In this document: one piece after another, positions 1 to 33,330 of the stretch
How the letters are laid out: every line of letters begins with the position of its first letter
Numbering within the stretch: position 1 is the stretch's first letter
From: a virus
Length of the DNA: 33,330 nucleotides
IMG/VR virus record: IMGVR_UViG_3300030118_001028
Coordinates: 1-33,330 of that record
Strand: one strand, 5' to 3'
Position numbers and translations under genes: made by a program
The notes under the pieces: generated by a model
Databases searched by the model: none
Told to the model about the DNA's origin: nothing
The model's input: only the letters and a program-made list of their open reading frames with translations

Positions 1-87
1 GACAATTTGATTGGAAAAGTAATGGAAAGCATGAAGATTATGGTATGATCGCACAGGAGGTAATACATACTTGTCCTAACGCTGTAA
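1..87. repeat. terminal redundancy, left copy (same as 33244-33330)
   Basis: These 87 bases are identical to the last 87 bases of the window. The reading frame of the giant tail gene is preserved across the junction: codons start at positions divisible by three at both ends, and the unique length is 33,243. The simplest reading is that the contig is a circular or circularly permuted genome whose ends overlap by an assembly k-mer. A genuine short direct terminal repeat is less likely because it would cut a gene. Confidence 0.95.
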
Positions 88-200
88 GCGTTCCTCAAAA
101 GGATGGAGAGATGATGGGTATAGATTATTCAAAGATGGTTCCTTTGCTCTTAAAAGAGATACAGGAGCTGAGAAAACGTGTTAAGAAACTGGAGGAATAA
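1..200 (+). CDS. C-terminus of giant tail tip/fibre protein: S74 intramolecular chaperone (continues from 33330)
   Basis: This is the last part of the gene that starts at 23178 and runs through the circle junction; the stop is TAA 198-200. The window-start codons (frame beginning at base 3) encode the core of a Peptidase_S74 chaperone domain, with the typical DYGMIAQEV strand, a GIDYSKMVPLLLKEI helix and a C-terminal coiled coil (ELRKRVKKLEE). In known members this domain helps the fibre trimerise and then cuts itself off at a Ser near its N-terminus. That Ser lies at 33171-33173 (residue about 3332), so the released chaperone would be about 90 residues. Read this entry together with the 23178-33330 feature as one gene. 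Confidence 0.92.
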   Translation, partial: QFDWKSNGKHEDYGMIAQEVIHTCPNAVSVPQKDGEMMGIDYSKMVPLLLKEIQELRKRVKKLEE

Positions 201-203
201 ATC

Positions 204-539
204 ATGGCAGCAACCTGGAAAATAGTAGAGCTTGAGCGTAACAGTAAGGCTCCAAACAAAGATGGGATTATCGTAGCGCATTGGCGTTGTGAGGATTCTG
301 AAACAGTAGGCACTGGTGAGTCTGAGGTTACACACTACGGCAGCAGTTACGGCACTTGTAGTTGGACGCCCGATTCATCAAAAGAAGGCTATATTAAATA
401 TGCTGACGTAACAGAAACAGATGTTATTGGATGGGTACAAGCATCTGAAAGTATAAGCAAAGATGACATTGAAGCAAGTGTCGCATCGCAAATAGCGGAA
501 TCTAAATCACCAAAAGTAAGCACAGGAGTACCGTGGTAA
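204..539 (+). CDS. small conserved phage protein downstream of the tail fibre, function unknown
   Basis: This 111-residue protein starts three bases after the fibre stop and overlaps the next start (TAATG at 537-541). It is soluble, with no signal peptide or membrane segment. The N-terminal two thirds alternate strands rich in aromatic residues (WKIVELERN, IIVAHWRCED, YGSSYGTCSW), suggesting a small beta fold, and a helical tail contains DDIEASVASQIAESKSP. Proteins of this look often sit just behind fibre genes in marine siphophages, so a fibre-associated or chaperone-like role is conceivable. No function can be assigned from sequence. The start has a usable ribosome site (ggagg at 191-195). 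Confidence 0.75.
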   Translation: MAATWKIVELERNSKAPNKDGIIVAHWRCEDSETVGTGESEVTHYGSSYGTCSWTPDSSKEGYIKYADVTETDVIGWVQASESISKDDIEASVASQIAESKSPKVSTGVPW

Positions 540-841
540 TGAGCACTAGTAATATACAAGTACCTACTTGGGCTTTACCGCTTATAGTAAGCGTGTTTGT
601 AGGAGCCGTATCGTACGGTGCTGCAACTGCCGAAGGACAAGCAACAGCGAAAGAAGTCGAGCGCGTTGGCAAGATTGCTACTACGGTACAAGCCGAAGCG
701 CAGAAAAATGGTAAACAAATTGCACTGAATCAACAAGCTATTCAGCAAATAGCAGATGGACTCAAAGCACAACAAAAGTTAGCAGAAAGTTCAGATGCCA
801 AATTAGGCAAGCTCATCGAGATAATGTTGGAAAAAGATTGA
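539..841 (+). CDS. single-TM coiled-coil protein, holin-like or spanin-like candidate
   Basis: I use ATG 539 rather than GTG 533: the AGGAG at 524-528 is 10 bases before 539 but only 4 before 533, and TAATG coupling to the previous stop is typical. The resulting 100 residues begin with a short polar stretch. A membrane segment follows at about residues 10-30 (WALPLIVSVFVGAVSYGAA). Then comes a long Gln/Ala-rich helix with heptad character (residues 35-95). The topology resembles accessory holins with one TM and a cytoplasmic coiled coil (XhlA-like), and it sits at the head of the lysis cassette. Sequence similarity to a named family is not evident, so the role is inferred. Confidence 0.6.
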   Translation: MSTSNIQVPTWALPLIVSVFVGAVSYGAATAEGQATAKEVERVGKIATTVQAEAQKNGKQIALNQQAIQQIADGLKAQQKLAESSDAKLGKLIEIMLEKD

Positions 842-1089
842 TTGCAAAATTGGCTTTTGCATTAATGATACAAATCGATTCTTCTGGTATAAATCCAGAG
901 CTAACTACTTATTGGCAACGAAAAGATCATTGTCGTTATATGGCTCAAAGTTTGATGATGCCTGGTAGATATTTCATACCTGTACAAAACGCTTATTGTA
1001 AAGTAGTATTTGTTGACGATGATCAGAAGTTATTGACATTACGGGTTAAACCGCAACCAATAGAAGAAGAAACAGAAACACCAATATAG
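838..1089 (+). CDS. unknown small protein with hydrophobic N-terminus
   Basis: This 83-residue reading begins at TTG 838 and overlaps the previous stop by four bases (TTGA). An in-frame ATG at 865 is the alternative. If TTG is used, residues 1-11 (MIAKLAFALMI) form a short hydrophobic stretch that could be a weak signal or anchor. Two Cys residues (C32, C54), several aromatics and an acidic C-terminal tail (PIEEETETPI) are visible. It lies between the coiled-coil membrane protein and the holin in a tightly packed lysis cassette, so an envelope role (spanin-like) is possible but unsupported by a motif. Confidence 0.6.
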   Translation: MIAKLAFALMIQIDSSGINPELTTYWQRKDHCRYMAQSLMMPGRYFIPVQNAYCKVVFVDDDQKLLTLRVKPQPIEEETETPI

Positions 1090-1098
1090 GAGAGTAAG

Positions 1099-1338
1099 AT
1101 GGCTGAAGATAATACAAGTCCAAAGATTGTTATAGATGACAAAGAATATTCTATAGATGATTTGTCAACAAATTGTAGAGAATTGCTTGCACAAATACAG
1201 GTTAGTAGCAACGCAATACAAATGTTTACTGCGTTAATAAATGTGGCAAAGATTGGCATTGAAGTACAGACGAAGGACTTTAGAAAGTTATTGCCAGATG
1301 ATCAAATAGAAGAGATATCGCCCGAAGAGATAAATTAA
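1099..1338 (+). CDS. small acidic protein of the K-I-x-I-D-x-K-E-Y-x-x-D-D-L-S type
   Basis: This 79-residue acidic protein has the ribosome site AGGAG at 1088-1092 and couples to the next gene through a one-base overlap (A at 1338). The N-terminal strand-turn-strand (KIVIDDKEYSIDDLS) followed by a helix (NCRELLAQIQVSSNAIQMFTAL) matches the layout of small uncharacterised proteins with an IDGKEY-like start (DUF6447-type, from memory and not confirmed). In those, a helix that can pair or oligomerise follows. No enzymatic motif is present. The lysis-cassette position is the only hint about its role. Confidence 0.7.
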   Translation: MAEDNTSPKIVIDDKEYSIDDLSTNCRELLAQIQVSSNAIQMFTALINVAKIGIEVQTKDFRKLLPDDQIEEISPEEIN

Positions 1339-1703
1339 TGTTCCAAGATCTAATACAACCTGTCGCTGGATTACTTGACAAGTTCATACCTGACGCAGAT
1401 GAAAAAGCAAGGCTATCCCATGAAATAGCCACTATGTCGGAAAAGCATCATCAAAAATTGATGTTACAGCAGATTGAACTTGCAAAGATTGAAGCAAAAG
1501 GCAGTATGTTACAGCGAACTTGGCGTCCAATGATCGGTCATTGCTGTTGGGTTGGCCTGGCATACAATGTAATCATAAGCCCGTTCCTAGGTATTTGGTT
1601 GCCCGTGCCCGAGATACAGAGCGATTTACTTTATCCCGTTTTGCTTGGAATGCTGGGAATGTCTGGGATCAGAGGAGTCGAAAGAGTTAAAGGGAAAGCG
1701 TGA
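1338..1703 (+). CDS. holin of the 3-TM gene-transfer-agent type
   Basis: This 121-residue holin forms the membrane lesion that lets the endolysin out. It matches the GTA_holin_3TM pattern in order: an amphipathic N-terminus (LIQPVAGLLDKFIPDADEK), a charged Gln/Lys/Glu-rich helix (about residues 25-55), and the hallmark W-R-P-M-I-G at 62-67. A hydrophobic segment (CCWVGLAYNVIISPFLGIWLP) follows. The C-terminal L-L-G-M-L-G-M-S-G-I-R-G-V-E-R-V-K-G matches the family end. It overlaps the preceding stop by one base and the following GTG start (GTGA at 1700-1703), so the cassette is translationally coupled. Confidence in the family is high. Confidence 0.88.
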   Translation: MFQDLIQPVAGLLDKFIPDADEKARLSHEIATMSEKHHQKLMLQQIELAKIEAKGSMLQRTWRPMIGHCCWVGLAYNVIISPFLGIWLPVPEIQSDLLYPVLLGMLGMSGIRGVERVKGKA

Positions 1704-1828
1704 GTTGGTTAGAGGATTACAACGGTGAAGGCGCGCGTTGGTGGCATGTAATAGTTTTATTTTTAGTCGTTGGTGGATTGATGACCTATGTATTATTTTT
1801 TGGGAGTGAAACAACGGAAACATTCTAA
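1700..1828 (+). CDS. 42-residue single-TM protein in the lysis cassette
   Basis: This short frame begins at GTG 1700 (GTGA overlap with the holin stop) and ends with TAA 1826-1828, whose last base is the A of the endolysin ATG. The product has a polar, Trp-rich start (SWLEDYNGEGARWW), one clear membrane segment (HVIVLFLVVGGLMTYVLFF) and a short polar tail. Exact coupling at both ends argues that it is real. It could be a small accessory holin, antiholin or pinholin-like regulator; that function is inference from place and topology. The ribosome site is weak (aaaggga about 6-10 bases upstream), consistent with reinitiation from the upstream gene. Confidence 0.7.
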   Translation: MSWLEDYNGEGARWWHVIVLFLVVGGLMTYVLFFGSETTETF

Positions 1829-2229
1829 TGTTATTTGGTAAAGACAAGCATAGATATTTTTCACAAGATGAATTACGCTGTAAGTGTGGTTGTGCGAGAT
1901 ACTTTTTTGATGATAAGACTTTGAAAGTATTGAACAAAATACGAGAATCTTGTAACTTTCCGTTTGTTGTATCAAGTGGATACCGTTGTGAACAACATCC
2001 TGTAGAAGCAAAAAAATTAAAGGCTGGTAAAAAAATTGGCACTCATGGACATGGTAAAGCTGTTGATATATTATGTGATGGAGAACAAGCGCTAAAATTA
2101 TTATTTTATGCACAAGCGCATGGTATAACGCGTATAGGTGTAAAACAAAAAGGCAGAAATAGATTTATACATTTAGACACTTGTGAAGAGTCTGAAGGAT
2201 TCCCGACCCAAGCCATCTGGTCGTACTGA
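1828..2229 (+). CDS. endolysin: M15-family (Peptidase_M15_3-like) zinc peptidase
   Basis: This 133-residue protein most likely cleaves peptide bonds in the peptidoglycan stem or cross-bridge at the end of infection. The M15 layout is complete: N-terminal F-S-x-D-E-L-R-C-K-C-G, central V-V-S-S-G-Y-R-C (47-54), the zinc/substrate motif T-H-G-H-G-K-A-V-D-I (H73 and D80 as ligands) and the final I-H-L-D (H115, D117). There is no signal peptide, so export depends on the holin. The gene overlaps the preceding 42-residue ORF by one base and is the last gene before a strong terminator, closing the late operon. Extra Cys residues (18, 20, 22) near the N-terminus are shared by many small members of the family. 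Confidence 0.9.
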   Translation: MLFGKDKHRYFSQDELRCKCGCARYFFDDKTLKVLNKIRESCNFPFVVSSGYRCEQHPVEAKKLKAGKKIGTHGHGKAVDILCDGEQALKLLFYAQAHGITRIGVKQKGRNRFIHLDTCEESEGFPTQAIWSY

Positions 2230-2245
2230 TTTTCAATACCCCCTT

Positions 2246-2268
2246 GCCCTCGTTAAGAGGGCTTTTTT
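2246..2268 (+). terminator. rho-independent terminator ending the late operon
   Basis: A perfect 6-bp stem GCCCTC/GAGGGC (2246-2251 with 2257-2262) with loop GTTAA is followed at once by six Ts (2263-2268). It lies 17 bases after the endolysin stop and before the early promoter region. Confidence 0.9.
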
Positions 2269-2269
2269 A

Positions 2270-2307
2270 TTTACATTTACTATCCCGTAGTTTACACTTA
2301 TGTTAAC
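2270..2307 (+). promoter_or_regulatory. candidate early promoter overlapping a palindromic operator
   Basis: A TTTACA box at 2270-2275 is spaced 17 bases from TACACT at 2293-2298, which suits a sigma-70-type promoter though the -10 match is only moderate. Over the -10 lies the imperfect palindrome GTTTAC-acttat-GTTAAC (2290-2307). It has the same half-site and 6-base spacing as perfect or near-perfect copies at 3724-3741 and 8833-8850. An ATTTACTATCCC 12-mer (2275-2286) recurs at 8594-8605. The start of the ERF gene is at 2319 with GGGAG at 2308-2312. The likely binder is the Cro-like protein at 3522-3722; that link is inferred. Confidence 0.5.
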
Positions 2308-2318
2308 GGGAGAGTCAT

Positions 2319-3071
2319 ATGCAAACAAGTGAATCAATAAAACAAATATCTAAGAGTTTAGTCAAAGCGCAATCAGAAATTGGTGGTGCAGTAAAAGATA
2401 AACAAAACACTTTTTTCAATAGTAGTTATGCAACATTGGGCGCTGTTATTGAGGCTGCAAAACCATCTTTAATACAAAACAAACTTTGTGTTATACAGAA
2501 TCCTTACAATGAAGCAAATGCCGTTGGTATCGAGACAGTAATCTTACATGAGTCTGGAGAATACATAGCAGAGAGATTTGCAATGCCTTGGAAAAAAGTA
2601 GATCCAACAGAACAAGGCAAATTGATTTCGTATGCTAGGAGGTACGCACTTATGTCAATGTTAAACATACCAATGGTAGATAACGATTTTCAGTCTAAAG
2701 CTTTAGTTAAGGGATTTGGATTAAATTATACAGAAGAGGAAAAAGAAATATTTGATGCTTGTATTGAGAATGACGATGCGAGAAGTGCAAGTGCCTTAGA
2801 GCAAACAGCAACGGAACGAGCGCAGATAGATTTATATAAAACGATTGATAGTGGGATGCGCCATGCAACAAAGCAGAAACATAGGAAGTTAGTGCGTGAT
2901 GGACAGAAAATGTGGCTAGAGATTGTCATGGATGTTTTGGAATTAGTAGAAGCAGAAAACAATCATGATTTAAGTGCCTATTTGGAAAACTTTCAGAATC
3001 ATGAAAGAAAACATTTAGGTAATCTTGTGGGTGAGGATATATCTAAAAAAATATACAAGATGTTAAATTAA
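2319..3071 (+). CDS. erf: ERF-family single-strand annealing recombinase
   Basis: This 250-residue protein anneals complementary single strands during phage recombination and genome circularisation. The ERF domain covers about residues 1-125: the N-x-x-x-x-S-S-Y-A-T-L-G-A-V-I-E-A-A-K-P strand-helix (about 30-49), L-C-V-I-Q (56-60), and the hallmark G-K-L-I-S-Y-A-R-R-Y-A-L (100-111), then a DND acidic end (121-123). The C-terminal half (about 130-250) is helical and charged, resembling no family I can name, and may contact other recombination proteins. It is the first gene after the early promoter and is followed 9 bases later by an SSB-like gene, a common pairing with annealing proteins. Confidence 0.85.
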   Translation: MQTSESIKQISKSLVKAQSEIGGAVKDKQNTFFNSSYATLGAVIEAAKPSLIQNKLCVIQNPYNEANAVGIETVILHESGEYIAERFAMPWKKVDPTEQGKLISYARRYALMSMLNIPMVDNDFQSKALVKGFGLNYTEEEKEIFDACIENDDARSASALEQTATERAQIDLYKTIDSGMRHATKQKHRKLVRDGQKMWLEIVMDVLELVEAENNHDLSAYLENFQNHERKHLGNLVGEDISKKIYKMLN

Positions 3072-3080
3072 GGAGAGGTT

Positions 3081-3425
3081 ATGACTAAAGGGATAAATTT
3101 GCGTATTAATGTATCAAGAATTGACAAGAGTAAACTATTTCACGGTAAAAAAGGTGTGTATTTAGACATGACTTTGTTTTTAAATGATGAACTTAGTCAA
3201 GATGGAAACAATGGTTTGATCAAGCAGAGTCAGACGAAACAAGAGAGAGAAGACAAGGTTCAAGCTCGAATCTTGGGTGACGCAAAAATATTTTGGACAT
3301 CTGAAAAAAATGCAGAAGTCAAAAAATCAGAAGAAGTAGAAAAAAAGAAACAACCAGAGAAGCAAGAACAAAAAGAGGAACAAAAATTAAAAGACACGTT
3401 TTTTGATGATGATATTCCATTCTAA
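3081..3425 (+). CDS. SSB-like single-stranded DNA-binding protein with acidic tip
   Basis: This 114-residue protein has an N-terminal part (1-72) that reads as a small beta barrel (NLRINVSRIDKSKLF, GVYLDMTLFLND, QARILGDAKIFW). A low-complexity Lys/Glu linker covers about residues 73-105. The end is T-F-F-D-D-D-I-P-F, the same kind of acidic D-D-D-I-P-F tip that bacterial SSB uses to recruit partner proteins. It sits directly behind the ERF annealing gene with a good ribosome site (AGGAG at 3071-3075). The barrel is not classical SSB in sequence, so the function rests on the tip, linker and context. Confidence 0.75.
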   Translation: MTKGINLRINVSRIDKSKLFHGKKGVYLDMTLFLNDELSQDGNNGLIKQSQTKQEREDKVQARILGDAKIFWTSEKNAEVKKSEEVEKKKQPEKQEQKEEQKLKDTFFDDDIPF

Positions 3426-3432
3426 TTAAAAA

Positions 3433-3449
3433 CCCCCCACAAAGGGGGG
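3433..3449. terminator. C6/G6 hairpin after the SSB-like gene; partial terminator or pause site
   Basis: CCCCCC-ACAAA-GGGGGG forms a perfect 6-bp GC stem 8 bases after the SSB stop. On the + strand no T tract follows; instead an A run precedes it, so the U-tract geometry is right only for transcription on the minus strand, where I see no genes. On the + strand it could act as a pause, an attenuator or an mRNA 3' end stabiliser. Confidence 0.5.
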
Positions 3450-3465
3450 GATAAACCATAGGAGA

Positions 3466-3498
3466 GTTTTTTGGTCAGTCGGGAGAACTGACGAAAAC
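3466..3498 (+). promoter_or_regulatory. hairpin in the leader of the Cro-like gene (motif A)
   Basis: GTCAGT (3474-3479) pairs with ACTGAC (3487-3492) around the loop CGGGAGA; flanking GTTTT (3466-3470) and AAAAC (3494-3498) extend the stem. It lies 24 bases upstream of the Cro-like start. The arms and loop opening closely resemble the outer arms of the structured element at 3760-3881 (GTTAGT-CGGG... ACTAAC-AAAA), with a C:G pair replaced by T:A. The loop holds a GGGAG sequence that could also compete as a ribosome-like site. Confidence 0.55.
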
Positions 3499-3521
3499 AA
3501 TATATCATAGGATGAATATTA

Positions 3522-3722
3522 ATGAAATTTTTACATATAGGTAATCAAGTGTGTAAAGCACAGAACAGACTTGGTATAAGTAACAGGGAATTTGCGCGTA
3601 GAGCAAAGACTTCACCGCAGCAAATACTTAGATGGCGTAATAATGCCAACATGAAATTTCACACTATAGAAAGAGTTTGTGAATCTCTAGATATAGATAT
3701 TTATAACTTTTTGCAAAATTAG
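3522..3722 (+). CDS. Cro/CI-type helix-turn-helix regulator
   Basis: This is a 66-residue, single-domain HTH_3-type DNA-binding protein. The five-helix fold is readable: helix 1 (IGNQVCKAQNRL), the HTH (SNREFARRAKTSPQQILRWRNN, about residues 21-42), then T-I-E-R-V-C-E-S-L-D-I-D-I-Y-N-F. It has no oligomerisation or cleavage domain, so it is Cro-like rather than a full CI repressor. AGGA at 3509-3512 gives a 9-base spacing to ATG 3522. A perfect 7-bp palindrome (TGTTTAC...GTAAACA, 3723-3742) begins right behind the stop and similar sites sit before 2319 and 8895. It probably controls the early transcription units. Confidence 0.85.
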   Translation: MKFLHIGNQVCKAQNRLGISNREFARRAKTSPQQILRWRNNANMKFHTIERVCESLDIDIYNFLQN

Positions 3723-3753
3723 TGTTTACTTTATTGTAAACATTTGATACAAA
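3723..3753 (+). promoter_or_regulatory. perfect palindromic operator overlapping a promoter-like pair
   Basis: TGTTTAC-tttatt-GTAAACA (3723-3742) is a perfect inverted repeat with 7-bp arms, the best member of the operator family. TTTACT at 3725-3730 is 17 bases from TACAAA at 3748-3753, which fits a sigma-70-like promoter reading into the structured non-coding stretch that follows. The operator would cover its -35 box. Confidence 0.55.
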
Positions 3754-3912
3754 GTCCAAGTTAGTCGGGTGTAAGGATTGAGAATTAATAAACTCAATAG
3801 CTCTAGTGACCCCTAGATAAGCACCCCTGATCAATTTGGCTATTGTGACGGATCACGACCTAGATTCTAAATACGACTAACAAAAAGCCACTAAGCAGAG
3901 AAATCCCTTAGA
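3754..3912 (+). ncRNA. candidate structured RNA (cis leader or small RNA) with multibranch fold
   Basis: There is no gene between 3723 and 3972. GTTAGTCG (3760-3767) pairs with CGACTAAC (3874-3881), closing a domain. Inside it are the hairpins ATTGAG/CTCAAT (3777-3782 with 3793-3798), TCTAG/CTAGA (3802-3806 with 3813-3817) and GTGA/TCAC (3845-3848 with 3853-3856), plus GGTG/CACC (3768-3771 with 3822-3825). A further CTAAG/CTTAG hairpin lies at 3891-3911. This density of nested complementary arms, behind a promoter-like pair, suggests a functional RNA. A replication-origin structure is an alternative. It does not fold as a tRNA. Confidence 0.5.
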
Positions 3913-3972
3913 ACGCATTTGTACGGTCAGTATAAAGGGTTATATTATCTAAAATAAATAGGGAGTATGAAA

Positions 3973-4218
3973 ATGTCACAATGTCAAAGGTTAATACGTC
4001 ATTTGAAAGATGGTCATTCTATTAATATGGAAAATGCTAGAATGATCTATTCCATAGGTAGGTTGCCAGCAAGAATTCATGAAATCAAAAACAAACCAGA
4101 GTATCGCAGTCAAATAAAAGGCTACGTATTTGAAGATAAAATAGTTACTCATAAAAATCAGTTTCAGGAAAAGTATCGCGTAAAAGAATATTGGTTGAGA
4201 AAACTAAATGATTCTTAA
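3973..4218 (+). CDS. winged-helix DNA-binding protein (HTH_39-like)
   Basis: I choose ATG 3973, because GGGAG at 3961-3965 is 7 bases before it but only one base before the ATG at 3967. The 81-residue product starts S-Q-C-Q-R-L-I-R-H-L-K-D-G-H-S-I and continues with N-M-E-N-A-R-M-I-Y-S-I-G-R-L-P-A-R-I-H-E-I-K. This matches small phage winged-helix proteins (HTH_39 pattern: a helix ending L-K-x-G-x-S-I, a second helix, then the R-L-x-A-R-I-x-E-I recognition helix). A wing of hydrophobic strands follows. It overlaps the next gene by 11 bases and may form the DNA-binding half of a split replication initiator. Confidence 0.7.
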   Translation: MSQCQRLIRHLKDGHSINMENARMIYSIGRLPARIHEIKNKPEYRSQIKGYVFEDKIVTHKNQFQEKYRVKEYWLRKLNDS

Positions 4219-4591
4219 ATCTGGTAAAGAATGGACTCCAGCTGAAGAAGATGTAATACAATGGCAACGATCATACCCGAGGGTAGATGTTCATAGAGAA
4301 TTAGCTGCAATGGATGAATGGTTGTACGCTAATCCAAAACGCAGAAAGACCCAAACAGGAATTAAAAGATTTGTTAATGGTTGGTTAAATCGTGCGGATC
4401 AAACAGGAGGCCAATCCCCATTTACCAAACAATCTAATCAATCTTCTATTCGTGATCGCAGCTTAGCAATGTCCTTAACAGATATTTCATGGTTAGACGA
4501 AGCAGACAAAGAGAGTATGCGTAAATATTATCTTAACAAATGCGGATATTATTGGGATAATGGCTGGCATGGTAATTATCCAGGTAAATAA
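4208..4591 (+). CDS. helicase-loader or replisome-organiser C-terminal-like protein
   Basis: This 127-residue protein carries the motif run W-T-P-A-E-E-D-V-I-x-W-x-x-x-Y-P-x-V-D-V-x-x-E-L-x-x-M-x-x-W-L-x-x-N-P-x-R-R-K-T-x-x-G-I-x-R-F-V-x-x-W-L-N-R-A (residues 9-62). This run is seen at the C-terminus of many phage replication-organiser proteins. A polar linker follows, and then a second helical part ending Y-Y-x-x-x-W-H-G-N-Y. In typical members this domain follows a winged helix in the same chain; here the winged helix is the separate overlapping gene upstream. The role in loading the host helicase is inference. Confidence 0.6.
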   Translation: MILKSGKEWTPAEEDVIQWQRSYPRVDVHRELAAMDEWLYANPKRRKTQTGIKRFVNGWLNRADQTGGQSPFTKQSNQSSIRDRSLAMSLTDISWLDEADKESMRKYYLNKCGYYWDNGWHGNYPGK

Positions 4592-4594
4592 ATT

Positions 4595-4855
4595 TTGTCG
4601 AAGGCTAGTGTTGCCAGAAAACTAATTTATAAAGGACGCAGAAAAAATATGATTTCTGGTGATCTTTACACAATTCGAGAATTAAGTGATTTAAGTGGAT
4701 TAAGTGTTGCCACTCTCGATTATAGATTAAAAGAACTTGATTACGTTACTGACGCGCTTCTGTGCGAGAAATACCGCAAAACAAAACCAAAACCAACCAA
4801 AGGGCTGGCTCAAAGCATATCTCGTACTTGGTTAAAAAAGAGGTTAGTGAAGTGA
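4595..4855 (+). CDS. small HTH DNA-binding protein
   Basis: This 86-residue protein reads from TTG 4595. ATG 4649 is the alternative start (AGGA at 4633-4636, a long spacing). A helix-turn-helix is visible in T-I-R-E-L-S-D-L-S-G-L-S-V-A-T-L-D-Y-R-L-K-E-L (about residues 26-49), of the MerR or winged type. A basic tail is rich in Lys/Pro (KYRKTKPKPTKG, KKRLVK). It sits between the replication-organiser-like gene and the NinB-like gene and overlaps the latter (GTGA at 4852-4855). It could be a regulator or an origin-binding factor. Confidence 0.6.
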   Translation: MSKASVARKLIYKGRRKNMISGDLYTIRELSDLSGLSVATLDYRLKELDYVTDALLCEKYRKTKPKPTKGLAQSISRTWLKKRLVK

Positions 4856-5292
4856 CCAGCTTTTATTTATATAGATCTAAAAAAGATTATCAAGATAAAA
4901 AAGAATATCTTGAAAGACATATTTATGATTGGAACTTTGCAACTCCCCTTAAGATAGAACTTAAACCATATAGAAATCCAAGATCAATATCTCAAAATTC
5001 TTTGTTTCATAAATGGTGTAAAGAAATTAGCGATAAGTTTATTGAACGCGTAGAGAACGCAAGTCCAGAAAATATAAAGTTGTATTTAAAGCATATGTTT
5101 TTAGGAACGGAAAGTCTTGTTTTAGGTAACACCGTAATAAAAGATCAAGTTAAGCAATCGAGCAAGTTAGATGTTGGTGAGATGTTACATTTTATGGATC
5201 AAATATACCATTGGTCGTTAGATCATGGGATCATTTTGACTGTTCCAGAAGACAGCGATTATCAAAAACAAAAGGCGTTGCAGAATGAGTAG
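4852..5292 (+). CDS. ninB: NinB-like recombination protein
   Basis: I place the start at GTG 4852, which overlaps the preceding stop (GTGA) and has AAGAGG 8 bases upstream; the longer frame from 4762 would overlap the upstream gene by 94 bases. The product is then 146 residues, which as I recall is also the length of lambda NinB. The family core is clear: P-L-K-I-E-L-K-P-Y-R-N-P-R-S-I-S-Q-N-S-L-F-H-K-W-C-K-E-I (about residues 36-63), K-x-Y-L-K-x-M-F-L and a C-terminal L-x-x-x-E-M-x-x-F-M-D-Q-I-Y. NinB binds single-stranded DNA and modulates annealing-type recombination, consistent with the ERF and SSB-like genes upstream. Confidence 0.78.
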   Translation: MTSFYLYRSKKDYQDKKEYLERHIYDWNFATPLKIELKPYRNPRSISQNSLFHKWCKEISDKFIERVENASPENIKLYLKHMFLGTESLVLGNTVIKDQVKQSSKLDVGEMLHFMDQIYHWSLDHGIILTVPEDSDYQKQKALQNE

Positions 5293-6463
5293 ATCACATT
5301 GGGAATCTTTGTTGCAGTTCTGCCGCAGTGAAGCACAAGAAAGAAATGTCAAAGCAATCTTAGAACACGGATCGATTGTTAACGCAGCAAAAGCTTTAGG
5401 TCTTAATCGTAGAACTGTTGGTAAGTCAATAAAGATCGTGGAGAAATATGCGGCTTCTCAAGGTATAAGTGTTGATCGAGATTTAACGAGGCAGACCGCA
5501 GAAGGATACTATGCAAAGAGAATAAGCACCGCATATAAAGATGATGGTTCTGTTGCTTTGCAATGGGTGATTCAAGAGCCAGAAAGAAGGAGCATAGAGG
5601 AAAAAATAAATGCGTTGTTAGAGGGAATACAAGATGACATCAGAGGAGTAAAAGACCCTGTCCCCTTTGAGTCACAATCTGATAATAATTATTTAGCGAT
5701 GTATATACTAGGTGATCATCATTTTGGCATGTTGGCAGACAGCGAAACAAAATTAGATGATTCAGACTGGGACGTAAAAATAGCAACGAAAGTTATTATT
5801 GCGGCTGTAGAGAAATTGACAAATCGAGTGAACAACGCTTCGGTTGGTGTTCTTCTTAACGTGGGAGATTTTTTTCATAACAATGACAGCACTAATTTGA
5901 CAGCGAGTGGTAATAGATTAGATGTTGACACTCGCATTGGTAAAACATTTAAACTTGCAGGAAGACTATTTCAAATACTGATCGAAGCAATGCTACGTGT
6001 TCACAAACAAGTTTTGATAATTAATGTGAGAGGAAATCATGACTTTGACATGGCTTGTCATTTAAGCAGTTGTTTAGAGCTTATTTATGAAAAAGAACCC
6101 AGAGTAACAATATTGCCTAACTATTCAATGTTTCTTCATTATGAATGGGGTAATAATCTTTTTGTTTTTCATCATGGTCATCGTGTTAAACATGAACAGA
6201 TTTTACAAACGGTTGTGAAACACTTAGACAAAGAATGGTCGCAGTGTAAAAATAGATATTGTCACTTAGGACATATTCATCATCAATTAAAAAGAGAAGT
6301 ATCCTCGATGCACTTTGAACATTGGGGTTCACTTGTCGCAACGGATCAATGGCACGATGATCAAGGTTATGGAGCAGAGAGATCGATGAGCGCAGTCATT
6401 TATCATAAACAACATGGAGAAGATAGTCGCGTCAAAATTACGATGGATCAATTACGTGTCTGA
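5285..6463 (+). CDS. calcineurin-like metallophosphoesterase with N-terminal HTH
   Basis: This 392-residue protein overlaps the NinB-like stop by 8 bases. Residues about 8-55 contain an HTH (I-V-N-A-A-K-A-L-G-L-N-R-R-T-V-G-K-S-I-K). Residues 140-360 hold the full set of two-metal phosphoesterase motifs: G-D-H-H (143-146), G-D-F-F-H (194-198), G-N-H-D (250-253), H-H-G-H (296-299) and G-H-I-H-H (329-333). All metal ligands appear present, so it should be an active nuclease or phosphatase acting on DNA or RNA ends. The DNA-binding domain and the recombination neighbours argue for a DNA substrate; an exact reaction cannot be read from sequence. Confidence 0.85.
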   Translation: MSRSHWESLLQFCRSEAQERNVKAILEHGSIVNAAKALGLNRRTVGKSIKIVEKYAASQGISVDRDLTRQTAEGYYAKRISTAYKDDGSVALQWVIQEPERRSIEEKINALLEGIQDDIRGVKDPVPFESQSDNNYLAMYILGDHHFGMLADSETKLDDSDWDVKIATKVIIAAVEKLTNRVNNASVGVLLNVGDFFHNNDSTNLTASGNRLDVDTRIGKTFKLAGRLFQILIEAMLRVHKQVLIINVRGNHDFDMACHLSSCLELIYEKEPRVTILPNYSMFLHYEWGNNLFVFHHGHRVKHEQILQTVVKHLDKEWSQCKNRYCHLGHIHHQLKREVSSMHFEHWGSLVATDQWHDDQGYGAERSMSAVIYHKQHGEDSRVKITMDQLRV

Positions 6464-6491
6464 CATTAGATATTTACACGAGGGCTTGCAC

Positions 6492-6635
6492 ATGATTAAG
6501 CGACAATATTGCGTTTGTGGCAATACCTTGGAATATTGGCTAAATGAAAAAGAAGAAGCTTTCGCAGTGTGTTCAAAATGCGATGTAAAAACACCAGACA
6601 TTATGATAGTGAAGGATCGAACATGCAATCATTAA
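6492..6635 (+). CDS. small zinc-ribbon protein
   Basis: I use ATG 6492 because GAGGG at 6480-6484 sits 7 bases upstream; the longer frame from 6414 would overlap the phosphoesterase gene by 50 bases. The 47-residue product has C7-x-C9-G and C27-x-x-C30, enough for one zinc site in a ribbon, followed by a short strand (PDIMIVKD). It overlaps the next gene by 13 bases. The function is unknown; such tiny ribbons often bind nucleic acid or partner proteins. Confidence 0.6.
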   Translation: MIKRQYCVCGNTLEYWLNEKEEAFAVCSKCDVKTPDIMIVKDRTCNH

Positions 6636-6862
6636 AAAGACAGGTGGGTGGCGATCATTACAAAAATTTAGTGATGCAGCCAGTTCAGTATATACAAGCA
6701 AACAAGTTAGGATTCTGTGAGGGGTCAATAATAAAGTATGCGACTCGGTGGCGAGAAAAAGGCGGTATTAGAGATCTAGAAAAAATCAAACATTTCTGCG
6801 ATATATTAATTGAAGATGAAAAAGCGGAACAAGAAATCATTGACAATCGCACAAGAAGTTGA
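6623..6862 (+). CDS. DUF3310 (SaV-like) nucleotide-metabolism-associated protein
   Basis: The start is ATG 6623, with AAGGA 6 bases upstream. The 79-residue protein has the complete family signature: V-G-G-D-H-Y (8-13), M-Q-P-V-Q-Y-I-Q-A-N-x-L-G-F-C-E-G-S-I-I-K-Y-A-T-R-W-R-x-K-G-G-x-x-D-L-x-K-I-K-H (18-57). DUF3310 proteins are widespread in phages and are often found near nucleotide or DNA metabolism genes; they are structurally related to all-alpha NTP pyrophosphatases by prediction, but the biochemical role is not established. The gene overlaps the NinG-like frame downstream. Confidence 0.85.
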   Translation: MQSLKRQVGGDHYKNLVMQPVQYIQANKLGFCEGSIIKYATRWREKGGIRDLEKIKHFCDILIEDEKAEQEIIDNRTRS

Positions 6863-7247
6863 AAAGGCTGCGGTACTTCTACAAAAACTAGTGAGAATGA
6901 AAGCATCTGACGATAACGGTTATTGTCAGTGTGTATCTTGTAAACGCATTGCACATTACAAAACTATGGACGGTGGACATTACTTCTCAAGACGTCACAC
7001 CAGACTTAAACTCTATGAAGAACAAATACATCCTCAATGCAAGAGATGTAACATGATGATGTCAGATCCTATGGTACAAGATGCGTATCGAGAGTACATG
7101 ATTGACATGTATGGGGAAAAAAGGGTGAAAGCATTAAAAAAATTGTTGTATTTACCGCCAAAAAAATTTATAAGAGAGGAGGTTGTTTTATTCCAGAAAG
7201 AAGTACGGGAGAGAATAAGGCATGAAGAAAAACGCATAGGAGAGTAA
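6816..7247 (+). CDS. ninG: NinG-like Holliday-junction nuclease (HNH/zinc type)
   Basis: This 143-residue reading from ATG 6816 (TTG 6810 and TTG 6840 are alternatives; none has a strong ribosome site) overlaps the DUF3310 gene by 47 bases. Family features are C-V-S-C (39-42), D-G-G-H-Y-F-S-R-R-H-T (52-62), H-P-Q-C-K-R-C-N (72-79) and the later Y-x-x-x-M-x-x-x-Y-G-x-x-R-V-x-x-L. In lambda this protein (Rap) resolves recombination joints. The longer zinc-containing N-terminus of lambda NinG is missing, so this is a short form. Together with NinB-, ERF- and SSB-like proteins it completes a recombination set. Confidence 0.75.
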   Translation: MKKRNKKSLTIAQEVEKAAVLLQKLVRMKASDDNGYCQCVSCKRIAHYKTMDGGHYFSRRHTRLKLYEEQIHPQCKRCNMMMSDPMVQDAYREYMIDMYGEKRVKALKKLLYLPPKKFIREEVVLFQKEVRERIRHEEKRIGE

Positions 7248-7248
7248 A

Positions 7249-7545
7249 ATGGTTGATAAAAAAGTTTATAATCGTAAGGAGTTAGATGAAATCTTAGAAG
7301 TTCATCGATGTTTTTATAATTTTTTAGATGAGATAGCACAATTACAGAGTAATGAAGAACCTGTCCGTCTTTACGAAGAGGATATTGATAGACATCGAAA
7401 ATCGATGGCAGATGCAAAAAAATGGTACGATTACATCGACAAACACGTAGACGATAATGATGAAGTACACATACCAGTGACAGAACATAGTAAAGCAGTC
7501 CTTGAAGAAGTAGAGAGGTTAAGAAGAGTATGGGGTCGCAATTAA
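7249..7545 (+). CDS. unknown charged helical protein
   Basis: This 98-residue, highly charged, mostly helical protein has a strong ribosome site (AGGAG at 7238-7242) one base after the NinG-like gene ends. It contains the Y-N-R-K-E-L-D-E-I-L-E-V-H helix, a middle part rich in Asp/His, and a C-terminal helix V-L-E-E-V-E-R-L-R-R-V-W. No membrane segment or catalytic motif is visible. The next small gene starts inside its last codons (ATG 7530). I do not recognise the family. Confidence 0.65.
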   Translation: MVDKKVYNRKELDEILEVHRCFYNFLDEIAQLQSNEEPVRLYEEDIDRHRKSMADAKKWYDYIDKHVDDNDEVHIPVTEHSKAVLEEVERLRRVWGRN

Positions 7546-7676
7546 TACTTTTTATAACGACTTGGTTTTGTTTATGGGTTCTTGGCGTTTTGTTACACGG
7601 TGCGTACCTATGTGTTGAAGATGCCGAGATGCGATGGAAGCAACGACACGTTGATAAAAATACATTAAATAAGTAA
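7530..7676 (+). CDS. 48-residue membrane or secreted small protein
   Basis: ATG 7530 overlaps the end of the preceding gene by 16 bases, and the frame ends at TAA 7674-7676. The product starts MGSQLILFITTWFCLWVLGVLLHGAY, a single hydrophobic segment that could be a membrane anchor or signal peptide. A polar, charged C-terminus follows (CVEDAEMRWKQRHVDKNTLNK). It fills an otherwise empty gap between two genes in the same operon, which supports it. The function is unknown; small early membrane proteins of phages often modify the host envelope or block superinfection. Confidence 0.55.
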   Translation: MGSQLILFITTWFCLWVLGVLLHGAYLCVEDAEMRWKQRHVDKNTLNK

Positions 7677-7709
7677 AATCAAACACTTATAATGTTACAG
7701 GAAAACATT

Positions 7710-7949
7710 ATGAGTAGTTTTACTGATCGTGTCTATCAGTGTAAAAAACATGGCTGGAATGATTTACTTACGGTTGTGGATAATTTGCACACTTCATTAC
7801 ATAGTAATCCTGAAGCGGCAAGACAAATTGTAAAAGGGATGCAATCCTGGATACAAGATGTTGACACAAGACAATCTTTACTTACCCCCAATGAAGTTGA
7901 TCTGCAAAATAAAAACCCTTTAATGGATTTAGAGAAAGATCACAATTAA
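7710..7949 (+). CDS. unknown small protein
   Basis: I choose ATG 7710 because AGGA at 7699-7702 is 7 bases upstream, while the in-frame ATG 7692 has no ribosome site. The 79-residue product begins S-S-F-T-D-R-V-Y-Q-C-K-K-H-G-W-N-D-L-L-T-V-V-D-N-L. It is helical with conserved-looking Trp residues and an acidic end. No family is recognised. It is followed three bases later by a structural-type gene. Confidence 0.6.
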   Translation: MSSFTDRVYQCKKHGWNDLLTVVDNLHTSLHSNPEAARQIVKGMQSWIQDVDTRQSLLTPNEVDLQNKNPLMDLEKDHN

Positions 7950-7952
7950 ATT

Positions 7953-8594
7953 ATGGCAGTTCAAATAAGCATCAATCTTAAAGAGTATGAAGGCAAGTTA
8001 GATTTTCTTGCTAAACGTGTGTTTCCGAAATCGGCAAGTAAAACGATCAACGATATTTCTTTTAATACGATGAGATTATTAAAGGAGGACATTGATAAAT
8101 ATGTTGACGGCGGCGCAGTTCCGTATACAAAAAGTGGTATTGCTGTAGACAAATCAAATGTGCGTACGCTATCTGGATTGGTTGGGTATCTCGGTAGTCG
8201 TTTTTGGTTAAAGACAATTACATATGGTGGTGTTGTTAAACCATATGCCAAATCACAAGTTTTAATCGAACCCGTCAAGTCGATGCAAAAACTAAACAAG
8301 TACGGCAACATCGCTAGAAATACTTTAGCAAGAAAAAAAGCTAATACGGCTCTGTATTTTGTCGGAAAACCAAACAATCGAAAGGGGCAAAATAAAAGGT
8401 ACGGTCTATATCGATATTACAAAAATAAAGCACCTCGATTAGTGATTGCACTTGATAGGAAACAGAGAACACAAAAAGCTATATTCCCAGCACCAAAGAT
8501 TGCGCAAAAGTACATAAAGCAAAACTTTATGCGCCGCTTCCAAATTAGAATGAGATTTGAGATTCGCCGCATGAAAATCCCTACGGGATTCTGA
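7953..8594 (+). CDS. minor tail protein Z-like / prophage virion protein displaced into the early region
   Basis: This 213-residue basic protein follows a pattern seen in a family of (pro)phage proteins annotated as minor tail protein Z-like. An early helix has I-N-D-I-S-F-N-T-M-R-L-L-K-E-D-I (about 32-47), followed by P-Y-T (57-59). A G-N-I-A-R-N motif precedes Y-F-V-G-K-P-N-N at about 134-141. Then come G-L-Y-R-Y-Y-K-N and P-R-L-V-I-A-L-D, and F-P-A-P-K-I-A-x-K-Y-I-x-x-x-F. Such proteins are normally encoded among head-tail genes. Here it lies in the early half with no strong ribosome site. The similarity is from memory of the pattern and a virion role is inferred. Confidence 0.5.
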   Translation: MAVQISINLKEYEGKLDFLAKRVFPKSASKTINDISFNTMRLLKEDIDKYVDGGAVPYTKSGIAVDKSNVRTLSGLVGYLGSRFWLKTITYGGVVKPYAKSQVLIEPVKSMQKLNKYGNIARNTLARKKANTALYFVGKPNNRKGQNKRYGLYRYYKNKAPRLVIALDRKQRTQKAIFPAPKIAQKYIKQNFMRRFQIRMRFEIRRMKIPTGF

Positions 8595-8605
8595 TTTACT
8601 ATCCC
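8594..8605 (+). repeat. ATTTACTATCCC 12-mer shared with 2275-2286
   Basis: The 12 bases at 8594-8605 are identical to 2275-2286 in the early promoter region. Here they run into the first unit of the 39-bp tandem repeat, whose CTATCCC core recurs in every unit. Confidence 0.7.
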
Positions 8606-8791
8606 ATGGTTGTTTCTGCGAGGCATTTGAACAAAGGCTATCCCACGCGTATTTCCGCAAGCAAAAACGGTAAAGGCTATCCCACGCGTGTTTCTGCGAC
8701 AAAATTGCACAATGGCTATCCCACGGATATTTCCGCAATCAAATTGGATAACGGCTATCCCATGGCTATCCCATGGATAAATTCGGATAAA
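8597..8791 (+). repeat. five tandem 39-bp repeats with CTATCCC core
   Basis: The units start at 8597, 8636, 8675, 8714 and 8753, each exactly 39 bases. All contain CTATCCC, followed in most by a short palindrome (CCATGG or ACGCGT). The middle of each unit is T-T-T-C-y-G-C-r and the 3' third is most variable. The last unit contains a second CTATCCCATGG. The array lies between a gene end (8594) and an operator/promoter candidate (8833-8861). It could be an iteron-type protein-binding array (origin or enhancer), or the coding repeat of a small protein (next entry). Confidence 0.85.
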
Positions 8792-8824
8792 AATCGCATA
8801 AACAGGTTAAAAACTACTGTATAA
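8606..8824 (+). CDS. questionable 72-residue repeat protein across the 39-bp array
   Basis: ATG 8606 opens a frame through all repeats, giving 13-residue units such as GYPTRISASKNGK, GYPTRVSATKLHN and GYPTDISAIKLDN. Some differences between units are synonymous in this frame (TCC/TCT for Ser, GCA/GCG for Ala), which hints at protein-level selection. Against it, there is no ribosome site before the ATG, the repeat begins upstream of the start codon, and at least two minus-strand frames are also open through the array. It may be only a by-product of a DNA repeat whose unit length is divisible by three. Confidence 0.35.
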   Translation: MVVSARHLNKGYPTRISASKNGKGYPTRVSATKLHNGYPTDISAIKLDNGYPMAIPWINSDKNRINRLKTTV

Positions 8825-8832
8825 AAAAACAG

Positions 8833-8861
8833 GTTTACATTTTTGTAAATATCTATAAAGT
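8833..8861 (+). promoter_or_regulatory. operator GTTTAC-N6-GTAAAT with promoter-like boxes
   Basis: TTTACA-tttt-TGTAAA (8834-8849) is a perfect palindrome and fits the GTTTAC-N6-GTAAAC operator family (8833-8850). TTTACA may also serve as a -35 box, 16 bases from TAAAGT (8856-8861). A weaker copy GGTTAC-atttat-TAAAAC follows at 8865-8882, just before the ribosome site (GGGAG 8883-8887) of the next gene. Confidence 0.5.
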
Positions 8862-8894
8862 AGGGGTTACATTTATTAAAACGGGAGTAACAAC

Positions 8895-9227
8895 ATGAAA
8901 GGGTATATCAACAGCAGAGAGAGAGAATACACAATAGCAAAAGAACAAATTACATTTTCATTGCGTGGTAAAAATAAATATTATTACGCTTTTCAATGTG
9001 CTCAATTTGAAAAAAATATCATCAAATATGGTTATGATTCATACGCAACTAGCACAGCCGTAAAAAACGAGGGTTTGTTCTTTAATGAGTTCTCTATCAC
9101 TTTAGGTCATTACTACGGTCACGATCTAAAAAGATTTAACAGCAAACAAGAAATGCTAGGTTTTGTTATTGGTTATAACGAGTCAATTAACAATTTTGAA
9201 TACTACAATCAAATTAAAACAGCATAA
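8895..9227 (+). CDS. unknown protein under the second operator
   Basis: This 110-residue protein is the first gene after the operator at 8833-8850, with GGGAG 7 bases before ATG. It is rich in Tyr, Asn and Phe (KNKYYYAFQCAQFEKNIIKYGYDSYATST, ITLGHYYGHDLKRFNS). A beta-strand start leads into a helical end (KQEMLGFVIGYNESINNFEYY). It is not membrane-bound and has no catalytic motif that I recognise. Its separate promoter suggests a moron-like or host-takeover gene, but that is only inference. Confidence 0.65.
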   Translation: MKGYINSREREYTIAKEQITFSLRGKNKYYYAFQCAQFEKNIIKYGYDSYATSTAVKNEGLFFNEFSITLGHYYGHDLKRFNSKQEMLGFVIGYNESINNFEYYNQIKTA

Positions 9228-9240
9228 GGGGAAAAACTTG

Positions 9241-9507
9241 ATGAAAACTTTTAGCGATCTTAAAAGAAAATTTATTAAGGGGACTGAGTTAAAGTGTGTA
9301 AGGAATGATCACACTGATAAATACCTCAATGTCACTAGAAAAATAGATGTCGTTCAAACTAACGCAATATGTTTTGAGGGTGGGTCTTGGCTCTATTTTC
9401 CCAAAGCAAAATATGTAGAAATATTAGGTGATAACGCTTTTTCTTTTGTGGGTGGGGATTTTGCAAGCCAGAAAGGAAAAACAATAACCTACGAGTTTAC
9501 AGCATAA
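9241..9507 (+). CDS. unknown 88-residue protein
   Basis: I use ATG 9241, preceded by AAGGGG (9227-9232), instead of the upstream frame start at 9163, which would lie inside the previous gene. The product (KTFSDLKRKFIKGTELKCVRNDHTDKYLNVTRKIDVVQTNAICFEGGSWLYFPKAKYVEILGDN...) reads as an all-beta fold with alternating hydrophobics. The pattern K-G-T-x-L-x-C-x-x-N, then R-K-I-x-x-V-Q-T-N-A, then S-W-L-Y-F-P-K-A resembles small phage proteins of unknown function. It is followed by two hairpins. Confidence 0.65.
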   Translation: MKTFSDLKRKFIKGTELKCVRNDHTDKYLNVTRKIDVVQTNAICFEGGSWLYFPKAKYVEILGDNAFSFVGGDFASQKGKTITYEFTA

Positions 9508-9532
9508 GGCGTGAATGTAGTTAACAGCATAG

Positions 9533-9576
9533 AGAGACATTTTAAATAGTGTCTCTTGTGGTGTTAATTAAACACC
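9533..9576 (+). promoter_or_regulatory. two tandem hairpins between unknown genes
   Basis: AGAGACA/TGTCTCT (9533-9539 with 9550-9556, loop of 10) and GGTGTT/AACACC (9560-9565 with 9571-9576, loop AATTA) stand side by side in the 98-base gap before the gene at 9606. Neither has a T tract, so they look like mRNA processing or stability elements, or a leader regulating 9606, rather than terminators. Confidence 0.45.
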
Positions 9577-9605
9577 GTTAAACAATAACAAAAGGTATTG
9601 AAATC

Positions 9606-10103
9606 ATGCGAAAGATAGAAAAAGAAGCCACCCGAGCTTTTTTAAATCGGAAAACTTGGCGGAAAAACAACACCTCTACAGGGCTAGAAAATGGCAGAAG
9701 GTGGGGCTTACGCTTACATAATAATTTAATTGCAGTTTTACATGATGATGGCACGGTTGTCGTGAACAACTGCGGCTGGGAATCTCGGACAACTCAAAGC
9801 CGTTTAAATGCTTTATGCGTTGCGCTGGGTATGAGGTCAAAAGTGTGTATTAAAAACTGGATTATGTACATAGAGGATGTAGAAGGAAACCAGCAGAGAA
9901 TGGGGGGTAAATGGTGGATAATTAAACAAGGTAAGGAAACCTTGAAAGATTTGTCAACAGATATCGCCTGTTTAATTGATGACTTAGAAAGGGACGAAAA
10001 CAATATTTTTACAGTGCCACAGCTAGAGCAAGAGCTGTTAATAATCAAATCTAAAATTGATAAAATAACTGCCCGTCCGTGGCCTGCATGGAGGGTTATC
10101 TGA
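9606..10103 (+). CDS. conserved phage protein of unknown function (CGW...TT...RLNAL type)
   Basis: This 165-residue protein has the strand run G-L-R-L-H-N-N-L-I-A-V-L-H-D-D-G-T-V-V-V-N-N-C-G-W-E-S-R-T-T-Q-S-R-L-N-A-L (about 34-70). I recognise this as a recurring pattern in small hypothetical proteins of phages from aquatic and soil environments. A second strand region, V-C-I-K-N-W-I-M-Y-I-E-D, follows. A helical C-terminal part (about 110-160) seems specific to this phage. No function is established for the family. It overlaps the next gene by one base. Confidence 0.65.
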   Translation: MRKIEKEATRAFLNRKTWRKNNTSTGLENGRRWGLRLHNNLIAVLHDDGTVVVNNCGWESRTTQSRLNALCVALGMRSKVCIKNWIMYIEDVEGNQQRMGGKWWIIKQGKETLKDLSTDIACLIDDLERDENNIFTVPQLEQELLIIKSKIDKITARPWPAWRVI

Positions 10104-10273
10104 TGAATTATAAACAACTTAAGATAATAGACCAGCAGATCCGAAGAAAAGCGGCAGAAAGCGCCGCCCGATATATTGCAGTTAAGAAAATGCAAGCGAG
10201 AGTTAAACGCATAATTAAAAAAGAAATATTTGTTTTAATTTGTATTGCTTGCTTTATATGGTGGCTGTATTAA
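10103..10273 (+). CDS. 56-residue C-terminally anchored membrane protein
   Basis: ATG 10103 overlaps the previous stop (TGATG), with GGAGGG 7 bases upstream, so this start is firmer than GTG 10079. The first 40 residues are a basic amphipathic helix (KQLKIIDQQIRRKAAESAARYIAVKKMQARVKRIIKK), and the last 14 are a hydrophobic anchor (IFVLICIACFIWWLY). A tail-anchored inner-membrane protein is the natural reading. It is the last gene before the early terminator. The function is unknown. Confidence 0.6.
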   Translation: MNYKQLKIIDQQIRRKAAESAARYIAVKKMQARVKRIIKKEIFVLICIACFIWWLY

Positions 10274-10367
10274 ATGGTCGACCGCCATAATCGGCGTATT
10301 ATGTGCGGAGACTTTAATTTTTAGCCTAGCGTTATTTATTCAATAAACAATCACAAAAAACAAAATT

Positions 10368-10394
10368 AACCCCGTGCAATGCGGGGTTTTTTTT
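10368..10394 (+). terminator. rho-independent terminator ending the early region
   Basis: AACCCCG (10368-10374) pairs with CGGGGTT (10382-10388) around TGCAATG, running into eight Ts (10387-10394). This is the strongest terminator by eye in the window, and it separates the early block from the control region before the terminase genes. Confidence 0.93.
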
Positions 10395-10483
10395 GTCCAT
10401 ATAAAAATATTAAACAAATCAAAGCAGCATCACATAACACCCCCCCGTAAAAGCTCCAGAATAGCCGTTTAAGGAATTTTATA

Positions 10484-10519
10484 CGTTTACCTGTACCTAC
10501 CTATTGGTAAAAGTAAACG
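10484..10519. repeat. nested inverted repeat
   Basis: CGTTTAC (10484-10490) is the reverse complement of GTAAACG (10513-10519). Within the 22-base spacer TACC (10498-10501) pairs with GGTA (10506-10509) around TATT. The outer arms contain the same GTTTAC/GTAAAC halves as the early operators but with a wider spacing, so it may be a looped or two-site version of the same binding motif. Confidence 0.6.
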
Positions 10520-10637
10520 AGCTAATATATTATTTTTATTTGAGGCAAGAAACCGCACAGAATCGCGTCTAACGGCTTTTAATATTTTTACTGCCAATAT
10601 ATCAAAAGTTTATGTAAAGTCGCTGAGAGGCGTTTAT

Positions 10638-10724
10638 ATGGGCGTATGCAATAGGTACTGTGACAAGCTAGCGCGGCAGGGGTGCGCGGCGCGCGAAGCT
10701 TTTTTAGTGATAGAATTTCTCTAA
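10638..10724 (+). CDS. possible 28-residue leader peptide
   Basis: ATG 10638 has a good ribosome site (GAGAGG at 10625-10630, 7-base spacing) and the frame ends at TAA 10722-10724. The product, M-G-V-C-N-R-Y-C-D-K-L-A-R-Q-G-C-A-A-R-E-A-F, then L-V-I-E-F-L, contains three Cys. The GC-rich hairpin with its T run lies inside the frame, an arrangement reminiscent of leader-peptide attenuation, though it could be chance. Confidence 0.3.
   Translation: MGVCNRYCDKLARQGCAAREAFLVIEFL
10665..10705 (+). terminator. GC-rich hairpin with T tract upstream of the late promoter
   Basis: AAGCT (10665-10669) and GCGCG (10671-10675) pair with CGCGC and AGCTT (10697-10701) with a small internal mismatch, followed by Ts to 10705. 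It fits a second terminator insulating the late promoter. It also creates a sharp GC island in an AT-rich region. Confidence 0.6.
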
Positions 10725-10740
10725 ACTAATTTTGTGTGAC

Positions 10741-10769
10741 TTTACATTTTGGTTCTTTTCAACAATAAT
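10741..10769 (+). promoter_or_regulatory. strong late promoter candidate
   Basis: TTTACA (10741-10746, 5 of 6 to the sigma-70 -35 box) is 17 bases from AATAAT (10764-10769, 5 of 6 to the -10 box). A transcript would start a few bases before AGGAGAG (10779-10785) and ATG 10788. It is the best promoter match I found, and it fronts the whole packaging/structural operon. Unlike the early sites it lacks a complete GTTTAC-N6-GTAAAC palindrome. Confidence 0.65.
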
Positions 10770-10787
10770 TCGTGAATAGGAGAGATT

Positions 10788-11219
10788 ATGGGATCAACTG
10801 GTGGTGTTAAGCTTGGTTCGAGTTATGACGCTGCGAGGACAAGGAAGGTCAACGCTGAAGCTGAGATCGCAGAGCTTGAGTTGGCAAAGGTACACGGGAC
10901 GCTTGTTGTAGCAGAGGATGTTGTAAAAGCTTGGACTGATGTGTTAGGGGCTTTGAAGGGTAAATTATTAAGTATACCGACAAAAGCAGCACCCGTTGTA
11001 TCTGTGGAATCAGAAGCTTCTATATGTCAAGACATATTAGAAGATTTGCTGAATGAGGCGTTAGAAGAACTTACAACCTATGAGCCAAGCGTTAACCCAT
11101 CATCCACAAGCAGATCTGTTGACTCATCTGAAAACAGCGATGCAAGTACTGAAGCCACCACCAAGACTAAGCGTAAGTCAGTGGGCAGACCAAAAAAGAC
11201 GACTCGACTCACAAACTAG
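10788..11219 (+). CDS. terminase small subunit (Nu1-like, coiled coil)
   Basis: This 143-residue protein recognises phage DNA for packaging. The typical stretch A-A-R-T-R-K-V-N-A-E-A-E-I-A-E-L-E-L-A-K-V-H-G-T-L-V-V-A-E-D-V-V (about 15-46), followed by W-x-x-x-L-x-x-L-K-x-K-L-L-S-I-P-x-K-x-A-P (49-69), is the C-terminal oligomerisation region of Nu1-type subunits. The N-terminal winged helix of Nu1 is missing or very short. The last 46 codons overlap the large subunit in another frame and give a low-complexity Ser/Thr stretch ending K-R-K-S-V-G-R-P-K-K, an AT-hook-like basic motif that may bind DNA in place of the missing domain. Confidence 0.75.
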   Translation: MGSTGGVKLGSSYDAARTRKVNAEAEIAELELAKVHGTLVVAEDVVKAWTDVLGALKGKLLSIPTKAAPVVSVESEASICQDILEDLLNEALEELTTYEPSVNPSSTSRSVDSSENSDASTEATTKTKRKSVGRPKKTTRLTN

Positions 11220-12933
11220 CGCAGAGCCAGGAAGTTGGCATACCAGTAGAGCAGAATATCAAAGAGGCATAATGGACGCTTGCTCTGACCCTAAGATTAG
11301 AGAAGTGGTTGTGATGTCTGGGGCGCAACTTGGTAAGTCAGAAGTATTATTAAATATTATTGGTTATCACATCGACAGTGATCCATCGCCTATCTTATGC
11401 TTACAACCTACGTTAGAGATGGCGCAGACGTTTTCAAAGGACAGAGTAGCAAATGGTTTGTTACGTGCGACTACGTGTTTGAAGGGTAAAGTAAAAGATC
11501 CACGCGCTAGAGATTCGGGTAATACAACACTACATAAATTATTTCCTGGCGGTAGTCTGACCTTGGTAGGTGCAAACTCACCAAGCGGTTTGGCAAGCAG
11601 ACCTATTCGTCTGGTTTTGTGCGATGAGGTAGATCGATATCCACCTAGTGCTGGTACGGAAGGCGACCCAATACAATTAGCGCGCAAACGTGCAGCTACG
11701 TTCTGGAACAGAAAGATTGTTATGGTATCTACCCCTACTAATAAAGATGCGAGTAGGATTGAAGAAGCTTTTGAACAATCTGATCAAAGATATTATCAAG
11801 TACCTTGTAAACATTGCACGACTTATCAGAAATTGAAATGGTCAAATGTACAATGGGAAAAAGGTGATCCCGATTCTGCAAAATACCTTTGTAGTAACTG
11901 TGACACTTTGTGGACAGATTCTGACAGAAGATGGTCAATCCGTAATGGTGAATGGATTGCGGATGCAGATTTTACTGGCGTTGCTGGTTTTTGTATCTCT
12001 GGATTGTATTCGCCTTGGACACCGTTGGCAGATGGTGTACGTGACTTTTTAGCTATGCGTAAAAATCCAGAACAATTAAGAGTATGGACAAATACGTATT
12101 TAGCTGAAACATGGGAAGATCAAGGAGAAACTATAGACGACTACTCTCTCACCGAGCGAAGAGAGGCATATGGAGAAAATATACCTGAAGAAGTTATATT
12201 CCTTACGTGTGGTGTAGACGTACAGAATGATAGATTAGAATTATCTATTATTGGATGGGGAAGAGATGACGAGTCTTGGGTAATTAGTCATGACGCTATC
12301 TACGGTGATCCATCTACTCCGCAATTATGGACAACATTAGATACAAAATTATTTACAACATATTTAACAAATGACGGTAGAACATTACCTATTAGAGCTA
12401 CTTGCGTAGATAGTGGTGGACATTTCACGAATACTGTATACTCGTATTGCAAGAAGAACTATGCAAGGCGTGTTTTTGCAATAAAGGGTATTGGTGGCGA
12501 AGGAAAAGCCATTGTTGGTAGACCGTCAAAGAATAATATAGGCAAGTGCCTACTATTTCCTGTTGGCGTTGATACAGCAAAGGATCTTCTATTCGCACGT
12601 TTACGAATTAAAGATGAAGGTGCTGGATATATTCATTTTCATGATGATTTGAATGATGAATACTTCCGACAACTTACAGCAGAAAAGATTGTAACAAAAT
12701 TTTCTCGTGGATACAAAAAGAGGGTATTCCAGAAAATAAGACCGCGTAATGAAGCGTTAGACTGCTTTGTGTACGCGATTTCTGCTTATGCGATATTAAA
12801 TGTTGATATTAACGCATTAGCGGATAAAAGAGAGGCGCAAGAGAGAGCGACACCGCAAAAGGAGAATCTTGTGCAACAAAAACAATCTTTCGTGCCTAAA
12901 ACGAAAAAGAGTTTTGTTAATTCGTGGCGATAA
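11080..12933 (+). CDS. terminase large subunit, GpA family
   Basis: This 617-residue ATPase-nuclease pumps DNA into the prohead. The GpA start P-P-P-R-L-S-V-S-Q-W-A-D-Q-K-R-R-L (26-42) and S-A-E-P-G (47-51) is followed by Walker A-like S-G-A-Q-L-G-K-S (80-87) and Walker B L-V-L-C-D-E-V-D (178-185). A four-Cys knuckle comes next (C-K-H-C ... C-S-N-C, about 243-272). The nuclease domain opens with C-G-V-D-V-Q-N-D-R-L-E. The length is usual for GpA. Conserved N-terminal residues are encoded inside the 140-base overlap with the small subunit, so ATG 11080 is well supported despite a weak ribosome site (GAAGAA). Confidence 0.95.
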   Translation: MSQALTHHPQADLLTHLKTAMQVLKPPPRLSVSQWADQKRRLDSQTSAEPGSWHTSRAEYQRGIMDACSDPKIREVVVMSGAQLGKSEVLLNIIGYHIDSDPSPILCLQPTLEMAQTFSKDRVANGLLRATTCLKGKVKDPRARDSGNTTLHKLFPGGSLTLVGANSPSGLASRPIRLVLCDEVDRYPPSAGTEGDPIQLARKRAATFWNRKIVMVSTPTNKDASRIEEAFEQSDQRYYQVPCKHCTTYQKLKWSNVQWEKGDPDSAKYLCSNCDTLWTDSDRRWSIRNGEWIADADFTGVAGFCISGLYSPWTPLADGVRDFLAMRKNPEQLRVWTNTYLAETWEDQGETIDDYSLTERREAYGENIPEEVIFLTCGVDVQNDRLELSIIGWGRDDESWVISHDAIYGDPSTPQLWTTLDTKLFTTYLTNDGRTLPIRATCVDSGGHFTNTVYSYCKKNYARRVFAIKGIGGEGKAIVGRPSKNNIGKCLLFPVGVDTAKDLLFARLRIKDEGAGYIHFHDDLNDEYFRQLTAEKIVTKFSRGYKKRVFQKIRPRNEALDCFVYAISAYAILNVDINALADKREAQERATPQKENLVQQKQSFVPKTKKSFVNSWR

Positions 12934-12942
12934 GGTAAAAAC

Positions 12943-13527
12943 ATGGCAAACGCATTTGACGCTACCAACGCTCCAGAAAATGAACCAGCAGAAATTGTTG
13001 TTGGTGATTTTGCACAATGGAAAAGATCAGATCTCGTAACCGATTACCCAACAAGTTCTTTCACAGCTAAATACGTAGCAAGAATTACTGGTGGTGGTGC
13101 GAATGAGATTACCATTACTGGAACTGGTCAGACAACACATTATTTATTTACTGTAAACAGTGCGACCAGTGCAAACTTCAACGCTGGTCATTATTACTAT
13201 CAACTTGAGATATTACGTAACTCTGACAACGAAAGAGTGGTTGTTGATCGAGGTTCGTTTGATATATTACCAGATTTAGATGTAAATCAAGCAGATCCGC
13301 GATCTCATGCAGAGATTATGCTGACTAAAATAGAGAGTTTGTTGAGTGGCAAAGCAGACAGTGACGTTGCTAACTACAGCATTGCTGGAAGATCACTAAC
13401 AAAACTAACATTTGAAGAGTTAAGAGATGCAAGAGACTTCTATAGACAGGAAGTTTTGCATGAAAACAACGAATTAGATCTTAAAAATGGCAGAAAAGGG
13501 TCTAGCACAATACAAGTGAGGTTCTAA
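12943..13527 (+). CDS. head-tail connector candidate: beta domain plus gpW-like tail
   Basis: This 194-residue protein sits in the place of lambda gpW, between terminase and portal. Residues about 15-110 look like a beta sandwich (G-D-F-A-Q-W-K-R-S-D-L, Y-V-A-R-I-T-G-G-G, H-Y-Y-Y-Q-L-E-I-L-R-N, V-D-R-G-S-F-D-I-L-P-D). Residues about 120-194 are helical with H-A-E-I-M-L-T-K-I-E-S-L-L-S-G-K-A, S-I-A-G-R-S-L-T-K-L-T-F-E-E-L-R-D-A-R-D-F-Y-R-Q-E-V, resembling gpW-type joining proteins. The two-part build is shared by proteins at this locus in other phages. The connector role is inferred from position. Confidence 0.65.
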   Translation: MANAFDATNAPENEPAEIVVGDFAQWKRSDLVTDYPTSSFTAKYVARITGGGANEITITGTGQTTHYLFTVNSATSANFNAGHYYYQLEILRNSDNERVVVDRGSFDILPDLDVNQADPRSHAEIMLTKIESLLSGKADSDVANYSIAGRSLTKLTFEELRDARDFYRQEVLHENNELDLKNGRKGSSTIQVRF

Positions 13528-15015
13528 ATGGCAATTTTGGACATTTTTAAGGGTAAACCAGAGAAAAAAAAGCAAATGTTCAAGCGAAGTTACGCTGCCG
13601 CTAATACAGGCAATCTTTTTGCAGATTTTAAAGCTTCGGAACGCTCATCTGACTCTGAATTACGTCCAGCGATCAGAACAATACGATCTAGGGCGCGAGA
13701 TCTAGCGCGAAACAATGAATACGCAAAAAAATACTTAAATCTACTTAAGAATAACGTAATTGGAGACAGAGGGTTTACTTTACAGGTTAAAGCGACTGAT
13801 TCCGTAGGTAGATTAGACCAAGATGGTAACAGCAAAACAGAACACGCGTTCAGAAAATGGGGTAAATTAGGTAATTGTACTGTCGATGGCACTCTTTCAT
13901 GGGTAGATGCACAAAAGCTCGCAATAGAATCCTTGGCGCGAGATGGTGAAGTATTCATTGTCAAGCATCGAGGAGCAAAGTTTCATGATTCTTTTGCAAT
14001 AGAGTTCATAGAACCAGATCAGATTGACGAGCAAAAGAACGAAAGATTGCCTAATGGCAACAGTATCCGAATGGGTGTAGAACTAAATAAGTTCAGAAAA
14101 CCTGTTGCATATCATGTACTTACGTATCATCCTGGCGATTATGACTTTACTACAAGTGCCAAAACGCCTAAACATGTAAGAATACCAGCGAACAAGATGA
14201 TTCATTTATATGATCCCATACGTGCTGGACAAACGCGTGGAGAGCCTTGGATGACAAGTGCGATACCAGCTATGAAGCAGTTAGGAGCATTAAGAGAAGC
14301 GGCAATAGTAAATGCCAGAATTGGCGCATCTAAGATGGGTTTCTTTACTAGTCCAAGTGGAGATGGATTTATAGCAGATGATTTGCAAGCTAACATGCCG
14401 ATTATGGAGGCATCACCAGGTACATTCCATCAATTACCGAATGGTATAGATTTTAAGACGTTTGACCCGCAATATCCTAATAATGAATTTGATGCGTTTC
14501 ATAAAGCAGTGTTAAAAGGTATCGCGTCTGCTTTAGGTGTTAGTTACTTTGCTTTATCTAATGATTTAGAATCAGTAAGTTATTCGTCTATTCGACAAGG
14601 TGCATTAGAAGAAAGAGATAACTATCGGAATCTACAGAACTTTATGATTGATCATTTTGTTCGTGTTATATATGACGAATGGTTGTCAGCAGCGATGGAA
14701 ATAAACTCTTTTGGTATTCCTGTAAGACAATACGATAGATTTTCTGAGGCAGCTACATTCCGAGGGAAAGCTTGGAATTGGGTTGATCCGCAGAAAGAAA
14801 TGAACGCTGCGGTCTTAGGTCTTAAAACAGGTGTGTTAAGTTTATCAGATGTCGCGTCACAATATGGAAAAGATATAGAAGAATTAACGTCACAGATAGC
14901 AAGAGACAAAGATGTAGCAGAACAATATGGTATATCCTACGCATTTGAACCATATGGAGCAAACACAAATGCTGTAGATCCAGAGATTGTAGGGGAAGAT
15001 AGTGGCGATAATTAA
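13528..15015 (+). CDS. portal protein, lambda family
   Basis: This 495-residue protein forms the dodecameric channel at the head vertex. Lambda-family traits are R-S-Y-A-A-A-N-T-G-N-L (20-30), R-S-R-A-R-D-L-A-R-N-N-E-Y-A-K-K-Y-L-N-L-L-K-N-N-V-I-G (53-79), W-V-D-A-Q-K-L-A-I-E-S-L-A-R-D-G-E-V-F-I (125-144), M-I-H-L-Y-D-P-I-R-A-G-Q-T-R-G-E-P-W (223-241) and L-S-N-D-L-E-S-V-S-Y-S-S-I-R-Q-G. It starts right after the previous stop (TAA then ATG) and overlaps the protease-capsid gene by 14 bases. Confidence 0.94.
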   Translation: MAILDIFKGKPEKKKQMFKRSYAAANTGNLFADFKASERSSDSELRPAIRTIRSRARDLARNNEYAKKYLNLLKNNVIGDRGFTLQVKATDSVGRLDQDGNSKTEHAFRKWGKLGNCTVDGTLSWVDAQKLAIESLARDGEVFIVKHRGAKFHDSFAIEFIEPDQIDEQKNERLPNGNSIRMGVELNKFRKPVAYHVLTYHPGDYDFTTSAKTPKHVRIPANKMIHLYDPIRAGQTRGEPWMTSAIPAMKQLGALREAAIVNARIGASKMGFFTSPSGDGFIADDLQANMPIMEASPGTFHQLPNGIDFKTFDPQYPNNEFDAFHKAVLKGIASALGVSYFALSNDLESVSYSSIRQGALEERDNYRNLQNFMIDHFVRVIYDEWLSAAMEINSFGIPVRQYDRFSEAATFRGKAWNWVDPQKEMNAAVLGLKTGVLSLSDVASQYGKDIEELTSQIARDKDVAEQYGISYAFEPYGANTNAVDPEIVGEDSGDN

Positions 15016-17719
15016 CGGTGTAGATATCAACACGATACCTACTGAGGGAATGGTTGAAGAGGCTATCCGAGGGCTAGAGTGGCGTAAAGAACACGGAAGA
15101 GGTGGGACGGAAGTAGGGGTTGCCAGAGCGCGTGATATTAAAAATAGAAAGGAATTGTCACCCGATACTATTAAGCGTATGTTCTCGTTTTTTAGTAGAC
15201 ATGAAGTTGACAAGAAAGCAGAAGGTTTTAGACCTGGTGAAGATGGTTATCCAAGTGCGGGAAGGATCGCTTGGAGTCTTTGGGGTGGCGATCCAGGGTT
15301 TACATTTTCTAAGAAGGTTGTAGCGCAAATAAATAAAGCAGAGGAAAGAGCGATGGAACGAGAAGAGATCAGAGATGATGTATTCACTACAGAAGAAGAA
15401 GCAGAAGATAGAGCGCGCGAAATAGGGTGTGTTGGGACTCATTCGCACGATGAAGATGGTAATACCGTCTATATGCCATGTGAAACTCATGAAGAGTACA
15501 TCGAAAAGACAGGACAAGATGTGAGATACGATCATGATGATGAAGAAGAAAGATCACCTATCACTGGTGCGGTGCGTGAAGGTTTGGCAAAGAAAGTATC
15601 TGATCATAACGAAAAAGTAGGCAATGTTGCATCGAAGAGAACTAATTTAAGAACACTTAGTGCTGTATTTAGGCGCGGTGTGGGAGCGTACAAAACTAAT
15701 CCAGGTTCAGTGCGTCCGACAGTAAAATCACCAGAACAATGGGCTTACGCAAGAGTTAATTCTTATCTATATGCTCTACGTAATGGCAAGTTTAGGGGTG
15801 GTAAGCATGACACTGATCTTTTACCAAAAGGTCATCCAATGTCATCCAAAGACAGAGCAATGGAAGAAAACTTAGATTTTGAGGACTTTATTATGGAAAA
15901 CGAAAGCGAAGCCATTGTAAATGATGGCGTTGAAAACGAAACCGTTGATAGAGAGCATGAAGCCGAAGTCAAGCATAGAGCAATGGCAATGGACATGTCA
16001 CCTATTGATGAAGATAACAGGACAGTTAGAATGGCGATAAGTTCAGAAGAACCTGTCGATAGATCATTCGGAAAAGAAATATTAGATCACAAGCGAGACT
16101 CAATCGATTTGTCTTTTTTAGCTAGTGGTCGCGCTCCTCTGCTTATGGATCATGATCAGAATAAGCAGATTGGAGTTATAGAATCAGTAGATCTTGATGA
16201 GGATGCGCGCAGACTACGCGCTAAAGTTCGCTTTGGAAAAGGTGAAATGGCTCGTGAAGCATTTAGTGATGTTGTTGATGGCATCAAGGCTAACATATCT
16301 GTTGGCTATGCAATCAATAAAATGGAACGGGATCACAAAGATAAAACCACATATCGTGCTAAATCTTGGCGTCCCGTGGAAGCAAGTTTAGTGTCTATAC
16401 CAGCCGACATGACAGTCGGAGTTGGACGGTCAAACGAGCCTCTAAAAGAACCCGTAATTAAAACTGCAACTAGAGAGGAAAACACTATGTCAGAAGTTGA
16501 TATAGATGCGGTTAAGAAAGAAGCTCAACAAGCCGCGAGAAAAAATCACTCAGAAATTGTTGAACTAGGTGCAAGGCATAACAAGTCCGACATGGCTAAT
16601 AAAGCAATCGCGGATGGGAAGTCTATTGAAGAGTTCCGTGGCGAGTTGTTAGAAGTTATCGGATCTGATCGTGCTTTGGAAAGTCAAGACATTGGTATGG
16701 ACACGACAGAAATCAAAAGATTTAGTCTTGTTAGAGCTATCAAAGCTCTTGCTAATCCAATGGATAAAAGAGCGCAAGAAGACGCGGCATTTGAATTTGA
16801 ATGTTCAAGGGCTGCTTCTGATCAGTATGGTACTAATGCACAAGGCATTATGTTACCAGCAGAAGTCTTAAGAACTTGGAAGCGTGACATGAATTCATCG
16901 GACGACTCCGCGTTGTTCACAGATGATTTCCGTGGTGGCGATTTCATTGATGTTCTTAGGAACGCTTCATCTGTAATGCAAGCTGGAGCTAGAATGTTAA
17001 GTGGTCTATCTGGTGATGTTAAGATACCAAAGAAGACTGCTGCTTCTACTGCATCTTTCATTTCGTCCGAAGGTGGTGCGGCTTCTGAGTCTGAAATGAC
17101 TGTTGGACAAGTTTCAATGGTTCCTAAGACTTTAGGTGCGTTCACAGACGTTACTCGTCAGTTATTGATACAGTCAAGCTTAGACGTAGAAAGTCTCATA
17201 CGAGATGATCTATCAAGAGCTTTAGGTACTGCAATCGATAAAGCTGGACTTGAAGGTAGCGGATCTTCTGGAAACCCAACTGGTATCTTAAACACAACTG
17301 GTGTGAATCAAGTAACAAACTTCGCAGCGGCAAATCCAACATTTGCTGAAGTTGTAACACTTGAGACTGCTGTTGCTACAGACAATGCTCTATTGGGTAA
17401 CTTGTCATACATCTTGCCAGCATCAATGTACGGTGCGTTAAAGACTGTAGAGAAAGCAACTAACACAGCACAGTTTGTTGTCGAGCCAGGAGGAACTATC
17501 AATGGTTACACAGGTATAGTTTCTAATCAGTGTACTGCTGGTAACTTGTACTTCGGTAACTTTGATGATCTGTTGATTGGTATGTTTGGTGGTATCGACA
17601 TAACTGTTGATCCATATACTGCATCAACAACTGGTACTGTCAGAATCGTAGCGTTACAAAGTGTAGACGTAGCTGTACGTCACGCTGTATCGTTCGCGTT
17701 TGGAAATGACGGTTCTTAA
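15002..17719 (+). CDS. prohead protease-major capsid protein fusion (905 residues)
   Basis: One frame from GTG 15002 carries three parts. Residues 1 to about 320 are an N-terminal extension of charged modules (A-R-A-R-D-I-K-N-R-K-E-L-S, G-D-P-G-F-T-F-S, a C-V-G-T-H-S-H-D motif, K-R-T-N-L-R-T-L-S-A-V-F-R-R-G), as seen before some phage proteases. About 325-480 is an HK97-type U35 protease with catalytic candidates H384 (L-L-M-D-H-D-Q) and S462 (E-A-S-L-V-S-I-P-A-D). Residues 496-905 are a delta region plus HK97-fold capsid protein. The protease should cut the fusion during head maturation. A strong internal start at 16487 may yield capsid protein alone (see next entry). Confidence 0.9.
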   Translation: MAIINGVDINTIPTEGMVEEAIRGLEWRKEHGRGGTEVGVARARDIKNRKELSPDTIKRMFSFFSRHEVDKKAEGFRPGEDGYPSAGRIAWSLWGGDPGFTFSKKVVAQINKAEERAMEREEIRDDVFTTEEEAEDRAREIGCVGTHSHDEDGNTVYMPCETHEEYIEKTGQDVRYDHDDEEERSPITGAVREGLAKKVSDHNEKVGNVASKRTNLRTLSAVFRRGVGAYKTNPGSVRPTVKSPEQWAYARVNSYLYALRNGKFRGGKHDTDLLPKGHPMSSKDRAMEENLDFEDFIMENESEAIVNDGVENETVDREHEAEVKHRAMAMDMSPIDEDNRTVRMAISSEEPVDRSFGKEILDHKRDSIDLSFLASGRAPLLMDHDQNKQIGVIESVDLDEDARRLRAKVRFGKGEMAREAFSDVVDGIKANISVGYAINKMERDHKDKTTYRAKSWRPVEASLVSIPADMTVGVGRSNEPLKEPVIKTATREENTMSEVDIDAVKKEAQQAARKNHSEIVELGARHNKSDMANKAIADGKSIEEFRGELLEVIGSDRALESQDIGMDTTEIKRFSLVRAIKALANPMDKRAQEDAAFEFECSRAASDQYGTNAQGIMLPAEVLRTWKRDMNSSDDSALFTDDFRGGDFIDVLRNASSVMQAGARMLSGLSGDVKIPKKTAASTASFISSEGGAASESEMTVGQVSMVPKTLGAFTDVTRQLLIQSSLDVESLIRDDLSRALGTAIDKAGLEGSGSSGNPTGILNTTGVNQVTNFAAANPTFAEVVTLETAVATDNALLGNLSYILPASMYGALKTVEKATNTAQFVVEPGGTINGYTGIVSNQCTAGNLYFGNFDDLLIGMFGGIDITVDPYTASTTGTVRIVALQSVDVAVRHAVSFAFGNDGS
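16487..17719 (+). CDS. putative independently translated major capsid protein (internal start)
   Basis: In frame within the fusion, ATG 16487 is preceded by GAGAGGA (16473-16479) with a 7-base spacing, better than the ribosome site of the fusion itself. It lies precisely at the protease-capsid boundary. The product would be 410 residues: an N-terminal helical delta-like region (M-S-E-V-D-I-D-A-V-K-K-E-A-Q-Q-A-A-R) followed by an HK97-fold capsid protein (S-A-L-F-T-D-D-F-R-G-G-D-F-I-D-V-L-R-N, G-A-F-T-D-V-T-R-Q-L-L-I-Q-S-S-L-D-V-E). Because hundreds of capsid copies but few proteases are needed, separate initiation would make biological sense. This is an inference. Confidence 0.6.
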   Translation: MSEVDIDAVKKEAQQAARKNHSEIVELGARHNKSDMANKAIADGKSIEEFRGELLEVIGSDRALESQDIGMDTTEIKRFSLVRAIKALANPMDKRAQEDAAFEFECSRAASDQYGTNAQGIMLPAEVLRTWKRDMNSSDDSALFTDDFRGGDFIDVLRNASSVMQAGARMLSGLSGDVKIPKKTAASTASFISSEGGAASESEMTVGQVSMVPKTLGAFTDVTRQLLIQSSLDVESLIRDDLSRALGTAIDKAGLEGSGSSGNPTGILNTTGVNQVTNFAAANPTFAEVVTLETAVATDNALLGNLSYILPASMYGALKTVEKATNTAQFVVEPGGTINGYTGIVSNQCTAGNLYFGNFDDLLIGMFGGIDITVDPYTASTTGTVRIVALQSVDVAVRHAVSFAFGNDGS

Positions 17720-17727
17720 TTAATATA

Positions 17728-17751
17728 GGGGGGCTTGTCCCCCCTTTATTT
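17728..17751 (+). terminator. hairpin terminator or attenuator behind the capsid gene
   Basis: GGGGGG-CTTGT-CCCCCC (17728-17744) is a perfect 6-bp stem followed by TTTATTT. It lies 8 bases after the capsid stop and before the next gene's ribosome site (GAGG at 17752-17755). Partial termination here would keep capsid mRNA in excess over tail mRNA. Confidence 0.75.
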
Positions 17752-17762
17752 GAGGTATTGTT

Positions 17763-17966
17763 ATGAAATATGAAGTCGTAAAGAAGTGCATCGTGGAAGG
17801 TCACGATTATGGCGTTGGCAAGACAGTAGAACTTTATAATCATGATGTTGCTGATCGTTTGATGGAGAACGGATACATTGTTCCACATGGAACATCACCA
17901 AAAGTTCACAATAAAAGTGTTGACGTAAAAAAAGACAATGTGAAGACAAGAAATAACGATGGTTGA
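17763..17966 (+). CDS. small head-tail region protein
   Basis: This 67-residue protein follows the capsid gene. It has the short pattern Y-E-V-V-K-K-C-I-V-E-G-H-D-Y-G-V-G-K-T-V-E-L-Y-N-H-D-V-A-D-R-L-M-E-N-G-Y-I, which I have seen in small proteins behind phage capsid genes (V-x-G-x-x-Y-x-x-G-x-x-V/E-L, then a helix ending E-x-G-x-I). The Lys/Asn-rich tail is disordered. It overlaps the next gene by 8 bases. A role in head completion is inferred from position. Confidence 0.65.
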   Translation: MKYEVVKKCIVEGHDYGVGKTVELYNHDVADRLMENGYIVPHGTSPKVHNKSVDVKKDNVKTRNNDG

Positions 17967-18258
17967 AACTGCGAGTGACAGATTGATTATGTTGTCGGAT
18001 TTTGGTGAGGACGTAGTATTTACGCCCGTAGGTGGTAGTGCATCTACAATAAAAGCAATCTTCGATAACATTTATCAGTCCGTAGAAGCGGGTGGATCGG
18101 TGGGCTTCGCCTTGACCCAACCAAAAATTATGGTGCGAACAGCAGACGTTCCAAGTATCGCGGAAGGCGATAATATAAATTTAAGGTCTACTAATTACAC
18201 TGTAAGAGTCGTTATGCAAGATGGAACAGGAATGACAGAGATAGGTTTAGAAGCATAA
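17959..18258 (+). CDS. head-tail joining protein (gpFII-like)
   Basis: This 99-residue protein shows the gpFII-type layout: F-G-E-D-V-V-F-T-P-V-G-G-S-A-S-T-I-K-A-I-F-D (15-36), G-G-S-V-G-F-A-L-T-Q-P-K-I-M-V-R-T-A-D-V-P-S-I-A-E-G-D-N-I-N-L-R-S-T-N-Y-T-V-R-V-V (45-84) and the final D-G-T-G-M-T-E-I-G-L. In lambda this protein caps the head connector and receives the tail. The gene is coupled by overlap both upstream (ATGGTTGA) and downstream (TAATG at 18256-18260). Confidence 0.8.
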   Translation: MVETASDRLIMLSDFGEDVVFTPVGGSASTIKAIFDNIYQSVEAGGSVGFALTQPKIMVRTADVPSIAEGDNINLRSTNYTVRVVMQDGTGMTEIGLEA

Positions 18259-18701
18259 TGGCTCATGTCAGAAAGTTAATTAGAGATAATATTAAAACGA
18301 CTATTACTGGATTGACGACAGTCGGAACGAATGTGTTTCAATCAAGAGTCTATCCCGTAGCTGCGCCAAAGTTACCGTGTATGATGCTCTATAGCAAAGA
18401 CGAAATAGTTGAGTATCATTCCATAGGTAGTCCAAGGCTACAGGAACGCACAGTTAACTTTACAATAGAAGTATTTGTGCGAGGATCTAGTGGTTATGAC
18501 GATCAGATAGATCAAATATGTCTTGAAGTAGAAGAGGCGTTATATACAGATTTAAGTCGAGGTGGTAATGCTATTGAAACTAAAATTAGCAACTTCGATG
18601 CAGATTTCAATGGTGACGGAGATCAGCCCGTGGGTATAGCTACGTTAACTGTTGAAGTGCGATATCAGGTGCGTGAAAACAATCCAGATGTCGCTATTTA
18701 A
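18258..18701 (+). CDS. tail terminator protein (gpU-like)
   Basis: This 147-residue protein occupies the gpU place between the head-tail joiner and the tube protein. The pattern of an N-terminal helix (VRKLIRDNIKTTIT), V-F-Q-S-R-V-Y-P-V-A-A-P-K-L-P-C-M-M-L-Y-S (26-46), an edge-strand region R-T-V-N-F-T-I-E-V-F-V, a helix D-Q-I-C-L-E-V-E-E-A-L, then A-T-L-T-V-E-V-R-Y-Q-V fits the ferredoxin-like fold of tail terminators. These form a ring that stops tube growth and joins the head. Family call by pattern and synteny. Confidence 0.75.
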   Translation: MAHVRKLIRDNIKTTITGLTTVGTNVFQSRVYPVAAPKLPCMMLYSKDEIVEYHSIGSPRLQERTVNFTIEVFVRGSSGYDDQIDQICLEVEEALYTDLSRGGNAIETKISNFDADFNGDGDQPVGIATLTVEVRYQVRENNPDVAI

Positions 18702-18752
18702 TGGCAATAGCCTAAACTAACAAACAGCGCAAAGGCGCGAGGAGTTTGAAAT

Positions 18753-19148
18753 ATGTCAACTTATGCTGGAGTAGGTGGCGCGGTTTTTAGTGGGACTAAT
18801 GCCGTTGCTGAAATAAGAGATTGGTCATTGGAGTTAACAGGTGCAACAGCAGATTCTACTGTGATGGGAACCTCTGGAAGCTTCATGACTGTAAAACCAA
18901 CACTCAAATCTTGGACGAGTTCTTTCAGTGTGATCTGGAATGATTCAGATAGCAATGGACAAGGAGCATTTGTAGAAGGAGCAGCAGTTACGCTAAATCT
19001 TTATCCAAGTGGGAATAGTTCTGGTCAAGTGAAGTGGTCTGGTGCTGCGATTGTTACTAGTGTAACAAAGAACGCATCTGTAGATGGATTAGTGGAAGCA
19101 TCATTTACTGTAACTGGTAACGGAGCTTTGACTGAGTCTACTGTATAA
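18753..19148 (+). CDS. major tail tube protein
   Basis: This 131-residue beta-rich protein builds the tail tube. The strands W-S-L-E-L-T-G, the T-V-M-G-T-S-G-S-F turn, S-W-T-S-S-F-S-V-I-W-N-D, A-A-V-T-L-N-L-Y-P-S-G and the closing L-V-E-A-S-F-T-V-T-G-N-G-A-L match short tube proteins of the TP901-1/lambda gpV N-terminal type, without the extra Ig-like domain of gpV. GAGGAG lies about 8 bases before ATG 18753. It directly precedes the chaperone frameshift pair, as in lambda. Confidence 0.85.
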   Translation: MSTYAGVGGAVFSGTNAVAEIRDWSLELTGATADSTVMGTSGSFMTVKPTLKSWTSSFSVIWNDSDSNGQGAFVEGAAVTLNLYPSGNSSGQVKWSGAAIVTSVTKNASVDGLVEASFTVTGNGALTESTV

Positions 19149-19164
19149 CAGGGAGTAAAAAACC

Positions 19165-19491
19165 ATGGGAAAGTTAATTGATACTGCGGTATCGCATTTT
19201 AATAATAAAGAGATAAGAAGTTTAAAAGTACCTGAATGGGAAACAACAATTTATTGTAAGAACTTATCTCTCAAAGATAAATCTGATTGGTATAATCGAG
19301 CAGATGGCGATAATACTGATTACTTGGTGTACGCTTTGATATTTGGTTGTACTGACGAAAAAGGGAAACATCTTTTTGACGTTGGAGATAAGCACAGCCT
19401 TAAAAACAAAGTCGATCCAGAAGTTTTATCACGAGTGGCGAATTTTGTTTTAAGCGTTGCAACAGATGAAGAGGAACGCGAAAAAAACTAA
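19165..19491 (+). CDS. tail assembly chaperone, short form (gpG-like)
   Basis: This 108-residue short product is read in the zero frame to TAA 19489-19491. It begins with M-G-K-L-I-D-T-A-V-S-H-F-N-N-K and has strands K-V-P-E-W-E-T-T-I-Y-C-K-N-L-S-L-K-D-K-S (20-39) typical of tail assembly chaperones, then a helical part ending in an acidic-basic tail. In this family the short and frameshifted long forms coat and fold the tape measure protein before tube assembly. It lies immediately before the tape measure gene, and its last codons form the slippery site. Confidence 0.8.
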   Translation: MGKLIDTAVSHFNNKEIRSLKVPEWETTIYCKNLSLKDKSDWYNRADGDNTDYLVYALIFGCTDEKGKHLFDVGDKHSLKNKVDPEVLSRVANFVLSVATDEEEREKN

Positions 19492-19658
19492 TCAATGACC
19501 AAGGTGAGATCACTGATTTATTTCTTATGTTTCAATTAGCGGAACATCTTGGTCAACCACTCAACACAATATTAGAGATGACTGTTGACGAGTTTCAGCA
19601 TTGGTTCACTTACTTCAGAATAAAAGCAAGTAAGGTAAAGGATAAAAATAATGGCTAA
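19165..19658 (+). CDS. tail assembly chaperone, -1 frameshift long form (gpGT-like)
   Basis: If ribosomes slip back one base at A AAA AAC (19482-19488), translation continues from CTA 19488 for 56 codons to TAA 19656-19658, giving about 164 residues. The extension reads L-I-N-D-Q-G-E-I-T-D-L-F-L-M-F-Q-L-A-E-H-L-G-Q-P-L-N-T-I-L-E-M-T-V-D-E-F-Q-H-W-F-T-Y-F, the classic small helical gpT-type end (L-x-x-x-x-W-x-x-x-F). The extension frame has no good start of its own and it overlaps the tape measure start by 8 bases. Confidence 0.82.
19482..19488 (+). other. programmed -1 ribosomal frameshift site A AAA AAC
   Basis: The heptamer is in the correct phase (GA[A AAA AAC] TAA) directly before the zero-frame stop. 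It is of the X XXY YYZ class, and the -1 frame downstream is open through a recognisable gpT-like extension. No strong downstream stem was obvious by eye. Confidence 0.85.
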
Positions 19659-21510
19659 AATTGCAACTGCGGTAGTAGAAACAAAAGTTGTCGGCACTGA
19701 TCAAGTACAAAGAGGCTTGAAAAATGTCGATAATGCTATGCACAGAACAGCAAATACCTCTAAAGCAGTAAACAATCAATTAAGACTTATGCGCGGTGGA
19801 TTTGGTCAAGTTGGACACCAAGTTCAAGACGTTGCTGTGCAATTACAAATGGGTCAGAACGCTTTGTTGGTTTTTGGACAACAGGGTGGACAGATTGCTT
19901 CATTGTTTGGATCTAAAGGAGCAGTCATTGGTGCGATTCTAGCGGTGAGTGCTGCGCTTGCTATGACGCTTGCTCCAAATCTATTTGTCGTTCGTGACAG
20001 AATGAAAGAAATGATAAAAGAAAGTGAAGAATCAGCAGAAAGTTTTAATAAGCTTACAGGCGCAGCAAAAGAATTTGCCAAAACCAAGTTGGAAGAACAA
20101 TTAGAAGCAGAAAGAAAGGTTTTAGCAAAAGCTAACGAACAAGTTGAAGAAAGACGAAGAAGAGTAGAACAAGCAGATGGAGTCATTATTGCTTTTACAG
20201 AAAGTGAAGATGCGTACAACAAAAGAGTAGCGGAGGGTAGAGTTCTTCAACAAAAAGCAAATGCCGAAATAGAAAGGTTACAGAAGATTCTGGAAGGTGT
20301 TGATCCTACATTTAATAAATTTATAGAGAATCAGAAAAAAGAAATAGAGCAACTCGGTCTGACTGAAAGAGAACTAGATATACTAGCTGTAAAACGTCTT
20401 AACATGAGTGATGCTTTAGAAAAAGAAGCTTTAGCTAATGTGAAACTTTTGCATGATGAAAAAGACAGACTTGAGGGTATAAAAGAAGCACAGAATGTAG
20501 AGAAAAATCGCGAAGAAACTGTAAAAAGATTTGTAGATCAACTCGAATTACAAATAGCCAAGATTGGAGCAACAAAAAAACAAATTGACGAATACACAAT
20601 TTCGCAAATGAATCTAAATGACGCAGAGAAGGAACAAATTATGAATTTGTTAAATCTGCGAGAACAAAAGCAAAAAAATCAAGATATTGATGAAGATAAA
20701 GAAAAATTAAATAATAAACAAATAGAAACATTTGATCGTTTAAATAAACAGTTAGATGAGCAGTTAGTAAAATTTAGAAAAGGTGAGCAAGCATTAGATA
20801 ATTTTAAAATTAGTCAAATGAACCTTACTGACGAACAAAAAAAAGCACTGTTAACTAAACAACAATTAATACATGGTTATGAAGAAGAAGAACAAAAGAT
20901 AAAAGATAATGCAGATGCAGCAGAAAAAGCATTAAAAGAATTAGAGAAGCAACAAGATCAATTTAGAGATGCGTACATGCCATTATTCAATGAATTCGGT
21001 GATGGTTTCGCAGATGCAATTACAGGCGCACAGAATTTCGCAGAAGCTATGAAGGGAGTAGCAAAAAGTGTGATTGATAGTCTTATAAGAATGGCTATAC
21101 AAAAAATGATTATAGATCAGTTATTTTCTGGTTTTATGAATATGTTTGCTCCTCAACAACAAACTACAAGCTTGGGTAGTGCATTGAGTCAAGCTTCAAA
21201 AGCTGGTTATGGTATTGAAGGATTTGAGGGGGGTGGGTTTACTGGTTATGGATCAAGATCTGGTGGATTAGATGGTCGTGGCGGTTTTATGGCTATGTTA
21301 CATCCAAACGAGACAGTCGTAGATCATACAAAAGGATCTGGTGGTGGTGTTGTCATACAACAGACTATTAATGTCACTACAGGCGTCCAACAGACCGTAA
21401 GAGCAGAAATAGCAACACTAATGCCACAAATCGCACAAGCTACCAAAGCCGCTGTTGCAGATGCTAGAATGAGGGGTGGTAACTTTAGTAAATCGATGGT
21501 AGGAGCGTAA
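19651..21510 (+). CDS. tail tape measure protein
   Basis: This 619-residue protein sets tail length and is ejected ahead of DNA. An N-terminal lambda-type region (A-T-A-V-V-E-T-K-V-V-G-T-D-Q-V-Q-R-G-L-K-N-V-D-N-A-M, R-G-G-F-G-Q-V-G-H-Q-V-Q-D-V-A-V-Q-L-Q-M-G) is followed by G-Q-Q-G-G-Q-I-A-S-L-F-G and a hydrophobic segment (about 90-115). A very long Glu/Lys/Gln-rich coiled coil runs from about 120 to 440. The end is Gly-rich (G-F-E-G-G-G-F-T-G-Y-G-S-R-S-G-G). Repeats of Y-T-I-S-Q-M-N-L-N-D-A-E-K and F-K-I-S-Q-M-N-L-T-D-E-Q-K lie in the coil. At the usual 1.5 angstrom per residue the tail would be around 90 nm; this is an estimate. Confidence 0.93.
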   Translation: MAKIATAVVETKVVGTDQVQRGLKNVDNAMHRTANTSKAVNNQLRLMRGGFGQVGHQVQDVAVQLQMGQNALLVFGQQGGQIASLFGSKGAVIGAILAVSAALAMTLAPNLFVVRDRMKEMIKESEESAESFNKLTGAAKEFAKTKLEEQLEAERKVLAKANEQVEERRRRVEQADGVIIAFTESEDAYNKRVAEGRVLQQKANAEIERLQKILEGVDPTFNKFIENQKKEIEQLGLTERELDILAVKRLNMSDALEKEALANVKLLHDEKDRLEGIKEAQNVEKNREETVKRFVDQLELQIAKIGATKKQIDEYTISQMNLNDAEKEQIMNLLNLREQKQKNQDIDEDKEKLNNKQIETFDRLNKQLDEQLVKFRKGEQALDNFKISQMNLTDEQKKALLTKQQLIHGYEEEEQKIKDNADAAEKALKELEKQQDQFRDAYMPLFNEFGDGFADAITGAQNFAEAMKGVAKSVIDSLIRMAIQKMIIDQLFSGFMNMFAPQQQTTSLGSALSQASKAGYGIEGFEGGGFTGYGSRSGGLDGRGGFMAMLHPNETVVDHTKGSGGGVVIQQTINVTTGVQQTVRAEIATLMPQIAQATKAAVADARMRGGNFSKSMVGA

Positions 21511-21511
21511 G

Positions 21512-22075
21512 ATGTCATTTCCTTTAGATTTTCCGTCTGTTGGTGTGCAAAATATGACAATGCGATTACGTAGAGTAGTCGCTGTATCAGAATCACCATA
21601 TACCCTGGATACACAAACATACACACATCAAGGCGCAAGATGGGAAGCTGAGATAAGCTTACCCCCTCTAACTCATTCAGAGGCAAGAGAAATAGAAGGT
21701 TTTATCGCTGGATTAAAAGGAATGGAAGGTACTTTCCGATTTGGCAATCCCATACATACTTCTTCGTTATCTGGCTATTCCGTAAGTAGTGCAGCGATCA
21801 GGGCAGAACAATTTAATACAGGTACTTCCGGTGCGATCCCTGTAGGTACACATTTTCAGTTATTAAATAGATTGTACATAACTACTAGCACAAAAGCAGA
21901 TGGATCTGCCGTGCTAAAGTTTCAACCACCTTTGAGAGATGCAATCACGTCATCGACAACATTGACATTTAATTTACCTAAAACTAGTTGGAGATTAGCA
22001 TCTAATGACATTGGATGGTCAATTAATCAAGCATCATTATATGGTTTTAGTTTTGCTTGTGTGGAGGCAATATGA
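21512..22075 (+). CDS. distal tail / minor tail protein
   Basis: This 187-residue protein lies one base after the tape measure stop, in the lambda gpM place. It is mostly beta: Y-T-H-Q-G-A-R-W-E-A-E-I-S-L-P-P-L-T-H-S-E-A-R-E-I-E-G-F-I-A-G-L-K-G-M-E-G-T-F-R-F-G-N-P (39-82), then a C-terminal part ending F-S-F-A-C-V-E-A-I. The edit-type motif of a strand, a helix around E-A-R-E-I-E-G-F, and a G-T-F-x-F-G turn occurs in ring-forming distal tail proteins. The specific subtype is uncertain. Confidence 0.7.
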   Translation: MSFPLDFPSVGVQNMTMRLRRVVAVSESPYTLDTQTYTHQGARWEAEISLPPLTHSEAREIEGFIAGLKGMEGTFRFGNPIHTSSLSGYSVSSAAIRAEQFNTGTSGAIPVGTHFQLLNRLYITTSTKADGSAVLKFQPPLRDAITSSTTLTFNLPKTSWRLASNDIGWSINQASLYGFSFACVEAI

Positions 22076-22710
22076 GTCGTACTTTATCATCTGGAATGTC
22101 GGATGAAGTGGTCAAAGCTGTTGTAAGACCGATATATTTAGTGACAATGAATTTCGACAACAGTGAATCCCCAAGTGAATTAAACGTATGGACAGGTATT
22201 GGTGATCTGTCCTTTAACAGTAAAACTTATACTGGTTTGGGTGACTTACTATCTTTGAGTCCAATCATAGAAACTGCGGATATCAGCGCAGAAGGATTAA
22301 GTATAACCTTGACAGGCGTTAAATCATCACTAATTTCTATAGCCAAAAGTCATGAGTATCAAGGTCGCACTATTGAATGTTACTTGGGCGCTTTTGATGA
22401 TAACGCTTCTCTAATTGCTGATCCAGTTTTAATATTCTCTGGGTTTATGGACGTTATGACTATAAACGAGAGTGGAGAAACAAGCACAATAAACATTGCA
22501 GCGGAAAATAAATTGATACAGTTTGAAAAAACTAAAGTGCGTAGGTTTACGGCAGAGGATCAGAAAATTGACCATGCAACAGACAAAGGTTTTGAGTTTG
22601 TTACTGCAATCGTAGAGAAAGAAATTATTTGGGGCAGACCAACATTTTCTGCTGGTGGTTCAACTGGTGCTAATACGCGAGGCGGTACTGGCAACATAGC
22701 AAATGCCTAA
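22072..22710 (+). CDS. tail tip hub protein (gpL / DUF2163-like position)
   Basis: I use ATG 22072 (GGAGG 4 bases upstream, ATGA overlap with the previous stop), not GTG 22057. The 212 residues include Y-L-V-T-M-N-F-D-N (21-29), L-N-V-W-T-G-I-G-D-L-S-F-N-S-K-T-Y-T-G-L-G-D-L-L (36-59) and I-S-A-E-G-L-S-I-T-L-T-G-V (69-81). Also present are R-T-I-E-C-Y-L-G-A-F-D-D and I-F-S-G-F-M-D-V-M. This is the pattern of tail hub-ring proteins that sit under the tape measure, as in lambda gpL or the DUF2163 proteins of gene transfer agents. The C-terminus, ending in Gly/Thr-rich G-R-P-T-F-S-A-G-G-S, is short and lacks the Cys cluster that gpL uses for an iron-sulphur site. Confidence 0.72.
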   Translation: MSRTLSSGMSDEVVKAVVRPIYLVTMNFDNSESPSELNVWTGIGDLSFNSKTYTGLGDLLSLSPIIETADISAEGLSITLTGVKSSLISIAKSHEYQGRTIECYLGAFDDNASLIADPVLIFSGFMDVMTINESGETSTINIAAENKLIQFEKTKVRRFTAEDQKIDHATDKGFEFVTAIVEKEIIWGRPTFSAGGSTGANTRGGTGNIANA

Positions 22711-22718
22711 AATACATT

Positions 22719-23171
22719 ATGATTAAATTTGCACACGAATCTTTGTTTAATGTAAAAGAAGAAATGCAACCGTTGTTAGAAGAACATTGGGAACTCGTAG
22801 CTTTAAATAAAGATGTAATTAAACTGAATCCCGATTGGGGAAAATATTTAGATTATTATAATCAAGGATTATTGCATATCTTTACTGCCAGAAAAAAAGA
22901 TAAGCTTATTGGATATTGTGTTCTTGTTATTAGTCAATCTCTGCATTACAAAGATCACCTATTTGCAAACAATGACGTTGTATTTGTTTTGCCAGAGTAC
23001 AGACAAGACGCGACAGGTTATAAACTGATAAAATATGCAGAAGAATATTGCAAGGATCATAATGTATCTTTGCTTAATATTAATACGAAAGTTCACGTAC
23101 CGTTTGATTCTTTGATGGAGTCAATGGATTACACTCTGATAGAGCGAATATATAGTAAATGTTTTAGGTAA
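22719..23171 (+). CDS. GNAT-family N-acetyltransferase in the tail-tip locus
   Basis: This 150-residue protein has a GNAT core. Strands F-T-A-R-K-K-D-K-L-I-G-Y-C-V-L-V-I (55-71) are followed by the acetyl-CoA-binding motif V-V-F-V-L-P-E-Y-R-Q-D-A-T-G-Y-K-L-I-K-Y-A-E-E-Y-C-K (87-112) and then V-S-L-L-N-I-N. The loop R-Q-D-A-T-G-Y is a variant of the usual R-x-x-G-x-G/A. GNAT genes of this type occur in marine phages next to tail genes. In lambda the equivalent slot carries the K peptidase, absent here. It could acetylate a virion or host protein; no ribosome site is visible upstream. Confidence 0.8.
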   Translation: MIKFAHESLFNVKEEMQPLLEEHWELVALNKDVIKLNPDWGKYLDYYNQGLLHIFTARKKDKLIGYCVLVISQSLHYKDHLFANNDVVFVLPEYRQDATGYKLIKYAEEYCKDHNVSLLNINTKVHVPFDSLMESMDYTLIERIYSKCFR

Positions 23172-23177
23172 TTTTAT

Positions 23178-26100
23178 ATGGGCGTATCGTTATTAGCTGG
23201 ATTGACCTCAGTAGCAGGTGGGATGATACAAGCTGGGAAATTTGCGATAGGGCTAGGTAAAGCACTAGGTTTTTTTGCGTTAGGTGCGGGTCTTTCTTTA
23301 GTTTCAAGAGCTTTAGCACCAAAGATATCTGACAAAACTCTGGGTGGTCAGACTGTCACAACAAGAGAACCAGCGGCTACTCGTAAACTTATATATGGGC
23401 GTACAAGGGTTGGCGGTAACATTGTTTTTCTTGACACGGTTGGAAATGATAACGAGTTTTTATATCTTGTCATTGCTCTTGCTGGTCACGAAATAGACGG
23501 ATACGAAAAAGTCTACTTTGATGATGAATTGATATATGACTCCGCAAGTTATCAAGGTACTTGGGGTCAATATGTAGATATTGGTTTTTTCACAGGTAAT
23601 CAAACTGCTGCTGATAATAGTCGTACAAATAATTTAGTTGATGCAAGTACAAAATGGACTGACGATCATAAGTTGTTAGACACTGCTTATATGGTTGTAC
23701 GGTTACAGTATGATCCTGAGAAGTTTACGCGTGGTTTACCTAATATATCTGCTGTTATTCGTGGTAAAAAAGTCTACGATCCACAAAAAGACAGCACAAG
23801 CGCGTCTTATGATGAAAATTTAGGCGTAAGCACACATCGTATTAACGATTCTTCAACTTGGCAGTTTAGTCAAAATCCAGCCTTATGTATCCGAGACTAT
23901 CTGACAGACGTTAAATATGGACTTGGAGAAACACCTACAAACATTGACGTCACTTCTCTTAATACAGCACAAAATGTATGTAATCAGACTGTCTCGCTTA
24001 CTGCTGGTGGTACGCAAGCTCGTTATACTTTAGACGGTGTTGTAGATACTGCAAACACGTTAGCTGACAACATAGAGTCTATGCTAGGTTCGATGGTCGG
24101 TAGACTGATTTTTTCTAGTGGTAAGTTTGAATTACACGCTGGATCATATGTTGCACCGACAGTAACGATTGATGAAAGTATGGTGATCGGTGATATCACA
24201 GTTAGGACAAAGCAATCTCGTAGATCACAGTACAATGGCGTTAAAGGTGTATTCTCAAGCGAAGAAGATAATTATGTTTTGGCTGATTACCCAGCGGTTA
24301 CTGACGCTTCGTTCGCAACACAAGATGGAGATATAATTAATTTAGACCTTACGTTACCTTACACAACAAATAATGTAAGAGCGCAGAGAATCGCTAAGTT
24401 AGTTTTAGCTAGGTCAAGACAACAAGAATCAATTACTATCCCATGCAATCTTAAAGCGTTTAAATTTAAGATTGGTGAAAATATAAATGTCACTAATACT
24501 AGGCTAGGTTACTCGTCAAAGATATTCGAAGTTGTCGGCTATTCCATGGATTTCTCATCTACAGGTCAAATGATCATCAATGTGGAAGCAATCGAGACAG
24601 CATCTACGATATATGATTGGACACCTAGTAGTGATGAGCAAGCGTTTCTCATACCTGGAGATGTACCAATCTATGATGGTTCTTCGGTAAGTGCTCCAAC
24701 ATCACCACAAGCAACGGCAAGAACTACAATAAACGCAGACGGTACTATTACACCAGAGATTGTTGTAAGTTGGACTCCAGCAAGTGATCCATTTATTGAT
24801 CGCTATCGAGTTTCATATACCGTGGATAGTCAGACTTACACACAGGACGTGAAGACATCACCACTGATAATAAGTCCTGGCATACCGAGTAAAACGTATT
24901 CCATATCTATTCGATCAGTCAATGAGAGTAATAATTTATCTTCTGCTGTTACGACATCTGCTACGATCACTGACGATACCTGTCCGAAGAATCCCAGTAT
25001 ATTCAAACACAACGATACAAACTTAGATCCTGTCAGTGTATCTACATTTACTAATACGATTGCGGGTCGTGCGCCAAAAGACAATGATATCGTCATCAAG
25101 ACGGACACCTCTACTACACCAAACACGAGTAGAGTTTTTACATTTGATGCCAGTAGTCAATCCTTTACAGAATCAACTACATTTATTACAGGAGATCTTG
25201 TAGTAAGTGGATCTTTATCTGGTGACGCGGTAAACGCCGCAACAAAACTTACGGTAGGTAGTGGTGCAGCTACCACTGTTTTAGATGGACAAACAAACGC
25301 AAACTTCTCTATTTTTTCTGGTGCGGATGTTTCCAGTAATGCAAGTTTTCGAGTCGATAAAACTGGTGTGATTGAAGCGACACGATTAAAAATACGTGAC
25401 GATGCGAACGGACAGATATTGTTTGATACAAGCAATACAGACAATCCATTGTCGGGTGTGGTATTGTCAGATATTTCTGTTGCATCTGGTACAAGTGTAG
25501 GTAGTGTAGGTGGTCATTTAGATAATCAGACAGATGAAATTACACTGACAACCACAACAAGTAATGAAACATTTACGTTCACTACAAAAGTAGCAATAGA
25601 TGATAACGATGGATCTACAAACAACATAGGTGGTGCGAGTACGACTTCTACCGCAGATGCAGAAAATCAACTCATAGGTTCAAGTTTATTAATAGAATAT
25701 TCAAGAAAAGCATCTGGTGGTTCATACAGCGTTGTAGACACGCAAACAATTACCTTTACTTCGAGCACACCATCATCAAGTCAAATACAAGTTAATGGGA
25801 TTGATCGAGGTGCATCATACAGTGGCGCACTTACTAGATACTTTGCAATAGTACAAGCTGGTGGTGCTTGTGAAATCGACCCGTACTTTAGCAGTTCATC
25901 TAATGCGAACCGAGCTAGGACTTATGCAGTAAGTTCAGCGACAATTAATTTTGCATCGTCTGGCACTTATCACATTAAGGTTGGCGCAAGATTAGTAGTG
26001 TCTGGAACGACAACAGATATTAGTCCTAGTACGACACCACCACTATCAAACAATCAAGCAACAGGTATTGTTTTAGACACTGCACAAAGTCCATTGAATC

Positions 26101-29100
26101 AATCTTCTTTACAAAACTTCAGACGATTGTATGAAATTACATCTACTGCAAATAATTTGGTCGCACTTAGCGCAGATGATACTTATAGAACTGGTGCAAC
26201 AAGCTTGTTGACTACTGGAGGAACGATTGATGGGAATCTAGTGATCACAGGTAATTTAGATGTCCAAGGTACGCAGACAATTATTGACTCAACTACTGTC
26301 GAAATATCTGATCTCAATATAACGCTTGCGAAAGATGCAACAACCGCTGCACAGGCGAATGGAGCTGGTATCACTATCGCTGGATCAAATGCCGAATTCA
26401 AATATCTATCTAGCGGTGATAAGTGGACTGTAAACAAAAATTTTTCTACAAGCGAAGAGATTTCATTAGCAGACACCAAAAAACTTAGATTTGGTAATAA
26501 AACAGACAACAACGGTAATGTCATAGGCGATTTGCACATTTATCATGATGGATCTGATTCTTACGTAGAGGATGCTGGTGAAGGTAGTCTACTTATTAAA
26601 TCGGATGGTTTAGGTGTAAAAATCCAAAGCGCATTTGGTGGGACGTTATATGATGCAGTGCAATTTACGGCTGTAGGCACTGTGTTTCAAGTTCTTGGAA
26701 ATACTAAGTTAACAACCACCACTAGCGGCATAGACGTAACAGGAACCGCAGATGTTTCGTCAGAGGTGTTAGTTGGCACAAATAATTCAAGATTTGCAGA
26801 AAATAATCTTAGATTTTTATCAGCAGGTACAGCCTTTTTTGATCATGGAACGACAAGTCAATCGATGGATTTTAGGCTATCTGCTTCATCATCTTTAGAT
26901 ACCACTGCTCTTACAATCTCACCTACTTTAATAACATCTAACTTGCCGCTAAAAATTACTGGTTCTAGTGGTGCAGACAGATATATTCAACTTGATTTAG
27001 ATGGAAGGGGATCAGCGTTTACAGGTCAAACAGGTGCGTTTATATATAACGGGCAAGGATCAACGGGTGATTTTCTTGCAGGTGCTTTATATTTTCAATC
27101 ACGATCTGCAAGCGTAAACAGAGAGATTGGTTTTATAACAGGTACAACGCCAACCAAGAAAATGACTATTTCTGGAACAGGCAACGTCAACATCCCCAAC
27201 GGCTCGCTTATGATCGGAGCGACTACTGCTCCAACAGAAGCAATTACCATTTTAGACTCTACTAATTCTACAGCAGGACAAAGAATAAAAATTGGTTATC
27301 AATCTTCTGACTTCAATTACACGATTGGTCGTAACACAACAACAGGTCATTTAGATTTTATTGGCACTAACTCTGCGGGTTCTGGTTTCATCGGATATAA
27401 TTTCAACGGTGCTGTTACATCAAGCGATAAAGTACAAGCTGATTATTTTAAAGCAACAAGTAATATTCCCTCAGAAACATCTGCAAACACTGGATATTTT
27501 GATGTTTTTGGCGGCTTCACAAGAATTATTTCAAAAGGAGCAGATGGATCAACGCTCGGTGGTTTTTCCATACTTCAACAAGCAAGTGACAGTTCCCCTG
27601 CGGCTACTGCTTTATCTATAGACACATCAAGTAACGCTACATTTGCAGGCTCAATTACTTCTAATGATGGTTCAGGCTCAGTTGTAATATCAGGCGACTC
27701 CAACTCTAACACATATATCGCTTCTTCGGGTGAAATAAGAATTAGACCTTCTGGAACTACTGTAAATAAATTTGTTATTGGTTCGAACGGCAACTTAACT
27801 ACAGCAGGAACAATCTCTAGTGGTGCGGCAACTTTCACCACAGCAGATAATACTGACACCCTTTCACTTATTTCTACAGATGCAGACGCAAATGTCGGTC
27901 CAGTTTTAAGATTATATAGAAATAGTGCAAGCCCCGCAGACAATGACAGTTTGGGTCGTATTATTTTTAAGGGGAAAGATGATGCAGGAAATGAAGCGAC
28001 TTTTGGAAGAATAGAAACAATAGCAACGGATGTTAGTAATGGTTCCGAAAATGCCAAGATGGAATTTTACGTTGCAGTCAATGATACTTTTAATCCAAGC
28101 TTTACATTAGAGGACTCAGGAGCCGCCACATTCTCAGGTAGCGTTAGCACAGATCAAATAAACAGCGATTCTTTTGACTTACGCAATACCTCAAATGGAA
28201 ATATGATTAAGGCTGTTTCAGGTGGTGCAGTAACTTTGTATCACAATGAAAACGCTGTTGTTAAAACAGATGGTGGTGGTTTAGTTGTAGAGTCTGGCAT
28301 GAATTTCAACATGACTGGATCGATGATGATCGGAGCGACTACTACGCCTACAAGAAGGTTAGACGTGTCTGCAAGCGGAAGCACTATTTTAGCTAACTTC
28401 AAAAACACTGGTGGAACAACAAGTTTTATTTCCCTTGGTAATACGACATCAACTGCTGACCAGATAAGAGTAGGAACTGATGGAACTAGTCTTACTTTAA
28501 GCACAAATTACACGCCTAGATTAACCATCGACGCATCAGGCAACGCCACATTTACAGGAACTGTGACTGGTGGCAATGGATCATTTACGAATCTTACGAT
28601 AAATGCTACAGAAAAACTGAGATTTGATGGTTCAGGAGGACATACATTTATTCAAGAATCTTCCAACGATACTCTTACTTTTGCGACTGGAAACTCAACT
28701 AGAATGACTTTAGACGCAAATGCCACATTCTCAGGAAGCGTGACGAGCACAGGGCTTACTACAAGCGGAACCTTTACTCAATTTAATACATATAATTCTG
28801 CATCTTTACTACTGGGTATAAATATTGTTACAGACGCAGGTTCGACAAGCTATACACATCCTTATTTAGATTTTAGAAGATGGACAGGCGTAAACACTAA
28901 TCACTACACAGCAAGCATAGAAGTCGCGCCAACAAATGCAGATGCAAACGCGATTGTGTTTATGTCAGACACAAAAAGTACGAACACAAAAGCCACCACA
29001 GAGCGTATGCGTATTGATAGTTCTGGTAATGTTGGAATCGGAACTACATCGCCATTATCAAAATTAAATGCAAAAGGCACTCAAGGTCAATGGAGAATTG

Positions 29101-32100
29101 ATCCAGATTCTGTTGCTTCAGAAGTTCAAGCACTTACAACAAATACTGATAATACTGGATTTGTTGATTATCGAATAAGAACTAATAAAATTATTTTTGA
29201 TACTAATGGATTAGAACGTATGCGTCTTGATAGCTCTGGTAATGTTGGTATTGGAACCACATCGCCAAGTTCTTTTGATTCAGAAGCAAACAATTTAGTT
29301 GTTGGTGATGGCAGTGGTGATAACGGTATTACCATTTTTACTGGATCAAATGTAGGAGATCATGGTTCTATATTTTTTGGTGATGCAACAAGCACACCAA
29401 AACAAGGTCAAATAAGGTACGAGCAAAACAATGAAGTTATGTCGTTCTTTACAAATACATCTGAAAGGATGCGGCTTGATCTATCTGGTTCGCTCTTTAT
29501 AGGAAGCACAACAGATTCGGGTGCAAATCGTCATTTTTTTCAACATGATGGGTTCTTCAGGCACGTAAGAACTGGTCAGATTGTTGGGGTTTTTGATAGG
29601 CTTTCAACGGATGGAAACATAGTTCATTATCGAAAAGATGGGGCTGATATAGGGATGATCGGCACTACTAGCGGCAGTATGTATATTCAAGGCAATCCCG
29701 CTACTGGTAAATCGGGTTTAACATTTTATGGTGCTTATATTGAACCAAGAGATAATGGCTCATCTTCTGATAATGCTATTGATCTTGGTGAAGCAGGCGC
29801 ACGTTTCAGAAACTTACATTTAGGTAATTCTGCCTACGTCAAAAACATAGGTGGAACCTCTGATCCAGACACTTATATTAATTTTGGAGATGTAGCAAAT
29901 ACAACTAAATTTTTCACAGGTGGATCAGAGCGTATGCGTCTTGATAGTTCTGGTAACTTGCTCGTGGGCACTACTAGTGCTGTAGTAGCTAATGCTTCTA
30001 CAAGTCTTGGTACGGCAATAGGAGCAGGATTAATTGAGTCTGCAAGAGCAGGAGTTGTTGCACAATTTAATCGACAAACATCTGACGGAACTGTTATTGA
30101 TATACAAAAGTCTGGCTCAACCGTAGGTCAAATTGGTGCAAATGGCGGTGATCTTTATATTGGTACTGGTGACACTAATGTATTATTTGCTGATGGAAGT
30201 GACTCCATAATTCCTGCAAATACTGGAGGAGCATCAAGAGACAATGCGATTGATTTAGGTGCAAGTGCAACGCGCTTCAAAGACTTGCATTTAAGTGGCT
30301 ATGCTTATGTGAATGATAGAGTTGTAGGTTCAAGTAATTTAATTTTAGTAAGCAGTGATTCAAATGAAAAAATTCATTTAGATGCGTCTGGGTTTATGAA
30401 ATTTGAAACCGCAGGATCGGAACGTATGCGTCTTGATAGCTCTGGTCGCTTGGGTATTGGAGACTCAAATCCAAGCTCAAAACTTTCTGTCAAAGGTTCT
30501 GTAAATAATGATGATATATCAATTGTAATTAATAATACTTTTGATGATAACTCATCTTCATCTAGTCCCCGTTCCGCATTGATATTAGGAGCCGCAAGTA
30601 ATAATGGTTATTTAAGATGTTTTGGCGCACCTGCTGACACAGCATCAAATCATAAAATAGATTTAGGAAGTACAGCGTCAGGTTCTTTTTTAACTTTTAG
30701 CCCAAGTGGATCAGAGCAAATGCGTCTTGATAGTTCTGGTAACTTGCTCGTGGGTAAGACTAACAACACCCTGTCAAACGATGGAACTATTATTAGGTCT
30801 GGCGGAGAAATACTGATAACAAACACTAGCGATATTGTTGCTAACTTCAACAGAACAGGCACAGATGGCTCTATTATTCATCTTTACAAAGATGCTACTA
30901 CTGTAGGTAGTATTGCGTCTCGTTCAGGTGCTGTGACTACGATAATTTTTGATCCACGTACAAATGGATCAGGAATAAGTGGTACAACAAACGGTTTAAT
31001 ACCAACAAACCAATCAGGAACACCAACAAATAATCATGTTGATTTAGGTTCAACGACCAATAAATTCAAAGACTTACATTTAAGTGGTACATCAAATTCA
31101 GCAAGTGTTTTAAGCACAGGATTAGTACAGGGAGGCAGTTTAAGAGCTTTAGTCGGAACAGATTTTGGAAGTCAACTCAGTTTATTTGCAAATAGTAATG
31201 GACATTGTTCTATTGCAGGGTTCACGTTAAGTTTTAATACAGGATCAAATAGCGCTAGAACTACTAAAGTTAAAATTGATACAGCAGGTAATGTTGGTAT
31301 TGGAACCACAGCACCTACAGCTCCGCTTCACATTCAATTTTCCAATAATGATGGAGGTGTTGGCGGTCAAATTATAAAGAATACTAATACAGGCACTACC
31401 TCTAATTTTGCAAGTATATCTACCCAAGCGGTTAACGGAACAATTAATGGTATATTTGGTTCTGCTTATTATTCAACTTGGGGAGGCGCTGTCACATTTG
31501 CAGGGTCACAAACTAATCACCCTTTTAAAATACTTACCAATAACACAGTAAAAGCAACTTTTGACACTTCTGGTAACTTAGGTATAGGAACCACATCGCC
31601 CGCTTTTAAAACTCAAATCAATTTTAATGGTGACGATAGATTAGCACTAAATCAAACAGCTTCAAATAATTCAGGCGTTCAATTTCAATATCAAGGAACT
31701 CGTACTTGGGATATTTATAATTTTGGTGCTACCTCAACGGCTTTGAATTTTTTCAGTCAAGCGGCAAATACAAACGTCTTAAGTCTTTTACATAATGGTA
31801 ATGCAAATTTTTCAGGAAATTTAGGAATCGGAGATTCAGATCCCGATTCAAAACTTGTTGTAAACGGAGGAAGAGATTCAGAAGGTGTTACAGCGGGTGG
31901 AACCTATACAGAACTTACTAGAACTTCAGGAGGAGATTTAGGGTTACTTTTTAATAAAGATACTGCAAAGTGGCTTATTGGCATAGATAATAGCGATGGA
32001 AACGCAGGACCTTTACGATTTATGTACGGAGCCTATAATGCCTCTGTACATCCAGGCTTCGGATCTGATTACTCAGGATTAAACTTAGCACACAATGGTC

Positions 32101-33330
32101 ATGTTGGTATTGGTACAAAAACCCCCGCACAAAAACTTGACGTTGCAAATGGTCATATAAAACTTTCAGCAGGTTATTCCTTACAATGGGATAATTCTCA
32201 CGAAAGAATAGAACAATCAGATGGTAATCTAGAATTTTTTACAAATAATGGTCAACAAATGACCATAAGTGGCTCAAATGTTGGTATTGGAACCACGTCA
32301 CCCACTCATACCCTCCAAGTCCATACTGCATCTACAGGTGCATTTATAAATAGGACTACAGCTTCAAACGCGGCAAATCTTGCAGAGTTTTCAGCAAACA
32401 GAGCATTTACAATTTTTAACAGAGCATCAGGATCGTATCTTGTTTTTGGTGGAAACAGTGCGAGAACAGATATTCAAGCCACAGATTTGGCAACCAGTCC
32501 AACTGCTAAAAATATACATCTCAATCCTCATGGTGGAAATATTGGAATTGGGACGGGACAAACTGCGCCTAATAGAAAACTTCATATAAGTGGATCGGGC
32601 ACTACGATTGCCGCAAAAATAGAAGCAACAGACGGCAGTCAAGCTTCTTTAGATTTAACCAACAGTGAAGGTGCATATAGAATTCTAACAAATTCTGGAA
32701 CGCTTCAAATCTACGATGATGGCGATAGCAGAGAAGCTATGCGTATTGATACTTCTGGTTCTTTAATTATAAATAATGGTGGATCAGGAAATGGAGTAGT
32801 TAAGATAAATGGTGCAACTGGAAGCTCAGAAGTAGTCATATTTCAAAGAGGGGGTACAGAAGCAAGTAGGATCGGTCACAGTAATTCTGCTGATTTAGTA
32901 TTTTTTACTGGTTCAAGTGCAACGGAGCGCATGCGCCTTACGAACAGTGGAGATTTTCTTGTTGGTCTAACATCAACTGGTAACGTAGATGGTTCATTTT
33001 TTAGGCAAGACGGAAGGGCATCGTTTTTACCTACAAGTCTTTCAGGTGGCTCAGCCGTTGAAATCGCAAGAGGATCAAACGGAACAGCTATTAACTTTCA
33101 GCAGATAAACGGAAACGTAGATGTTGGTTCTATAAGTGTTACAGGAACAGCTACAGCATATAACACATCCTCAGATGCAAGATTAAAAGATAATATTGAA
33201 GATGCACATGATAGTGGTACAGCTATTGATTCATTGCATGTAAGACAATTTGATTGGAAAAGTAATGGAAAGCATGAAGATTATGGTATGATCGCACAGG
33301 AGGTAATACATACTTGTCCTAACGCTGTAA
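23178..33330 (+). CDS. giant tail tip-fibre protein: J-like hub fused to receptor-binding fibre with S74 chaperone (continues at 1-200)
   Basis: This frame is open from ATG 23178 to the window edge and, through the circle junction, to TAA at 198-200: about 3,421 residues, near 31 percent of the genome. Residues 1-50 are hydrophobic and Gly-rich. About 50-475 form a J-like central hub (G-R-T-R-V-G-G-N-I-V-F, C-I-R-D-Y-L-T-D-V-K-Y-G-L-G, N-T-L-A-D-N-I-E-S-M-L-G-S-M-V-G-R). About 505-605 is a fibronectin-III-like domain. The rest is fibre shaft, with a G-D-L-H-I-Y-H-D-G-S strand (around 26527) and at least twelve E-R-M-R-L-D-S-S-G-N-V-G-I-G-T-T-like repeats (29001-32970). The S74 chaperone begins near residue 3320 (S3332, K3337). 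Confidence 0.93.
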   Translation, partial: MGVSLLAGLTSVAGGMIQAGKFAIGLGKALGFFALGAGLSLVSRALAPKISDKTLGGQTVTTREPAATRKLIYGRTRVGGNIVFLDTVGNDNEFLYLVIALAGHEIDGYEKVYFDDELIYDSASYQGTWGQYVDIGFFTGNQTAADNSRTNNLVDASTKWTDDHKLLDTAYMVVRLQYDPEKFTRGLPNISAVIRGKKVYDPQKDSTSASYDENLGVSTHRINDSSTWQFSQNPALCIRDYLTDVKYGLGETPTNIDVTSLNTAQNVCNQTVSLTAGGTQARYTLDGVVDTANTLADNIESMLGSMVGRLIFSSGKFELHAGSYVAPTVTIDESMVIGDITVRTKQSRRSQYNGVKGVFSSEEDNYVLADYPAVTDASFATQDGDIINLDLTLPYTTNNVRAQRIAKLVLARSRQQESITIPCNLKAFKFKIGENINVTNTRLGYSSKIFEVVGYSMDFSSTGQMIINVEAIETASTIYDWTPSSDEQAFLIPGDVPIYDGSSVSAPTSPQATARTTINADGTITPEIVVSWTPASDPFIDRYRVSYTVDSQTYTQDVKTSPLIISPGIPSKTYSISIRSVNESNNLSSAVTTSATITDDTCPKNPSIFKHNDTNLDPVSVSTFTNTIAGRAPKDNDIVIKTDTSTTPNTSRVFTFDASSQSFTESTTFITGDLVVSGSLSGDAVNAATKLTVGSGAATTVLDGQTNANFSIFSGADVSSNASFRVDKTGVIEATRLKIRDDANGQILFDTSNTDNPLSGVVLSDISVASGTSVGSVGGHLDNQTDEITLTTTTSNETFTFTTKVAIDDNDGSTNNIGGASTTSTADAENQLIGSSLLIEYSRKASGGSYSVVDTQTITFTSSTPSSSQIQVNGIDRGASYSGALTRYFAIVQAGGACEIDPYFSSSSNANRARTYAVSSATINFASSGTYHIKVGARLVVSGTTTDISPSTTPPLSNNQATGIVLDTAQSPLNQSSLQNFRRLYEITSTANNLVALSADDTYRTGATSLLTTGGTIDGNLVITGNLDVQGTQTIIDSTTVEISDLNITLAKDATTAAQANGAGITIAGSNAEFKYLSSGDKWTVNKNFSTSEEISLADTKKLRFGNKTDNNGNVIGDLHIYHDGSDSYVEDAGEGSLLIKSDGLGVKIQSAFGGTLYDAVQFTAVGTVFQVLGNTKLTTTTSGIDVTGTADVSSEVLVGTNNSRFAENNLRFLSAGTAFFDHGTTSQSMDFRLSASSSLDTTALTISPTLITSNLPLKITGSSGADRYIQLDLDGRGSAFTGQTGAFIYNGQGSTGDFLAGALYFQSRSASVNREIGFITGTTPTKKMTISGTGNVNIPNGSLMIGATTAPTEAITILDSTNSTAGQRIKIGYQSSDFNYTIGRNTTTGHLDFIGTNSAGSGFIGYNFNGAVTSSDKVQADYFKATSNIPSETSANTGYFDVFGGFTRIISKGADGSTLGGFSILQQASDSSPAATALSIDTSSNATFAGSITSNDGSGSVVISGDSNSNTYIASSGEIRIRPSGTTVNKFVIGSNGNLTTAGTISSGAATFTTADNTDTLSLISTDADANVGPVLRLYRNSASPADNDSLGRIIFKGKDDAGNEATFGRIETIATDVSNGSENAKMEFYVAVNDTFNPSFTLEDSGAATFSGSVSTDQINSDSFDLRNTSNGNMIKAVSGGAVTLYHNENAVVKTDGGGLVVESGMNFNMTGSMMIGATTTPTRRLDVSASGSTILANFKNTGGTTSFISLGNTTSTADQIRVGTDGTSLTLSTNYTPRLTIDASGNATFTGTVTGGNGSFTNLTINATEKLRFDGSGGHTFIQESSNDTLTFATGNSTRMTLDANATFSGSVTSTGLTTSGTFTQFNTYNSASLLLGINIVTDAGSTSYTHPYLDFRRWTGVNTNHYTASIEVAPTNADANAIVFMSDTKSTNTKATTERMRIDSSGNVGIGTTSPLSKLNAKGTQGQWRIDPDSVASEVQALTTNTDNTGFVDYRIRTNKIIFDTNGLERMRLDSSGNVGIGTTSPSSFDSEANNLVVGDGSGDNGITIFTGSNVGDHGSIFFGDATSTPKQGQIRYEQNNEVMSFFTNTSERMRLDLSGSLFIGSTTDSGANRHFFQHDGFFRHVRTGQIVGVFDRLSTDGNIVHYRKDGADIGMIGTTSGSMYIQGNPATGKSGLTFYGAYIEPRDNGSSSDNAIDLGEAGARFRNLHLGNSAYVKNIGGTSDPDTYINFGDVANTTKFFTGGSERMRLDSSGNLLVGTTSAVVANASTSLGTAIGAGLIESARAGVVAQFNRQTSDGTVIDIQKSGSTVGQIGANGGDLYIGTGDTNVLFADGSDSIIPANTGGASRDNAIDLGASATRFKDLHLSGYAYVNDRVVGSSNLILVSSDSNEKIHLDASGFMKFETAGSERMRLDSSGRLGIGDSNPSSKLSVKGSVNNDDISIVINNTFDDNSSSSSPRSALILGAASNNGYLRCFGAPADTASNHKIDLGSTASGSFLTFSPSGSEQMRLDSSGNLLVGKTNNTLSNDGTIIRSGGEILITNTSDIVANFNRTGTDGSIIHLYKDATTVGSIASRSGAVTTIIFDPRTNGSGISGTTNGLIPTNQSGTPTNNHVDLGSTTNKFKDLHLSGTSNSASVLSTGLVQGGSLRALVGTDFGSQLSLFANSNGHCSIAGFTLSFNTGSNSARTTKVKIDTAGNVGIGTTAPTAPLHIQFSNNDGGVGGQIIKNTNTGTTSNFASISTQAVNGTINGIFGSAYYSTWGGAVTFAGSQTNHPFKILTNNTVKATFDTSGNLGIGTTSPAFKTQINFNGDDRLALNQTASNNSGVQFQYQGTRTWDIYNFGATSTALNFFSQAANTNVLSLLHNGNANFSGNLGIGDSDPDSKLVVNGGRDSEGVTAGGTYTELTRTSGGDLGLLFNKDTAKWLIGIDNSDGNAGPLRFMYGAYNASVHPGFGSDYSGLNLAHNGHVGIGTKTPAQKLDVANGHIKLSAGYSLQWDNSHERIEQSDGNLEFFTNNGQQMTISGSNVGIGTTSPTHTLQVHTASTGAFINRTTASNAANLAEFSANRAFTIFNRASGSYLVFGGNSARTDIQATDLATSPTAKNIHLNPHGGNIGIGTGQTAPNRKLHISGSGTTIAAKIEATDGSQASLDLTNSEGAYRILTNSGTLQIYDDGDSREAMRIDTSGSLIINNGGSGNGVVKINGATGSSEVVIFQRGGTEASRIGHSNSADLVFFTGSSATERMRLTNSGDFLVGLTSTGNVDGSFFRQDGRASFLPTSLSGGSAVEIARGSNGTAINFQQINGNVDVGSISVTGTATAYNTSSDARLKDNIEDAHDSGTAIDSLHVRQFDWKSNGKHEDYGMIAQEVIHTCPNAV
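29001..32970 (+). repeat. protein-coding fibre repeats (RLDSSGNVGIGTT type)
   Basis: Clear starts lie at 29001, 29214, 29463, 29928, 30420, 30714 and 32925, with weaker relatives near 31263, 31550, 32255 and 32731. The pair at 29928 and 30714 is nearly identical over about 48 bases (two to three differences before the sequences diverge), which suggests recent duplication or recombination. The repeats mark strands of a trimeric beta fibre. Confidence 0.85.
33244..33330. repeat. terminal redundancy, right copy (same as 1-87)
   Basis: The last 87 bases equal the first 87 and lie within the S74 chaperone part of the fibre gene, so only one copy belongs to the unique genome. Confidence 0.95.

Follow-up and report, generated by a model that had tools for sequence, protein, structure and literature searches.

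A conserved, two-domain pseudoknotted RNA ahead of the replication operon of uncultured tailed phages, with a predicted antisense RNA upstream

Positions 3760–3941 (plus strand) of a 33,330-nucleotide viral record from IMG/VR (hereafter the window, meaning the whole stretch analysed) belong, beyond reasonable doubt, to a family of conserved structured RNAs found in a group of uncultured tailed phages, and the family is new to Rfam. The RNA folds into a multi-helix domain closed by stem P1, which is linked by a covarying pseudoknot to a second domain formed by P7, P8 and the 3′ GGGUU (Table 1). The family is large and strongly covarying and occurs in at least 150 uncultured viral contigs, typically directly 3′ of a Cro-like gene; where copies were counted, 16 of 16 genome records had exactly one.

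The structure was read from covariation in an alignment of 33 members that leaves out the window. Two-sided changes are seen in 31 of its 44 pairs, with 96% of cells paired and a covariation score of 0.461, compared with 0.175 for shuffled and at most 0.076 for slid pairings. A covariance model, R1, built from 33 other phage contigs (191 positions; 37 nested pairs distributed over two domains, the pseudoknot being additional), matches the window at 3759–3941 with 67.7 bits (E = 1.1e-17); because R1 was built without the window, this match is an independent test of its membership. With 56 aligned members, the window now included, 37 of the 44 pairs show two-sided changes, in 458 cells, and the score is 0.533 (0.189 shuffled, at most 0.074 slid). 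Parsimony on a tree derived from unpaired columns only counts 177 two-sided changes in 34 pairs, as against 11–23 for slid pairings; compensatory base changes in this RNA exceed the phylogenetic expectation. The subfamily of the window covaries by itself, in 17 of 40 pairs. An earlier note, made from the sequence alone, had proposed a multibranch RNA here that should covary among homologous phage intergenic regions, as it decisively does, and fold better than dinucleotide-shuffled sequence. The plus strand of 3755–3892 folds at −31.5 kcal/mol versus −23.2 kcal/mol for such shuffles (z −2.5; 2 of 200 shuffles as good), and the minus strand of the same stretch folds no better than its shuffles (z +0.7). 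Over the full element the folding energy is modest, with z −1.7 for the window and a family mean of −1.2, so that energy alone would miss the RNA and covariation decides.

Starting from the 5′ end, the closing helix P1 (GTTAGTC with GACTAAC in the DNA) and several hairpins within it confirm what the earlier note had recognized. The element had been taken to end at 3885; the match runs on to 3941 and brings in two further helices and two pseudoknots, and 3760–3885 is the first domain only. The loop of P4 (UGACCC, 3807–3812) is preserved in almost all members, and the P3 stem of the close relative L001 carries a single change, from G-C to G-U. Although PK1 was left out of the covariance model, 100% of sequences pair in its columns, and the pairing has been rebuilt four ways across the family: CGGU/ACCG, UGGC/GCCA (the window), UGAC/GUCA (L077) and CAGU/ACUG (L103). 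In the second domain, a hairpin with at least 5 perfect pairs is found at the P8 site in 64 of 94 unique members, compared with 9% in shuffles. The 3′ GGGUU is a candidate to form a second pseudoknot, PK2, with CC at 3905–3906; as both sides are nearly invariant, the pairing is not proven by covariation. An alternative partner for this end, the P4 loop UGACCC with GGGUUA, was read by eye, is nearly invariant too and fails in L038. Conservation among relatives falls off directly 3′ of GGGUU. Two variants are seen in the first domain: L110 and L208, otherwise different members, share a 20-nucleotide insertion, GAUGAGCGAGAAUGAUCGCC, within P4, and L026, L074, L107 and others have a ‘type B’ RNA in which a longer two-part arm (CAUGAAUUGACAUG..GGGUGGCG..) stands in place of P3.

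Table 1 Features of the leader RNA and its surroundings in the window
Feature	Positions	Strand	Basis or remark
Predicted antisense small RNA of about 65 nt, opposite the Cro-like mRNA 5′ leader	3428–3492 (3492 to 3428)	−	Promoter, hairpin, terminator
Intrinsic terminator CCCCCC..GGGGGG + U-tract	3428–3450	−	Terminator search
CUCCUAUGGU, near-invariant, between hairpin and terminator	3455–3464	−	Alignment A6
5′ hairpin of minus-strand RNA, C-rich loop, UUCCCCCGA in most relatives	3474–3492	−	Covarying stem
Extended −10 TGATATATT of minus-strand RNA	3499–3507	−	TGnTAnnnT
Cro/C1-type helix-turn-helix gene, 66 aa	3522–3722	+	Pfam HTH_26, 3.5e-7
Perfect dyad TGTTTAC-N6-GTAAACA	3723–3742	.	Overlaps −35; 0 mismatches, 7-bp arms
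Leader promoter: −35 TTTACT (3725–3730), 17 nt, −10 TACAAA (3748–3753)	3725–3753	+	Predicted start about 3760
Structured leader RNA, whole element	3760–3941	+	5′ end at predicted transcription start; covariance match and conservation drop after GGGUU
P1 5′ arm GUUAGUC	3760–3766	+	Pairs with 3875–3881; 6/6 pairs with two-sided changes
P2 5′ arm GGGUGU	3767–3772	+	Pairs with GCACCC 3821–3826; helix of 56-member alignment
P3 hairpin AUUGAG/CUCAAU	3777–3782/3793–3798 (whole 3777–3798)	+	100% of cells paired; 6/6 pairs with two-sided changes
P4 hairpin CUAG/CUAG	3803–3806/3813–3816 (whole 3803–3816)	+	Helix of 56-member alignment
P2 3′ arm GCACCC	3821–3826	+	56-member alignment
P5 hairpin CUG/CGG + CAAU/AUUG	3827–3829/3849–3851 + 3832–3835/3842–3845 (whole 3827–3851)	+	Window pairing by eye from covariance alignment
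P1 3′ arm GACUAAC	3875–3881	+	Covariance model, 56-member alignment
PK1 AGCCA with UGGCU of P5 loop	3886–3890/3837–3841	+	Covarying pseudoknot
P7 hairpin CUAAG/CUUAG	3891–3895/3907–3911 (whole 3891–3911)	+	100% paired
P8 hairpin UUUGUAC/GUAUAAA, loop GGUCA	3918–3924/3930–3936 (whole 3918–3936)	+	Separate check
Conserved 3′ end GGGUU; candidate PK2 with CC 3905–3906	3937–3941	+	94% paired, almost invariant
First gene behind leader, winged helix-turn-helix (HTH_39)	3967–4218	+	Domain match
Operon behind leader: 4208, 4643, NinB-like 4852, DNA repair exonuclease 5285	4208–6463	+	Same order in relatives

With the Cro-like, HTH_39 and ERF proteins as queries, one close relative was reached (L001/L011); its intergenic RNA differs from that of the window at 4 of 130 sites. 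The neighbouring exonuclease led to 80 viral loci, about 65% identical, and the conserved RNA emerged from a comparison of the sequences 3′ of the Cro-like stop codon. A sequence pattern made from it matched at least 120 viral contigs, with all 116 newly fetched loci confirmed by profile, and a pattern from the diverged subfamily of the window found 33 contigs, 33 of 33 confirmed by the covariance model. Phages without the RNA despite having the same exonuclease and Cro-like gene include L017 and L025, and the RNA is not present in the Roseobacter phages that carry the nearest terminase (57% identity). It is absent from 50,697 phage records, with 0 matches in cultured phages. Among 84,980 genomes there is one true match, on a 5.8-kb contig of an Opitutales MAG that is probably a binned phage; a match in a Flavobacteriales MAG was a chance occurrence of the pattern within a protein gene. 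At the gathering score, Rfam 15 gave 0 matches in the whole window and 10 relatives, and searches by E-value or with permissive settings returned chance-level matches only; stretches that look TPP-like or B12-like by eye find no support in Rfam. The manA, wcaG, PhotoRC-II and Ocean-V motifs of a 2010 survey likewise come only or mainly from environmental and phage sequence (PMC2864571); the comparison covered the survey motifs with Rfam numbers, which were in the searched library and do not match the leader RNA, and in the survey table Ocean-VI carries no such number.

The position of the RNA is constant, always before the replication/recombination operon, and the order ERF, SSB-like, Cro-like, RNA, 4208-like, NinB, exonuclease is kept in many relatives. 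Behind the leader, the 4208 gene encodes a helix-turn-helix protein with weak similarity to a replisome organizer, and a NinG-like gene is also found. The promoter-like pair that the earlier note had placed just upstream of the element is there, with two thirds of the consensus matched; a consensus promoter scan did not list it. Of 80 unique upstream regions, 40 have a −35-like box, T[TAG]TA[CT], with the same spacing to P1; these are the members with the layout of the window, in which the RNA begins about 7 bases past the promoter-like −10. In relatives with a second layout, a terminator closes the Cro-like gene and is followed by a new promoter, about 100 nucleotides of variable hairpin and then the RNA; two of these (L093 and L206) carry, between promoter and RNA, short repeats in direct orientation (GATAACGTCTT or TATAGTGTCT, for example), which are possibly bound by a protein. 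Transcription likely starts at about 3760. That 3760–3941 is the 5′ leader of the replication/recombination operon transcript is strongly suggested, because its 5′ end sits where a promoter 7 nucleotides upstream would start an RNA and because no intrinsic terminator follows: none was found for kilobases 3′ of the RNA, and GGGUU has no U-tract after it.

The dyad overlapping the −35 box is a candidate operator, probably for the Cro-like protein. Matches to it at up to 3 mismatches number 11 in the window, compared with 3.1 expected, and similar dyads lie in three intergenic promoter-like regions, at 2289–2308 (before ERF), 3723–3742 (before the RNA) and 8832–8851 (before ORF 8895), which may together be operators of the same protein. 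Further features of the neighbourhood are a small protein at 3081–3425, whose C-terminal DDDIPF resembles the acidic tail of single-stranded DNA-binding proteins and which has no SSB family match, and a long tail ORF that runs off the end of the window (33330) and repeats a peptide of its start (3–200), by which the record seems circularly closed or terminally redundant. In L012, L037, L033 and others, a hairpin GG[C/U]GAGGCUUGCCGA[G/A]CC lies 3′ of the RNA, immediately before AUAGGAG and the next start codon; its outer pair covaries (GGC/GCC, GGU/ACC), and the window is without it.

The RNA probably controls transcription of the phage replication genes. Our leading reading, to which we give a probability of roughly 0.4, is that it may act in cis, as a leader which alters RNA polymerase during elongation; in this it would resemble HK022 put RNA, from which it differs in fold. 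The leader would fold while emerging from the polymerase and act in cis on the elongation complex, and the modified polymerase would then read through pauses and terminators of the long one-strand operon; in a phage with no recognizable N or Q protein, the leader would fill the role that put has in HK022. Placed behind an early promoter, the put RNA, of about 70 nucleotides and two stem-loops, by itself makes the polymerase read through, with no phage protein needed (PMC9378689). This reading is argued from where the RNA lies, how large its fold is, the terminators inside a long operon on one strand and the lack of N- or Q-like proteins in the PHROG scans, all of which resemble HK022. As with put, the RNA lies behind a predicted early promoter, with promoter-like boxes at a fixed distance in the layout of the window, and would lead the replication operon. 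Among the window proteins scanned against PHROGs, none resembled N, Q, CI or an integrase; such a scan could overlook an antiterminator protein that is short or diverged. Inside the downstream unit, the plus strand has intrinsic terminators at 10389, ahead of the late genes, and at 17745, behind the major capsid gene, and several relatives have them at similar places. The late genes may have promoters of their own, and a terminator behind the capsid gene can simply set gene dosage.

The likeness to put, and to its early-leader site putL in particular, is that of a structured RNA directly behind the early promoter, in cis before the early genes and with terminators further on, in a phage without a dedicated antitermination protein. 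However, put confers terminator resistance through the β′ zinc-binding domain of RNA polymerase with about 70 nucleotides, two stem-loops and two copies per genome, whereas the leader described here has about 180 nucleotides in two domains and two pseudoknots, of which covariation proves one; it occurs once per genome and has no sequence likeness to put. Size and architecture do not fit put RNA proper. The EAR (epsC) motif of Bacillales (RF01735) is reported to be a processive antiterminator. It is likewise a structured cis RNA of similar size, but is found in bacterial exopolysaccharide operons, and no Rfam match was obtained here at any threshold used. A boxA behind the RNA was considered and rejected, the best match scoring 5.82 against 5.32 in shuffles.

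As the 5′ UTR, the RNA could instead control translation or stability of the downstream mRNA; for instance, it might bind a protein of phage or host, as in autoregulation, or shield the 5′ end against decay. The closing of P1 at, or close to, the first transcribed nucleotide recalls 5′ stabilizers, and a second covarying hairpin sits right at the next ribosome-binding site in many relatives. Yet the ribosome-binding site of the gene that follows is unsequestered, tens of bases past the element, the conserved fold with its invariant loops is larger than a stabilizer requires, and relatives differ in their downstream genes. We regard this as the strongest competitor, and as rather unlikely. The sharp 3′ boundary at GGGUU, the P4 loop kept in almost every member and the compact pseudoknotted fold would also suit an RNA that is processed off the transcript and acts in trans, binding a host protein, the polymerase or another RNA as a takeover factor or anti-defence decoy; the 3′ end, however, has no terminator, and the constant position in cis before the replication operon, at one copy per genome, makes such a role improbable.

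Adjacent to a replisome-organizer-like gene and to recombination genes, the RNA might also be an origin transcript, serving as primer or in transcriptional activation of the origin. In lambda, transcription through the origin is required, and this counts in favour; against it, no iteron-like repeats were found around the element in the window and nothing ties the structure to the DNA, so that we give this role little credence. A riboswitch for a small metabolite is very improbable: for all the conserved junctions and loops, the leader has no recognizable expression platform (terminator or ribosome-site switch), no terminator within or just behind it, a single fixed context of replication rather than metabolic genes and no Rfam riboswitch match.

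Upstream of the Cro-like gene, a second element probably runs in the opposite direction. The earlier note had described its hairpin correctly, with GTCAGT (3474–3479) pairing with ACTGAC (3487–3492), and had taken it for a related copy of the downstream structure. GTYAGTCGGG (at most 1 mismatch) is found twice with 1.18 expected, which cannot show relatedness; the C-to-T and G-to-A difference between the hairpins, offered as a compensatory change, is a chance resemblance that carries no weight, and the length shared by the two elements is about 4.8 nucleotides within a genome versus 4.5 between genomes (uncorrected for relatedness). The two are different, separately conserved elements, each covarying internally, and the suggestion that one factor binds both is unsupported. 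Of the proposal of a small RNA or cis-regulatory RNA, the downstream part stands as a conserved paired multibranch candidate; the upstream hairpin most plausibly belongs to a small RNA of the minus strand.

The minus strand is argued from the terminator and the promoter. Of 73 unique loci, 72 have TGnTAnnnT at the extended −10 site (shuffles, 0.127), a minus-strand terminator occupies the 3428–3450 place in 7 of 7 genomes examined, and the whole 3428–3507 stretch is conserved in relatives. In the hairpin, 90.7% of cells are paired and 4 of 5 pairs show two-sided changes (score 0.529 versus 0.215); the near-invariant CUCCUAUGG segment is complementary to a Shine-Dalgarno-type sequence. Few CCATAGGAG sites occur elsewhere, and trans targets predicted by duplex energy do not rise above background. 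At the level of sequence, the element has its own promoter and intrinsic terminator opposite a regulated mRNA, as OOP does. Lying over the Cro-like mRNA leader, the RNA would probably adjust how much Cro is made, in the way that OOP acts on cII in lambda. Similar to OOP and the c4 antisense RNA, it would be a short antisense RNA in the phage immunity/replication region that covers the start of the mRNA of a regulatory gene and ends in an intrinsic terminator (for OOP, compare PMC5869508). Its predicted target is the leader of the Cro-like gene, whereas that of OOP is the 3′ part of cII; it differs from both in having its own sequence, its own C-rich hairpin loop and its own CUCCUAUGG, and it does not match the c4 family (RF01695).

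A structured leader RNA is a known kind of element in phages, and the likeliest mechanism here has a precedent, while the fold has none in Rfam. Were the RNA to act on RNA polymerase, antitermination by RNA alone would have a third solution, in a phage group without recognizable N or Q, and the frequency of RNA-only antitermination in phages would become directly testable in vitro. More speculatively, and in our view doubtfully, the RNA may be the founding example of a class of processive antiterminators that need no protein, its pseudoknotted fold of two domains being unlike those of put and EAR; together with the minus-strand RNA it would then make the early switch largely RNA-based in a widespread group of uncultured phages. 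The paired minus-strand RNA would give this switch another regulator, independent of the first.
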